From: Bacillota bacterium
GTDB taxonomy: Bacteria > Bacillota > Sulfobacillia > Sulfobacillales > Sulfobacillaceae
Direction of reading: 5' to 3'
DNA: 64,000 bases
Assembly: GCA_021799435.1 (NCBI GenBank)
Contig: JAJZAN010000002.1
Span: forward strand, 62,001 to 126,000
Part shown: piece by piece, positions 1 through 64,000 of the stretch
Numbering within the stretch: position 1 is the stretch's first letter
How the letters are laid out: each line of letters starts with the position of its first letter
Made by a program: the position numbers and the translations under genes
The notes under the pieces: generated by a model
Seen by the model: the letters and a program-made list of their open reading frames with translations, nothing else
What the model was told of the DNA's origin: nothing
Database searches by the model: none

Positions 1-867
1 CAGCGACATCCACTTCCGTACTTGGATCTGAACGGCGGGAGACAGGCCGCAGAGCTTCTCCGATAATTCCAACGCCGCCAGCGCACCGAGCCCCACGGCC
101 TCGCCGTGACTCAACACCCCGTAACCTAGCAAATTCTCCAAGGCATGCCCGATGGTGTGGCCGAAATTTAAAAACATGCGACTGCCCGTTTCATATAAGT
201 CCTCGTTGACAATTTCGGTCTTGATGGCGGCCGTCTCGAAAATAACGTCCCTCCATGCCGGCAGCGAGCCTTCCGGGGGCAGCCGCAATCCATCCAACCG
301 TTCATACAAGGCCCCGCCGCGAATCAATCCGGATTTCAGCACCTCACCTAATCCCGCCAACCACTCGCGGCGGGGCAGTGTGCCCAAAAACTCGACGTCC
401 ACCACCACCACCCGAGGCAGGTGAAAGGCGCCCACCAAGTTTTTGCCCCAAGCCGTGTTGACGCCTGTTTTTCCGCCAATTGCCGCATCGACCTGTGCCA
501 ACAGCGACGTCGGCACCGCGCACCACGTCAACCCCCGTTGATAGGTGGCGGCCGCGAAGCCCACCATATCCGTGGCTACGCCGCCTCCCAGGGCTACAAC
601 AGTCGTGTCTCGAGTGACCCCTGACTGCCCCATCCACTCATACAGACGTTCGACGGTCGCCAGCGTCTTCTGGGACTCGTCAACGTCTACCGAAAAGACG
701 GCATCGGCGTCAATGCGGCGAGCCACCGCCTCACTCCAGGCACGGAGCCGGGCATCGGCGATGAGAATGCGGCGCTTACCGCAAGCGCGGACACGCTCGT
801 AGCCTCCCTCTCCAAACACCACCCATGACTGGTCTTGGCGGCTGCTTACTATGACTAGTGGATCCAC
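1..867 (-). CDS. aroB: 3-dehydroquinate synthase (C-terminus cut by window edge)
   Basis: Manual minus-strand translation from a GTG at 867 gives ...GGGVATDMVGFAAATYQRGL...TSLLAQVDAAIGGKTGVN...NFGHTIGHALE..., the AroB signature; directly downstream of aroK. Confidence 0.93.
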   Translation of the reverse strand, partial: MDPLVIVSSRQDQSWVVFGEGGYERVRACGKRRILIADARLRAWSEAVARRIDADAVFSVDVDESQKTLATVERLYEWMGQSGVTRDTTVVALGGGVATDMVGFAAATYQRGLTWCAVPTSLLAQVDAAIGGKTGVNTAWGKNLVGAFHLPRVVVVDVEFLGTLPRREWLAGLGEVLKSGLIRGGALYERLDGLRLPPEGSLPAWRDVIFETAAIKTEIVNEDLYETGSRMFLNFGHTIGHALENLLGYGVLSHGEAVGLGALAALELSEKLCGLSPAVQIQVRKWMSL

Positions 868-868
868 G

Positions 869-1405
869 CTATCCCTCCTGTGTCAGCCACCAAGCCCGAA
901 TTTGCCACGCGGCAAAATCCGGCGCCGCCTCACTGACATCCACTGTAAGGTCTGCCAGTTCCGCGTAAATCGACCGACGCTCTTGACTACGCTCTCGAAA
1001 ACCGTCCCAACCGTCGGCAGCCAGTGGCCTGACTGGATCTTGGGCGCGGCTATACAAGACCTCGGCGGGTGCATCCAACCAAGCCACCCAGAAATTCTGT
1101 TGCAGCCGTTTTCGATTCTCGGGCCGCAACGGCGCTCCCCCGCCGGTCGCTAAGACCAGCCGGCGGCCCGTCATCGCGACTTCTCCCAGCACCTCAGCCT
1201 CACGGCGGCGAAATTCCTCTTCTCCGTACCTCTCAAAGGTTTCGGCAATAGCTTCCTGCCATCGCTCGACAATCATCTGATCGAGGTCCAGGAACGGACA
1301 ACCGGATCGGGATGCTATTATGGGTCCGACGGTCGACTTGCCGGCCCCCATCATCCCGATGAGAGCTAGCGGTCTAGAACTCACGGACCGTCTCGTGCCA
1401 AGCAC
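869..1405 (-). CDS. aroK: Shikimate kinase
   Basis: P-loop LIGMMGAGKSTVG and GGGAPLRPENR; next to aroB/aroC. Exact start uncertain because of overlap with the aroC end. Confidence 0.93.
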   Translation of the reverse strand: MLGTRRSVSSRPLALIGMMGAGKSTVGPIIASRSGCPFLDLDQMIVERWQEAIAETFERYGEEEFRRREAEVLGEVAMTGRRLVLATGGGAPLRPENRKRLQQNFWVAWLDAPAEVLYSRAQDPVRPLAADGWDGFRERSQERRSIYAELADLTVDVSEAAPDFAAWQIRAWWLTQEG

Positions 1406-2531
1406 GCACCCGCCGAATCACCTCATCGAGGCTGTCTCCGCCGAACTTCTCCAGCATGGCATCCGCGAGCACATGCATGACCATCGCTTCACCGATGACA
1501 ACCGCCGGTGGCACGGCCGTAACATCGGACCGCTCAACGGCAGCCAAAAACGGCTCTTTACTCTCGATATCAAACGAGCCCAAGGGGGACATGAGCGTCG
1601 ACAACGGCTTCATACCAATCCGCACCGTCAACGGCATCCCGGTGGTAATACCACCCTCCAAACCGCCAGCTCGGTTGCTCCGCCGACTAAAGCCCTGCTT
1701 CTCCTCCCACCATATCGCATCGTGAACCGTTGAGCCGGGCTGATCCGCCTGAGCAAACCCGGTCCCCACCTCTACTGCCTTCATGGCTGGGATAGACAGG
1801 AGCGCTGCACCTAGTCGTGCCTCCAGCCGACGATGCCACTGTACATAGCTGCCCAAACCAACTGGCAATCCAAACGCGGCAACCTCAAATGTTCCCCCCA
1901 AGGTGTCCCCCGCTTCTTTGGCCGCATCGATGGCGCGCATCATCTCCTCCGCGGCGGACTCGTCCACGACCCGCACCGGAGAGTCTTCCGACCCGCGAAT
2001 TTCGTCCAGTGTCCAATGCCGGTTTGGCGCATGCACGTCTCCGATGCTAATCACATGCCCATAAACCTCAATGCCCAAGCTCCGCAAAAACGCCCGCGCG
2101 ACAGCCCCCAACGCCACCCGCATGGTCGTTTCGCGCGCGGACGCGCGCTCAAGCACATTCCGCAAATCCCGATGGCCGTATTTGATGCCTCCGACGAGGT
2201 CGGCATGGCCTGGCCGGGGCCGCGTAACCACTCGATCGGGAATACCTGGGTCCGGCGACATAGACTCGCGCCAGTTTTCATAGTCGCGATTGGTCACAGT
2301 CAACGCCACTGGGCTGCCCAGGGTTTGTCCATGACGGACCCCGCCCCAAATGGCCACTTGATCCCGCTCGATGGCCATCCGCCCGCCACGCCCGTAGCCC
2401 TTTTGCCGACGCGCCAAATCCTCATCAATCTGCTCACGGGTCAGAGGAATCCCCGCCGGCACTCCATCCACAATCCCCACCAGTCCAGGCCCATGCGACT
2501 CGCCCGCCGTTACAAAACGCCAATGCTCCAT
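1374..2531 (-). CDS. aroC: Chorismate synthase
   Basis: Signatures TAGESHGPGLVGIVDGVPAG, RPRPGHADLVGGIKYGHRDLRNVLERASARETTMRVA. Confidence 0.97.
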   Translation of the reverse strand: MEHWRFVTAGESHGPGLVGIVDGVPAGIPLTREQIDEDLARRQKGYGRGGRMAIERDQVAIWGGVRHGQTLGSPVALTVTNRDYENWRESMSPDPGIPDRVVTRPRPGHADLVGGIKYGHRDLRNVLERASARETTMRVALGAVARAFLRSLGIEVYGHVISIGDVHAPNRHWTLDEIRGSEDSPVRVVDESAAEEMMRAIDAAKEAGDTLGGTFEVAAFGLPVGLGSYVQWHRRLEARLGAALLSIPAMKAVEVGTGFAQADQPGSTVHDAIWWEEKQGFSRRSNRAGGLEGGITTGMPLTVRIGMKPLSTLMSPLGSFDIESKEPFLAAVERSDVTAVPPAVVIGEAMVMHVLADAMLEKFGGDSLDEVIRRVRAWHETVREF

Positions 2532-2549
2532 TCCTCACCCCTGCCTTCC

Positions 2550-3146
2550 CTAGTGCAATAAGTCAAGAAAACCTACGAGTCCACCCAGCGCCAAGAAGGG
2601 ACCCAGCGGCATTTTTTGAGTGCGCACGTTCTTTTTCCGCACGAGCAGCACCACCGCGTATAAACCGGCCGCCCAGATGCCCGCTACCATGCTGACCAAG
2701 CCAGCCGGATACCCCAGCGCGAAGGCCAGCACTCCTGCAAATTTGACATCACCCATCCCCATTCCTCCGTGGGTGACGACATGAACCATTAAATAAAAGG
2801 CGAAGATTACCACCGCCACCAATAAGGCCGGTATCCAATGACCCGTGGACCACCGCTCCAGCACGCCCCACACAAACAGGAGCGCTACCCAGCGATTGGG
2901 AATTATCTGGTGCACTTGGTCAACCACCGCGACGGACGAGAGGATAGCCAATAGAGGAGCCGCCCACATCACCTTGACCGGATCCAGCACCCCCAACGCC
3001 ACAGATCCCGCCAACGTAACCAACGCGGCCGTCCGACGATGCACTGAGGATACCTCTGCGCCCCACCATGGCGCGGACAGATACACAACCAGGGCTGTCG
3101 CTACTGCGACGACAATCGTCATTGCCATGGTTTTGTCGCGCTCCAC
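2550..3146 (-). CDS. Small A24-type prepilin peptidase (lacks the N-terminal methylase domain)
   Basis: Multi-TM protein with VDQVHQIIPNRW and GGMGMGDVKFAG (GxGD protease motif); a start near 3128 (MAMTIVV) is likely. Confidence 0.8.
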   Translation of the reverse strand: MERDKTMAMTIVVAVATALVVYLSAPWWGAEVSSVHRRTAALVTLAGSVALGVLDPVKVMWAAPLLAILSSVAVVDQVHQIIPNRWVALLFVWGVLERWSTGHWIPALLVAVVIFAFYLMVHVVTHGGMGMGDVKFAGVLAFALGYPAGLVSMVAGIWAAGLYAVVLLVRKKNVRTQKMPLGPFLALGGLVGFLDLLH

Positions 3147-3901
3147 ATGTCATCGGCTGGGGCCAATTCCCCAAACCACAGGCGCCAAGCGTAGCGAGCT
3201 TGTTCCACGAGCAGCGTCAAACCATCGACTCTGGAGATCGGATACTGTTCAGCAGCCATGAGAAAGGGGGTCCGACGCGGGCTGTAGACCCAGTCCACGG
3301 CCGTGCCATGCGCGACAGGCATAGGCCACTGCGCAATCTGCGCCTCACCCGCTTGCCCCACCGGCGTGGCATTGACCACCACGTCCCATGGCGCCGGATC
3401 CAGTCGATCGTCCCATGGCAACCATCCGACTCCCGGCATCGCCGGGCGGCGCCGAGATGCTACTGTAACACGGTAACCAAGCATCTCCAACACAGCCGCG
3501 CTAGCCCTAGCTGCGCCTCCAGCCCCCAACACCAGCGCCTGAGCTCCCGACCGCGCGCGCGGCAGTTGCCCCTCAAGGGCTTGACAGTCCGTGTTATCCC
3601 CCTGCCAGCCCGCATCTGTCCACACAATGGTGTTGGCCGCCCCGGCACGTTCAACCCAGGCTGAACGGCCCGTCAAGACGGGCAGGATGGCCTCTTTCAA
3701 CGGACGGGTAAGATTGGCACCCCGGCCCCCGACAGCTACAAAGGCCCCCAACTTTGCGTCAAGCTCATCAGGGGGGCAATCTATGGGAATGTACCAATGA
3801 GTCCATCCACGAGCGCGAAAGGCCGCGTTATGCATATGTGGGGATAGTGAATGGCCTATAGGATGGCCAAAGACGCCGTATAAGTGCGGAGAACTGTCCA
3901 T
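3119..3901 (-). CDS. aroE: Shikimate dehydrogenase
   Basis: YGVFGHPIGHSLSPHMHNAAF, GANLTRPLKEA, VLGAGGAARA, NATPVG. Confidence 0.95.
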   Translation of the reverse strand: MDSSPHLYGVFGHPIGHSLSPHMHNAAFRARGWTHWYIPIDCPPDELDAKLGAFVAVGGRGANLTRPLKEAILPVLTGRSAWVERAGAANTIVWTDAGWQGDNTDCQALEGQLPRARSGAQALVLGAGGAARASAAVLEMLGYRVTVASRRRPAMPGVGWLPWDDRLDPAPWDVVVNATPVGQAGEAQIAQWPMPVAHGTAVDWVYSPRRTPFLMAAEQYPISRVDGLTLLVEQARYAWRLWFGELAPADDMWSATKPWQ

Positions 3902-3909
3902 TTGCGGGT

Positions 3910-4422
3910 CTACGCTTGGTCACCGGCGGACAGGGGTTCCTGCCCCCCAACCACCACCCGTTCCACGCGGCGAACCAGCTGAGTCCCCCAAAACTCGCGT
4001 TCCGCCAACGGTTTTACAAGGATGGTATAAAGCTGCAGGCGGTTTCCGCCCAGGATATCGGTAAAGATTTGGTCGCCGACCACGGCTGTGTCCCGGTGGT
4101 GTGTACCCATTTTCCGCATAGCGTGCTGGAAGGCGCGACGGCGAGGTTTGGCAGCTTTGGCGATGGCCATTACCCCAATACTGCGGCTGAAGCGCTCGAC
4201 CCGGTCGCTCATGTTATTAGAAACAATGCAAGTCTGGAGACTATGGGTTCTGACCTGCTCAAGCCACGTCAACAGCTCAGAAGAGGCGTCCGGTTGATTC
4301 CATCCCACCAATGTATTATCGAGATCTAAAATTAGACCTTTCATGCCTCGATCCACTAACCGCTTCAAATCGATATCATAAATGGTTTGAACAAAGAGCC
4401 GCGGTTGCAAAATCTGGATCAA
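3910..4422 (-). CDS. yqeG: YqeG family HAD IIIA-type phosphatase
   Basis: GLILDLDNTLVGWN, VVGDQIFTDILGGNR; adjacent to aroE as in other Firmicutes. Confidence 0.9.
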   Translation of the reverse strand: MIQILQPRLFVQTIYDIDLKRLVDRGMKGLILDLDNTLVGWNQPDASSELLTWLEQVRTHSLQTCIVSNNMSDRVERFSRSIGVMAIAKAAKPRRRAFQHAMRKMGTHHRDTAVVGDQIFTDILGGNRLQLYTILVKPLAEREFWGTQLVRRVERVVVGGQEPLSAGDQA

Positions 4423-4532
4423 GGCGCTCGCTCCCTTTCCGCCAATTTGTGGTCAGTATACCAGGAAACCCAGGTGGCTTCCGAAATTGTCGAGGGAAAA
4501 TCCGCCGCTCAGGGCATCCTACGCGTGGTCGG

Positions 4533-4560
4533 TTGACTTTTCAACGCACACCGCTACACT
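4533..4560 (+). promoter_or_regulatory. SigA-type promoter of the suf operon
   Basis: TTGACT (4533-4538), 16-bp spacer, TACACT (4555-4560), about 60 bp upstream of sufC. Confidence 0.7.
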
Positions 4561-4573
4561 AAACATAGCAATA

Positions 4574-4590
4574 CTGAGTAAAGTACTCAG
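4574..4590. promoter_or_regulatory. Perfect inverted repeat CTGAGTA-aag-TACTCAG, candidate Rrf2/IscR-type operator
   Basis: 7-bp perfect arms just downstream of the putative TSS of sufC; an IscR-like gene lies in the same window. Confidence 0.55.
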
Positions 4591-4618
4591 AAATGGTTCG
4601 GTCCTGAGGAGGCTCGAC

Positions 4619-5392
4619 ATGTCTACACCAGTCTTGGAAATTTCCGACCTGCATATGCGGATCGAAGAGAAACAAATTCTCAAGGGGCTTACGCTCACCA
4701 TCAAGGGCGGCGAGATCCATGCCGTAATGGGTCCCAACGGCACAGGCAAGACTTCGCTGGCCCAATGCTTGATGGGTCATCCCCGATACCAAATCACGGG
4801 CGGAAGTGTCCGACTTGACGGCGAGGACATGCTCACCATGAAGCCCGACGAGAGAGCACGGCATGGGCTGTTCTTGGCCATGCAGTACCCCAGTGAAATT
4901 TCGGGCGTCACGACCGCCAATTTTCTGCGGGCCGCCATCAACGCCCGCCGTGAAGATGGGACCAGCATCTCTTTGAAAGCATTTCGGGATCAACTGGACG
5001 AGGTCATGGGCTTTTTGGACATGGACCCCAAGTTTGCGAACCGTTACTTGAACGAAGGATTTTCCGGCGGAGAGAAGAAGCGCAACGAGATTCTTCAGAT
5101 GCTGATGCTAAAGCCGCGCATTGCCATCTTAGACGAGATCGATTCCGGCCTCGACATTGACGCCATCAAAGTGGTCTCCAAGGGAGTCAACTCCTTGAAA
5201 GGACCAGACTTTGGCTCTCTCATCATCACTCACTACCAACGGATTTTGGACTACGTCCATCCCGACTTCGTGCACATCATGGTAGACGGGACAATCGTCA
5301 AGTCGGGCGGGCCAGAACTCGCCTTGGAATTGGACAAAAAAGGGTACGAATGGGTCCGAACGGAACTGGCTCAGTCGACACATCAAGCGTAG
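4619..5392 (+). CDS. sufC: Fe-S cluster assembly ATPase SufC
   Basis: MSTPVLEISDLHMRIEEKQILKGL, GPNGTGKTSLAQ, FSGGEKKRNEILQM, LDEIDSGLDIDA; GAGGAGG RBS. Confidence 0.97.
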   Translation: MSTPVLEISDLHMRIEEKQILKGLTLTIKGGEIHAVMGPNGTGKTSLAQCLMGHPRYQITGGSVRLDGEDMLTMKPDERARHGLFLAMQYPSEISGVTTANFLRAAINARREDGTSISLKAFRDQLDEVMGFLDMDPKFANRYLNEGFSGGEKKRNEILQMLMLKPRIAILDEIDSGLDIDAIKVVSKGVNSLKGPDFGSLIITHYQRILDYVHPDFVHIMVDGTIVKSGGPELALELDKKGYEWVRTELAQSTHQA

Positions 5393-5401
5393 GAGGATCC
5401 C

Positions 5402-6679
5402 ATGTCTGAGATGATTTTAGACCAAGCCTCCGAAGCGGACTTGAAGTCCCTGGTCGAGGAGCGCTTCGGGCACGAACCTCAATGGAGTCTCGCGCGGCGC
5501 CAGAGCGCTGCTGAAGCTGTATTGAATCTTGATTGGCCCCGGCTTGAGCGCACTCCGCTCAAAAAGCGCAAGCTGGATCAACTGCACCTATTTAAAGCCC
5601 CACCCACCCCTTCCCGTACCGCCGCAGCGGCACCCGAAGGCTGGGCCGAAATTTGGCTCGACAACAATCAGGTGGTGGCGGTCTCAATGCCCGAGGCGCT
5701 GTCCCTCCAAGGCGTGCGCCTCGAGTCTCTGACCGCAGCACTAGATGACCCGGACGTGGAAAAACACCTGGGGCGCTTATTGGGCCAAGATGCAGACAAA
5801 ATCGCCGCCCTCAGCGGCGCGTTGTGGCAGGGCGGCGTTTTTTTGCGGGTTCCGGCGCGGATTCGCGAGGTGGTTCGGGTATCCATTCGCAGCCACGCCA
5901 CGGCCGAGGCGGGCGCCCTGTTTGCCAAAAACCTCATCATCTGCGGCGCGGAAAGTCATGTCACGGTGACTCAGCGCCTCGCCACCGATGAGGGCGTCTC
6001 AAAGACCCTGTTATCGGAAAACACCGAGATTATTGTGGAAGACGGCGGCCGCGTGGACTTTGGCGCCATCCAACAGTGCGCACCCACAGTCGAAGGATTT
6101 ATCCATCGTGCTGGGGCTCTCGGACACGACGCCGTCCTCAACTGGAGCATCGGCGAATTCGGCGCTGGGCTGGTCGTGTCAGACCACGTATCCCACTTGG
6201 ACCAGCCCGGTGCGCAGACCTCCAGCACCACGGTGTTCTTTGGTGCGGGAACTCAGCATCAAGACTACTCCGCCAAAAGCTACCACCACGCTCCCCACAC
6301 GACCAGCAACATGGTGGCGCGGGGCGTCATGAAGAACAAGGCGCGAAGCGTGTTCACCGGACTGACCCAAATTGAGGCAGGTGCCAAAGGATCGGACGGG
6401 CGGCAAAAAGAACAAACCCTGATGCTCTCAGATGACGCCCGCGCTGACGCCATTCCCTCCCTGATTATCGACGAGCGCGATGTGTACGCCGCCCACGCGG
6501 CCAGCGCAGGACCGGTCGATCGCGCGGCCGTGTTCTACCTCACCAGCCGCGGCTTGTCTGAACCGGAGGCCGAACGCATAATTGTGCACGGATTTTTGGC
6601 CCCAGTCATTGACGCCATCGCCCTCCCCGAGCTTCGGGATGAGGTGTGGGACGCTGTAGAGAGGAAGATTCGTGCATGA
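5402..6679 (+). CDS. sufD: Fe-S cluster assembly protein SufD
   Basis: SufBD core (YHHAPHTTSNMVARGVMKNKARSVFTGL), located between sufC and sufS. Confidence 0.95.
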   Translation: MSEMILDQASEADLKSLVEERFGHEPQWSLARRQSAAEAVLNLDWPRLERTPLKKRKLDQLHLFKAPPTPSRTAAAAPEGWAEIWLDNNQVVAVSMPEALSLQGVRLESLTAALDDPDVEKHLGRLLGQDADKIAALSGALWQGGVFLRVPARIREVVRVSIRSHATAEAGALFAKNLIICGAESHVTVTQRLATDEGVSKTLLSENTEIIVEDGGRVDFGAIQQCAPTVEGFIHRAGALGHDAVLNWSIGEFGAGLVVSDHVSHLDQPGAQTSSTTVFFGAGTQHQDYSAKSYHHAPHTTSNMVARGVMKNKARSVFTGLTQIEAGAKGSDGRQKEQTLMLSDDARADAIPSLIIDERDVYAAHAASAGPVDRAAVFYLTSRGLSEPEAERIIVHGFLAPVIDAIALPELRDEVWDAVERKIRA

Positions 6680-7899
6680 TTAATCCCTTGGTGGACGCAG
6701 CGCATGATTTTCCCATTCTAAACCGTTCGATGCATGGTCATCGCCTGGTTTGGCTCGACTCAGCGGCCACCTCTCAAAAGCCGGAACCGGTCGTCGAGGC
6801 CATGGACCGTTTCTATCACGAGTCCAACGCCAACGTGTTGCGCTCGGTCCACACGCTGGCGGACGAGGCCACCACGGCATTCCATGGGGCCCGCTTCAAG
6901 GCCGCGCGGTTCATTCAGGCCGATAGGCCCGAAGAAGTGATATTCACCCGTGGGACTACCGAGAGCCTCAACATGGTCGCACGGGGCTACGGCGACCTGG
7001 TCGTGAAGACTGATGACGAGATTGTGTTATCGCCCATGGAGCACCACTCCAACCTGATCCCTTGGCAGCAGTTGGCCAAGCGCACGGGCGCCAAGCTGCG
7101 CTATGTGGAACTGAGCCCCGACGGCGTCATCCGCCCCGAGGCCCTCGCAGCGGTCATAGGACCGCGCACCCGCATTGTCGCGCTTTCCAGGATCTCCAAC
7201 GTGCTGGGCACCATCAACCCCATCGCCGAAGCCGCCGAGATGGTGCATAAACACGGCGGCATCATGGTTGTCGACGGGGCCCAGTCGGTACCGCATGAAA
7301 GCACCGACGTCCATCAACTGGGCGCGGATTTTCTGGCATTCTCGGGCCACAAGATGTGCGGCCCCACCGGGATCGGCGTGCTGTACGGGCGGATGGACCT
7401 GTTGGAGACCATGGAACCGGTCATGTACGGAGGCGAAATGATTAGCTACGTTGATCAGGAGACAGCCACATGGGCGGAGGTTCCCCAAAAGTTCGAAGGG
7501 GGCACACCCAATATCGCCGGTGCGATTGGTCTCGGTGCCGCCATCGATTACCTGGCGGGCGTCGGCATGGACGCCATTCACGAGCATAGCCGGGCCCTTG
7601 GCGAACTCGCCTTTGACACGTTGAAGAGTCTGGAGGGCGTATCCGTCTATGGTCCCGCCCGCCCCCATGCGGCTGCCGTCGCGTTTAACATCGATGGGGT
7701 ACACCCCCACGACGTTGCACAGGTGTTCGATTCGTTGGGCGTTGCGATTCGGGCCGGACATCACTGCGCGCAGCCGCTGATGCATTGGCTGGGAGTTGGA
7801 TCCACTGCCCGAGCCAGCTTCTATCTCTACAACAGCCAGGACGACGTGGCCGTATTGAAGCAAGCCATTCTGGAGACAAAGAGGTTTTTTCAACGATGA
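6676..7899 (+). CDS. sufS: Cysteine desulfurase SufS
   Basis: LDSAATSQKP, VDGAQSVPHESTDV, FSGHKMCGPTGIGVLYG, RAGHHCAQPLM; ATGA overlap with sufD. Confidence 0.97.
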   Translation: MINPLVDAAHDFPILNRSMHGHRLVWLDSAATSQKPEPVVEAMDRFYHESNANVLRSVHTLADEATTAFHGARFKAARFIQADRPEEVIFTRGTTESLNMVARGYGDLVVKTDDEIVLSPMEHHSNLIPWQQLAKRTGAKLRYVELSPDGVIRPEALAAVIGPRTRIVALSRISNVLGTINPIAEAAEMVHKHGGIMVVDGAQSVPHESTDVHQLGADFLAFSGHKMCGPTGIGVLYGRMDLLETMEPVMYGGEMISYVDQETATWAEVPQKFEGGTPNIAGAIGLGAAIDYLAGVGMDAIHEHSRALGELAFDTLKSLEGVSVYGPARPHAAAVAFNIDGVHPHDVAQVFDSLGVAIRAGHHCAQPLMHWLGVGSTARASFYLYNSQDDVAVLKQAILETKRFFQR

Positions 7900-8327
7900 A
7901 TCTAGATGAGCTCTATCGCGAAACAATATTGGATCACAACCAGACACCCCGTAACCGCCGTGAACTCGAAAATCCGACCAAAACAGTCGGATTGCTGAAT
8001 CCCACGTGTGGCGATCAGATTAAACTGGATCTACAATTAGATCATGGCAAAGTGACGGATGTGGGTTTCACCGGCGACGGCTGCTCCATCAGCATGGCAT
8101 CAGCATCCATGATGACGGAAGCCATTAAGGGCAAGTCGATAGAGGAAGCGCTGGATTTGGCCCGTCACTTCAAAGCTTTTCTCACCGGAACGCCAAGTCC
8201 CGTTGAGCTGGGCGATTTGGAAGCACTGCAAGGTGTTTCCCAATTTCCGAGCCGAGTCAAATGTGCCACGCTGGCACACAATGCTTTAGAGAAAGCATTG
8301 ATGGAATCCGAGCCGACCGACAGATAA
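7896..8327 (+). CDS. sufU: Fe-S assembly scaffold/sulfurtransferase SufU
   Basis: LYRETILDHNQTPRN, NPTCGD, GDGCSISMASASMM, RVKCATL; ATGA overlap with sufS. Confidence 0.95.
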   Translation: MNLDELYRETILDHNQTPRNRRELENPTKTVGLLNPTCGDQIKLDLQLDHGKVTDVGFTGDGCSISMASASMMTEAIKGKSIEEALDLARHFKAFLTGTPSPVELGDLEALQGVSQFPSRVKCATLAHNALEKALMESEPTDR

Positions 8328-8339
8328 GGAGGGAGCACT

Positions 8340-9737
8340 ATGGCATCCAAACCAATCGTGAGCGATGAGTATCAATATGGATTTAATGATGGCGATGTCG
8401 GCGTTCTCAAGTTTAACCGGGGGCTGCGGCGAGAAACAGTGGAAGAGATTTCCCGCATTAAGAAAGAGCCCAAGTGGATGCTCGACTTTCGCCTGCACTC
8501 GCTCGATGTATTCATGAAGAAACCCATGCCCAATTGGGGCGGGAATTTGTCCACCCTGAACTTTAACGACATCGTGTACTACGTCAAGCCGTCTGAAAAC
8601 CAGGGTCGCACATGGGACGACGTGCCGCAGGCGATTAAGGATACCTTCGAGCGTCTGGGGATCCCCGAGGCCGAGCGCAAGTTCCTGGCAGGCGTGTCCG
8701 CCCAGTATGAGTCTGAAGTGGTATACCACAGCATTCGGGACGACCTCAAAGAAAAAGGCATTATTTTTACCGACACCGATTCGGCACTGCGTGAATACCC
8801 AGAACTATTCCGGGAATACTTTGGCACCGTCATTCCACCGGAAGACAACAAGTTTGCGGCGCTGAACTCTGCCGTGTGGTCGGGCGGTTCGTTCGTCTAT
8901 ATCCCCAAGGGTATCAAGGCGGACATCCCGCTGCAAGCGTACTTTCGCATCAATTCAGAGAACATGGGCCAATTTGAGCGGACTTTGATTATTGCCGAAG
9001 ACGATTCCTTCGGCCACTACGTGGAAGGCTGCACCGCTCCCATTTACTCCAGCGAGTCGCTGCACTCAGCGGTAGTGGAGATTATCGTGAAAGACCGGGC
9101 GCGGATGCGCTATACCACCGTGCAGAACTGGGCGCCCAATGTCTACAACTTGGTGACCAAGCGGGCCGTAGCCTATCAAGATGCCACCATGGAATGGGTC
9201 GACGGCAACATTGGCTCCAAACTGACCATGAAGTACCCCTCGGTGTACATGGTTGGGGAAGGCGCCAAGGGGATGGTGTTGTCTATCGCCGTGGCCGGCA
9301 AGGGCCAGCACCAAGACACCGGATCCAAGATGATTCACGCGGCACCCCACACCACCTCGACCATCGTGTCGAAGTCCATCAGCCAGCACGGCGGCAAGAC
9401 CACGTATCGCGGTCTCGTGCACTTCGCGCCGGATGCGGCGGAATCCAAGTCTAACGTCAAGTGCGACACGCTCATCATGGATGACGAGTCGACCTCCGAC
9501 ACCATCCCCTACAGCGAAGTGTCCAATGCCAACGTAGAGATGGAGCACGAAGCCACAGTGACCAAGGTCAGTGAAGAAGCGTTGTTCTATCTCACGAGTC
9601 GCGGACTGTCGGAGGAAGAGGCCACACGCATGATTGTCATGGGCTTCATTGAGCCCTTTACACGGGAGTTGCCCATGGAATTTGCCGTGGAGATGAACCG
9701 CTTGATCAAGTTTGAGATGGAAGGGGCTATCGGATAG
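8340..9737 (+). CDS. sufB: Fe-S cluster assembly protein SufB
   Basis: SufB signatures ([47 protein letters not shown]). Confidence 0.97.
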
Positions 9738-10048
9738 TGGCGTTCACCCGAGTAATTGACGCGGAAGACGTCCAGGAAGGCCACCCCGTTCTGGTGGTAG
9801 TCGGCGACATCGAGGTGGCCTTATTCCGTGTCGGAAACGAATACTTCGCCTTGGACGACCTGTGCAGCCACGCCGAAGCATCACTTTCCGAAGGCGACCA
9901 ATATGGCCACATTATCGAATGCCCTCGTCATGGCGGACGCTTCGATATCCGCACCGGCAAGGCCAAACACTTCCCAGCATTTTCCCCAGTATCCGCCTTC
10001 CCCGTCAAGGTGGAGGACGGCGGCTTGTTTGTCGACGTAGCGGGTTAA
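9737..10048 (+). CDS. Rieske [2Fe-2S] ferredoxin-like protein
   Basis: DDLCSHAEASLSEG...ECPRHGGRFD (CxH...CxxH); last gene of the suf operon. Confidence 0.88.
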   Translation: MAFTRVIDAEDVQEGHPVLVVVGDIEVALFRVGNEYFALDDLCSHAEASLSEGDQYGHIIECPRHGGRFDIRTGKAKHFPAFSPVSAFPVKVEDGGLFVDVAG

Positions 10049-10057
10049 AGCGAGGGC

Positions 10058-10087
10058 AACGGCGGGTCCCACAAAGGACCCGCCGTT
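10058..10087 (+). terminator. Rho-independent terminator (suf operon, probably bidirectional with sigK)
   Basis: AACGGCGGGTCC-loop-GGACCCGCCGTT followed by TCTT. Confidence 0.85.
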
Positions 10088-10089
10088 TC

Positions 10090-10845
10090 TTATTCCTCTT
10101 CTTCGGTCTCACCCTCAGGCGCCAGTTCCCTCAGAATTTTTCTGACAGCCCGCTTCTCAATCCGCGAGACGTAGCTTCTGGAGATGTTCAACTTTCGCGC
10201 GATGTCCCGCTGGGTCATTCGAGGGTGGCCATGCAGCCCGAACCGGAGGTCGAGCACCAAGCGCTCTTTGGCCGTCAGGCCTTTCACAAAACGGCGAACC
10301 CATTCCATCACCACGGCCACTTCAACCTGATCGGCCACGATGTCCGCGTCCGTTCCCAACACGTCCACGAGAGATATCTCGTTGCCTTCCCGGTCCACGC
10401 CAATCGGGTCGTAAAGACTCACTTCACGATTGCTTTTTTTTCGACTCCTCAGATGCATCAGCACCTCATTATCAATGCACCGCGCGCAATATGTGGCTAG
10501 TCGAACCCCCTTGCCGGGATCAAACGAGTCAATCCCTTTAATTAGCCCAATGGTTCCGATAGAAATCAAATCATCCGGGTCCTCGCCGCCGTTGTGATAC
10601 TTTTTAACGACATGTGCCACCAAGCGCAGATTATGTTCAATCAAGGTCTGCCGTGCCGTGAGGTCCCCCTGCCGAAAGCGCACTACCGCCTCGCGCTCTT
10701 CCTCTTCCGTCAATGGCTGAGGAAACGCGTTGCCGCCAATGTATCCAGCCAGCCAGACGGCGCCTCGCACCGCTGCTGCCACCACAAGAATGAAAGCGCC
10801 GATACTGCCCAGCATAATTCCACCCCATTTCTGAGTGCTGCGCAC
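10090..10845 (-). CDS. sigK: Sporulation sigma factor SigK (uninterrupted, with pro-sequence); start near 10815 likely
   Basis: NAFPQPLTEEEE, IEHNLRLVAHVVKKY, GEDPDDLISIGTIGLIKGIDSF, ISRSYVSRIEKRA; hydrophobic N-terminal pro-peptide. Confidence 0.9.
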   Translation of the reverse strand: MRSTQKWGGIMLGSIGAFILVVAAAVRGAVWLAGYIGGNAFPQPLTEEEEREAVVRFRQGDLTARQTLIEHNLRLVAHVVKKYHNGGEDPDDLISIGTIGLIKGIDSFDPGKGVRLATYCARCIDNEVLMHLRSRKKSNREVSLYDPIGVDREGNEISLVDVLGTDADIVADQVEVAVVMEWVRRFVKGLTAKERLVLDLRFGLHGHPRMTQRDIARKLNISRSYVSRIEKRAVRKILRELAPEGETEEEE

Positions 10846-10916
10846 TGCAGAGTCCGGATTCTTCTATCGTATGTGCCCTAAGGTCATTTGGTGTCTGTAC
10901 CGAAAAGGAAGCGCCC

Positions 10917-11114
10917 CTATAAACGCTCTTCCCCTGGGGCGAACGGCACGAGGCCCGAGACCACCTTAACGGCCGTCCCCCCGCTTTTCACACGGCCGCG
11001 TGGCAAGCAACGGGCACGCTCGTCCCCCATCGGCCGCCACTTGCGCCCGACCCACGGATTCCTTTTCCCCGACTTCTGGGCCTCAAGGGTATCGATTTCG
11101 GACAGGCGGGACAT
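10917..11114 (-). CDS. Possible small basic protein, 65 aa
   Basis: Short ORF with an upstream TAAGGA in an otherwise empty intergenic region; no recognised domain. Confidence 0.3.
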   Translation of the reverse strand: MSRLSEIDTLEAQKSGKRNPWVGRKWRPMGDERARCLPRGRVKSGGTAVKVVSGLVPFAPGEERL

Positions 11115-11164
11115 TCCTTAGAGGGGACCGATGTGCTAGGGTAGGGGGGAGAAGGGGGTGCGCC

Positions 11165-12001
11165 ATGATTTTCCTGCCCATCTACGATGTTGGTCTGGGA
11201 TGTTCGTCGTTTGTCATTGGGGATGAAACCACGGGCCAAGCCTTCGTGGTGGATCCACTCGGCAGCGAAGGGGCCGAAAACTACTTAATGACCGTTCAAG
11301 AACTGGGACTAAATCTCACCTTGGTGGTTGAAACCCATGTTCACGCCGACCACTTGTCTTCTGCGCGAGAATTGGCGGGTATGACGAGCGTTCCCATTGT
11401 ACTCTCCCGGCACGCCCCTGCTGTTTTCCCCTTTCAGCCCGTTGCCGATGGCGACATTCTGGATGCGGGCGCGGTGCGGGCACTAGTCTGGGAGACACCC
11501 GGCCACACGCCCGACAGCATCAGCCTCATTATTTCCGATCGCACCCGCGGCGGCGATCCTTGGGCAGTGCTGACCGGGGACAGCTTGTTTGTTGGCGACG
11601 TGGGTCGTCCCGATCTGGCAGATGCCCATCGGGAAGCTGTCGAGGCCGCCTCGAAGGCGCAATTTCGCAGCGTTCGACGCCTCATGACACTTCCCGATTA
11701 TACGGAAGTCTGGCCCGCTCACTATGGCTCATCTCCGTGCGGCGGTCTGTTCATGAGCCGCAAACCCCAGTCGACCATCGGCTACGAGCGCCGCCACAAT
11801 CGGGCGCTGCAAATCGAAGACTACGAGACATTCCTGGATTATCAACGCCGTCTGGTCAAGCCCGCTCCAAACCAGGCGGCCCAAATCCGAAGCCGCAATC
11901 TCGGCACGTTGGTTTCCGGCCACACTGAGAAAGGAGGCGTCCGATGGCTATTATCGCTGAGAATATCCTTGACGACGTCAAAACCTATTTGGCTGATATG
12001 A
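11165..12001 (+). CDS. MBL-fold hydrolase, ETHE1/persulfide-dioxygenase-like
   Basis: MIFLPIYDVGLGCSSFVIGD, THVHADHLS, GHTPDSISL, GDSLFVGDVGRPDL. The C-terminal end overlaps the next gene by 58 nt. Confidence 0.85.
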   Translation: MIFLPIYDVGLGCSSFVIGDETTGQAFVVDPLGSEGAENYLMTVQELGLNLTLVVETHVHADHLSSARELAGMTSVPIVLSRHAPAVFPFQPVADGDILDAGAVRALVWETPGHTPDSISLIISDRTRGGDPWAVLTGDSLFVGDVGRPDLADAHREAVEAASKAQFRSVRRLMTLPDYTEVWPAHYGSSPCGGLFMSRKPQSTIGYERRHNRALQIEDYETFLDYQRRLVKPAPNQAAQIRSRNLGTLVSGHTEKGGVRWLLSLRISLTTSKPIWLI

Positions 12002-12594
12002 AGAAGCCGGTCACGGTGGATTTCTACCCCCAGACCGAGAGCCCAGCCACCCAGCCCATGCGCGAACTGCTGCAAGAACTGCACGCATTGGCACCTCAAA
12101 TCGAATTGGTGGAGCACCAAGAGCCCGCTCAACTTGTACCGCCCGAGAATCCGGGAGACATTGAGGGTCCGGTGACCACCTTCTCCGTGGGGGGCCGGTT
12201 TACGGGCATTCGATACCTGGGCTTCCCAGGTGGGCATGAATTTTCCACCTTCCTGGGAGACCTGGTCGATGTCTCCACAGACCAGCCCTTGGAACTTAGC
12301 CCAGCAACGCAGGAATGGCTGAGCAATCTCAAGGAACCCCTGCACCTGGAGGTGTTTGTCACCCCTACGTGACCATACTGTCCCCGGGCAGTTCGCCTGG
12401 CACACCAGATGGCACGGGTCAATCCAGACAAAGTGGTGGCAGACATGGTGGACGCCACCAGCTTCCCCTCCTTGTCGGATCGCTTTGAAGTCACAGGCGT
12501 TCCTCTAACGGTCGTCAATGGGACCGCCCGGCAAGTCGGGGCAGCTCCCGAGGCTCGTCTCACAGCCCTTATTCAGCAGCACTTCCCCAGTTAA
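11944..12594 (+). CDS. Putative selenoprotein: double thioredoxin-fold oxidoreductase (AhpF N-terminal-domain/PDO-like), TGA at 12370-12372 read as Sec
   Basis: ORFs 11944-12372 and 12409-12594 are in the same frame, separated only by TGA: ...LHLEVFVTPT-U-PYCPRAVRLAHQMARVNPDKVVADMVDATSFPSLSDRFEVTGVPLTVVNG.... RBS AAAGGAGG. Matches the AhpF NTD layout (GIRYLGFPGGHEF, C-terminal CxxC half, cis-Pro GVP). Confidence 0.88.
12373..12412 (+). promoter_or_regulatory. Bacterial SECIS-like hairpin of selenoprotein 1
   Basis: Upper stem CCGGGC-AGUUC-GCCUGG (12384-12400), starting at nt 15 from the U of UGA with GU in the loop; flanking pairs UGU/ACA and CCAU/AUGG extend the stem. Confidence 0.78.
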
Positions 12595-12606
12595 CCCAAG
12601 GGCTTT

Positions 12607-12633
12607 AAACCGGGCGGCGGTGCCGCCCGGTTT
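12607..12633 (+). terminator. Rho-independent terminator after selenoprotein 1
   Basis: AAACCGGGCGGC-GGT-GCCGCCCGGTTT + TT. Confidence 0.88.
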
Positions 12634-12686
12634 TCTCGTGCATTCCCACGCAACCGACCGCATAAATCAGAGCGGGGGGCGGTTGC

Positions 12687-13544
12687 ATGCGGGCTTTTGC
12701 GCTGGCGTTGTCAGGTGGTGGCATCTTAGGGGCCGCCCATTTAGGAGCCTTGCAGTACATGGAGGAGCAAGGAGTACGGGCCGCCGCGGTCGCCGGCACT
12801 TCAGCCGGCGGTCTAGCTGCCGGGCTGTACGCATTGGGTGTCCCTGTGTCGCAGGTGATTGACCTGGGCCAGCGAATCGCTGCACATCCTCTCCACTACT
12901 TCCACACCAATACGGTTGGCCTGCTGCACGATGTCATCCCCGCACTGGGCCCTCCCGCAACCGGACTGGTCATCAGCGACACATTTATCAAAGCCTTGTT
13001 GAAGCTCCACCCCGCGGCTCGCACAACGGACGACTGGATCCTCCCGGCCATTGTGACCGCCGTGGACGTCGTCAGTTTGAAAGCGATCGCCTTCACCAAC
13101 CGTCCTGGGGTGAAGCCCCGCCGCGGGCATTGGGAAATTACCACTGGCGAAAGCCTCAGAACTGCGCTGGCAGCGACGATGGCCATTCCGGGGTTGTTTG
13201 CTGGACCCCGCCGCGCAGGGCAAGTCCTCATCGACGGAGGAACCGCCGACAATCTCCCCGTGGACTGGGCCTTCGCCCTTCATCCCGATTGCGTGGTCGC
13301 CATCGACGTGGGCGTGTCCGGAAGTGTTTCCGCGGATCGCATGGGCATCACGGAAGTCTTGGCGCGGGCAGAACGCTATGCAACGAAGACCTTGTCGACC
13401 CTCCGAGCCGGCCCAGAGCCTCACCTTCTCGTGGCTCCCGACACGTCAGGCACGCCATTTCCAGGCTTCTCGCATTTTGACCATCTAGTGCAGGCGGGGC
13501 GCCAAGCCATGGCTAAAGCATGGCCAGCCATTGAAGCGCTTTAG
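12687..13544 (+). CDS. Patatin-like phospholipase family protein (RssA-like)
   Basis: LALSGGGILGAAHLGAL, AGTSAGGLAAGLYA (GxSxG), DGGTADNLP. Confidence 0.93.
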   Translation: MRAFALALSGGGILGAAHLGALQYMEEQGVRAAAVAGTSAGGLAAGLYALGVPVSQVIDLGQRIAAHPLHYFHTNTVGLLHDVIPALGPPATGLVISDTFIKALLKLHPAARTTDDWILPAIVTAVDVVSLKAIAFTNRPGVKPRRGHWEITTGESLRTALAATMAIPGLFAGPRRAGQVLIDGGTADNLPVDWAFALHPDCVVAIDVGVSGSVSADRMGITEVLARAERYATKTLSTLRAGPEPHLLVAPDTSGTPFPGFSHFDHLVQAGRQAMAKAWPAIEAL

Positions 13545-14299
13545 GCCGGGGGGGCGTCAAAACGCGGCACCACACGGTAATAGAGGGGCTCTTCGGCGGC
13601 AGCGGCCCCCGCTTCTGGTCCGGCGGCGCTGACACAGAGGTTGTACACTGGGCAGATGGTGCAGGCAGGCTTGCGAGCCGTACAGACCATGGCCCCAAAG
13701 TCCATGATAGCCTGATTGAAGTGGATGGCTTCCCCAGGAGGCACCACCCTCTCCGCCAGCGCCCATAATTGGTGCTGAATTTCGGCGCGGCTGTCGCGAT
13801 ATTCCACCCCGAAATACCGCCCCAGCACCCGCTTCACATTGGTATCCAAAATGGGAGCGTCAATCCCAAACGCAAACGATAGCACCGCTCCGGCGGTATA
13901 CCGTCCCACGCCCGGCAGCGCCATTAGCCCCTCGACGGTGCGAGGCCACTCGCCACCGTGCTGCTCAACCACGGCATCGGCAATGCCCTTAAGCCATTGT
14001 CCCCGGATTTTATACCCGAGCGGATCCGTAATCGCCTTCACAGCTTCCAACGGGGCCTGATGGAGAGCGTCTAAGGTAGGAAACGTATCCATAAAGCGGG
14101 TGAAGACAGGTTCCACGGTGGTCACGGTGGTTTGATGAAGCATGATTTCAGAGACGATAATGGCGTACGGATCGCGAGTTTTCCGCCATGGCAAGTCCCG
14201 CCCATTCTCGCTGTACCAACCCGCTACCCCCCGGCGAAACACCTGAAGCGCCGCTTGCTCAATCTCCGCGCTGTACTTCATGCGCTTCACGCCGCTCAC
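13541..14299 (-). CDS. mutY: A/G-specific adenine glycosylase (short form, no C-terminal NUDIX-like domain)
   Basis: RDLPWRKTRDPYAIIVSEIMLHQTTV, ALPGVGRYTAGAVLSFAF, CTARKPACTICPVYNLC Fe-S motif. Confidence 0.9.
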   Translation of the reverse strand: MSGVKRMKYSAEIEQAALQVFRRGVAGWYSENGRDLPWRKTRDPYAIIVSEIMLHQTTVTTVEPVFTRFMDTFPTLDALHQAPLEAVKAITDPLGYKIRGQWLKGIADAVVEQHGGEWPRTVEGLMALPGVGRYTAGAVLSFAFGIDAPILDTNVKRVLGRYFGVEYRDSRAEIQHQLWALAERVVPPGEAIHFNQAIMDFGAMVCTARKPACTICPVYNLCVSAAGPEAGAAAAEEPLYYRVVPRFDAPPA

Positions 14300-14302
14300 T
14301 CC

Positions 14303-15049
14303 TCATGCCGACTGACGGCTCCATCCCGCTGACGCACGCCTCAGCAACAGCGCATACCACCAGCTTAAGCCGTAGCAAATCCAAAAACCCACGAACAGCA
14401 CAGCCGCCCATCCGAAGACCGTGACCTCCAGCCCAAACCATCCGGCGGGCCACCGGTGCGCCAGAATGAGCAACAAAAGACTCCCCACGGCCACGATCAC
14501 AGTGGTTCCCAGCACCAGCCATGAGAACCCGGTCAAAGCCAACGCCCGGTGCAGACGCCGCAATGGAGAATCCGAACGCTCCCTGCACCAGGGCAAGACG
14601 ACACCATTATACAAAACCACACTACCCGCTCCGTAAATCCAACCGGCGATTATGAGCGCAAACGGCAATACCACCCAATGCCAAGGGATGAGTATGCCCC
14701 AGCCCCACAGATTCGCGAGCGTGCCCACCAACACCCCAAACGGCACCGCCGAAAAGGCGAACGGACTCAGCAGGGGACGCAGCCCCACCGGCTCTCCGCA
14801 GACGGACGGGGAGCCGGTCCGCACCCCGGACCAGCGCCGATATGCCGCGGAGCCGACCCAGCGCGCCGCCACCAGCACCCCTAAGGTCGCCGCTGCCTGG
14901 CCCCAAGGCGACAGCCAATCGCCTCCACCGCGCAGTTGACCCCACACACCTAGAAAGACACCCACAGGAGCCCAAAGACCCACTCCGAGCATAGCCCATT
15001 GGCGCGGCACAGCCCATGCGGACGGCATCGATGCATCACCTCTGGCCAC
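14303..15049 (-). CDS. Multi-pass membrane protein of unknown function (possibly YIP1-like)
   Basis: Several hydrophobic segments; domain assignment uncertain. Confidence 0.55.
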   Translation of the reverse strand: MARGDASMPSAWAVPRQWAMLGVGLWAPVGVFLGVWGQLRGGGDWLSPWGQAAATLGVLVAARWVGSAAYRRWSGVRTGSPSVCGEPVGLRPLLSPFAFSAVPFGVLVGTLANLWGWGILIPWHWVVLPFALIIAGWIYGAGSVVLYNGVVLPWCRERSDSPLRRLHRALALTGFSWLVLGTTVIVAVGSLLLLILAHRWPAGWFGLEVTVFGWAAVLFVGFWICYGLSWWYALLLRRASAGWSRQSA

Positions 15050-15084
15050 ACTTCGCGTCCAAACACCAAATCCCCTGCCGCCAG

Positions 15085-16266
15085 CTACAGCTTTTCCCCC
15101 AGGATCTGCACCACGGACATGGTCCGCTCGACCGCCGCGCCCTCCAGGACGGCCACCTCCCGAAGCTCCGGCGCTATGATGACCGCATAATCACCGGCAG
15201 GCCGCCAAATCCTGTACGATATCCCATTTAGGGTGACGGATGGCATTTGATCCAAGACTTCCCTCAGAGTCTTCGACACTTGACCCGAGAGCCGGCGAGC
15301 ACGCGCAGGCGCACCTGGCATGGCCACCTGCGCCGGGGAACCAACAAAGGGGAGAAAGCTCTGTGCCAGCTCCAGAGGCGTGGCGTGAAGCCCTGTGCCG
15401 GAACTGAACACCGCGGACGACAGGGTCGGAAGCGCCGGATTGGGATCCGGCGAAAAACCTATCCGACCCGTTGCATAGCCCAACGTATGAAGCGCTCGGA
15501 GCAATCCTCCGGTGCCCCATAGGGCCGCCATTTGGGACAGACTGAGAGCCTCCTTGTTGACCTTCGAAGCCACCCTTTTGTCAGCCAATGCCCAAGCTAA
15601 GAGCGGCGGAAGTCCAGCCATACCGACAGGCCGGCCCTGCCAGATCGCCCCCTTCTGCGAGCCTGCGGCCCCAATCCACTGTCCACGACGGCTTAGGACC
15701 ACGACCGCCCCTCGGTCCCCCACCGCTTGGCTTAGCGCATGAGACAATTGGCCATCGAGGTCCAATCGCACCGTGGGCGAGGTGGCCGCGATCTGATAGA
15801 TGCCATGCTCCAGGGACCAGGGACCGCGGGTCACCGCGTGGGAGGCCGCGGCGGCGGCCTTGAGCACGCCAATCGGCACGCCCGGTTGAGGAATCCATCT
15901 CTGGACGCGTACGCGCTGAAGTGCCGGCACACGGCGAGTCCACAGCCGACGGACGCTCGCCGGTGCCATCCACAAATAAGAACCGTGGCTGGGCACAGGT
16001 GATCCGATGGCGTGGCCGAGGGCGGCCCGCTCCGGCGCAGGAACCTTCGACGGCTCCACCAGCAAGGCCGTCCTGGTCGCCAGCCGGGTTAACGTATGCC
16101 CCCCTAATCCCACCACAGGACCGTCCAATACCGCTTGGCCGCTCATCACTGGACCCGGGACCGCGTTGCTCCAAAACCACGCCGGGCGAACCAAAATGAG
16201 AGCCGTCACAGCCAGAAGAGCGCTTAATCCCACAGACGATGGCACGACGATACGACGATTTCTCAT
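15085..16266 (-). CDS. Degenerate penicillin-binding-protein transpeptidase-like protein, membrane anchored
   Basis: N-terminal TM; C-terminal LRALHTLGYATGRIGFSPD...FSSGTGLHATPLELAQSFLPFVG resembles class B PBP/SpoVD C-termini, but no clear SxxK/KTG was seen. Confidence 0.55.
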   Translation of the reverse strand: MRNRRIVVPSSVGLSALLAVTALILVRPAWFWSNAVPGPVMSGQAVLDGPVVGLGGHTLTRLATRTALLVEPSKVPAPERAALGHAIGSPVPSHGSYLWMAPASVRRLWTRRVPALQRVRVQRWIPQPGVPIGVLKAAAAASHAVTRGPWSLEHGIYQIAATSPTVRLDLDGQLSHALSQAVGDRGAVVVLSRRGQWIGAAGSQKGAIWQGRPVGMAGLPPLLAWALADKRVASKVNKEALSLSQMAALWGTGGLLRALHTLGYATGRIGFSPDPNPALPTLSSAVFSSGTGLHATPLELAQSFLPFVGSPAQVAMPGAPARARRLSGQVSKTLREVLDQMPSVTLNGISYRIWRPAGDYAVIIAPELREVAVLEGAAVERTMSVVQILGEKL

Positions 16267-16270
16267 GAAA

Positions 16271-16291
16271 AAACCCCCTCTTGGGGGAGTT
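16271..16291 (-). terminator. Hairpin + T6 overlapping the RBS of the next gene (mltG downstream terminator/attenuator)
   Basis: Minus strand CTCCCCCAAGAGGGGGTTTTTTCATG: CCCCC-AAGA-GGGGG then six T, directly abutting the start codon at 16266. Confidence 0.7.
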
Positions 16292-16315
16292 TTCCACATT
16301 TAACCAGTTTGAAAC

Positions 16316-17368
16316 CTAGGCGCCGGGATGACTGTTGGCGTAGGCAATGTGGGCAAGGTGCTGTTGATACGTGGTGGCAAACAGCATCTTTCCACTGCGC
16401 AGGGAGAGAAAGTACAAATAGGATACATGGGCGGGGTGCAGGGCAGCCTTTAGCATCGTCAAGCCGGGACTGCAAATGGGGCCCGGCGGAAAACCCTTAT
16501 GCAGGTAGGTGTTGTACGGAGATGGGACTTTGAGGTCGCCCAGTGTCAATCCCCCATTGACCTGCCCGCCCAAGGCATAACGCACCGTCGCATCCGACTG
16601 AAAGGGCATGCCGATGGCACGCCGGTTCAAGAACACCGCTGCGACGTTGCGGGCTTGTCCGCGCAGCTTGTCCTCGGCCTGCACAATGGAAGCCAAGGTT
16701 ACCCACTGGCCAATCGACAATCGGGTGTGGGACTTGTCATACAGCCCGCGGATAACCCGCGTCTGGAACGTTTGCCACATAATTTCCAAGGCTTGGCGCG
16801 CCGTCGTCCCATAGGAAAAGGAGTATGTGGCCGGAAAGAGATAGCCCTCCATGGGATACCGGACACCGGCCTGGGGTTTTGGCATTCCAGGCAAGGCCGT
16901 TTTCAGCAATTGCCGGTATTGCGCCATGGTTCCGATGTGATTGGCCGCCAGGCGCTGGACGATGTCTTGAACGGTAAAGCCTTCCGGAATGGAAACCCGT
17001 GTCACCACCACATCACCGGAGCGCATAGCCCCCATGATCGTCTTGAGCGACTGATGTGGCGATAAACGATACACCCCAGCCGTGAGATGAGTGGCGAGGC
17101 CGTTGTATCGGCTCAGTACGTCGAACGCCCAAGCACTGCGGATAATGCCGTGGTCCTTTAATGTGGCCGCCACGTCGGACGCGGTTTGTCCCGGTTGCAC
17201 GCGGATGTATTGATAAGCCGACGCAGGGCCCCCAACAGGCTGGAACCGCGTGATGACCCAGCCCAACACAAACAGGGCGGCCGCCACGGCCGCCGCCCCA
17301 ATTGCCAAACGCCTACTCATGCGCCATCCTTGCTGACGACCCATCGATGGCGTCATTGGGCCAGCCAC
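16316..17368 (-). CDS. mltG: Endolytic transglycosylase MltG
   Basis: YPMEGYLFPATYSF, ASIVQAEDKLRGQARNVAAVFLNR, SPYNTYLHKGFPPGPICSPG. Confidence 0.95.
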   Translation of the reverse strand: MAGPMTPSMGRQQGWRMSRRLAIGAAAVAAALFVLGWVITRFQPVGGPASAYQYIRVQPGQTASDVAATLKDHGIIRSAWAFDVLSRYNGLATHLTAGVYRLSPHQSLKTIMGAMRSGDVVVTRVSIPEGFTVQDIVQRLAANHIGTMAQYRQLLKTALPGMPKPQAGVRYPMEGYLFPATYSFSYGTTARQALEIMWQTFQTRVIRGLYDKSHTRLSIGQWVTLASIVQAEDKLRGQARNVAAVFLNRRAIGMPFQSDATVRYALGGQVNGGLTLGDLKVPSPYNTYLHKGFPPGPICSPGLTMLKAALHPAHVSYLYFLSLRSGKMLFATTYQQHLAHIAYANSHPGA

Positions 17369-17383
17369 GACAAAGACAGAGTG

Positions 17384-18127
17384 TTATTCGTCCCCTTCGT
17401 CATCAAGCAGCTCTTCATAAGCCTGTGCTACCCGCTCCCACTCTTCTTCGGACTCAATGTCCACCAGGACATCGTCACCGTCGCTGTCCTTCTCCAAGCG
17501 GAGAATGACTGCCTCGGCCTCTTCGTCCTCTTCGGTGTCAATAGGCAGCAAAATGGCATACTCTTTACTCTCGACATCGATGACGTCGACCACCACAAAC
17601 TCGTGCTCCTTGCCTTCGTCATCGGTCAAGGTGATGATTTCGTCTTCCTCTTCAAAGCCTGCTTCCAAATCTTTGTCGTCAGCCATGTGAGTCTCCTCTC
17701 TTGCGCGAGACATACGCTCGCGGTCCAAGTAACCTTGCAGGATCAGTGCCGCCGCCAAGCCGTCAATCTTCGCTTTACGGCGTTCGCGGCGCACGTCCTG
17801 CTGAATTAGAATGCGTTCTGCTTCGCGGGTCGTCAGCCGTTCATCCCATGTCGCTACGGGCACACCAGAGACTGCTCTCAGGTGGTCCACAAACTCCATG
17901 GTTTTCACGGCTTGAGGTCCCACGCTGGCATTCATGTTCAAAGGCAATCCTACCACAATTTGGCCCACATTCCACTCTTGCAGGCGGCTCGCAATTGCGG
18001 CTAAATCATGGGCTAGGGAACTGCGCCGAATCGGGTCCTGAGCGCTTGCAATCAAGCCGGTTTCGTCGCTCATTGCCACTCCGATCCATTTATCCCCAAC
18101 GTCCAGTCCCATTATGCGTTTAGCCAT
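17384..18127 (-). CDS. ruvX: Holliday junction resolvase RuvX (YqgF) in frame with DUF1292 (YrzB-like) domain; one continuous ORF
   Basis: [40 protein letters not shown] joined without a stop to [38 protein letters not shown]; an internal GAGAGGAG RBS precedes MADDK. Confidence 0.88.
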
Positions 18128-18398
18128 CCGTGGAGGCAATCTCCAGGTGTCGCACATAGTGCCGGAGCAGTTCCTCCAATAGCTCGTCCCGTTCGAACCG
18201 CCGGATCAGGTTGCGGGCTCCCATGTGACTCGTGATGTAAGCCGGATCGCCCGACAGCAAATAGCCTACCAATTGGCTGATCGGGTTATACCCCTTGTCC
18301 TTGAGTGCTGCGTAGACTTCCTTTAAGACCATGTCCGCTTCTTTTTCTTGGTCGTGGTAATCACCGAGACGCCGGGTTTCGTCCGACATGCTCATCAT
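18120..18398 (-). CDS. ireB: IreB family regulatory phosphoprotein (YrzL)
   Basis: [58 protein letters not shown]; conserved alaS-ireB-ruvX synteny. Confidence 0.92.
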
Positions 18399-18440
18399 TC
18401 CACATCCTTTCTGGGTGCCTTCTTCGCGTTGCCGATAAGA

Positions 18441-21059
18441 TTATCCTGCCGCCTCGAGGTTTTTGCGGGCCCATACGCGCGCCTCGTGCAGCATATCCGG
18501 CACCTGGTCCGGCAATCGGCCTCCGGCCTGGGCGATGTCGTCCCGACCGCCCCCGCCTCCACCAATGATCTGGCTTAATGGCTTCACTACCTGGCGCGCT
18601 TGGAACCCTCGGCCCCGCAACGGGTCACCGAAAAACACCACCATCGATACACGCTCGCCGTGGCGAGCAGCCAGCACGGCGCCGTCGACTTCTGTTTTGA
18701 CACCGTCCAACACTTCGCGCAAGGCCTCCGGGGAGTCAGCCGCTACCTCCGCCACCAGGAACTTTATGGACCCGATCTGCTCGGCCTGGCGTGCCAGGTC
18801 CCGGCCCAATTGGCCCCGCTCCACGCGAAGCTGCTCTTCCTGCCAAGACTCGAATCGCTTGAGGTCTTCCATCAGACCGGTCACGCGACCGGCCCACTGC
18901 TCTGGCGCTATACCCGGGAGAACCCCTGACAATTCGCGCGTCACCCGGCGTTCGCGCCGAAAGGCCTCTAGAGCGTTGAGACCGGTGACCGCCTCGAGAC
19001 GGCGTGACCCGGACCCCACACTGGTGTCCTCGAGAATCGCAAACATGCCTATTTGCCCGGTGCGTAAACAATGGGTACCGCCGCACAATTCCTGACTTGC
19101 ACCCGGTACCGTAATGACTCGCACGGTCTCCCCGTACTTATCCCCAAAGAAGGCCAGCGCGCCTCCCGCCAGAGCCTGCTCCTTGGACACATAATCGATG
19201 GACACCGGAATGTCCGCCAAGACCCATCGGTTGACAAGATCTTCGACTGCCAAGATTTGCTCCTCATCCAACGGCTTCGGGTATGAAAAATCAAATCTCA
19301 ACCGTTCGGGAGCGACCAGAGACCCGGTCTGGTGGACGCCTTCGCCCAGCACCTGCCGCAGCGCGGCGTGCAGCAAATGGGTTCCGGTGTGGTTGCGCAT
19401 CGCTCCCTCGCGCCGTTCAGCGTTGACAATCCAGGTCCCTTTTTGCCCGGTCCCGATCCACCCGGTTTCGACTTCCACCAGGTGCCAAATGCCGCCGCCT
19501 GCCGATTTCAGGGTGTCCAGCACCCGTCCTTGACCCGTCTCAGTTCGGGTCGATCCTTGGTCTCCCACCTGGCCGCCGCCTTCTGGATAGAAGGGAGTCC
19601 GGACGGCATACACCCACCCGGTGTCCCCAGTCTCCAAGCGCTCCACTCGGTCGGAGTCCACATAGATGGCAGCCAATGATTCCCCTTCAAGCGCCAACTG
19701 CCCGTAGCCCAAAAACTCCGACCTCTCGACACTCGGCAACAGGGCGGCAGCGTTGGCGCGGTTCTGCCGGGCACGTTGCCGCTGTTCCGCCATCAACCGC
19801 TCAAAACCCGGCTCATCCACCGCCACGCCGCGCTCTAAGGCCGCATCCCGCGTCAGGTCCAAGGGAAATCCGAACGTATCGTAGAGCTGAAACAGCTCCT
19901 GCCCGTCCAATGTGTCACCCGCATCAAGGCCGGCCAGTTTTTGCTCCAGAACCTTCATGCCAGACTGGAGCGTTACGAGGAATCGCTCCTCTTCCTGTTT
20001 GGTCAGTTCTTCGATCACGCTCTGACCGTTAATGACCTCCGGATAGGCGCCGCCCATAATACGGCCGACCTCTTCCACCAGTCGATAAAGGAATGCCTCC
20101 TCAAAACCCAGCTGCATGCCGTAGCGCATGGCTCGTCGGAGAATACGCCGCATCACATACCCGCGTCCTTCATTGCTGAAAGATACTCCTTCTGCCAAGA
20201 GAAAGGTAATCGCGCGGACGTGGTCAGCTATGACGCGAAACGGCATGCCGTCCGGTCCGGGGTCATAAGTCTTCCCCGACAAACGCTCAACCGCCCCTAT
20301 TAACGGGCGCAGCAAGTCGGTATCCCAATTGCTGTCCACTCCCTGCAGGTAGGCCGCAATACGTTCCAACCCCATGCCGGTATCGATGCTGGGGCGCGGC
20401 AAGGGCGTCATAGTGCCGTCCTCCGCCCGCTCATACTGCATGAACACAAGGTTCCAGACTTCCTGTAGACGGTCACACTCACACTGACCCAACCCGCAAT
20501 TCGGCCCACACGCATAGAGCGGGCCCCGGTCAACGAAAATTTCGCTGCTCGGCCCGCAGGGCCCCGTGTCGCCCATCGCCCAGAAGTTGTCGTCTCCCAG
20601 CCTGACGATGCGGTCTGGCGCAACGCCAGCCACCTCTTGCCACAACTCAAAGGCCTCGTCGTCCGTCTCATAGACGGTGACCCATAGCACTTCCCGCGCA
20701 ATGCCCAGCTCCTCCGTCAGGAAGTTCCATGCGAAACGAATAGCTTCGCGCTTGAAGTAATCGCCAAACGAAAAGTTGCCCAGCATCTCGAAAAAGGTCC
20801 CGTGCCGAGCTGTCCGCCCTACCTGGTCCAAGTCGTTGTGCTTACCGCCCGCCCGCATGCACTTCTGGACGCTCACGGCGCGCGCATAGGACCGCTTGTC
20901 GAGCCCTAAAAACACATCCTTAAACTGCACCATCCCCGCGTTCGTGAACAATAACGTGGGATCCCCCGCGGGCACCAGGGGGGAACTAGGCACCACTTGA
21001 TGACCGTGCCCTTCAAAGTAATCCAAAAACTTTTGTCGAATGATGGCTGCCTGCACCAA
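18441..21059 (-). CDS. alaS: Alanyl-tRNA synthetase
   Basis: FLDYFEGHGHQVVPSSPLVPAGDPTLLFTNAGMVQFKD; RNHTGTHLLHAALR; GGTHCLRTGQIG. Confidence 0.98.
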   Translation of the reverse strand: MVQAAIIRQKFLDYFEGHGHQVVPSSPLVPAGDPTLLFTNAGMVQFKDVFLGLDKRSYARAVSVQKCMRAGGKHNDLDQVGRTARHGTFFEMLGNFSFGDYFKREAIRFAWNFLTEELGIAREVLWVTVYETDDEAFELWQEVAGVAPDRIVRLGDDNFWAMGDTGPCGPSSEIFVDRGPLYACGPNCGLGQCECDRLQEVWNLVFMQYERAEDGTMTPLPRPSIDTGMGLERIAAYLQGVDSNWDTDLLRPLIGAVERLSGKTYDPGPDGMPFRVIADHVRAITFLLAEGVSFSNEGRGYVMRRILRRAMRYGMQLGFEEAFLYRLVEEVGRIMGGAYPEVINGQSVIEELTKQEEERFLVTLQSGMKVLEQKLAGLDAGDTLDGQELFQLYDTFGFPLDLTRDAALERGVAVDEPGFERLMAEQRQRARQNRANAAALLPSVERSEFLGYGQLALEGESLAAIYVDSDRVERLETGDTGWVYAVRTPFYPEGGGQVGDQGSTRTETGQGRVLDTLKSAGGGIWHLVEVETGWIGTGQKGTWIVNAERREGAMRNHTGTHLLHAALRQVLGEGVHQTGSLVAPERLRFDFSYPKPLDEEQILAVEDLVNRWVLADIPVSIDYVSKEQALAGGALAFFGDKYGETVRVITVPGASQELCGGTHCLRTGQIGMFAILEDTSVGSGSRRLEAVTGLNALEAFRRERRVTRELSGVLPGIAPEQWAGRVTGLMEDLKRFESWQEEQLRVERGQLGRDLARQAEQIGSIKFLVAEVAADSPEALREVLDGVKTEVDGAVLAARHGERVSMVVFFGDPLRGRGFQARQVVKPLSQIIGGGGGGRDDIAQAGGRLPDQVPDMLHEARVWARKNLEAAG

Positions 21060-21083
21060 GGCGCCTCCCTCTTCTATGATGCT

Positions 21084-22169
21084 TCATTGTACCGAGGGCG
21101 TGGAATCGTGGTCAAGGGAGACCACAAATCGATGATAGAGATGAGTCGCCACGACCCGAATTACGGCCGCCACCGGCACCCCAATCAGGAGTCCGGTAAA
21201 TCCCGCCACAGCTCCCCCAGCAAGGATGGCAAAGATCACAATCAAGGGATGCAGTCCGACCGACTCGCCCACCACTTTGGGCGAGATGACCGTGCCTTCT
21301 AGTTGGTGAATAACCACAAATCCCGCGACCGCATAGAGCGAAACCCAGGGAGATCGGGTCAGGCCCAATAATATCGCTGGAATGGCCCCGGCGATGGGCC
21401 CCACGTAGGGAATCACGTCGGTAATGGCTGCCACCGCCCCAATCAGCATAGCAAACGGAATGTTGAGGGTCATCGACCAGACGGCCGACAGGATACCCAC
21501 CACCAGCGCGACCATTAACTGCCCTCGAATGTACCCGTTCAATGCGCGGTCCACGTCAAAACCGAGTTTGTAGACCGGGCCGCGCCAGTTGACAGGAACT
21601 AGCGCCCAGAACCGTTCCCGGATGCGGGTCAAATCCTTCAGCACGTAGAACGCCAAAATGGGCGATATGATGAAACTGAGCAAGCCCGGAACCAAGCCGA
21701 AGACCGTGTGCACAGACCCCTTTAGGACCCGTAACAGCTGCTGCTGCAGGTGTTGCCCGGTCCCCGTAATGGCCGAGCGAATGGCGGCAGGCATAGGCTG
21801 CTGATGGAATCGCGTAAGCCAGTAATCCCAGCTGCGCTGGACACCGGCAGCCAAGGACGGCACATAGTGGACCAAATGCAGGCTTTCTTGCAACAATAGC
21901 GGCACCATATAGACAATCACCGCCGCAATCACAAGCCCTACCAGTGAATACACAAGGAGAATGGCCCCGACGCGGTTGATGCGGCCGTGGAAAACCAAGA
22001 GCTCAATCACGGGAGCCAGCAAGTAGGCCATCACAAAAGCCAGCAAAAACGGCATCAGGATGGCGCGCGCCGCTATCACCAACCAACACACGGCCAGCGC
22101 CGCCACAATGAGAAGCCCCCAGCGGTACCAACGCCGAGGGCTTTGCCTGCCAAGATTCAGGGTCCGCAT
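21084..22169 (-). CDS. AI-2E family transporter (YrrI/YueF-like)
   Basis: Eight-TM permease pattern with PYVGPIAGAIPAILLG and QLEGTVISPKVVGESVGLHPLIVIFAILAGG; upstream of alaS as in Bacillus. Confidence 0.92.
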   Translation of the reverse strand: MRTLNLGRQSPRRWYRWGLLIVAALAVCWLVIAARAILMPFLLAFVMAYLLAPVIELLVFHGRINRVGAILLVYSLVGLVIAAVIVYMVPLLLQESLHLVHYVPSLAAGVQRSWDYWLTRFHQQPMPAAIRSAITGTGQHLQQQLLRVLKGSVHTVFGLVPGLLSFIISPILAFYVLKDLTRIRERFWALVPVNWRGPVYKLGFDVDRALNGYIRGQLMVALVVGILSAVWSMTLNIPFAMLIGAVAAITDVIPYVGPIAGAIPAILLGLTRSPWVSLYAVAGFVVIHQLEGTVISPKVVGESVGLHPLIVIFAILAGGAVAGFTGLLIGVPVAAVIRVVATHLYHRFVVSLDHDSTPSVQ

Positions 22170-22174
22170 CGAAC

Positions 22175-22375
22175 TCAGCTGAGACGGCGCTTAGCCAAGT
22201 GGACCAACCGGTTGCCACCATACCGCGCCACCCGATAGGCGGCCGGCGCCAAGTGCCGCGCTCCTCGGAACGCGAGGCCGTACATTCTGCGCCGGGGCCG
22301 TCTCAAAAGCCACATACCTGCCACGACCGCTCCTACCAACGTACCGGTAATCATCCCGGTCATATACCGCCTCAT
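22175..22375 (-). CDS. Small basic membrane protein
   Basis: 66 aa with one TM and an Arg-rich tail, in operon context. Confidence 0.55.
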   Translation of the reverse strand: MRRYMTGMITGTLVGAVVAGMWLLRRPRRRMYGLAFRGARHLAPAAYRVARYGGNRLVHLAKRRLS

Positions 22376-22563
22376 AGTCCTATCCCCTCCAAGCCTTCTG
22401 GCCCGATCCGCGAAAGTTCCCCGTCGGCCTCTACCCGGTACATCCGCACGCCTTTGTGGCCCATCGAGAATTCAATGTAGCAGTCCCAGCAGTAATATTG
22501 CCCGGTTCCCACCCGGCCTACGTTGCGGCCTGCACACGCCGGACATAACGGGTCCTTGTCCAT
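22372..22563 (-). CDS. Small zinc-ribbon protein
   Basis: MDKDPLCPACAGRNVGRVGTGQYYCWDCYIEF (two CxxC); GGAGGGG RBS. Confidence 0.65.
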   Translation of the reverse strand: MDKDPLCPACAGRNVGRVGTGQYYCWDCYIEFSMGHKGVRMYRVEADGELSRIGPEGLEGIGL

Positions 22564-22585
22564 CGGGTCCCCTCCTTTGGTCGTC

Positions 22586-23071
22586 TTACAAGAAGGGTTC
22601 CCCAGGGGCGTAAATTTTAATCCTGTTCCCACCCATCTCCAGTACTTCCTGCACGGGAACCACCAGCGCTCCGGTGAGAAGGTCGCCCAACACCCCCCGG
22701 GAGATCACCAGGTGGGTGACCCTAAGACTCTTTTCATCGAACAGAAAATCTCGGAGTCGCCCCTGCAAAATCCCCAGCGTATCCACCACGGGCGTCTTTT
22801 TAAGATGTTTCTGCCGGGCCACGACATCTCGCCGCCAATGGCGCGGCCGCCGCTCCACCATCGACCGTGTCGCAATTTCCACACCCAAGTTAGAGACCCG
22901 GGCTCCCGCACCGCCCGGCACAAAGAGGGCATAAAAAGGACGCCGCGGCAAGAGAAACCCCTCGACAGAGAAGTCCTCCCAGTTCACCACGACGTCCTCC
23001 ACAATTCTCCAGGGCCTCTCGCGGCCCGCAACCCATATCGGGAGATGGGTGATATGCCACCCACTTATCAT
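22586..23071 (-). CDS. PRC-barrel-like domain protein
   Basis: MISGWHITHLPIWV...; repeated 'GILQGRLRDFLFDEKSLRVTHLVISRG' PRC-barrel pattern; GAGGAGG RBS. Confidence 0.6.
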   Translation of the reverse strand: MISGWHITHLPIWVAGRERPWRIVEDVVVNWEDFSVEGFLLPRRPFYALFVPGGAGARVSNLGVEIATRSMVERRPRHWRRDVVARQKHLKKTPVVDTLGILQGRLRDFLFDEKSLRVTHLVISRGVLGDLLTGALVVPVQEVLEMGGNRIKIYAPGEPFL

Positions 23072-23081
23072 CGCAGCCTCC

Positions 23082-24146
23082 TCAGTGGGAGGGCTTGGCG
23101 ATCTTCCCTCCCGCAACCAGCACCTCATCTTGATACAGCACCGCAATTTGCCCCGGACTAATGGCCCACTGCGGATCCTCAAATTCGAGGCGAGCCGCTT
23201 GGCCGTCAGGAATCCACCGCGCCGGCGCAGGCTCCATGTTGTACCGCACTTTGCCCTGACCCCAGATAGGGAGGTCTGGCGCCTGACCCGATACATAGTT
23301 CACGGACGCCACCGAGGCTACCTCGTTCAGGGCCTCCTCGCGGGTGCCCACCACCACTTGATTGGCGGCGGCGTTGAGTCCCACCACGTAACGCGGCTCC
23401 GGCGTGGTGATGCGCAGTCCCCGCCGCTGACCAATCGTGTAGAAGGCTACCCCTTCGTGCGCGCCTAAATGGTTTCCCGCCCTATCCACGATATCGCCAG
23501 GCTTTTGCGCTTCTGGCCGATGATCCAGCAAGTAACCCTGATAATCGTTTTTCGGCACAAAACACAATTCCTGACTGTCTGGCTTATGAGCCGTTACCAA
23601 TCCGCGACTCTCAGCAATGGCGCGGCTCTCGGCCTTGGTCAGATCACCCAGCGGAAACAGCAAATGCTCTAAGTCCGGCTGACCCATGGTGTACATCAAG
23701 TAGCTTTGGTCCTTTTGGTGATCTTGCGCGCGCAACAGCTCATAAAGGCCGTCCCGTTCCCGGATCCGGACATAATGGCCCGTTGCCAGGTAATCCGCCC
23801 CCTGGGATTTTGCCCAATCCCACATCGCGCCAAACTTGATGTTGCGGTTGCAAAGCGCACACGGGTTGGGCGTCAGACCCTCCAAATAGGCGTCCTCGAA
23901 GGGCCGAATTACCTTCTCAAGGAACGGCTCCTCTACATCCACCAGGTGGTGTGGGATGCCAAGCTTCTTGGCAACCCGCCGAGCATCCACAATGGCTTCG
24001 AGTCCGCAGCAGCTGTTGGTGGTCTCTGCGGGCAAGTGCCGCATCGTGACCCCAATCACCTCGTATCCCGCGTCCAACAGCAAAGCGGCGGCCGCCGAGG
24101 AATCGACGCCGCCGCTCAAACCTACGACTACCGTCTTGTTCCCCAT
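23082..24146 (-). CDS. mnmA: tRNA-specific 2-thiouridylase MnmA
   Basis: VVGLSGGVDSSAAAALLLDAGYEVIGVTM, TPNPCALCNRNIKF, ATGHYVRI. Confidence 0.97.
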   Translation of the reverse strand: MGNKTVVVGLSGGVDSSAAAALLLDAGYEVIGVTMRHLPAETTNSCCGLEAIVDARRVAKKLGIPHHLVDVEEPFLEKVIRPFEDAYLEGLTPNPCALCNRNIKFGAMWDWAKSQGADYLATGHYVRIRERDGLYELLRAQDHQKDQSYLMYTMGQPDLEHLLFPLGDLTKAESRAIAESRGLVTAHKPDSQELCFVPKNDYQGYLLDHRPEAQKPGDIVDRAGNHLGAHEGVAFYTIGQRRGLRITTPEPRYVVGLNAAANQVVVGTREEALNEVASVASVNYVSGQAPDLPIWGQGKVRYNMEPAPARWIPDGQAARLEFEDPQWAISPGQIAVLYQDEVLVAGGKIAKPSH

Positions 24147-24147
24147 A

Positions 24148-24633
24148 CTATCCTCCTTTGCTCATGTAAGACTCGGGTTCACCTGGCACGGAAAGCTTGG
24201 TGCGCTGAAAAGCCTTTTGCTCCATGATTAAGCGATCCATGGTGATTTGACTCATGGCATCATCTACCGCTTCCTGCACCCGCGTCCAGACGTCGGGACC
24301 CACGCACCAGTCAATTTCCGCACATCCCGTGCCGTCATCCGTGGAACATTCCGCCACGACGATGGGCCCTTCCACAGCCGCCACCACATCCCGAACCGAG
24401 ACGCTCTCAGGGAAACTGGCCAGACGATACCCGCCTTGGGCCCCGCGCATGCCTACCACCAAGCCAGCCCGTTTCAAGAGAGGCATCAGTTGCTCTAAAT
24501 ACTGTTCAGGAATGTTTTGTGCATGCGCAATGCTTGACACAGTCAACGGCCCCCGCCCGGCATGAAGGGCCAGTTCGTAGACCGCTTTGACCGCGTACCG
24601 TCCTTTGCTGGAGACCTTGAACATACGCGACAC
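24148..24633 (-). CDS. Rrf2/IscR-type transcriptional regulator with three conserved Cys
   Basis: KVSSKGRYAVKAVYELALHAG, IPEQYLEQLMPLLKRAGLV, GAQGGYRLA, C-x7-C-x5-C (ECSTDDGTGCAEIDWC). Confidence 0.9.
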   Translation of the reverse strand: MSRMFKVSSKGRYAVKAVYELALHAGRGPLTVSSIAHAQNIPEQYLEQLMPLLKRAGLVVGMRGAQGGYRLASFPESVSVRDVVAAVEGPIVVAECSTDDGTGCAEIDWCVGPDVWTRVQEAVDDAMSQITMDRLIMEQKAFQRTKLSVPGEPESYMSKGG

Positions 24634-24695
24634 TCCCAGAATTCTTTGTCTTTAGGTTAGCACCGGACGCCTCGAGGGTCAACTGAGCCCCACGG

Positions 24696-26390
24696 TCAAT
24701 AGGTCCGCGCCTTGGGTTCGTAGTGAGTAATGACGACGGGCTCCCGAGCCATTTTCAGCTCGCCGTCAGGCGTCCTGGAAAACAGAAAATGGCAGAGGAA
24801 CTCGGCGTCCCGCCGGGTGGGAAAATCCACCCGGGCGTGAGCGCCCCGGCTCTCTTCGCGCAAAAGCGCTCCCTCCACCACCGTGTCGGCCAAGTCCAGC
24901 AGAAACCCGGTTTCCAGAAAGGCCAGCAAGTCATAGTTGAAAAGGCTGCCCCGATCCATGAGCGACGCGCCGTCATAGCGCTGGTGAAGATCCTTTAAGC
25001 GACTTTGCGCGTCTTCCAGTCGCGATCCGGTTCGAAAGGTGCCTACCATCCGTGTCATGGTTTCCCGAAGTTCACGGCGGATGGTCCCATAATGCTCTCC
25101 TCCCGTGCGTGCGAAAATGTTGCCCAGGGTCTCAGCCGCCCCCCTAAGTCGCCTCGTGGAGACGTGTGCTCGACCATTTTGCGCCACGTGACGCGACGCC
25201 TCCACGCCCGCCAGCCGGCCGAATACCAGCGTGTCTAATAGGGAATTCGCCCCCAGTCGATTGGCTCCGTGGACACTCACCGCGGCACATTCCCCAGCGG
25301 CATAGAATCCCGGAAGAATGGTCCTTCCGTACTTGTCGGTCGCTATCCCGCCCATCATGTAGTGCTGCCCCGGTTGTACCGGCACGGGATTGTGCACCGG
25401 ATTGACGCCCTTATAGGTAATGGCGAAGTCATAGATCTCGGAAAGCCGTTGACGGATTAAGGTCTCCCCCAAATGCCGCAGATCGAGATGGACATAGCCC
25501 CCATCAAACCCCCGTCCCTCATCGATTTCTGTTTCAATAGCCCGCGACACGATGTCCCGCGGCGCCACTTCCATCAACTTGGGTGCATATCGCTCCATAA
25601 ACCGTTGCCCATCTCGGTTGACCAGGTAGGCGCCCTCGCCGCGAGCCCCCTCGGTAATCAGGACATTCATGCCCGGCAAGGTGGTGGGATGGAACTGAAC
25701 AAACTCCATATCCTTCAACGGCACGCCCGCCCTCAGCGCAATGGCCATCCCATCGCCGGTATTGATATAGGGATTGGTCGTGCGCGCATACATCATGCCA
25801 GCCCCACCGGTTCCGAAAATGACAGCCCCCGCATCAATGCCGACGATGTTCCCGGTGGCAATATCGAGGGCAATGACACCGGCTGCTCGCCCGTCCTCGA
25901 CCGCCAATTCCAACACAAAAAGCTCCTGGTGCACTTCGACTTGGTGCTTAATCGACTGCTCGAAAAGACTTTGATACAAGGCGCGCCCGGTCTTATCGGC
26001 CGCGTAGCAAGCCCGCGGATACCCCTGGCCGCCGAAGGAGCGCTGAGCAATACGTCCGTCCGGTCGACGGGAAAACAATGTGCCCCAATGCTCCATCTCA
26101 TACACCACGCGAGGGGCATCCTCGCACATCAATTCAGCGGCATCCTGGTCTGCCAAGTAGTCGCTGCCTTTAATCGTGTCAAAGGCGTGATCCTGCCACC
26201 GGTCTTCGGGGTCCAGTGCTGCGTTGATGCCGCCCTGAGCGGCCACCGAATGCGAGCGCACCGGATACACTTTGGAGATGACAATGACATGGTAGGCGGG
26301 ATCCACCGCCAATGCTGCCCGTAAACCAGAAAGCCCCGCGCCCACCACAACCACATCACAGATCAAATTTTTTGACTCCACGGCCCTCAC
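24696..26390 (-). CDS. sdhA: Succinate dehydrogenase/fumarate reductase flavoprotein subunit (complex 1)
   Basis: [70 protein letters not shown] start overlapping sdhB stop. Confidence 0.95.
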
Positions 26391-27118
26391 CGACGCAGCT
26401 CCTCCTGCACCATGGCCCGTTTCAAAACCTGAATGCCCCGGGTAATGGGAATCCCCTTTGGACAAGCCTCGGTGCAGTTAAAGATGGTCCGGCACCGCCA
26501 CACCCCTTCCGGGTCGTCCAGCACGGGAGCCCGTGTCGGCGTGCCCTCATCGCGCGGGTCAGCCTCAAATCGATACGCCTTAATGAGAGCTTGCGGACCG
26601 AGAAATTCCTGATCCAGTCCTACAATGGGACACGCGGCAAAGCAGATTTGACAAAAAATACAGTCGGAGGCTTTCGACAACAACTGAAAGTCGTCCGGCT
26701 CCATTGTCATGCGTCGTTCCTTTTCCGGCTCCGGCTCATATGTGTCAGGCATAAGCCACGGAAACACGGCCCTGAACTTGTCCCAAAACGGCGTCTGGTC
26801 CACGACCAGATCTTTTAAGCACGCCAAGTTGAAGAGAGGCTGAATGCGAATCATGCCATGCGCATCCCGCGCGTCCGCGACTTGAGTTTTACAGGCCAAC
26901 CGCGGCCACCCGTTGATCACCATGCCGTCCGACCCGCAGATTCCACTCCGGCACGATGCTCGAAATGCCAAACTGCCATCCTGTTCCTCGCGAACGCGCA
27001 TTAACGCCGCGAGAACCGGATCTCCCGGCGATACGGGAACGTCAAAGGTCTGCCAATAAGGCTCGTCCCCTGTCTCCGGATTGAATCGCTGAATATCTAG
27101 TTGCACGGTATCGTCCAT
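26387..27118 (-). CDS. sdhB: Succinate dehydrogenase iron-sulfur subunit (complex 1)
   Basis: [51 protein letters not shown]. Confidence 0.95.
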
Positions 27119-27129
27119 GCTCGTCCCTC

Positions 27130-27537
27130 CTACAAATAAAACCAGGCTCGCCCGTCGAGAAAAGCCGACAAGATGTCGCCCCCCAGCACCACGGTCGCAA
27201 TTCCCACCAACCAGAGGAGGCCGGTGGTGAGCCGCTGCAGTGCGGGAGCGGCGATACGGTCGAACAGGACGCTGCGAAACCCGTTCAATGCGTGGTATAC
27301 CACGACGATCAACAGCGCGTAGTCGACGGCGTCATATGCCGCATGCATCAATCGAGCCGCCACCCCGTGGTAGGTGATAGTCTGACCCAGATGCATGAAA
27401 TGCTCGATCCACAGATGGGTCACCACCAAAATGAGCAAAGCCAACGCGGAAACACGCTGCAGCAACCATGGCCAAGCTCCACGCCCCCGGTCCCTCATCG
27501 CCGCACCGCCAGGGGCGCCATCATCAGGGCAGCACAA
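27130..27537 (-). CDS. sdhD: Succinate dehydrogenase membrane anchor (SdhD-like)
   Basis: Three TM segments, LLQRVSALALL and VVYHALNGFRSVLFD; start near MRDRGRG likely. Confidence 0.8.
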   Translation of the reverse strand: MCCPDDGAPGGAAMRDRGRGAWPWLLQRVSALALLILVVTHLWIEHFMHLGQTITYHGVAARLMHAAYDAVDYALLIVVVYHALNGFRSVLFDRIAAPALQRLTTGLLWLVGIATVVLGGDILSAFLDGRAWFYL

Positions 27538-27875
27538 AATAATGCCACGGCCCCGAGAATGACGGCACTCCAGAAGAGCGGACGCTGACGATTAAGGCCC
27601 CAGCCCAGATCCAGAATCAGCAGGCGCACCCCGTTCAAGGCATGATACAGAATGATGGCGAATAGGGCCAAATCGGCCACGATAAAGGGCGGCGTGGTCA
27701 AGGAGGCCACGACTCGGTCAAAAGCACGTGGTCCTCCAGGCCACACCACGGAAGAGAGCACGATGAGGTGAAAGTACAGGTAGGCCAAAATCAACAGACC
27801 GGACAACCGGTGCAAAAGCCATGCCACGGTGCCGGTCCGATAAATGGTGCGAATGCGGTAGCTCCTCTGCCCCAT
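27495..27875 (-). CDS. sdhC: Succinate dehydrogenase cytochrome b556 subunit (SdhC-like)
   Basis: WLLHRLSGLLILAYLYFHLIVLSS, ILYHALNGVRLLILD. Confidence 0.88.
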   Translation of the reverse strand: MGQRSYRIRTIYRTGTVAWLLHRLSGLLILAYLYFHLIVLSSVVWPGGPRAFDRVVASLTTPPFIVADLALFAIILYHALNGVRLLILDLGWGLNRQRPLFWSAVILGAVALFCAALMMAPLAVRR

Positions 27876-27927
27876 AACGGACCCCCTCGAAACGAGTATC
27901 TCCGCGAGGGGGCTCTATTATGAGGAA

Positions 27928-29055
27928 TTAAAGGCCGTTGCCCGGGTAGGACCATAGATGGCCCTTATCCGGATTGATCTTTCCGGGGACAACCCCGGGC
28001 GGCAGAATATCCAGCCCGTCTGGGATGTTCAAATATCCGGGAGCCGAACCCGGAACGCCGGTGTGTCCGTACTGCCACACAATCTTATTAGTCTTGGGGT
28101 TAATGACAATGACCCGGTCGTTATAGTCATCGTTCAGCAAGACCATCCCGTTCTTCAACATCACCGCCAGCGAGGGATGGTTGAGCATGCCGGGACCCGA
28201 TTGGACATTGTACTCCCACAGCACCTGCCCCTTGGGGCTCATTTCCACCACCGCGCCTGGATCGGTGTAGAACGCCACAATGACGTTGCCATCAGGCGTA
28301 AAGTTTGCATCCGACGGATAATAAAATTGTGAAGGGAAATGAACGGTCCACTGCACCTTATTGTGGCGATTCAGCAAGATGGCGTCATTGCCGCCGATTT
28401 GGGTCACCAGCATGCCGCCGTTCGGAGCCGGAAAATCACCGTTGGGTGCCGCATAGGTATTCGGAGGGTTTACCTGGTAGACACCCGTTTGACCATACTG
28501 TTTCAGGATCGCGTGGGTCTTGCGGCTGATAAACAAGATGCGCTGATTCTTGATGTCGGCCGTCGTGACAACTTGTCCATGCGGCGTGTCATATAAAAAG
28601 GCGTCATCGGGCGTGTTCAGGTACCCCGGCAGGTTGCCTGGAGTTCCCGGGTGGCCGTAATTCCACACCACTTTCCGGGTCTTGAAGTTCACAATCGAGA
28701 CAACATTGTACCCCTCTTGGTTGGTGATAATCTGGTTGAAGTGGGGGGTGAAGAAGACATCGTCGTCATCGTGCAGCTGAGACGGCTGTCCCGGCTTAGG
28801 ATACTGCCAGATAATTTTTTTCTGAGGATTGACCAGTAAAATCCGGTTGTTGTGGGAATCCGCGATGAGGACATCGTCGGGCATCACCGAGGTGGGACCG
28901 CTGCTTTTCCACAACTTCGGCTGCACGGGCTTCTTCACCCGGTGCTGAGGCGCCGGTTTCCCTGCGCTCTGGGGCTTCGTCGTCTGACTACCACACGCCG
29001 ACAACAACGCCACGGCCAATAAGGGAACGGTGTAACGTAAGATGCGCGACGACAT
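27928..29055 (-). CDS. Beta-propeller (PQQ/NHL-like repeat) lipoprotein
   Basis: Lipobox LLSACGSQ; repeated 'NKIVWQYGHTGVPGSAPGYLN' blades. Confidence 0.75.
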   Translation of the reverse strand: MSSRILRYTVPLLAVALLSACGSQTTKPQSAGKPAPQHRVKKPVQPKLWKSSGPTSVMPDDVLIADSHNNRILLVNPQKKIIWQYPKPGQPSQLHDDDDVFFTPHFNQIITNQEGYNVVSIVNFKTRKVVWNYGHPGTPGNLPGYLNTPDDAFLYDTPHGQVVTTADIKNQRILFISRKTHAILKQYGQTGVYQVNPPNTYAAPNGDFPAPNGGMLVTQIGGNDAILLNRHNKVQWTVHFPSQFYYPSDANFTPDGNVIVAFYTDPGAVVEMSPKGQVLWEYNVQSGPGMLNHPSLAVMLKNGMVLLNDDYNDRVIVINPKTNKIVWQYGHTGVPGSAPGYLNIPDGLDILPPGVVPGKINPDKGHLWSYPGNGL

Positions 29056-29079
29056 GCAATGGATCCCCTTTCTATCTAA

Positions 29080-29103
29080 AAAGCCGCCCCAGAAGGGGCG
29101 GCT
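29080..29103 (-). terminator. Rho-independent terminator of second sdh operon
   Basis: Minus: AGCCGCCCCTTCTGGGGCGGCTTTTTAG. Confidence 0.85.
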
Positions 29104-29118
29104 GTCTACCCTTTCCTA

Positions 29119-29883
29119 CTATGAAACCGTATGGGTGTTGGTCGCTGCATTCTTCTTGCCTGACAAACGCCGCAAGAGAATCTTCACCGGGTCGTAATAG
29201 CGATCCGCCACCCGCTCCTTTAAAGGAATGATGGCGTTGTCGGTAATCCGAATGTGCTGCGGGCACACCTCCGTGCAGCACTTGGTGACGTTGCACATGT
29301 TGACACCAGCTTCGTGCGCCAACAGCGGCACTCGATCCGCGCCGTCCATGGGGTGCATCTCAAATTCCGCAATCTTAATCATGAACCGCGGTCCAAAATA
29401 TTGACGCTGACCTTCATGATTCCGCAACACGTGACACGTATCTTGGCAGAGGAAGCACTCGATACAGCGGTGGAATTCCTGCACCCGATCGGCGTCAATC
29501 TGCTGCATGTTGAAGGGCGCCGGCCCTGTCGGCTCCAGCATGGGAATCTCCTTCGCGACCTGGTAATTCCAGGACACGTCGGTCACCAGATCTTTAATAA
29601 TCGGGAAGGTCTGCATGGGCTTGACCGAAATGGTCTCGCCCGCGTAATCATCCATGCGCGTCTTGCACAGAAGCTTCGGCTGACCGTTCACCTCCGCGCC
29701 GCAAGAGCCGCAGTGGGCAGCCTTGCAGTTCCACCGAACCGCCAAGTCGGGCGCATCATTATGCTGAATGTGATGCAGTGCGTCCAGCACCACCATGCCG
29801 GTCTCTGCGGGCACGTGATACTCAACTTCCTCGCCGCCTGTCTTGTCGCCGCGCCATACCCGAAGGGTAAATTCCTCGCTCAT
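29119..29883 (-). CDS. Succinate dehydrogenase/fumarate reductase iron-sulfur subunit (complex 2, actinobacterial Sdh1-like)
   Basis: WNCKAAHCGSCGAEVNGQPKLLCKT, CIECFLCQDTCHV, CCTEVCPQHI. Confidence 0.92.
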   Translation of the reverse strand: MSEEFTLRVWRGDKTGGEEVEYHVPAETGMVVLDALHHIQHNDAPDLAVRWNCKAAHCGSCGAEVNGQPKLLCKTRMDDYAGETISVKPMQTFPIIKDLVTDVSWNYQVAKEIPMLEPTGPAPFNMQQIDADRVQEFHRCIECFLCQDTCHVLRNHEGQRQYFGPRFMIKIAEFEMHPMDGADRVPLLAHEAGVNMCNVTKCCTEVCPQHIRITDNAIIPLKERVADRYYDPVKILLRRLSGKKNAATNTHTVS

Positions 29884-29885
29884 GC

Positions 29886-31652
29886 TTAGGACTCCTTTCC
29901 GCCGGATTGCTGGACCAAGCCGGGTGCCTTGCCATAAGTGAAGAGCTTCGCCAGGTGTTCCGGCATCTCATTCACCGCCTCGGTGCGAATCCGGATCGCC
30001 TCTCCGTCGTAGCTCTCCACAAAGTTAATGGTCTGCCATTCCGGCAACTCGTCCGGATAATCGGTCCGCCAGTGGGCACCACGGCTCTCCTTGCGCTCCA
30101 GCGCGCTTCGGATAATGCCCTCACAGAGCAGCAGCATGTTTTCCACGTCGAACACTGCATGCCAGCCCGGGTTGTAAATGCGCGAGCCGTTGATGCCCAT
30201 GTTCCGCGCCTCTTCTTTGAGCTCCAGCAGCTGATTCAGCCCTTCTTCCAGCACGGGGCCAGACCGCATAATTCCCGCGTGGTTGGTCATAATTTCCTGC
30301 AGCTTCTCGTGCACGTGATACGGGTTGACCCCGTTCTCGCGACGGAAGGGCTCCAGAACCCGGTCCATCTCCGCTTCCAGTTCTGCCTGATCGGCAGGAG
30401 CAAAGTCGGGCGCTCCTGAGACATATTCACGCGCCCCAAGGCCGGCCCGCCGGCCGAACACCAACAGGTCGGACAAGGAGTTGCCGCCCAGGCGGTTGGC
30501 TCCATGCAATCCACAGGCGACCTCACCCGCGGCAAACAAACCAGGGATATTGGTTGCACAGGTTTCCGGATCTACGCGGAGTCCGCCCATGGTGTAGTGG
30601 CAAGTCGGCGCCACCTCAAAGGGCTCCTTGGTAATGTCCAAGTCCGCCAACGTCAAGAACTGCTCGTACATGCCAGGCAGTTTCGCCTTCACGTACTCAG
30701 GGCCCTTGTGGCTAATGTCAAGCCAGGCACCACCGTGAGGCGATCCTCGGCCGGCTTGCACTTCCTTGAAAATGGAGCGGGCCACGACGTCACGCGACGA
30801 CAGCTCCATTCGCTCCGGGTCGTAGGTCTTCATAAACCGCTCGCCCTCAGAGTTTCGGAGCAACCCACCCTCGCCGCGTACACCTTCCGTGACCAGAATG
30901 CCGCGAACGCCCGGAGGCCAGACCATACCCGTGGGGTGGAACTGAACCATTTCCATGTCCATCATGTCGGCGCCCGCCCGGAAGGCCAAGGCTGCGCCGT
31001 CGCCCGTGCTCTCCCAGCTGTTGGAGGTGACCTTGAAAATCTTGCCCCAACCTCCGGTAGCCAGGACGATGGCTCGAGCCCGGAACAACACAAACCGGCC
31101 GTCCTCGCGGAAATACCCAAACGCTCCGGCTACCCGGCCGTCCTTGACCAACAACTTAGTCATGGTCACTTCTTGAAACACATCAATACCACTGTGCAGT
31201 GCCTTGTATTGCATCGTGCGGATAAGTTCCAACCCCGTGTGGTCTCCTATGTGGCACAGGCGTCGAAACGTATGCGCACCAAAGGGCCGCTGCATAATGC
31301 GGCCTTCCTTGGTCCGGTCGAACACCGCGCCCCACGTTTCCAGCTCAAGAACCCGCTCCGGGGCTTCCTTGGCGAAAATCTCAGCCATTCGGTAGTTGTT
31401 GATAAAGTGGCCGCTGCGCATCGTGTCGTAAAAGTGCGTCTGCCAACCGTCAGGCGCGTCCAAGTTTCCGAACGAGGCGGCCACACCGCCTTCCGCCATG
31501 ACGGTGTGGGCCTTGCCCAAGAGCGACTTGGTGATCACTGCCACCTTCAGACCCGGCACCTGAGAGGCTTCCACGGCCGCGCGAAGGCCGGACCCTCCCG
31601 CACCGATAACGATAATGTCGTAATCTAGTGTCTCGTAGGATTCCTGTGCCAT
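29886..31652 (-). CDS. Succinate dehydrogenase/fumarate reductase flavoprotein subunit (complex 2)
   Basis: IIVIGAGGSGLRAAVEA, KAHTVMAEGGVAAS, QFHPTGMVWPPGVRG, GEVACGLHGANRLGGNSLSDLLVFGRRAG. Confidence 0.95.
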   Translation of the reverse strand: MAQESYETLDYDIIVIGAGGSGLRAAVEASQVPGLKVAVITKSLLGKAHTVMAEGGVAASFGNLDAPDGWQTHFYDTMRSGHFINNYRMAEIFAKEAPERVLELETWGAVFDRTKEGRIMQRPFGAHTFRRLCHIGDHTGLELIRTMQYKALHSGIDVFQEVTMTKLLVKDGRVAGAFGYFREDGRFVLFRARAIVLATGGWGKIFKVTSNSWESTGDGAALAFRAGADMMDMEMVQFHPTGMVWPPGVRGILVTEGVRGEGGLLRNSEGERFMKTYDPERMELSSRDVVARSIFKEVQAGRGSPHGGAWLDISHKGPEYVKAKLPGMYEQFLTLADLDITKEPFEVAPTCHYTMGGLRVDPETCATNIPGLFAAGEVACGLHGANRLGGNSLSDLLVFGRRAGLGAREYVSGAPDFAPADQAELEAEMDRVLEPFRRENGVNPYHVHEKLQEIMTNHAGIMRSGPVLEEGLNQLLELKEEARNMGINGSRIYNPGWHAVFDVENMLLLCEGIIRSALERKESRGAHWRTDYPDELPEWQTINFVESYDGEAIRIRTEAVNEMPEHLAKLFTYGKAPGLVQQSGGKES

Positions 31653-32422
31653 TAGAACAACCTCACATCATGAATGACTCCCATCAGCAGGAGTCGGATA
31701 TATAAATCGGCGGCCCACACCGATGCCAACGATGCCCAGGCCCACGTGCCGTGGAACACGTTCCATTGCGAAACCTTGTGCCACAGCTTGTAGCTGGTGG
31801 TCGGCTTACCATCGCAGGAGTAACAGTCCTTCTTGCCGCCCACCATGTGTCGGAACGCATGACAGGAAAAGGTGTAAAAGGTCAGGAAGACCGCATTCAC
31901 CAGCAAGATGAGGCTGCCGACGCCCACGCCAAATCCGTTCTTGAAGAAAAACGCCTGCACCGCATCTTTCCACAAGAAGATCAACACGATAACCGCTAAA
32001 TACCAGAAGTAGCGATGCAGATTGTTAATCGCCAGCGGCCACTTGGTCTCACCACTGTAGCGGGGCCGTGGTTTGTCCACCTGAGCACAAGAGGGCGGAT
32101 CCCAAAAGAATCCGCGGTAATATTCCTTACGGTAGTAATAGCAGGAAAATCGAAACAAAAACGGCACCCAAGCGACGTACAATGCGTCCAACAGATGCCA
32201 TCCGAACCATTTGCCCACGCCGGGTGAAAAATACGGCGAAACATAGTTGTGGTACGTACCATTATTGTGAAAGAACACTTCCCAAAGTGAGTAGAGCACC
32301 CAGACTCCCAAGATAATCATGGTAATCAGGGGCTCGACCCAATAGGCTTTGGGTTTTGCGGAACCCTGAGGCCGCGCTTGAGACCTCGATTCCAGGGGTT
32401 GTGCCATGCGTATCCCCTCCAC
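31652..32422 (-). CDS. Large single-polypeptide membrane anchor of complex 2 (Rv0249c-like)
   Basis: Multi-TM protein directly upstream of the flavoprotein; YVSPYFSPGVGKWFGWHL, FTFSCHAFRHMVGGKKDCYSCDGK. Confidence 0.75.
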   Translation of the reverse strand: MEGIRMAQPLESRSQARPQGSAKPKAYWVEPLITMIILGVWVLYSLWEVFFHNNGTYHNYVSPYFSPGVGKWFGWHLLDALYVAWVPFLFRFSCYYYRKEYYRGFFWDPPSCAQVDKPRPRYSGETKWPLAINNLHRYFWYLAVIVLIFLWKDAVQAFFFKNGFGVGVGSLILLVNAVFLTFYTFSCHAFRHMVGGKKDCYSCDGKPTTSYKLWHKVSQWNVFHGTWAWASLASVWAADLYIRLLLMGVIHDVRLF

Positions 32423-32519
32423 CGCTCAAACGTAAGTGCCGTGCCTGTGACAGGCCAGCCTAAGTTGAGTATACATCAGACCCATTAGCGGTCATGAACT
32501 GTCAGCATAGGCGGAACAT

Positions 32520-33848
32520 TCAACTATTTTTCGACGAATCTCCGTCTCGGCGCCGCTTTCGCCACCCTTCCAGCTTGGCCTGATAAGGTTCTTCCAAACC
32601 TTGGTCGGACGGTTGGTAGATTTTTAAACCAGCCAGATCCGCCGGCAAGTGCGCGGTGGGCAAAAAGTGGTCTGGGGCATTGTGGGGATAATGGTAGGCT
32701 TCTTTTATCCGAGGGTTGTAGTGGCGATCTTTGAGCGCCTCCGGAACCGGCGCATCAGGCCAGCGCTCCAAGGCCTCGTCCAATCTCTCCAGCGCCGCCA
32801 CAACACTGTTGGACTTGGGCGCCATAGCAAGATAAATGACCGCTTCGGCCATGGGAATGCGGGCTTCCGGAAGACCGACATGTTCCAATGCCCAAGAAGC
32901 CGCGTGGGCCACCATTAAGGCTCGCGGATCGGCCAATCCGATATCTTCCGATGCATGGACGAGCAGCCGCCGCACAATGAAGCGCGGATCCTCCCCGCCC
33001 CGCAACATCCGCCCCATCCAGTAGAGGGCGGCATCGGGATCAGAGCCCCGAATGCTTTTGATGAACGCCGAGGCCACATCGTAGTGCATATCGCCCTTCG
33101 CGTCATAAAAGTAGGCGAAGTCCCCCCACACTTGCTCCAAGAGTTCCTGCGACAAGTTGGCCTCTTGCCGACCATCAGCCAATACCGTGAGGCGTTCGAG
33201 CACCGTAAGCGCCATCCGCGCATCACCCGACACCCGTCGCGCGATCTGCTCCCACAGCCCCGCGTCCGCTTCGCCGTCATGCCACCATTCCCCGCGCCGG
33301 GCCCATGCACGATCCAACAGCGCCATAATGTGGCGGGTCTCCAGAGGGCGGAATTCGACCAAGAGACACCGCGAAATCAGCGCGTTATTGAGCGATACCC
33401 AGGGATTCTCGGTGGTGGCGCCCAACAAGATGAAGGTCCCGTCTTCCACAAACGGCAGCAACACGTCTTGCTGGCTCTTCGAGAAACGGTGCACCTCGTC
33501 CAAAAATATGACAGTTCCCCGGCCTTCCAAGCCCCATCGGTCCCGTGCCTGTTCGGCAGCTTTGCGTACTTCCGCGATGCCCACGGACACGGCGGACAGC
33601 GGCACATACGCCATATGCGCCTGGTATGCCAAAATTTGCGCCACGGTAGTCTTCCCGGTTCCGGGCGGCCCATAGAAGATGGAGGAACGCAGCCGCCCCC
33701 GCGCCATGCCGCTCAATATGCCGTCCGGACCTACCAGATGCTCCTGCCCCACCACCTGGTCCAGCCCCTCAGGCCGCAACCGCGATGCTAAAGGCGCCGC
33801 CTCACGGCGGCGCTCGTCACCCAAACCTGCAAATAGGTCGCCTGACAT
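32520..33848 (-). CDS. rarA: Replication-associated recombination protein A (RarA/MgsA)
   Basis: LRPEGLDQVVGQEHLVG, IFYGPPGTGKTTVAQILA, FLDEVHRFSKSQQD, HYDVASAFIKSIRGSDPDAALYWMGRMLRGGEDPRF. Confidence 0.96.
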   Translation of the reverse strand: MSGDLFAGLGDERRREAAPLASRLRPEGLDQVVGQEHLVGPDGILSGMARGRLRSSIFYGPPGTGKTTVAQILAYQAHMAYVPLSAVSVGIAEVRKAAEQARDRWGLEGRGTVIFLDEVHRFSKSQQDVLLPFVEDGTFILLGATTENPWVSLNNALISRCLLVEFRPLETRHIMALLDRAWARRGEWWHDGEADAGLWEQIARRVSGDARMALTVLERLTVLADGRQEANLSQELLEQVWGDFAYFYDAKGDMHYDVASAFIKSIRGSDPDAALYWMGRMLRGGEDPRFIVRRLLVHASEDIGLADPRALMVAHAASWALEHVGLPEARIPMAEAVIYLAMAPKSNSVVAALERLDEALERWPDAPVPEALKDRHYNPRIKEAYHYPHNAPDHFLPTAHLPADLAGLKIYQPSDQGLEEPYQAKLEGWRKRRRDGDSSKNS

Positions 33849-33849
33849 G

Positions 33850-34878
33850 CTAGCCCTGTGCCTTCATCGCTTCGAAGGCATTCAACGTTCGGTCGATGCC
33901 TGCGTCGCTGACGTCCAAATGTGTCACCAAGCGGATGCGCTGTGGGCCCATGGTGCCAATGCGCACGCCAAACTGGCTCGCTTGGTCAACAAGCGCCTGG
34001 GCCGGACCGGGCGTGTCAATCATCACCATATTGGTCGGCACGGAAGGTCCCCAAGCATGATAGCCCATGGCCTGCAGACTCTTCAGCAGCCGCTCCGCCC
34101 TGACGTGGTCCTCAGCCAACCGATCGACGTTGTTCAAAGCCAAAAGGCCCGCCGCCGCTAAGACGCCAGCTTGGCGCATACCGCCGCCCAGCCACTTCCG
34201 GTACATGCGCGCCCGATCGATAAAGGTTCGACTCCCGACCAGCACCGAACCCACAGGGGCCCCTAAGCCTTTGGAAAGACAGATGGACACGGAATCCGCA
34301 TCGCGTACCAGCCGGTCCGCTGTCACACCCAACGCCACGGCCGCATTAAAGAGCCGTGCTCCGTCGACGTGCACGGAGAGCCCCATCTCGTGCGCAGCCG
34401 CCATTACCGGATCGACGCGATCGGGCGCCATCGCCGCTCCCCCGGCGCGGTTATGCGTATTCTCCAACGAGACCAAGCGCGGGTGGGGATGATGAATGTT
34501 GGCTGGGCGCACCCGCCGGCGCAATTCGTCAGCCGAAAACAAACCTTCAGGTCCGTCCAGCAGTGTCAACATCGCACCAGCCCACAGCGATGCTGCGCCA
34601 CCTTCGTAATAGTAGGCGTGACTATCTTGATGGATAAACATCTCGTCGCCGCGCTCTGTGTGGGCTAAAATAGCAACTTGGTTGGCCATGGTCCCGCTGG
34701 GCACAAACAAGCCAGCCTGTTTCGAAAGACGCAAGGCGGCCGCCGCCTCCAATTGGTTCACGGTCGGATCTTCGCCATACACATCGTCGCCGACCTCGGC
34801 CTCGGACATGGCACGCCGCATCTCAGTCGACGGTTTAGTGACCGTGTCAGACCGCAGATCTACCCAGTCTTCTGCCAT
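33850..34878 (-). CDS. ltaE: Low-specificity L-threonine aldolase
   Basis: [67 protein letters not shown]. Confidence 0.95.
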
Positions 34879-35195
34879 TACAATCCCAACTTTCTGGTCA
34901 ATTCCGCCTTCGGAAGAGCCCCAGTCACCCGCGCCACTTCCTCACCGCGCTGAAACCGAATAATCGTCGGGATCGACATCACACCGTACTGGGCTGCGAT
35001 GGCAGGATTGTCGTCCACGTTAATCTTGGCCACGGTGACCTGGCCCTGCTTCTCTTCAGCGATAGACTCCAGGATCGGCGAGACCATGCGGCAGGGCATA
35101 CACCATGGAGCCCAAAAATCCACCAATACCGGCTGGTCCGCATTAATGACGGATACAAAATTTTGACTGTCTGCTGTCTGGACGCGCTCCGACAT
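34878..35195 (-). CDS. trxA: Thioredoxin
   Basis: [35 protein letters not shown]. Confidence 0.97.
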
Positions 35196-35252
35196 GAATA
35201 AATCCCTCCAATTTCTCCCCTTATCTTACCTGCTGAGGCGGGCTTTGCCAAC

Positions 35253-35476
35253 GAAAAGAGGAGACAGAGTCACCTCTGTCTCCTGACGATCTCACCCCGC
35301 CATGCCGCAACGCCCGACGTTTTGAACCTGCCGCTGGCAGGTGGGCACCTCCCGCTGACTTTCGCAGTCCCCTGCATGCGGGGCAGGACGGCCATCAGCT
35401 TGGGATCAGGTTCCCTATGTTTTGGTGTTGGCTCAAAACATATCGGTCTGGTCCCGAACACAGCAGGGAATCGATT
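35253..35476 (-). ncRNA. ssrS: 6S RNA (SsrS/BsrA-type)
   Basis: Own promoter (TTGCGG-17-TATAAT, 35511-35483, minus), own strong terminator (AGGAGACAGAG/CTCTGTCTCCT + TTTT). 5' CCCUGCUGUguu pairs with 3' GCGGCAUGGCGGGG as a closing stem. Located between aspS and rarA, as B. subtilis bsrA is. Confidence 0.78.
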
Positions 35477-35524
35477 GGTCCCATTATATGAAGTGCGACG
35501 CCGCTCCGCAACCCGAAAAGAATC

Positions 35525-35553
35525 CCAACGGAGGGCGTCACGCCCTCCGTTGG
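35525..35553 (-). terminator. Rho-independent terminator of the DUF3243-like gene
   Basis: CCAACGGAGGGCG-tca-CGCCCTCCGTTGG, T-rich on the minus strand. Confidence 0.85.
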
Positions 35554-35569
35554 ACATTCACTCAGTGCC

Positions 35570-35821
35570 TTACTGGGGATCGGCGTCATCTTTGGCCATG
35601 TTGGTGACCATTCCGGCCAGCTTTTGCTTATCTGCCGGACTGGCCGCCTGCCATACGTTCTTCGCTAGCCGGTCCTGGGCATTTTTGGGCTCGACGCCCG
35701 CTTGCAGCATCGCGTCGCCCATCTCCACAACATCCTGCTTGACGTCGTGGTCCCCGTGTTGAATCCGTTTCGCAGCGGTTGCCTTCAGGTCTTGGAACGA
35801 TGACGGCACGCCTTTTGCCAA
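35570..35821 (-). CDS. Small conserved protein, DUF3243 (YmfJ)-like
   Basis: GVEPKNAQDRLAKNVWQAASPADKQKLAGMVTNM resembles the DUF3243 core. Confidence 0.6.
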   Translation of the reverse strand: MAKGVPSSFQDLKATAAKRIQHGDHDVKQDVVEMGDAMLQAGVEPKNAQDRLAKNVWQAASPADKQKLAGMVTNMAKDDADPQ

Positions 35822-35958
35822 AACGATCCCCTCCTCCGGTTGAGTGCGAGCCTAAGGCCCGATTTAAGGGTTCCCGCGACGCAAGAAAACTATCACGAAT
35901 ATTCGCCCAGGCTTTCCGCCACACTAGATCCACGGTGCGTCAAAGGAGGTGAAGACAA

Positions 35959-36291
35959 GTGAATTGGGTTGGTGCGATTGTTCGTTTCATTGTCGCAGCT
36001 ATCGTCCTGATGCTGCTGGGTTACGTGGTGCCCGGATTTTCACATCTGTCCTTTTGGTCCGCTCTGCTGGCGGCCTTGGTTATCGCGCTGGCGGGCTACA
36101 TCATCGAAGCGTTGTTTGGAAAGTCCGCCTCGCCGTACGGACGGGGCATCGTGGGATTCATCGTCTCGGCCGCTGTCATCTATTTGGCGCAAGTCGTGGT
36201 ACCTGGCATGCACGTGACAATTTTAGGTGCTCTTATTGCCGCCTTGGTGATTGGCTTGGTCGACCTGTTCATTCCCACCGCTGTCCGCTAA
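35959..36291 (+). CDS. Phage-holin-4-superfamily/YvlD-like four-TM membrane protein
   Basis: GTG start after AGGAGGT; MNWVGAIVRFIVAAIVLMLLGYVVPGFSHLSFWSALLAALVI.... Confidence 0.75.
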   Translation: MNWVGAIVRFIVAAIVLMLLGYVVPGFSHLSFWSALLAALVIALAGYIIEALFGKSASPYGRGIVGFIVSAAVIYLAQVVVPGMHVTILGALIAALVIGLVDLFIPTAVR

Positions 36292-36301
36292 TGCGGTACA
36301 G

Positions 36302-36330
36302 AACGGAGCCCCTTTTGGGGGCTCCGTTTT
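36302..36330. terminator. Bidirectional terminator between the YvlD-like gene and aspS
   Basis: AACGGAGCCCC-loop-GGGGCTCCGTT + TT. Confidence 0.88.
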
Positions 36331-36332
36331 CG

Positions 36333-38069
36333 CTAGCGGCGAATTTCCAAATGTACGTCCCGAAGCTGCAACGGATCTACGGGACTGGGCGCGTCCATCA
36401 ATGGGTCGGTGCCCTTGGCGGTCTTCGGAAATGCGATGACGTCCCGTATACTATCGGCTCCAGCCATCAGCATGACGAGCCGGTCCAGTCCAAAGGCAAT
36501 TCCACCATGCGGCGGTGCACCGTATTGGAAGGCGTCGAGCAAGAACCCGAACTTGCTTTGGATCTCCTCCGGACTCAGTCCCAAAACCGCAAAGATTCGT
36601 GCCTGAAGGTCAGGACGATAGATTCGCAGGGAGCCCGAGGCCAATTCCGTTCCGTTCAGCACGACGTCGTAAGCCTCCGACCGCACCGACGCCGGGTCCG
36701 CTTCCAGTTTGTCGAAATCCTCCGGGTTGGGCATAGTGAACGGATGGTGCGCAGAAACGAGCCGCCCTTGCTCCTCCGACCATTCAAACAAGGGAAAATC
36801 GGTCACCCACAGAAACCGCCACCCTGTCTTTAGGCGACCGCTCTGACGCGCGTACTGCAACCTGAGTTGGCCGGCGATTTCGAACGGCTTCCATCCGTCA
36901 CCGGCTACCACCAGCAAGGTGTCACCCTTCTCAAGCCCTGCCCCCTCGGAAAGACCGCGCATGCCGTCTTCGCCCAGCCACTTGGCGGCGGAGGACCGCA
37001 GGCCGTCGGTCCCGTTCACGATCCACACCAGACCCCCGGCTCCCAAAGACCGTGCGCTCTCCGTCCATTGATCCAGCTCACGCCGCGAAGGCTCAGCACC
37101 GGAAAGGCGCACTCCCACAACGTGTGGGGCGTCCTGCAAAACGACCCATGACAAGCCGTGAGCCGCTGCCGTGAGATCTGTCAAGGCTGGCCCAGCCCTG
37201 AGATCGGGCTTGTCCGACCCATACAGACGCATGGCATCATGCCAAGTCATGCGCGGAAACGGATCAAGCTCGACGTCCATCACCGAGCGGAACAAGGACT
37301 TCAACATGTCTTCCATGAGTTCAAGAATCATCTCGCGATCCACAAACGACATCTCGACGTCAATCTGGGTGAACTCCGGCTGCCGGTCTGCCCTCAAATC
37401 CTCGTCGCGGAATACTTTGGCAATTTGGTAGTAACGGTCCAGTCCCGCCACCATCAGCAACTGCTTGAAGATTTGAGGGCTCTGCGGCAACGCGTAAAAT
37501 TCGCCCGGCTGAATCCGGCTCGGTACCAAAAAGTCCCTGGCTCCCTCGGGTGTAGACCGTGCCAAAGCGGGCGTTTCGATATCCAGAAAACCGTGTTGGT
37601 CAAAAAATTCTCGAATGGCCATGATGCTCCGGTGCCGCAGCATCATATTCGCGGTAAGCTCCGGGCGCCTCAGGTCCAAATAGCGGTATTTCAACCGCAG
37701 CAGCTCATCCACCGACTCCGCGTCCGACACATTGAAAGGTGGCGTCTTGGACTCCGAATAAAGGACAATATCGTCCGGAACAATTTCGACCGCTCCCGAG
37801 GCGAGATCGGTGTTGACCATACCAGCTGGCCGCATGCGAACTGTGCCGGTCACGCCTAGAACAAATTCTGCACGCACCTTGTCCAGCGTGGAAAAACCAA
37901 CATCGCCCGGCTGTGCCACAATCTGCACTATCCCTGTCCGGTCCCGCAAGTCCACAAAGACAAGACCGCCGTGGTCGCGCCGACGATGCACCCAGCCGGC
38001 CACGCTGACCTTTTGCCCGACCAACGCGTCTGTGACATCTCCAGCATAATGGGTGCGACCCATGTTCAT
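36333..38069 (-). CDS. aspS: Aspartyl-tRNA synthetase
   Basis: VAGWVHRRRDHGGLVFVDLRDRTGIVQIV, RYYQIAKVFRDEDLRADRQPEFTQIDVEMSF, GGIAFGLDRLVM. Confidence 0.98.
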   Translation of the reverse strand: MNMGRTHYAGDVTDALVGQKVSVAGWVHRRRDHGGLVFVDLRDRTGIVQIVAQPGDVGFSTLDKVRAEFVLGVTGTVRMRPAGMVNTDLASGAVEIVPDDIVLYSESKTPPFNVSDAESVDELLRLKYRYLDLRRPELTANMMLRHRSIMAIREFFDQHGFLDIETPALARSTPEGARDFLVPSRIQPGEFYALPQSPQIFKQLLMVAGLDRYYQIAKVFRDEDLRADRQPEFTQIDVEMSFVDREMILELMEDMLKSLFRSVMDVELDPFPRMTWHDAMRLYGSDKPDLRAGPALTDLTAAAHGLSWVVLQDAPHVVGVRLSGAEPSRRELDQWTESARSLGAGGLVWIVNGTDGLRSSAAKWLGEDGMRGLSEGAGLEKGDTLLVVAGDGWKPFEIAGQLRLQYARQSGRLKTGWRFLWVTDFPLFEWSEEQGRLVSAHHPFTMPNPEDFDKLEADPASVRSEAYDVVLNGTELASGSLRIYRPDLQARIFAVLGLSPEEIQSKFGFLLDAFQYGAPPHGGIAFGLDRLVMLMAGADSIRDVIAFPKTAKGTDPLMDAPSPVDPLQLRDVHLEIRR

Positions 38070-39325
38070 GCTCTGTCCCCCTGTAGTCGTTCTGCCAAAT
38101 ACCCTGCCAAGGCGTCACGCGGAATGTTGTCCTGCGTGCCCTGCGCCAGGTCCCGCACCCCAACCGTTCCATTCTCCCATTCCGTGCCTCCAACAATCAA
38201 GGCCAACACGGCCCGGCGACCCGCATCCTTCAACTGCGCTTTCAGAGAGCGGCCCAGAATGTCCGCATCGGCTGCCATTCCGCGCTCCCGCAGACTGAGT
38301 GCCAACAGAAAAGCCTGCTGGTCAAAACCTGGCAGGTGGGCCACATACACGCGAGGCGCGGACTCGGCTTCTGGAGGGGTAGGAAGAGCCGATATGAGTC
38401 GATCAATCCCCATCCCAAATCCGACCGCCGGCGCTGGCGCGCCTCCCAGCGCCCCGCTGAGTCCGTCATACCGCCCGCCCCCAAACAGCGCCACCTGATC
38501 CCCCAAACTCGGATGTCCCACCTCGAACACGGTGCGGGTGTAGTAGTCCAGCCCCCGTACCAGGTGCGGGTCACGGCGGATGGTTTGACCGGCTGCGCCC
38601 ACCGCCCCCATTACGGCAGTGATGTGGTCCCGACAAGCATCACACCAATAATCCGCGAGATCCGGAGCCTCTTTCCGAATCTCCACATCCTGCTTGCAGT
38701 CCAAGAGCCGCAGGGGGTTTTGCTTCAGCCGGACCCGGCAGTCCTCGCACAGAGACGCCTGACGTTCCGTGAAAAACTGTACCAAGGCTTCCCGATAGCG
38801 GGGGCGACACTCCTCGCATCCAATCGAGTTGACCCGCACCTCGGGATTTCGCAACCCCGCCGTGTCAACCACGCGTGTAGCCAAAAGGATGACCTCCGCA
38901 TCGGCTAGCGGTGACTCCGATCCATACAACTCCGCCCCAAATTGAGTGTGTTGGCGGTAGCGGTCCGCCTGCGGCCGCTCGCGCCGAAACATGGGTCCAA
39001 AGTAGCACAGTCGCACCGGCTGAGGCGCGGTGGACAACCCATGCTGTACCCAAGCCCGCGCCACTGCTGCCGTACCCTCCGGCCGCAGAGTTAAGTCATC
39101 ACCCCCAGCATCCGTGAACCGGTAGCTCTCGTGCTGGACAATGTCCGTCGACTCACCCACCCTCAGAAACACCGGACTCTTCTCAAAAATGGGGGTTTCA
39201 ATCAAGTCATATCCAAACCGTGCCGCCCACTCGAGCGCCAGACGGCGCATGGCCTCAAATTGCCAAGACAACGGTGCCAACAGGTCTCGCGTGCCTCGCG
39301 GCGTCTGAAATTCCTCAAATCCCAT
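38066..39325 (-). CDS. hisS: Histidyl-tRNA synthetase
   Basis: [60 protein letters not shown]. Confidence 0.97.
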
Positions 39326-39776
39326 GTTCTTTCACCTCGTCACTGTCGATATAGAGCGTTACTGGTCCATCATTAACTAGTTCGACCTCCATGTGGGCCC
39401 GAAACACCCCGGTCTCGACCGTATGACCTTTTCCTCGGAGTCGTTCTACAAACGCGCCGTACAGCCGTTCCGCTTCCTCCGGCGGAGCCGCACCCACGAA
39501 TTCGGGGCGCAGTCCCCGACGCACCGACCCGTATAAGGTAAACTGCGACACCACTAAAAAGGCCCCACCCACATCAGCGGCCGACAAGCTCATCTTGCCC
39601 TGGGCATCGGTGAATACCCGAAGCCCCGCGACCTTAGCGGCAGTCCACTCCACTTGGCGGAGGCCGTCGTCGCGGCCCACCCCTAAAAGCACCACCAGCC
39701 CTCGTCCTATTTGGCCGGCCACGCGCTTGTCCACCACCACGCGGGCCCGCGCAACGCGCTGCACCAATGCCCGCAT
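39315..39776 (-). CDS. dtd: D-aminoacyl-tRNA deacylase
   Basis: [66 protein letters not shown]. Confidence 0.95.
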
Positions 39777-41932
39777 TAAGACCGCTCCCGGCTGACCCGG
39801 TCCACCTTTTGCACATAAGGCAGACTCTCGAGCCGCCCAATCAATTGCGTCAACTGAGTCAAATTCCGCACTTCCAAGTGGACTTCCACCACGGCGGTGC
39901 GGTCCCGGAACCCGCGCGCCTTGGCGGAAATAATGTTGGAGTCGGCCACCACATTGGCCACGTCCGCCAGCAGCCCTGGGCGGTCCCAAGCATACACCCT
40001 CAGCTCCACCGGGTGCGGTGACAACTCCGCTTCGTTGACATCCCAACTGACCTCAATCAGCCGTTCGGGATCGCGGGCCAACTCCTTCTCGTTGGGGCAT
40101 CCGAGGCGGTGCACCGAAACCCCGCGTCCCCGGGTCAGAAACCCGATAATGGGGTCTCCGGGAACCGGTTGGCAACAACGCGCCAAGCGGGTCAACATGC
40201 GCCCCTGACCTCGGACAAGGATTTCCGATCCATGGGAATCGGTTGACTGCACCACTTTATTGGGCGCCGTTGGGATGACGGGAACGGCTGCTTTGACCTC
40301 ACGCTCCAATTCATCTTTTATCCGCCCCATCAGGGCCGGCGGTTGAACATTGCCCTCACTGAGCGACACCGCCAAATCGTCCAGCGTGCCGTAGCCAAGT
40401 TTCTTGACCAGACCCGCCAGCCGTTCCGTCGACAACACGAGGCTCTGGCGGCGCAGTTCCTTCTCTAGAATCTCTTGACCACGCACCAGGTGTTCGTGGC
40501 GTCGCTCCCGTCTGAGCCATTGACGGATCCGCGTCTTGGCCTGAGACGTGTGGACAATCGACAACCAATCGATGCTGGGACCGGGGGACTTGCGGTTCAC
40601 CAGCACCTCGACGATATCGCCGCTCTCCAGTGCCGTGGCCAACGGGACAATCCGGCCGTTAACCTTGGCCCCCACGCAATGGTTGCCCACATCCGTGTGA
40701 ATGCGGTAGGCGAAGTCTAAGGGCGTGGCACCGGCCGGCAGGTCCAGAACGTCGCCTTTGGGTGTGAACACAAACACTTCGTCGCTGAACAAGTCCACCT
40801 TCAGGGTTTCCATGAACTCGGATGCATCCCGCATGTCCCGCTGCCATTCCAGCAACTGGCGAAGCCATGACAGCTTCTGCTCGAATTCGCGGTCTCCCTT
40901 GCCACCCTCTTTGTAGCGCCAGTGCGCGGCAATCCCATATTCCGCCGTATGATGCATCTCAAAGGTGCGAATTTGCACTTCCAAGGGCTCCCCATGCGGA
41001 CCAATCACCGTCGTGTGCAAGCTTTGATAGAGGTTGGACTTCGGCATGGCAATATAATCCTTGAACCGTCCCGGAACCGGCTTCCACAGGGAGTGCACAA
41101 GGCCCAGCACCGCGTAGCAGTCCTTGACCGACTCCACCAACACCCGTACAGCGACCAAATCGTAAATCTCTTGAAAGTCCTTGCCTTGCTTATACATCTT
41201 TTGATAAATGCTGTAGAGATGCTTGGCCCGACCCGACACCTCGCTCACCATGCCGGCCGACTCCAAACGTGCTTGCAAGTCGGAAATGACGGCCTCGACG
41301 GCCGCTTCTCGCTCGCGGCGCTTCTTGGCCACCAGTTCCTTCATCTCTTGAAACGCATCGGGTTGCAGATGCTGGAATGCTAAGTCTTCCAGTTCCCACT
41401 TAATCCGAAAAATGCCCAACCGGTGCGCCAAGGGGGCATAGATTTCCATGGTCTCCTTGGCGATGCGCTGCACCCGGTCTGCCGTCAGGTGCTTCAGGGT
41501 TCGCATGTTATGGAGCCGATCGGCCAATTTAATCAAAATTACCCGAATATCCTTGGCCATGGCCAAAAACATCTTGCGAAGGTTTTCAGCCTGCTCTTCT
41601 TCGCGGGTCCGGGCTTCGAGCCTATCCAACTTGGTCACGCCGTCGACCAGTTGCGCCACCTCGGCACCGAAGCGGTCCTCAATATCCGTCACGGTGTAGG
41701 AGGTATCCTCCGCCACGTCGTGCAAAAGCGCCGCCACGATGGTCGGGGCGTCCATCTTTAAATCCGCCAAAATAGAGGCAACTGCCAACGGGTGCGCAAA
41801 ATATGGGTCGCCCGAGGCTCGGCTCTGGCCTCGGTGCGCTTCCTCGGCAAAGGTGATGGCGCGCACAATTTGGTCGGCATCCGGCGAATGCGCACGGAAG
41901 CCAAACTGTTCGACCAGGTCTAAACCTGTCAT
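39776..41932 (-). CDS. relA: Bifunctional (p)ppGpp synthetase/hydrolase Rel
   Basis: HD domain ([13 protein letters not shown]), synthetase ([49 protein letters not shown]), TGS, ACT; GGAGGAGG upstream of ATG at 41932. Confidence 0.97.
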
Positions 41933-41954
41933 GGCGCGCCCTCCTCCGAGAGTT

Positions 41955-42473
41955 TTACAAAGAAACCAAGGTGAGAACCGGGGCGGGGTGTCCTCCCAGT
42001 TTGTCTCGTCCGTGTAAGGCTTGAAGTTCAATCAAGAAGGCATATCCGACCACCTCGGCCCCTAAGCGCTCCGCCAAATTCGCACAGGCCCGAACCGTTC
42101 CCCCGGTGGCCAGCACATCGTCCACAATCACGACGCGTCGGCCCTTCAACTGGTCGGTAACTTCCACTTCTAACTGATTTTCCCCATATTCTAACGTATA
42201 CTTCTCGTGAAATACAGGATCCGGCAGTTTTCCAGCCTTGCGCACCGGTACGACACTGGCGCCCAGGCGATCCGCCAACGGGCCCGCTAACAAAAAGCCG
42301 CGCGCTTCCGGGGCTAGTACCGCGTCCGGGGCGAGCGGCTTCACCAGCGCCTCCAACCCGTCCAGCAGTTCCCGCCATGCCTCCGGTACCGCCATGACCG
42401 GCAGAACATCCCGAAACAGCACTCCGGGTTCCGGAAAGTCGGGGATTTCCCGCAAGTAGTCAGTCCACGCCAT
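41955..42473 (-). CDS. apt: Adenine phosphoribosyltransferase
   Basis: LREIPDFPEPGVLFRDVLPV, LAPEARGFLLAGPLA, VVIVDDVLATGGTVRA. Confidence 0.96.
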   Translation of the reverse strand: MAWTDYLREIPDFPEPGVLFRDVLPVMAVPEAWRELLDGLEALVKPLAPDAVLAPEARGFLLAGPLADRLGASVVPVRKAGKLPDPVFHEKYTLEYGENQLEVEVTDQLKGRRVVIVDDVLATGGTVRACANLAERLGAEVVGYAFLIELQALHGRDKLGGHPAPVLTLVSL

Positions 42474-44748
42474 AGGTCTCTTCCTCTCCACGTATTCGCG
42501 ACTCAAACGGCCGGTGCAGGTCCCACTGCTGGTCCCTGGCCGCCATACGGTAAAGAAAGCTGGATTCCAACGGGCGCCTGATCCCGGGCGTTACGCGCCT
42601 GGGATCTAGATCCAGCTCGTTAAACACAGCCCGCCCCGGCATCAAGGCGGCCTCGCCAGCCTGCCAGTGCCGCCAATGGCGGGCCAACATGTCGCGTGAC
42701 ACAGCCAGGCGCCGAGTTTTGACATGGGCTCCCATACTTTCCTCCGCCCACCAAACCGTCCCCTGTGGCCGCGCCAGGGCAGCCGACTCCTCCCATGACT
42801 TCTGATTGCGCGGTTCGCACAGCCAGACCACGGCATCGGCCCAATCCAGCAAGTCGGGCCAACGGCGCCATTGAGACACCGCCACCTGGTTCACCAAACC
42901 GCGCCGCGCCCGCTGTTCCAGCCACACCAGTTCGCCTGCGGGGCGAGACATATCGTACCCCTTCACCACGGAGTCTCGGGCCGCCATGGCTCTGACCGCT
43001 CGATCAGAATCCACCACCCACAAAACCCGGGTTGGGAGAATCTCCGGCCTCCCGCGGCGCATGGGTGCCGGACGCCGGGGATGCGGTCCATCCAACACCT
43101 CGATGCGCCATTGCAGGGAACGCTGTCCGCGATACCAGTTGGGCTCCAAAGCCGCCAAGAACCGTACCGGGTCTCCCGTTTCAAGCCCCTGGCTGCGCGC
43201 CCCCCATCCAAAACCTACCGCACGCACATCGTGGTCCTTGAGTTTAAGGGACAAATGCTGTTGTTCTGCCCCCATTGTGCTTCGTGCCGCCACCGTGCCG
43301 CTCACCAGAAAGCGCGGCGCTTGGAACTCCTTGCCGAACGGTTCCAAACCCTCTAGTTCCGACCATAAGGGCTCCCCGGAACCGCGCGCCTCCACCGCGA
43401 TGTCAAACTCGAACCCACGATATTGCTGTCTCAGCACCTCTGGCGGCAAGCCCTGCGACAGGACGGTGGACAGCTTGTCCGCGCTTTGACGGGCCAAACT
43501 GAAACCGGCCGCCCCCGGATGCCCGCCCAATTTGGAGAATAATTCCCCGGAATGTCGCAGGTGTTCGATGAGATTGAGTCCCTCCGTTCCCCGCGCGGAG
43601 CCCTTGCCCTGTGCACCCTCCCAGGCAATGACAGCAGTCGGCCGCCGCAGCCATTCTCGGAAACGCCCCGCCACGATGCCAATAACCCCTTGATGCCAAT
43701 CCTCACCCGCAATCACCGCGAAGGGGAACAAATGGCCCTCTGCATCGACGGGCAGGCGTTCCCAGGCTTCCGCCACCATTCGTTCTTGAATGTCGCGCCT
43801 TTCGTGGTTCAGCGCCGACAACTCCACGGCACGGTCATGCGCCACCCCCGCATCATCCGTCAGAAGCACTTCGACCGCGGCATCTGCGTTGCCCATGCGG
43901 CCGGCCGCATTCAAACGCGGACCCACCAGAAATCCCAAATCGCTGGCAGATGCCACACCGATGTCCCGCCCCTCAACGCTGTATATGGCGGTCACGCCCG
44001 GCACCCGGCGGCCCTGCAACGCGGATAAACCGCGCCGCACCAGCCGGCGGTTGTTGCCGAGCAGTGGCACCACGTCCGCGACCGTCCCCAACGCAGCGAT
44101 GCCGTAGAGAACCTCCGGAACATCGTCTCGCAGCAAGGCTCGCACCAACTGCAGGGCCACCCCTGCGCCAGACAAGCGATCGACCGGCTCTTTCAGTTCC
44201 GGGTTGACGAGCGCTAATGCATTGGGGAGGCGTCTGGGTAAGGCATGATGGTCGGTTACCACCAACTGAAGCCCCAAGGACTCTGCCAAATCTGCGGACT
44301 CCGGCGAGCTCGACCCGCAATCAACTGTCACCAAGAGTCCGATCCCATCCGCATGCGCCTTCATCACGGCGTCCAGATTCAGCCCGTAGCCTTCATCAAA
44401 ACGATTCGGTATGTAATAGTCGACCCGCTCGCCGAAGCCCATCAGTCGAAGGCCCCGCACCAGCACGGCGGTCGCGGTGACACCGTCGGCGTCATAGTCG
44501 CCGTAGACCCGCACGCGCTCCCCGGAGGTCAGAGCGCGCTGGATAAGCCAAACAGCCTTGTCCATGTCTGGCAGGTCAAGCGGGTCCGTCAGCGGCAAGC
44601 TGGCGTCTAACGATAAGAGCGCGTCATGGCCTTCCACACCCCGCCGCACATAAAATTCAGCAGCCCATCGAGACACCCCCCAAGCTGCCACGGCTTGGGT
44701 AATCGCACTCTCGTCCACAGGGCGCCGCCAGAACATCTGATTTCTCAC
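42460..44748 (-). CDS. recJ: Single-stranded-DNA-specific exonuclease RecJ
   Basis: RVYGDYDADGVTATAVL, LVVTDHHALP, GPRLNAAGRMGNADAAVELL. Confidence 0.95.
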   Translation of the reverse strand: MRNQMFWRRPVDESAITQAVAAWGVSRWAAEFYVRRGVEGHDALLSLDASLPLTDPLDLPDMDKAVWLIQRALTSGERVRVYGDYDADGVTATAVLVRGLRLMGFGERVDYYIPNRFDEGYGLNLDAVMKAHADGIGLLVTVDCGSSSPESADLAESLGLQLVVTDHHALPRRLPNALALVNPELKEPVDRLSGAGVALQLVRALLRDDVPEVLYGIAALGTVADVVPLLGNNRRLVRRGLSALQGRRVPGVTAIYSVEGRDIGVASASDLGFLVGPRLNAAGRMGNADAAVEVLLTDDAGVAHDRAVELSALNHERRDIQERMVAEAWERLPVDAEGHLFPFAVIAGEDWHQGVIGIVAGRFREWLRRPTAVIAWEGAQGKGSARGTEGLNLIEHLRHSGELFSKLGGHPGAAGFSLARQSADKLSTVLSQGLPPEVLRQQYRGFEFDIAVEARGSGEPLWSELEGLEPFGKEFQAPRFLVSGTVAARSTMGAEQQHLSLKLKDHDVRAVGFGWGARSQGLETGDPVRFLAALEPNWYRGQRSLQWRIEVLDGPHPRRPAPMRRGRPEILPTRVLWVVDSDRAVRAMAARDSVVKGYDMSRPAGELVWLEQRARRGLVNQVAVSQWRRWPDLLDWADAVVWLCEPRNQKSWEESAALARPQGTVWWAEESMGAHVKTRRLAVSRDMLARHWRHWQAGEAALMPGRAVFNELDLDPRRVTPGIRRPLESSFLYRMAARDQQWDLHRPFESRIRGEEETYGVD

Positions 44749-45626
44749 GCCATGTCGTCCTCCTGCGCCGGATTCACATGCACGGTCACACCGCGCACCC
44801 GGTCCAAGTCCATCACGGCGTCCTCGACCGCATGGGCAATCTCATGTGCCGCCACCAAACTTAACTGGCGGTCAACCTCAATCTCCAGGTCCACACGCAC
44901 TTCGGTTCCACTCATCCGCGTACGCAGTGCCGCAATGCGTCGTACCCCACTGCATCCCGCCGCGATTCGCCGAATCCCTGCTTCCATCTCGGCGTCCGCA
45001 GCCGGATCCATGAGATCCAAGGCCGCGGTGCGGAACACCTCCACGCCCGCCCACATGACCAGCACCGCGACGATTAGGGCGGCCAAACTGTCACCGGACC
45101 GAAATCCCACGTGCGTGGCAGCAATCCCCAGAGCAGCAACAAAGGACGACACCGAGTCCATCTGGTTATCCACAGCAGATGCCAGAATCCCGTGCGATCC
45201 GGTCCTTTTCGCCAACCGCCGCTGACTGACAGCCATGAACACTTTCGGCACCATAGCCGCGACAGCCACCCAGAAGGTCAGCCAGCTGGGACGAGCCCCG
45301 GGATGGGTCAATCCCTGGATGGCGGAGTTGGCCACCTCCAGTCCCGCCAGCAACAAAAACACGGCCACGACCTTCTGGCTTATCGCCTCGGCTTTTGCGT
45401 GGCCATAATGGTGTCCTGAATCGGGCGGCCGACCTGCCACTGCAAGACCGATCACCACGGCAATAGACGACAGCACATCAGCCCCGCTGTGCAACCCGTC
45501 CGCAATAAGCGCTTGGGATTGGCCGACAATGCCCACGACCAGCTTTGCCACCATCAGCACCAAGTTGAAAATCACATTGGAACGGGCCGCCTCCTGGTTT
45601 TGGCGGCCGCTTTCCGGTGATGTCAT
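44745..45626 (-). CDS. Cation diffusion facilitator family transporter
   Basis: ALIADGLHSGADVLSSIAVVIGL, HHYGHAKAEAISQ. Confidence 0.93.
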   Translation of the reverse strand: MTSPESGRQNQEAARSNVIFNLVLMVAKLVVGIVGQSQALIADGLHSGADVLSSIAVVIGLAVAGRPPDSGHHYGHAKAEAISQKVVAVFLLLAGLEVANSAIQGLTHPGARPSWLTFWVAVAAMVPKVFMAVSQRRLAKRTGSHGILASAVDNQMDSVSSFVAALGIAATHVGFRSGDSLAALIVAVLVMWAGVEVFRTAALDLMDPAADAEMEAGIRRIAAGCSGVRRIAALRTRMSGTEVRVDLEIEVDRQLSLVAAHEIAHAVEDAVMDLDRVRGVTVHVNPAQEDDMA

Positions 45627-45663
45627 GTGGGGATGGCACCTCCCCTATATTGTATCAAACCTC

Positions 45664-46086
45664 TCAAAGGGCTCCTGCATGATAGAGGATCACAAAGACA
45701 ACCCCGAGAAGAACCCGCACGGTTCTTACCAAGGCCTGCCGGCCAGCCACTCGGATGGCGTGGTGCACGCGCGAGGCCGCATCGAGTCCTACGCTGCCGC
45801 CCCAGGCCAAAATACCCGGGAATGTGCCCCACAGGAGGGCAAAGCCTCCCAACGCTGCCCCCTCCAGTACCGTGCCTTCGACCATCGTCTCCGTGTGTTG
45901 ACGTGCCACATAGGCCAGGATGGTCTCGGCCCCCAACACCCCGACGATTTCGAATACCAGTGGCCAGACCGTACTGGGCCAGTGTGGGTAACTCAATGCC
46001 CACGACAACACCGCCACGACCAGCAGCCAGGGCCAGTTCCGAAACCATCCCAAGCAGAGCACCAAGGCCAACCATTCCCAGTGCAT
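45664..46086 (-). CDS. Hypothetical membrane protein
   Basis: About four hydrophobic helices; in operon with neighbours. Confidence 0.5.
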   Translation of the reverse strand: MHWEWLALVLCLGWFRNWPWLLVVAVLSWALSYPHWPSTVWPLVFEIVGVLGAETILAYVARQHTETMVEGTVLEGAALGGFALLWGTFPGILAWGGSVGLDAASRVHHAIRVAGRQALVRTVRVLLGVVFVILYHAGAL

Positions 46087-46415
46087 TACGACAACGACTC
46101 CGCACCTTGGCGAAGGAGTTCCAGCCTCACCCGGCCCTCCCTCAGCGAGAGACGGTCAATGTGTTGAGACGCCACCGGATTCGGCAACGGCACGCGGACA
46201 TCGCCAGCTTCCGATGCCTGAGAATGCAGCACAAGTTCCGTATCGCGGGCGTCCGCCGACCAGGGGCCGGGGCCGGATAGTTCCAACTCCACCACCAGGG
46301 CTGCATTGTCGACGAAAAAACGAGCGCTCGTATCGCGCCCGTTCTCCCATGTGCTCGACATGGCCCACGGACTGTTCCAGAACACCGCAGACTGCCGAAT
46401 AATATCCCGATCCAT
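46086..46415 (-). CDS. Hypothetical protein
   Basis: ORF overlapping by 1 nt with the downstream ORF; no recognised domain. Confidence 0.45.
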   Translation of the reverse strand: MDRDIIRQSAVFWNSPWAMSSTWENGRDTSARFFVDNAALVVELELSGPGPWSADARDTELVLHSQASEAGDVRVPLPNPVASQHIDRLSLREGRVRLELLRQGAESLS

Positions 46416-46457
46416 TACATCGCCTCCAGCCGCTATTGTGGCCGAAGGAGCGGCTCT

Positions 46458-47360
46458 TTAATCCGCCCTGGCAGGTTTGGGATTGGCCTTGCGCCGGGCA
46501 TCGTCCCGCAGTCTCCACAGGAGCCACACAGGGCTGGCGATAAAAAGCGACGTAAACGTTCCGAAGAAGACTCCCAGCAACATCGTCAGAGAGAAATCTC
46601 GGAGCGATGCCCCTCCCAAGACCAGCAACGCGGCCAGGGCCAGCATCACCGTGGTGGACGTGTTGATGGACCTCACCAGCACCTGATTCAAACTTCTGTT
46701 AACCACCTCTTGGATAGGTTCATTCTTCTTTTGTCGGTGCAGGTTTTCCCGGATCCGGTCGAACACAATAATGCGGTCGTTCATGGAGTATCCAAAGATT
46801 GTGAGGACCGCCATGATGAAGTAGGTGGTCAGGACCACATGAATTAAGGCCACCATTCCCACGGCCATGATAACGTCTAATAGCAGGGCGATAATCCCGG
46901 CCACCGCAAATCGAAACTCAAAGCGGATGGTAATGTACAGAATGATTGCCACGGTGGCCAAAATGACCGCCAGAAGCGCCGTGCGTTCTGTCTGCTGGCC
47001 AATGATGGACGAAACCTGACTCGTAGAAATCTCCTGATAGGACCCTATCGTCTTCAGCTGGCCCAACAGATGACTGCGCTGGCTGACGCTAATGGTCGGG
47101 GTCGTGACCAGGACTTGGCGATGGGTGGAGCCAATCATCACCACGGTGCTCTGACTTAAGCGATCCTGGTCCAACACCCGGGTTACGTCCTGGGTGGTGA
47201 TGGTGTGCGAGAACTTCAAGTTCATCTGAGTGCCGCCGGTGAAGTCAATACCGTAGTTTAGGCCCCGCACGAAGATGCCATAGAGTGCGATAACCGTGAC
47301 CACGGCGGAGAGGATAAACCAGCGCTTCCAGTGCTTGATGAAGTCGATTTTCATGGACAT
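46458..47360 (-). CDS. secF: Protein translocase subunit SecF
   Basis: GLNYGIDFTGGTQMNLKF, YSMNDRIIVFDRIRENL. Confidence 0.97.
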   Translation of the reverse strand: MSMKIDFIKHWKRWFILSAVVTVIALYGIFVRGLNYGIDFTGGTQMNLKFSHTITTQDVTRVLDQDRLSQSTVVMIGSTHRQVLVTTPTISVSQRSHLLGQLKTIGSYQEISTSQVSSIIGQQTERTALLAVILATVAIILYITIRFEFRFAVAGIIALLLDVIMAVGMVALIHVVLTTYFIMAVLTIFGYSMNDRIIVFDRIRENLHRQKKNEPIQEVVNRSLNQVLVRSINTSTTVMLALAALLVLGGASLRDFSLTMLLGVFFGTFTSLFIASPVWLLWRLRDDARRKANPKPARAD

Positions 47361-47374
47361 GGTTTAATCCCCCC

Positions 47375-48586
47375 CTAACCCACGAACACGGCGCGAATGC
47401 GGGCCCATCCCGCATCAGCCGCCAGGCGGATGAATGCCCGGGTCAAGAAGACCGCGGTGAACAGCGAGATAATAATTCCAATCATGAGCGTCAAGGCAAA
47501 TCCCTTCACATCCCCGCTTCCAAGGAAGAATAGGATGATAGCCGAGATAAAGGTTGTGGCATTAGAGTCCATAATGGCCCGGATGGCGTTGCGGAACCCG
47601 ACTTCAATGGCCGCCCGGGGCGTCTTGCCATTCACCATTTCTTCCCGGACACGCGAGAAAATGATAACGTTGGCGTCCACCGCCATGCCCATAGACAAAA
47701 TGATGCCCGCGATGCCTGGTATGGTTATCGTGGCATGGATGGCCCACAGCGCCCCCACCAGCAAAAATGCATACGCCCCAAGGGCAATGTCGGCCAACAG
47801 CCCAGCCAGCCGATACCAGAAAATCATGGCCAGGGCAATGAGTACAATCGCGATGGCGGCAGCACGCTCGGACGCAATAATCGACTGATGTCCCAGCGTC
47901 GCACTCACCGTCACGAGGCTAATCCGTTTCAATGGGACTGGCAGGGCGCCTGACTGCAACAGGAGAGCCGTGTTTTGAGCTTGCTTCAAACTGGTAAAGT
48001 TGCCGGACATAAAGGCTTGTCCGCCCGCGATGACCTGCTTAATCACCGGCGCTTCCACCAGCTTGCCGTTTAAGTAGATGGGCAAGGTTTGGTGCAGATA
48101 CTTGATGCTGGCCGCCTTAAAGATAGCCGCGCCTTTGCTGTCGAAGGTCAAACTGACCCCGTATTGACCTTGTTGAATCGACCCCACAGCATTGCTTAAA
48201 TCCGCCCCAGTCAACAGCACCTGGCCCGTTGGACTCTTAATCTCCAACTGCGCCGTTTCCCCGAGAAACTTCAGGGCCTGTTCCTGGTTCTTAACCCCCG
48301 GGAGCTGCACTGAAATGCGGGTTTTTCCCACCTGTTGGATGACGGGCTCGGTCACGCCCAGTTTGTTAATGCGGAAGGACAAAATTTGAATAGCTTTGGA
48401 CATTGTCTTGGAATCAACCGGTTCACCGGGTCGGGGCTCTGCCTGATAGGTTGCCGCGATCCCGCCTCGAAGGTCGAGCCCGTACTTCAAATGATTGGTA
48501 ATGGGATTAAAAACGGACAAATAGCTGCCGCCGGCGATAAGCACCGCCACCAGCAGGACCAACGTCAAAATGCTGCGTTGGCGCAT
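47375..48586 (-). CDS. secD: Protein translocase subunit SecD
   Basis: LKYGLDLRGGIAATYQAE, GMAVDANVIIFSRVREEM. Confidence 0.97.
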   Translation of the reverse strand: MRQRSILTLVLLVAVLIAGGSYLSVFNPITNHLKYGLDLRGGIAATYQAEPRPGEPVDSKTMSKAIQILSFRINKLGVTEPVIQQVGKTRISVQLPGVKNQEQALKFLGETAQLEIKSPTGQVLLTGADLSNAVGSIQQGQYGVSLTFDSKGAAIFKAASIKYLHQTLPIYLNGKLVEAPVIKQVIAGGQAFMSGNFTSLKQAQNTALLLQSGALPVPLKRISLVTVSATLGHQSIIASERAAAIAIVLIALAMIFWYRLAGLLADIALGAYAFLLVGALWAIHATITIPGIAGIILSMGMAVDANVIIFSRVREEMVNGKTPRAAIEVGFRNAIRAIMDSNATTFISAIILFFLGSGDVKGFALTLMIGIIISLFTAVFLTRAFIRLAADAGWARIRAVFVG

Positions 48587-48641
48587 GGGTTCGCCTCCTG
48601 TCAGAAAATCGACTCATTATAAACCTCGTCCAAAAATGCTG

Positions 48642-49115
48642 TCAAACCTTGCGGGACTCCGCCCGGTCCGCCAATTGCCGCCGAAGACGGGGCTTTTCTG
48701 CTTCTTCCACACCACTTTCACGCCACCAGCGGTCCAACCCAAACCACTGATCAAACCACTCGGTCACGACGTCGGCCACTTGATCAGGCGAGAGACTGTC
48801 GGTATGTACAATAAGCCGCGCATCCTGGCGGGCTTGGCGCAGGCGCAGCCACTCCACCCCATAGAACTGGGGATCCCAACTGAGCTTGCGGCGCCGGTGA
48901 ACGGTCTGCCAGCTCGCGGCCAAGAGGATCACCAACGATCCCTGCCTCCGATACAAGTCCTGTACCCCCGAGTGTTCCTGGGCTACCGGACGGGCCTCGA
49001 TCCCCCGTTCATCCAGCCGCCGGCTTAGGGTGCTCTTTCCCGAGGCGCACACGCCCACGAGCACCAGTCGGCTAATAGGGAATGCTGGCGTATAGTCGAC
49101 GGAGCGCAGACTCAT
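48642..49115 (-). CDS. P-loop NTPase (small kinase-like)
   Basis: LVLVGVCASGKSTLSRRL Walker A; otherwise unassigned. Confidence 0.65.
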   Translation of the reverse strand: MSLRSVDYTPAFPISRLVLVGVCASGKSTLSRRLDERGIEARPVAQEHSGVQDLYRRQGSLVILLAASWQTVHRRRKLSWDPQFYGVEWLRLRQARQDARLIVHTDSLSPDQVADVVTEWFDQWFGLDRWWRESGVEEAEKPRLRRQLADRAESRKV

Positions 49116-49776
49116 CCTCTCCTCTCACCCCCAGCGCCATGATGCTGACATCATCATGAGGCCGCCCTCCATCCAAATCCAAGGCATGTTCCATCAGATC
49201 GTCGACCAGACGGCCCAACTCCTCGACCGGGAGCGACTTCAGACGCTCTTCCCAAGGTGCCCAATCAATGGAGCGGCCGTAGCGCCGCCCCGCCTGCATC
49301 AGGCCATCAGAGTATGTAAGGAGGACCGTTCCGGAAGTCCATGGCAGCTCAGTCATCGCTGGGCGGGTCTTGCGGTAGGTGCCGATAACCTCGGCCCCGC
49401 CTTCCAGCCGAAATACATGCTCCTCTTGCCGGACCAGCACCGGGCAGGGCGCATTGCGCGCCACAACAATGGTCCGGGTGTGCCAGTCCGCCGTCAACAA
49501 AGCCAGCGTCGCGGTCACGCGCCCCTCACGGGCGGTGTATAGCATATCCTGCACGGCCCGCGCCACCGCCCCATCGCGGGACCCATCAGCGATCAGTTGG
49601 ACCGCTTTCATGGCCACCATTCGGCTAATGCGGCGAGCCGCTGGGCCAGACCCTTGCCCGTCTGCCAAAATTAAACTAAGACCGCCCAAAGGACGTTCCA
49701 CCAGTTCAATACTATCCCCGCTCTGCCCTAGACCTCCCTTGGGCATTTTGCTCCAAGCCACTTCGACGCGCTGCAT
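49072..49776 (-). CDS. SpoIIE-type (PP2C) serine phosphatase
   Basis: GDSIELVERPLGGLSLILADGQGSGPAA, VLLTYSDGLMQAGR, RPHDDVSIMALGV. Confidence 0.88.
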   Translation of the reverse strand: MQRVEVAWSKMPKGGLGQSGDSIELVERPLGGLSLILADGQGSGPAARRISRMVAMKAVQLIADGSRDGAVARAVQDMLYTAREGRVTATLALLTADWHTRTIVVARNAPCPVLVRQEEHVFRLEGGAEVIGTYRKTRPAMTELPWTSGTVLLTYSDGLMQAGRRYGRSIDWAPWEERLKSLPVEELGRLVDDLMEHALDLDGGRPHDDVSIMALGVRGEDESALRRLYASIPY

Positions 49777-51662
49777 CAGCTCACCAACTCCCGGCTGTCG
49801 CCCACACGGCGTGTGATCCGCTCTCGGTCCAGCAATTCCAAAAACAAGACCGCATGGCGCCGGCTGATACCCAGCACCTCTTTCAGTTCGGCCGTACTGA
49901 GCGGACCGCGGGATCGGATGGCCTCCGCAATCATCTGTCGACCGGTTTCAAAGACAGCCCGGGCAATGACCAGCCCATCTTCCAAGCGAAGAATGCGCCC
50001 TTGCAGGAAAAGATGCTCCACGATGTCTTCGAAGTCGTGGCCCTGCACGCGGGTTTCCTGCTGGATGTCACCATATTCGAGGCCCTTCAAGCCACCCCTG
50101 GCAATGGCATCCTCTATCCGATCGATCAGTTGACGATGGGCTTCGCTAAGCGCCACGGACTCAGGGGTCAACCGCACCCACTCGCGGTCCAAGACAAATT
50201 GAGCGTGAACCAGCACCGCTTGAAATACCCTTAGCGACCACTTTGGCGCAACCTTGGCTCTGAGGTCATCCCTGGGCATCCCGGGCTTGATGGGATGGGC
50301 CTTTATGTAGCCCTCGACTTGCCGGTAAGCCTCGGCCGCCCATTTCTCAAGTTTGTTGAGGTCCCATAAGTACCGGTCGTCAATGACCACCACGCCATCC
50401 AATTGAGGCAAACTGAGGCGCACCTCCTCCTCGCTGAGGTTGGCGGCACGAGCCACCGCAGACACCTCCATAGGCTGGTCCGCGACCGCCACGACCTCGC
50501 TAATCACGCCGAGATCATCCCCATCCGCGAGGCGCGCCAATCGCGCCAATAATCCCGATTCGCGGCGCCGGTGATGGACCCCCACCTCTAACGCCACACC
50601 GCCCCCGATGGTCACCACTGGGCTGTAGGACCGCACCAGCACGCGGTCGCGCCGTGTTAAAGGGATGGGCGTTTCAAAGCGCAATTCAGCAAAAGCCCTC
50701 TGACCAGGCTCCAATTGGCTTCGATCGTAGTAGTGAACGCGCGCCAATGCTTCTGCCGTGCCAGCATGGACGTGCACTCGGGTCCGCTCAGCCACCGCCG
50801 TACTGCCCGGCAGCAGTTCGAAATCTACGACCGCGACATCCACACCATGGAGACTCCCAGGGGTCGCCACAGCCATACCGCGATCGACGTCGGCGCGATC
50901 CACCCCGGCCAGATTCACCGCCACCCGCTGGCCTGCCCCAGCCTCCTCCACGGAGCGACTATGAACTTGGAGTCCCCGGACCCGCACCTTCACACCCGCC
51001 GGCACCAATTCCAGCGTGTCATCCAGCCGGATGCGGCCGGATCCCAACGTCCCAGTCACCACTGTGCCAAATCCCTTGACACTAAACACCCGGTCCACCG
51101 GAAGGCGTACCAATTGGTGCCCAGTCGGACGCTTGACGCTGTGAGTGAGCCTTTCCAATTCGGCAATTAACTCACCCATGTTGCGACCCGAGAGCGCATC
51201 ACAGGCCACCACCGGCGCCCCTTCCAAAAAGGTCCCAGCCACCGCTTCCGCAACCAAGGTCCGTACCAACTGGAGCATCTCCTCATCGACCAGGTCGCTC
51301 TTGGTGATGACCGTAAACCCACGTTGCACACCCAACAATCTTAGAATGGCCAAATGCTCTTCAGTCTGCGGCATAATCCCTTCGTCCGCCGCCACCACCA
51401 GCATGACAGCGTCCATACCGTGCACTCCGGCTACCATATTGCGGATAAAGCGCTCGTGTCCCGGCACGTCAATGAACGCCATGGGCTGACCTGAAGGAAG
51501 CGTCATATGGGCAAATCCCAAGTCTATCGTAATGCCCCGCGACTTCTCTTCCGGCAAGCGATCCGCATCTTGGCCGGTCAGCGCCTTGACCAGGGTCGTT
51601 TTGCCATGATCAATATGGCCGGCGGTCCCCACAATGACCGATTGAAACGTCTTCTCTGCCAT
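49776..51662 (-). CDS. selB: Selenocysteine-specific translation elongation factor SelB
   Basis: [56 protein letters not shown]-terminal winged helices ending [37 protein letters not shown] (typical SelB). Confidence 0.97.
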
Positions 51663-51666
51663 ATAT

Positions 51667-53055
51667 CTACCCTTCCCGGAAATGTCGTACCAATCCTAAT
51701 TGGGTGAGTTCCTGCCGCACCTCCAGCATGGCCGTGTAGGTCGGCAAAATGTACAGCGTCTCGCCACCCGTTTGATCCATGGCCTTTCCCAAAATGCGAT
51801 TCACGTTCTCATCCACGGTGACCTGGTCAGAAGGCACCCCTGCGTACTTTAACCGCACCGCCATATCGCGGGCTCTCAGGCCACTGACATACCACCGGCG
51901 CGGTGAAAGTTTCTCAGTCCAGTGCTCGAAGTCGACATCCCACAACCAGGACACATCGCGGCCGTCCGCATAGCGGTCATTAATCACTATCATGACAGAA
52001 AACCCGCCTTCGTGCGCCTCTTCAAAGACCGCACTAAGCACCTGATTGAAGCCCACCGGGTTTTTAACCAGAGCCAGCCATAGGCGGGTATCGCCGGCCA
52101 TGAGCGTTTCCATTCGTCCAAATGCTGGCCGGAATGTCGCCAAACTTTCTCGAATGGCTGTCGGCCGGGATCCCATGGCCGCTCCAGCGGCAATGGCGGC
52201 AGCCTCATTGTACAAATTGTAGATGCCGGGCAGCCGCCACTGAAAGCTCTCCACCTGTCCGTGAATACGAACCCACATTTCATGGTCCTTGCGGCTCCAG
52301 CGCACAACGGCTATATGTGGGTCGGGACGGCGCCAGCCGCAATCGGGACAGAGATAATGTCCCAAGTGCGCATAATAACGCCGAGCATAATTGAGTTCGG
52401 TGCCGCAGCGCGGGCAAAAGCGAGCATCCATGGCATCGTAACCTTGGGCCTCGGCTGTCTTTGCCGCCTCGCCCTCCAGACCGAAATACAGCACGTCCGG
52501 CCGACCGTAACCCAACTGGGCCGCCTGCGGATCGTCGGCATTCAGGACTAAAACCCCGCCAGGACCCAGCGACTCGATGCCGCGCGCCACATAGCGGACC
52601 GTTGTGGTGAGTTCCCCATAGCGATCTAATTGATCTCGAAAAAAATTGGTCACGATAATCAGGCGGGGCTGGATTTCCTCACCTGCCCGAGGCATGGTCG
52701 CCTCGTCCGTTTCCAGTAAAGCAATGTCGGCCCTTGGCCGAATGCGCCAACGCTCAGCTTGTACAAGCGTTGCCGTCAGCCCCAATATGAGGTTCGCGCC
52801 GGCACGGTTGCTTAAGAGCGGACGTCCTTCCGTTTCAATGATGTGCCGGACCATGGCCGCCGTCGTCGTCTTGCCGTTGGTACCGGTCAACAAAATCGCG
52901 CCCCACTCCAGTTTTGCCGCCAAGTCGCGCAGCACCGAGGGATAAACACGGCGCGCAATCAGCCCTGGAAGCGAACTGCCGCCGCGACCGCTCATTCGGC
53001 TCACCCATCCTACTAAGCGCGCTGCCAGCACCGCCGCCAGAAGACGTATATTCAT
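51667..53055 (-). CDS. murT: Mur ligase family protein MurT (lipid II isoglutaminyl synthase subunit)
   Basis: ILLTGTNGKTTTAAMVRHI, SNRAGANLILGLTATLVQ, zinc ribbon CPRCGTELNYARRYYAHLGHYLCPDCG. Confidence 0.92.
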   Translation of the reverse strand: MNIRLLAAVLAARLVGWVSRMSGRGGSSLPGLIARRVYPSVLRDLAAKLEWGAILLTGTNGKTTTAAMVRHIIETEGRPLLSNRAGANLILGLTATLVQAERWRIRPRADIALLETDEATMPRAGEEIQPRLIIVTNFFRDQLDRYGELTTTVRYVARGIESLGPGGVLVLNADDPQAAQLGYGRPDVLYFGLEGEAAKTAEAQGYDAMDARFCPRCGTELNYARRYYAHLGHYLCPDCGWRRPDPHIAVVRWSRKDHEMWVRIHGQVESFQWRLPGIYNLYNEAAAIAAGAAMGSRPTAIRESLATFRPAFGRMETLMAGDTRLWLALVKNPVGFNQVLSAVFEEAHEGGFSVMIVINDRYADGRDVSWLWDVDFEHWTEKLSPRRWYVSGLRARDMAVRLKYAGVPSDQVTVDENVNRILGKAMDQTGGETLYILPTYTAMLEVRQELTQLGLVRHFREG

Positions 53056-53203
53056 TCCCGCATGTTTCCCCCTGAGGTCATAGATAGGAACGCTCGTCTG
53101 TCGAACACCGTGAAAATCTGCGATCGTAATGTTACCATTGTGGCTGTCAGAGGGACCGATATCAAGCCAACCCCATGGGGTTCCATGGAATGGTTTTGAG
53201 CGA

Positions 53204-53232
53204 TTGACTGTTGTGCGATTCACGTCTATAAT
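53204..53232 (+). promoter_or_regulatory. Consensus SigA promoter of tRNA-Pro
   Basis: TTGACT-17 bp-TATAAT, 13 nt before the tRNA 5' end. Confidence 0.85.
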
Positions 53233-53245
53233 AGTTTATGGTCGT

Positions 53246-53322
53246 CGGGGAGTAGCGCAGTTTGGTAGCGCGCCTGCTTCGGGAGCAGGAGGTCGCAGGT
53301 TCAAATCCTGTCTCTCCGACCA
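53246..53322 (+). tRNA. tRNA-Pro (anticodon CGG), CCA encoded
   Basis: Acceptor CGGGGAG/CTCTCCG, anticodon stem CCTGC-TTCGGGA-GCAGG, T-arm GCAGGTTCAAATCCTGT, encoded CCA then T-run. Confidence 0.96.
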
Positions 53323-53445
53323 TTTTTTTGGCCTGAGGCACTCGACACCGGTGCGCGGCCATTATTTTTTGCGATGATTTCGGCGTACAAAGGTGTTTAA
53401 TTCCGTTGCGTCAGCCGAGTCGCGTCTGCAAACGGAGGTGAATCG

Positions 53446-53607
53446 ATGCTTCCGGGATACATTGCCGTAATGATTTTGGTGCTGTTCATCATCATTCCGG
53501 GCATCATCCATTGGATCATTACCATCCGTTATGCGGCCAAAGTCGACGATCTCACACTGGAGATTGAAAAGCTTAAAGAGGCAGCACACACCAAAGACGG
53601 CGAGTAA
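53446..53607 (+). CDS. Small single-TM protein, 53 aa (missed by the ORF track)
   Basis: MLPGYIAVMILVLFIIIPGIIHWIITIRYAAKVDDLTLEIEKLKEAAHTKDGE; GGAGGTG RBS, TM then coiled-coil-like tail. Confidence 0.75.
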   Translation: MLPGYIAVMILVLFIIIPGIIHWIITIRYAAKVDDLTLEIEKLKEAAHTKDGE

Positions 53608-53648
53608 GTTTAACGATTGGCGAGGCCCGATTTTGGACAGTACTGGTG

Positions 53649-53676
53649 GAGCGGCCTGCATCCCTGCAGGCCGCTC
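53649..53676. terminator. Terminator between the small TM ORF and the converging selenoprotein 2
   Basis: GAGCGGCCTGCA-TCCC-TGCAGGCCGCTC. Confidence 0.8.
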
Positions 53677-53690
53677 GTTCATTTTGCGCA

Positions 53691-54266
53691 CTATAGATCG
53701 CGTGTGGGCGCACTCGCTTGCCAAAGGCCGGGCATGGCCCACTCCAGCACCGGCCCATCTTGGCGTTTGCCGTTCAAAAACAGTACCGGAACGGTTTCTA
53801 TGCCCAATTGAGCAATGAGATCGCGTGCCGCATCCAGCATAATCGCGCTCACCGTGACTCCCGGATGTGCCAAAGCCATTCCCCCTGCCAGGCGCACGGC
53901 CTGCGCGCAGCGCGGTCACGCGGGGGTAGTCAGTACGGCCACCGCCAGGGGCCAGTTCATTCCCTCCATCGCGGCTTCGGTCACTGAGCTTAGGAGTCTT
54001 TGGCGGCGCCCAATCGCGGTGATCAGCGTCTCGAATGCGCCGCGCTCCTGGGCTTCGGGAAGGCCCGCAAACCAGATTCGGGGCGCTTCCTGCTCCGCGC
54101 CCGCCAGCCCGAAATGCGGGATATTGCGCGGGTACCAGTCCCAAGGAAAGGTGTCTGGAAGTTTGGTGGACGTTCGCACTTCCACGCCGGAAGGCACGTT
54201 AGGAGCGTTTTGAAGGTCCGCGTTGACAACGGTTAGCGTGACGGGCCACATCAATTCTTGATGCAA
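53691..54266 (-). CDS. Putative selenoprotein 2: AhpF N-terminal-domain/PDO-like thioredoxin-fold oxidoreductase, TGA at 53918-53916 read as Sec
   Basis: ORFs 53916-54314 and 53691-53897 (minus) are in one frame separated by TGA: ...NWPLAVAVLTTPA-U-PRCAQAVRLAGGMALAHPGVTVSAIMLDAARDLIAQLGIETVPVLFLNGKRQDG.... AGGAGGG RBS 7 nt before a TTG at 54266 (ATG at 54251 is the alternative). Confidence 0.86.
53887..53915 (-). promoter_or_regulatory. Bacterial SECIS-like hairpin of selenoprotein 2
   Basis: CAGGC-CGUGC-GCCUG (53903-53889), loop at nt 21-25 from the U of UGA with G22-U23; extension GC/GC across a bulged G15. Confidence 0.74.
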
Positions 54267-54455
54267 GAAGAACCCTCCTGTCCTTCGCGCAACATCCGCG
54301 ACGGCAAACGTCAACGGCCTGTTGCGGGCGGTGTTGTCGAAAATGCTGTGCGATAGGATGTGTCAGGTGCGAAACCCTGATTCCTACTTTTGCACACGGT
54401 TATCCAGCCGCGAGCCGGCCCTGAGGTCCGCTCCTCGGCCATGTACCCTAACGCG

Positions 54456-56600
54456 TCAAAGTGCACGCTCCCCTGAACCAGAGCTGTCCTCGCACAGGTT
54501 TTCCTGGAAGAACTGCAAGGTCCGCCTGGTACGGTAGCGCTGATTGGGCGTTCCCTGCACCATATGGCGCGACATAGGCAGCACGATGAGGTCAAAATCC
54601 TTGTCCGCATTGATGAACGCTTGAATCATGGCAGCAGAGTGATGAAAGTGCACGTTTTCGTCCGCAAGCCCATGTATCAAGAGCAACTTTCCTTCCAACT
54701 GGCCTGCCAGGGGAATGAGACTCGTACTCTCGTAACCAGCATGGTTGGTGGCGTCGTCGCCCAAGTAACGTTCGGTATACGTGGTGTCATACCATCGAAA
54801 ATCGGCCACGGGGGCTCCAGACACGCCGACCTTGAATACCTCGGGCGCTTTCAACAATGCTCTGAGGGTCATGTAGCCCCCGTAACTCCAGCCATAGATG
54901 CCGACACGCCGGGCATTGGCCCCGAAGTGCTCGCACATGTACGAGACCCCTTGCAGTTGGTCGGCCAACTCGACATCGCCAAAATGATGAAATATGGCCT
55001 GCTCAAATTCCGGTCCCCGGTGGTAGCTCCCTCGGCCATCTAGTTTCATGACCAAGAATCCATGCTGGGCCAAGAACTGTGCATCCAGGTCGATCGTCTC
55101 TCCCCATCCCGACACGACCATCTGCGCGTGCGGTCCGCCATACACGGACACAATCAAGGGCCACCCGCCAGCAGGGGCTTCACCCGAAGGGCGATAGACA
55201 ATCCCGTTCAGTTCGATGCCGTCACCGACTGTCACTTGGAAGGCCTCGGGCCGCTTAAGTTTGAGAGCCATGCGGTCTCCTTGGTTGGCGACCACAACCT
55301 GTGGTTCGCCACCGGTCCGGCGCTGATACACGGCAGAGGCCGGATGGTCCCAGGTCGAATGCTGATCGACCCAGCCGCTCAAGTCGGGGGCCAACGTCAC
55401 GGCATGCCAGCCCGGCTCGGGGGTCAAATCGTTCCATTGCCCCGTCTCCCAATTCAATTCAATGAGGGTCCTGTCCATGCCTCGATGACGGGTTGCCCAC
55501 AGATAGGCTCGGCGGTTCTCCACGTCAATCCCCAGAATCTCCTCGGCAGCTCCGCCTTGTCCCTCCGCGGCCGCCTGCCGGACCGTCCCGGCCGGATCCA
55601 CAATGATGAGTCGCCGGAGCCCACGGCTTTCACTGGTGGTAAACAACAACCCGTCTTTGACTACGCTCGAAGAGGGTCTGTTTATCCAGTAGGGTGAGGA
55701 CTCTTCGTACACGCGGCCCAGGTGTTTGCCTGACTCATCATACCGATCCCAGGCCAGGTGCTGATGCGTGCGTGCCAACGTCAGCACCAGCACATGCGCC
55801 TCGCTCTCCCACACCACATCCACCAAGTAGCGCTCTTCCGTTCCCCAATCCAGCCAGTGGATCGGGCCCGCCCCTTCCGTGTGGCGAATTCCCAAACGTA
55901 CCCTGGCATTGGCCTGGCCCACAAACGGGTAACGGTGCTCCTCCACCCTGACCTGCGCTTCGGCCTGATGCACGATTGGGTAGCGGGGGATATGCCGCTC
56001 ATCCACCTCGGTCAAGGCGATCAAGCCACCGTTGGGACTCACCCAATATCCATGGCTCCGCTCCAGCTCCTCTTGTGCGGCGTACTCGGCGAGCCCGTAA
56101 AACAATCCTTCCTCAGCGCCTTCGGTCAACCACTGCACATCGCCCGTCATTGGGTCCATCCGGCACAGGTTGCCTCCGGCCACCCCAAAGATCCAACGCC
56201 CATCGACGGACAGTTGCGCGTCCACCACTTCCTGATCAAATGGAACGCGCACTAAGGCGTCGGTACCCCGGCGGTAATACAACTGTCCGTGTTGAGGGAC
56301 GAGCAGTGCATCTTGGCTGAATTGGTACTGGGTGATTCCCTGCCATTGCAGCCGCGCCCGCTGTCGACGCATTTCTTCCTCGTACGTGTCCCCCGACTCG
56401 GTCTCCGGAGGTTCCACTTCGAGATGACGACTCCCGGACTCCACGTCATAGGTCCATAAACTCAGCACATCGTCGGCTGCGGGAAACAAGTAATGGATCT
56501 TTCGGCCATCCGCTGAAATCCGGATCGATGTGGGCACGCGATTCCCGGGCCGAGGTGTTTGAATGATGTCATCAATGCTGAGATGCTCCAGCGTTTTCAT
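54456..56600 (-). CDS. S9 family prolyl oligopeptidase/dipeptidyl peptidase IV-like
   Basis: VSVYGGPHAQMV, VGIYGWSYGGYMTLRALL (GxSxGG), HGLADENVHFHHSAAMIQA. Confidence 0.94.
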   Translation of the reverse strand: MKTLEHLSIDDIIQTPRPGNRVPTSIRISADGRKIHYLFPAADDVLSLWTYDVESGSRHLEVEPPETESGDTYEEEMRRQRARLQWQGITQYQFSQDALLVPQHGQLYYRRGTDALVRVPFDQEVVDAQLSVDGRWIFGVAGGNLCRMDPMTGDVQWLTEGAEEGLFYGLAEYAAQEELERSHGYWVSPNGGLIALTEVDERHIPRYPIVHQAEAQVRVEEHRYPFVGQANARVRLGIRHTEGAGPIHWLDWGTEERYLVDVVWESEAHVLVLTLARTHQHLAWDRYDESGKHLGRVYEESSPYWINRPSSSVVKDGLLFTTSESRGLRRLIIVDPAGTVRQAAAEGQGGAAEEILGIDVENRRAYLWATRHRGMDRTLIELNWETGQWNDLTPEPGWHAVTLAPDLSGWVDQHSTWDHPASAVYQRRTGGEPQVVVANQGDRMALKLKRPEAFQVTVGDGIELNGIVYRPSGEAPAGGWPLIVSVYGGPHAQMVVSGWGETIDLDAQFLAQHGFLVMKLDGRGSYHRGPEFEQAIFHHFGDVELADQLQGVSYMCEHFGANARRVGIYGWSYGGYMTLRALLKAPEVFKVGVSGAPVADFRWYDTTYTERYLGDDATNHAGYESTSLIPLAGQLEGKLLLIHGLADENVHFHHSAAMIQAFINADKDFDLIVLPMSRHMVQGTPNQRYRTRRTLQFFQENLCEDSSGSGERAL

Positions 56601-56713
56601 CTAATCACACCGCCTGTCATAAGGTTATCTTTATTGGTTCCACGCTAAGGTACGGGAACCCTGCATAAATTGGTGGAGCGGCGCCCACAGTATGTCCGAA
56701 GGGATGTGGCGGA

Positions 56714-56905
56714 ATGCCCCGCAAAAAACCATTAGTCGAGAACGCGCGCGACGGCCTCGACTCACTCAAAAACGAGTTGCTGAGGGAGATGAAGTCACAA
56801 ACTCCCCACTCCTACCGCGACCGGTTTCTGTCCCTGGCGCGGGCTAAAGCCGAACGTCTTCGTGCGGAACAGCCTCAGAATCCAGAATCTCCCCCAGGTC
56901 AGTGA
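56714..56905 (+). CDS. Small basic protein, possibly a divergent alpha/beta-type SASP
   Basis: MPRKKPLVENARDGLDSLKNELLREM resembles the SASP N-terminal helix; the second half diverges. Confidence 0.45.
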   Translation: MPRKKPLVENARDGLDSLKNELLREMKSQTPHSYRDRFLSLARAKAERLRAEQPQNPESPPGQ

Positions 56906-57632
56906 CCATTCGCCCCTGGACCCGCCGGACCCACCGGATGGCGGCCAGCACACCGTCGACATAGGCGGTGCGGTCGTGTACATCATGGCGAATACTGAGC
57001 AGTTGTCCCTGCGACCCGAACACCACCGTCTGATGCGCCACCATCCCCGGCAGCCGCAGCGAATGGACCGGAATGTCGTCAGGAGACCGCTTCATGCGTT
57101 GCCCGAGCGTTTCGGCCATCGCTCGGGCAGTCCCGGAGGGGCGGTCGCGCTTGGTGACATGATGTCCTTCGACAATTTCGGCTGCAGAGAAATATCGGCT
57201 GGCTTCGGCCGCAAGGCGCTCCGCCACCCATGCCCCCAGTGAGAAATTGGCTATCACCGCGGCCCCAACGCCACACTGCACCACCCGATTCGCCAATTCC
57301 ACCCGCCCAGCCGGGGAAAATCCCGTGGTGCCGACGACAATGTCCCATCCACGCTCCGCCGCCTCCAATAACCGGGGCAGCGCCGAGTCCGGTTCCGTGA
57401 AGTCAACCAGCACGGCATAAGGCAGGGCCGACAGGCTGTCGCTGAGAACCCAGGGGAGATCGCCCAACCCCCACAGTGGCCCCAAATTCTCACCACTGTG
57501 GTTCCGGGACAAGCCTCCCGCCAACTCTAAGTCGGGCGCCTGATGGACCGCGCGTCCCGCCGCGCTTCCCGTCTTTCCGGTGATTCCTGCGACAACGACC
57601 GGTATTCTGCCTGCCTCGGTGTCCATGACCAT
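56844..57632 (-). CDS. dapB: 4-hydroxy-tetrahydrodipicolinate reductase
   Basis: VVVAGITGKTGSAAGRAV, VVGTTGFS, EIVEGHHVTKRDRPSGTARAMAE. Confidence 0.93.
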   Translation of the reverse strand: MVMDTEAGRIPVVVAGITGKTGSAAGRAVHQAPDLELAGGLSRNHSGENLGPLWGLGDLPWVLSDSLSALPYAVLVDFTEPDSALPRLLEAAERGWDIVVGTTGFSPAGRVELANRVVQCGVGAAVIANFSLGAWVAERLAAEASRYFSAAEIVEGHHVTKRDRPSGTARAMAETLGQRMKRSPDDIPVHSLRLPGMVAHQTVVFGSQGQLLSIRHDVHDRTAYVDGVLAAIRWVRRVQGRMVTDLGEILDSEAVPHEDVRL

Positions 57633-57636
57633 CCCT

Positions 57637-58809
57637 TCAGATGTTGTCCAAGTCGTAGTCCTTCAGCAAATGGGAGGCAATCACCCAGCGCATAATTTCC
57701 GATGTGCCTTCATAAATCTCGGTGATTTTGGCATCGCGCAGCAAACGCTCCACGCCAAATTCAGTCATGTACCCGTATCCCCCGAAAATTTGGATGGCGT
57801 CCTCAGCATGACGCACCGCGTGTTCCGACGCAAACAACTTGGCCATGGCAAACAAGGGCCGCTGGGCGGGTCCTTCTTCTCGGTGGCGGGCCGCTTCATA
57901 GGTCATAAGACGAGCGGCGTGCAAATCGGTCGCCATGTTCGCCAATCGCCACTGCACGCCTTCAAACGTGCCGATGGGCTTGCCAAACTGATGGCGCTCC
58001 CGGGCATACTGAAGGCTGCGCGTCAGGGCCGCGGACATGATTCCCACCCCTTGAGCGGCAATGCCAATGCGACCGCCATCCAGCAAAAACAGCCCCAGGT
58101 TGTAGCCTTCGCCCTCAGCACCTAACCGCTCGTCATCCGAAACAAACACATCGTCGAGCACGACTTCGGATGTCCGTGAAGCGCGGATGCCCATTTTGTC
58201 CATAGGAGGGCCGAAGCTGAGTCCGGGGGCGTCCTTTTCTACCACAAACGCCGTGATGCCGTGCGACTTGAGATTGGGATCGACGGTGGCGAACACCAAG
58301 TACTGATCCGCTTCGCCCCCACTCGTGATGAACATTTTTCGACCGGTCAGGCGATATCCGCCGTCGACCTTAACAGCCCGCGTGCGCAGCGCAGCCGCAT
58401 TGGAGCCGGCCTCGGCCTCCGACAAGGCAAAAGCGCCAATGCGTTGTCCTGCGCACAAATCCGGCAGCCATCGCGTCTTCTGCGCTTCGGTTCCGTAGCG
58501 CCAAATGGCCTCGATGTGCAGGGAATTGTGCACCTCATAAATGACGGCCGTGGCGGGATCGGCTTCCGCGATGGCTTCCACCACCAGCGTTTGCGCAAGA
58601 TAGGAAGTGCCAGCACCGCCGTATTGCGGATCGACAATCATGCCGAGGTAACCGTGTTGCCCCAAGAGTTGCATATTCGGACGTGGGTAGATCTCCTGTA
58701 CGTCGTACTCTTGCGATCTCGGGGCAATTTCCCGCGAGACCAGGGCACACACGGCATCTCGGATAGCATTTTCCTCTTCGTTGAGAATGCTAAGAGCCAA
58801 CAGTGGCAC
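57637..58809 (-). CDS. Acyl-CoA dehydrogenase
   Basis: FALSEAEAGSNAAALRTRAV, LFLLDGGRIGIAAQGVGI, QIFGGYGYMTEFGVERLLRDAKITEIYEGTSEIMR; GTG start after GGGGAG. Confidence 0.95.
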   Translation of the reverse strand: MPLLALSILNEEENAIRDAVCALVSREIAPRSQEYDVQEIYPRPNMQLLGQHGYLGMIVDPQYGGAGTSYLAQTLVVEAIAEADPATAVIYEVHNSLHIEAIWRYGTEAQKTRWLPDLCAGQRIGAFALSEAEAGSNAAALRTRAVKVDGGYRLTGRKMFITSGGEADQYLVFATVDPNLKSHGITAFVVEKDAPGLSFGPPMDKMGIRASRTSEVVLDDVFVSDDERLGAEGEGYNLGLFLLDGGRIGIAAQGVGIMSAALTRSLQYARERHQFGKPIGTFEGVQWRLANMATDLHAARLMTYEAARHREEGPAQRPLFAMAKLFASEHAVRHAEDAIQIFGGYGYMTEFGVERLLRDAKITEIYEGTSEIMRWVIASHLLKDYDLDNI

Positions 58810-59764
58810 CTCCCCTTTGGGCGGACTCCACAATTTTCCGAGCAGCATCCGCGGCATCCGCCTGCCCATGGGCCACTGCCTCGCGGAGCGCTGTCCAAAA
58901 CGTCTCATCCTGCTCGGCTAATCGCATCGCCCGCAGCGACCAATCCTGCAACGCCAGTTCGATTAGATGCCGCGTCTGTCCCTCGCGAATACTGTCCAAG
59001 CGTCCCGACTCTTGGAGGAACTCCCGGTGCTTTGCGATCGCCGCGATCAGATCGTCCATGCCCTCACCGTTCTCTGCGACGGTCTTGATGATCGGTGGAA
59101 ACCATTCCAGATGCTGCATGCCGAGGGTCAACATCCCCCGAATGGCGCGCGCCGTGTGGTCCGCCCCGTCCCGGTCGGCCTTGTTGACAACGAAAATTTG
59201 CCCAATCTCCAAAATACCCGCCTTGATGGCCTGGATGTCGTCGCCTAACCCGGGTGCCAGTACCACCATGGTGGAATGCGCTAGTTGCATAATTTCCACT
59301 TCCGACTGGCCGGCACCGACCGTCTCAATCAGGATATAGTCGAACCCAGCCGCATCCAGCAGCGTCACCGCTCCAAATGTGGCCCGCGAAAGGCCACCCA
59401 AATGGCCGCGGCTGGCTAAGCTGCGCATGAACACACCCTGATCCATGACCGATTCCTGCATCCGAATGCGGTCGCCGAGAATGGCCCCACCCGTAAATGG
59501 ACTGGACGGATCAACGGCCAAGATCCCCACGCGGTACCCGTGATTGCGCAAGGCCAACGTCAGGCGATTGACCAGGGTCGACTTTCCAACACCGGGGGCC
59601 CCGGTTATGCCCACGATATGGGCTTTCCCAGCCATCGGGAACAGGGCCCGGACCAGTTGTTTGCCCTTCTCACTGTCCCGCTCAATCCAAGTCAGTCCAC
59701 GGGCAACCGCCCGCTTCTCGCCTTGCCCGATGCCCTCAACCAGGTCCTGAATCTCAGTCATCAT
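58790..59764 (-). CDS. meaB: Methylmalonyl-CoA mutase-associated GTPase MeaB
   Basis: [70 protein letters not shown]. Confidence 0.95.
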
Positions 59765-60146
59765 CCGCCACTCGTTCCCGGATGTAATCGACGATGTCCT
59801 GGGTGTCTGTTCCCGGACCAAAGACACGGGAAATGCCGGCCGCAATCATGCTGTCGACGTCGTCGTCCGGAATAATGCCTCCCAACAAAACCAGCATATT
59901 GTCCATTTTATTTTCCCGCACCAGGTCCATAATGCGTGGAACCAGCGTGGGATGGGCACCTGACAAAATCGACAGGGCCAGCACGTCTACGTCCTCCTGC
60001 AGTGCCGCATCCACGATTTGCTCAGGTGTTTGATGCAGACCCGTATACACAACCTCCATCCCAGCATCCCTCAACGCCCGCGCGATCACCTTGGCGCCGC
60101 GATCATGTCCGTCTAATCCAGGTTTGGCCACTAATACGCGGATCAC
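59754..60146 (-). CDS. Cobalamin-binding (small) subunit of methylmalonyl-CoA-type mutase
   Basis: [43 protein letters not shown] (DxHxxG B12 motif). Confidence 0.93.
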
Positions 60147-60212
60147 TATGGGTCCCTCCTCTAACCATGATATGCCGAGGCCGCCGCCATGTCCGTCACG
60201 CCCCCACGACAT

Positions 60213-60241
60213 CAACAAAAAGCGTATCCTGGCAGGATACG
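60213..60241 (-). terminator. Rho-independent terminator upstream of the mutase subunit gene
   Basis: AAGCGTATCCTGCCAGGATACGCTTTTTG on the minus strand (approximate coordinates). Confidence 0.8.
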
Positions 60242-60409
60242 CTTGAGGGTCGTTACGCGATGAAGCCGACGGACAACCCCGCTTGGAGAGGTGACAAGAC
60301 TATCTCGGACAACGCCCCCTGCCATCCCCGCGCCAAGTCCACCCGCACCACCCCATCGCCGCTGCCTCGTTATCAGTCCACCAGACAGCATACCATGTTC
60401 TGGGCAAAG

Positions 60410-60622
60410 TTACACGGTCGGTCCGGGAACTCCGCCGTCCCCGGGCAACGGGGACTCACGCGGTTCCTCCAATCCGTCCCAATACGCCCGCATCAGAAAC
60501 ACCTCCCGCTCCAACTCCCGAGCCTTCTGGGACATCCGGTACAAGAATCCGAACATTACGATCCACACGGCGCTGTATGCCACAAAAAGATACAGCAAGT
60601 ATTGATGCTCCAACGGCGACAT
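60410..60622 (-). CDS. CcmD-like small membrane protein
   Basis: MSPLEHQYLLYLFVAYSAVWIVMFGFLYRMSQKARELEREV, adjacent to ccmC. Confidence 0.75.
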   Translation of the reverse strand: MSPLEHQYLLYLFVAYSAVWIVMFGFLYRMSQKARELEREVFLMRAYWDGLEEPRESPLPGDGGVPGPTV

Positions 60623-60626
60623 CTTT

Positions 60627-61325
60627 CTACCTCCTTCCCATCCCTCGCATCCGATTGCGGGCATCTTCCATACCCCATTCCACCCGCATCAGGGCCAGCC
60701 GAATCTGCATCCACGCTGCAAACAGCAACAGCATCCCGGCCATGGCCGCAAACATGGCCACCACCATGGATGGCGCCATATTGAAGCCATGGGAGGTCAT
60801 CACCACCGGATGAATCGACTTCCACCAGCGGATGGTCATGTAATCAATCGGCACGGCCACATACGCCGCCAACGCCAGCACGGACGCCACACGCGCCCGG
60901 CGTTCGCGGCCATCGGTCCACTGCCGCACCATCAGATATCCCATAAATAGGACCCACAAAATCACCGTGGCAGTCAGCCGTGGGTCCCAGGTCCACCAAA
61001 TGCCCCAGGCCGCCCTCCCCCACAACACGCCGCTCACCAGCAACATGGTAGTAAAGGCCGTGCCAATTTCGGCGGATGCCGCCGCCCACTGATCGAATGA
61101 CAGGCGTCGAGTCCCTAAATACAGCAAACTGGCCGCAGCCGTGATGGTGTAAGCCACCCCTGCCACCGCAGCCGCCCCCATGTGCACATAGAAAATCCGC
61201 TGGCTGGGTCCCAGCACAGCGTCATCCGGGGACCCCAAAAAGATGAGATACAGGACCGCCACCATGCCCGCACCCAGCAGGGCCAGCCCCCACGAACGGA
61301 AACGTGCCATCGTTACACCTCCCAC
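60627..61325 (-). CDS. ccmC: Heme export/ligation protein CcmC
   Basis: RIFYVHMGAAAVAG, GRAAWGIWWTWDPRLTATVILWVLFMGYLMVR (WWxWD tryptophan-rich motif). Confidence 0.93.
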   Translation of the reverse strand: MGGVTMARFRSWGLALLGAGMVAVLYLIFLGSPDDAVLGPSQRIFYVHMGAAAVAGVAYTITAAASLLYLGTRRLSFDQWAAASAEIGTAFTTMLLVSGVLWGRAAWGIWWTWDPRLTATVILWVLFMGYLMVRQWTDGRERRARVASVLALAAYVAVPIDYMTIRWWKSIHPVVMTSHGFNMAPSMVVAMFAAMAGMLLLFAAWMQIRLALMRVEWGMEDARNRMRGMGRR

Positions 61326-61972
61326 AAGAACTCGTACAGCAACAAGGGAAGCACCATGAAGATCAGGTCATACGCCATCAGGGCGTGAATCCACGGCCAC
61401 GGCCGGCCGCCTCGCCACGCAGCTCCCGTGGCCTCCATTCCGGCAATAGCCACCGGCACCAAAAACGGCATTGTCAGCACCGGCAAGAGCACTTCGTGCC
61501 CGGATAGATTGAGACTTAATCCGGAGAGCAAGGTTCCGACCGAGGCCAGTCCCAGGGCCCCCAGCAACATCACCAACACCACGATGACGGAAACCCGAGT
61601 TCCGGGAACTTGGAAGACAGCCACATCCACCGACGTTGCGATGGAAGCGGTGGCCGCACAAAACACCCAGGCTACCGCCATCTTGGCCATGACCACTGGG
61701 AGACGGCCCCCAGGCGCCATGGCCATGCCTACCATGACGTCCTCGGCCGTTTCCCGGCCAAACAAACGCACGATGCCTAGCATTCCCGCAAACAGGAATC
61801 CCATCCATAAAATCCCTGCTACCTCGTCGGTCTGCATCCGTCCTCCGCTGTCAAGAGCGAATCCAAACACCAAAGTTTCCATCATGGCAAACGCCAGCAT
61901 TAAGAAGCCCATGTCCTTCTGGCGCGCCTCGAGCCGCATGTCTTTGACGAACAGAGTCCAGATCTTTTGCAT
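61313..61972 (-). CDS. ccmB: Heme exporter CcmB
   Basis: Six-TM permease between ccmA and ccmC; FVKDMRLEARQKD, LVLVMLLGALGLASVGTLLS. Confidence 0.88.
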   Translation of the reverse strand: MQKIWTLFVKDMRLEARQKDMGFLMLAFAMMETLVFGFALDSGGRMQTDEVAGILWMGFLFAGMLGIVRLFGRETAEDVMVGMAMAPGGRLPVVMAKMAVAWVFCAATASIATSVDVAVFQVPGTRVSVIVVLVMLLGALGLASVGTLLSGLSLNLSGHEVLLPVLTMPFLVPVAIAGMEATGAAWRGGRPWPWIHALMAYDLIFMVLPLLLYEFLWEV

Positions 61973-62655
61973 CACCCCTGCTCCTCCGCCGCGAGTGTGC
62001 CTGCTAACTCCCGCCAATGCGCCAGTCGGCCACTTTCCAACACCGCCGCCATATGACCCAGCCGCTGAGCGTCTTCCCACCGATGGGTGGTCACCACTGC
62101 TCCTCCGCCCCGGGCCAGGTGGTCTCTCAGAAGACCCGCCGTAATCTGACGGCCGTCCGGATCCAATCCCGCCCAGGGCTCGTCCAAAAGCCACAACTGC
62201 GCATCAATCAGCAAGAGCCGCGCCCAGGCGGCCCGTTGCCGCATGCCCTGCGAATACCGCTTGAGAGGCTCGTGCTGCCACCACGCCAGGTCGACCCGCC
62301 GGACCACCGTGTCGATGCGCTGGGCAACGTTTACGATGCGCCAAAGCCTGCCATAGAGCTGGAGGTTTTCCGCCAGCGTGAGATTGGGATACATGAGCGA
62401 CTTATGCCCCAGGTATCCAATGCGGCCGTCTGGGATCCCCTCGGCACATGCCGGAGTCCCAAATCGCATTAAAACGCCGCCCTGGTATCCCAAGATCCCT
62501 CCCAGCACCTGCAAGAGCGTGGACTTCCCCGCTCCGTTGGCACCCATCACCACTAGAGACCGTCCCGCTCGCAGCGAAAAGCTCACGCTCGAGAGAACCG
62601 GACGGCCGGCCAGGTTCCGTGATAGTCCTCGAGCTTCTACGAGAACCCTATCCAT
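61972..62655 (-). CDS. ccmA: Heme exporter ATPase CcmA
   Basis: VMGANGAGKSTLLQVLGG, KRYSQGMRQRAAWARLLLIDAQLWLLDEPWAGLD. Confidence 0.93.
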   Translation of the reverse strand: MDRVLVEARGLSRNLAGRPVLSSVSFSLRAGRSLVVMGANGAGKSTLLQVLGGILGYQGGVLMRFGTPACAEGIPDGRIGYLGHKSLMYPNLTLAENLQLYGRLWRIVNVAQRIDTVVRRVDLAWWQHEPLKRYSQGMRQRAAWARLLLIDAQLWLLDEPWAGLDPDGRQITAGLLRDHLARGGGAVVTTHRWEDAQRLGHMAAVLESGRLAHWRELAGTLAAEEQG

Positions 62656-63457
62656 CAAGTCCGCCCGCCGGGGGATGATCCAGCGCCGCCTGCACAGCCT
62701 CTTTGAGCTCAACCCCCGAAATGACGCCCTGTCGATACCGATCGCGAATCTCCGCCAACTGTCGCACCATGGGTTCCGGCAAGACCGGGCAGGGGCGTCG
62801 ATTGAGAGCCACCACCAGTGCTCCGATGGACGTCAGCACCATGCTGATTTGAAAGAGCAGCGCCACCCCAGGATACGTTCCAAACTGGCGTGCCATGGCC
62901 AGTGGGGCCGCCTGTTCCAACACCATCATGACCGGCGTGCCGGCGGCGATGTGCGAGGCTCCCCACTCCTTAAAGACCGGACTGTTGGGCACTTCGGGAA
63001 TGCGGCCCTGGCCGGACCCTTGCATAAGTGGGTTCAATACGGGCGGCAGCACCAGAGAGCGCGGCGTCAGCACCAAGAGTCCCCCCACAGAGGCCGGCGT
63101 CGCCATCGTCACACTGGCGGAATGTCCATTCCAGGGCACGCTGTAGCGTAAGGCAAAGCGGCCAGTCGAAGATTGAATGACCGCACTCGAGGACCCCTGG
63201 TGCAGAAGGCTGGCATCAATGGCGCGCAGGTGGCGGGCATGGGGCAGCGTCGCGACCACTCCCGACGTGGCTGAGGATCGCCACACAACCTGCTGAAAGA
63301 TCGCAAGTGTTCGGCCTTTCGGTATGACAATCACCACTTCCATCGACACACGCGGGGCGGACACGGCCGCGTACGCCCCACCTCCGCCAGCCAAGAGCGC
63401 AGCCGCCAGCGCCCCGATGAGTGCCGCCCGCCGCATCAATCCCACCTCGTGCCGCAC
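62648..63457 (-). CDS. Hypothetical exported/membrane protein in ccm cluster
   Basis: Signal peptide, predicted beta-rich domain, C-terminal TM and short helical tail. Confidence 0.6.
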   Translation of the reverse strand: MRHEVGLMRRAALIGALAAALLAGGGGAYAAVSAPRVSMEVVIVIPKGRTLAIFQQVVWRSSATSGVVATLPHARHLRAIDASLLHQGSSSAVIQSSTGRFALRYSVPWNGHSASVTMATPASVGGLLVLTPRSLVLPPVLNPLMQGSGQGRIPEVPNSPVFKEWGASHIAAGTPVMMVLEQAAPLAMARQFGTYPGVALLFQISMVLTSIGALVVALNRRPCPVLPEPMVRQLAEIRDRYRQGVISGVELKEAVQAALDHPPAGGLDG

Positions 63458-63666
63458 ACACGGCAGGCTTCACTGGGGTATCCCGCCAAAGGGGACGCGC
63501 ATACGGGGCAAAATCGGCTGTCCAGCATTCTATCCAGAACTTCCGGCGTAATAGGGCCGCGAGCGAAGGAGACCCCGTACGGAATTTCCGGAGACTGGGA
63601 CACCAGCGGCGCCACAATGAGGGCCACTACCGCCGCTGTCAACAAAATCGCCAACACTACCATCAC
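63436..63666 (-). CDS. Small membrane protein with zinc-ribbon (CcmH-like position)
   Basis: N-terminal TM then CPVCASPLAGYPSEACRVCGTRW. Confidence 0.6.
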   Translation of the reverse strand: MMVVLAILLTAAVVALIVAPLVSQSPEIPYGVSFARGPITPEVLDRMLDSRFCPVCASPLAGYPSEACRVCGTRWD

Positions 63667-64000
63667 AAGGGATCACGTCCTTCCGTCGCATGCCGATTCC
63701 GCGCTTGCCAGGTCAGTCCAGAGTGCGCATCGCGAGACAATCCCGCCTTCCGTCTGCTGACCGGAGCTGACAGCGCGACTAACGTTCCTGCCGCGACCAC
63801 AAACATGCCGGCCCAGATCCAGGTCACCAAGGGGTTGACCATCGCGTCCAGCAAAATAGTCCCGTTCCCGGACGTGCCCTCCAATACCACATAGAGATCC
63901 TTGAGAGGGCCCTCGTGAATGCTGATCTGCGCGACCGGCTGTCGGGAACCGGGAAAAAATGACATTCCTGGGGTGGCTTCCCAGCGCTGACTTCCATTCT
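63663..64000 (-). CDS. ccmF: Cytochrome c maturation protein CcmF, C-terminal part (cut by window edge)
   Basis: ...AQISIHEGPLKDLYVVLEGTSGNGTILLDAMVNPLVTWIWAGM, the CcmF C-terminal signature. Confidence 0.85.
   Translation of the reverse strand, partial: NGSQRWEATPGMSFFPGSRQPVAQISIHEGPLKDLYVVLEGTSGNGTILLDAMVNPLVTWIWAGMFVVAAGTLVALSAPVSRRKAGLSRDAHSGLTWQARNRHATEGRDPL

Follow-up and report, generated by a model that had tools for sequence, protein, structure and literature searches.

Among the closest known counterparts of the site reported here are the type 1 IscR boxes, for which the E. coli consensus reads ATASYYGACTRWWWYAGTCRRSTAT (PMC3899308) and whose promoters are all repressed by IscR (PMC8593673). 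The suf operon of E. coli has a type 2 site and is activated by apo-IscR (PMC12594620). In Myxococcus xanthus, the Rrf2 repressor RisR controls isc and suf via GAC-N7-GTC sites (PMC9973013), while in Cyanobacteria and Actinobacteria a suf-promoter palindrome, CAAC-N6-GTTG, is bound by the Fe-S repressor SufR. In most Gram-positives the control of suf is described as unknown, which gives a suf operator in this group its value. For the Sulfobacillales, an entire order of acidophiles, the present analysis supplies a predicted operator together with its consensus, a small regulon and a probable regulator.

In the 64-kb window (the whole stretch of DNA analysed here), a forward-strand (+) promoter consisting of the –35 hexamer TTGACT (4533–4538), a 16-bp spacer and the –10 hexamer TACACT (4555–4560) is followed 13 bp past the –10 by the palindrome CTGAGTA-AAG-TACTCAG (4574–4590, with arms at 4574–4580 and 4584–4590), all of which lie exactly where they had first been noted. 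Together with its flanks AATA (4570–4573) and AAAT (4591–4594), the palindrome forms a predicted type-1-like IscR box of 25 bp (AATACTGAGTAAAGTACTCAGAAAT; 4570–4594, + strand, dyad centre 4582), as judged from sequence, conservation and matrix matches. Transcription would start near 4567, placing the box at about +4 to +28 and the palindrome at about +8 to +24. Behind the promoter, the genes follow on the same strand in the order sufC (4619–5392, start ATG at 4619; TIGR01978, 353 bits), sufD (5402–6679; TIGR01981), the cysteine desulfurase gene sufS (6676–7899; TIGR01979), sufU (7896–8327; PF01592 NifU_N), sufB (8340–9737; TIGR01980, 732 bits) and, as last gene of the apparent operon, a Rieske-type ferredoxin gene (9737–10048). 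All four TIGR matches are above their cut-offs, and the best families for the ferredoxin are below theirs. As far as examined, suf is the sole Fe-S assembly system of the host, whose SufC has its closest named relatives in Sulfobacillus benefaciens and Bacillota MAGs.

The exact 17-mer of the palindrome occurs only once in the 3.97-Mb host genome, and a genome pattern search allowing 3 mismatches was too noisy, with a control pattern matching more often. The first-pass annotation had set beforehand that a lack of conservation upstream of suf in relatives would speak against an operator; what we found was promoter and box at the equivalent place in all 39 sufC upstream regions scored in the order, across three families, while the surrounding intergenic sequence diverges. 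These scores are descriptive, as the weights included the 39 sites themselves and the scoring was preceded by alignment by eye and by a search with matrix R1 (a sequence-only model trained on 23 suf boxes only). By direct count the box lies 11–15 bp past the –10 hexamer in 37 of the 39 regions (a second TTGAC misled the script in the other two). The promoters of these relatives are of the form TTGAC-N17-TACACT-like, so that TTGAC and the 16-bp spacer are kept across the order and the –10 is TACACT or a close variant. The box reads AATACTGAGTANNNTACTCRGAAAT in the host family and AAACCCGACTAAAACGCTAGGGTAT or similar in family f2, and in the sister families it comes close to the canonical type 1 IscR sequence of E. 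coli. Among 76 Bacilli suf loci used as control, 75 lacked the box. The sole carrier, Vulcanibacillus modesticaldus, has two boxes of canonical appearance (TTGACTAATTTAGTCAGGATT) ahead of sufC (L053 5834–5858 and 5879–5903).

The suf box shares with the E. coli type 1 box (iscR sites A and B) a 25-bp dyad of equal spacing and with an equal centre, half-sites of the form GA-S-T, flanks rich in A/T, a position over the promoter and Fe-S biogenesis targets, whereas the boxes of this family differ in a prevalent inner G/C exchange (GAGT...ACTC) and in the outer flank AATA/AAAT. When compared literally with the E. coli consensus, the host box is identical at 17 of 25 positions, a level that is not rare in the window and that counts against a type 1 reading; identity rises to 21/25 in order relatives and 22/25 in Vulcanibacillus. 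A scan of the window for the literal type 1 consensus with up to 3 mismatches gave no match. The core tested was YYGACTR-WWW-YAGTCRR, from which the boxes deviate mainly by GAGT in place of GACT, and literal consensus identity alone is not informative as a test of such a box. Since a GAGT/ACTC half is also present in known type 1 sites, namely site A of P. aeruginosa and site B of E. coli, the GAGT form falls within the type 1 range. Specifically, the P. aeruginosa iscR type 1 site A (AATCCTGAGTAATTT...) shares the half CTGAGTAA with the suf box, and site B shares TTACTCGGATAA (PMC3899308). In P. aeruginosa, however, two sites lie over the isc operon promoter, whereas in the host a single one lies over the suf promoter.

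The likeness to type 1 boxes had earlier been called loose, and a second matrix, R2, built from 57 Bacillota sites only, indicated that it is closer than that. Over 14 kb around E. coli iscR, R2 yielded four matches, corresponding to both strands of two iscR promoter sites (ATACCCGACTAAATCAGTCAAGTAA and ATAGTTGACCAATTTACTCGGGAAT) located 84–133 bp upstream of iscR, with E values of 0.011–0.033 and the next match at E 4.1. Elsewhere in E. coli, R2 missed erpA and scored weakly near nfuA, which limits the match to the E. coli iscR sites and likewise counts against the type 1 reading. By sequence pattern, the same box thus extends from these Gram-positive bacteria to E. coli, but the wiring differs, as the host suf operon carries a type-1-like box and that of E. 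coli a type 2 site. The RisR sites are similar to the suf box in being dyads with N7 spacing and A/T-rich flanks; RisR itself, however, is assigned to a distinct Rrf2 subgroup, one whose cluster is [4Fe-4S]. The SufR operator differs from the host box in sequence and in the family of the protein that binds it.

As proposed in the first-pass annotation, further copies of the box were sought upstream of Fe-S genes, and they were found both in the host and in its relatives by running R1 on 61 genomes. The second-best match in the host genome (C25:45590–45614, or L225 3091–3115; E 0.058; AATACTGAGTAGTTCGGTCAGATTT) lies directly after the TATAAT of the promoter of an Fe-S carrier operon encoding a SufT-like protein, which exceeds the cut-off of PF01883 though not that of TIGR02945, and an Mrp/ApbC-type ATPase (PF10609). 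This sufT box overlaps its start more closely than the suf box does, and its placement recurs in 20 genomes, the host (G000) included (G000, G001, G002, G003, G005, G006, G007, G008, G009, G011, G013, G014, G017, G021, G022, G024, G025, G027, G031 and G033). In class relatives, R1 matches were located no more than about 50 bp upstream of a three-Cys Rrf2 gene (G043, G044, G053, G054 and G059) or 147 bp upstream of it (G056), as well as upstream of iscS (G060) and of a rhodanese gene (G048). None of the sufT, Rrf2, iscS and rhodanese sites had been part of the R1 training set. The box is therefore found on the Fe-S biogenesis promoters of suf, sufT-like/mrp, iscR and iscS. Weak genome matches within coding genes (e.g. 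L267, L270 and L272) were judged to be chance.

A three-Cys IscR-like regulator had been noted at 24148–24633, and such a gene is indeed present on the minus strand, although its upper coordinate is 24624, with 24633 corresponding to an upstream GTG. Its product, P0001 (24148–24624, 158 aa), is the proposed ligand of the box. P0001 has the Rrf2 winged-helix fold (PF02082, 125.7 bits vs a cut-off of 30), is 33% identical to E. coli IscR and contains the cluster-loop cysteines Cys93, Cys101 and Cys107 (C-X7-C-X5-C), which almost all orthologs in the order retain. The closest solved structure is that of Thermincola potens IscR (4CIC, E=4.6e-32), like P0001 a Gram-positive IscR-type protein but one of different lineage and operon layout; T. 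potens IscR reportedly regulates Fe-S biogenesis (Santos et al. 2014). Because P0001 scores below the cut-off of the NCBIfam IscR equivalog TIGR02010 (110.6 vs 207.55 bits), we call it IscR-like rather than IscR. Moreover, Pro110 stands at the place of His107, the fourth ligand in E. coli IscR, so that a cluster would have to be ligated differently. In class relatives, Arg or Lys-like residues were seen where E. coli IscR has its His ligand. Glu44 in the YLEQL recognition helix of P0001 matches Glu43, the residue that prevents apo-IscR from binding to type 1 sites, but this motif is common in Rrf2 proteins and thus weak evidence for IscR.

P0001 orthologs are present in the order and the class, and the Rrf2 proteins of the class relatives are homologous to P0001, with the YLEQL helix and three Cys. 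In most genomes where both genes share a contig, the P0001 ortholog is about 17–40 kb from sufC, making it a conserved neighbour outside the operon. At the host P0001 gene itself, a TTGACC promoter is present but no box could be recognised (24625–24700 and upstream of the order orthologs), and autoregulation of iscR, for which the box is present in class relatives, seems to have been lost in the order. The missing box, Pro110 and the TIGR02010 score all count against P0001 as the regulator.

Taken together, we consider it highly likely from the sequence data that the palindrome is the suf operator, a variant type 1 IscR box that would be bound by cluster-loaded P0001 and repress both suf and the SufT-like/Mrp operon. 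The IscR-like operator reading of the first-pass annotation has in this sense been supported, and strengthened by conservation, the regulon and the matches at E. coli iscR. It is thus very probable that suf in this Gram-positive group is governed by a circuit already known in E. coli. When cluster supply is sufficient, a dimer of P0001 loaded with an Fe-S cluster would bind the suf box, covering the start region just past the –10 hexamer and blocking initiation or promoter escape. Upon falling cluster supply (through iron limitation or oxidants), the cluster would be lost and P0001 would leave the site, and this release would derepress suf and the SufT-like/Mrp carrier operon. Repression by cluster-loaded P0001 is to be expected by analogy with type 1 promoters, all of which IscR represses. 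What we observed directly is the sequence, its conservation and position, the common regulon and the association with this Rrf2 lineage; from these we infer P0001 binding, the dependence on a cluster and its type, repression and the transcription start. With a predicted operator and a likely regulator named, a direct test is possible.

The dyad alone names no protein, and the palindrome might instead be the DNA operator of another regulator, such as another Rrf2 paralog, SufR, Fur/PerR or some other factor. The host indeed has more Rrf2 paralogs (on C49 and C169), and the absence of a box at its own iscR-like gene is in line with such a regulator. However, the C49 copy lacks the loop cysteines and the C169 copy has a different Cys pattern, while the 97% complete genome G008 carries boxes at both suf and sufT and yet has the P0001 ortholog as its only Rrf2 protein. 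Moreover, in class relatives it is the three-Cys Rrf2 gene that has the box in front of it, pointing to autoregulation, and a SufR search (TIGR02702) gave no match in the host and none over the cut-off in the genomes searched. From these comparisons, which covered Rrf2 paralogs and SufR, we regard another regulator as improbable.

Located at about +8 to +24, the palindrome could also form a 7-bp stem with a 3-nt loop and work in the mRNA as a 5′ hairpin, be it a stabiliser or a leader regulator. Taken as a unit, the dyad is preserved much better than slid controls, and its positions covary more than shuffled ones, although a DNA dyad predicts likewise. The half-sites nevertheless vary independently, with column pair 9/17 (the inner G/C) unpaired in 22 of 57 sites and column pair 7/19 in 20 of 57, a pattern that fits an operator in the DNA and not a hairpin in the RNA. 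The folding energy of the suf leader is at shuffle level (z 0.01), and Rfam gave no match. Furthermore, the sufT copy of the box breaks the stem, the flanks beyond the arms (AAT...AAAT) are conserved as well, and the E. coli iscR sites matched by the same matrix are DNA sites. We thus rejected the hairpin, to which we assign only a very slight probability, on the basis of the broken pairs, the fold energy and the Rfam result. That the palindrome is a functionless chance dyad in a conserved promoter has next to no probability: the window contains ten perfect 7-3-7 palindromes, so that bare palindromy is not beyond chance and the significance of the suf site stems from its conservation, which already refutes this reading with 39 of 39 promoters in three families carrying the box amid diverging intergenic sequence, and the matrix that finds it also picks up iscR promoters and one more Fe-S promoter.

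Nowhere in the window is the E. coli type 1 consensus matched better (19/25) than in the sufU codons NPTKTVGL (7970–7994, + strand; AAATCCGACCAAAACAGTCGGATTG), where R2, which was not trained on it, gave E=0.0036. This candidate internal type-1-like box recurs in G001, G002, G005, G006, G007 and G018, i.e. most of the genus plus G018, and several genomes of the host family are without it. In the host and six relatives, 0 of 2000 synonymous recodings reached its score, and the site ranks fourth among 132 windows in synonymous identity, with 0.83 compared to an average of 0.53. As the box drew attention only once the search had been run, and as the genomes are relatives of one another, this evidence is suggestive only. 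It might hint that the first sufU codons hold another type 1 box inside the operon, kept by synonymous codon choice, and that the repressor acts not only at the promoter but also 3.4 kb farther downstream, as a roadblock or a partner in looping, so as to tune sufU-sufB apart from sufCDS, a possibility that we hold to be rather doubtful.

Another conserved dyad, GACTAAATTAGTA, was observed at about L225 3158–3173 and beyond, on the stretch that separates the sufT-like promoter from a divergent gene encoding 132 aa with no Pfam or NCBIfam match, and is perhaps a second operator serving this divergent gene.
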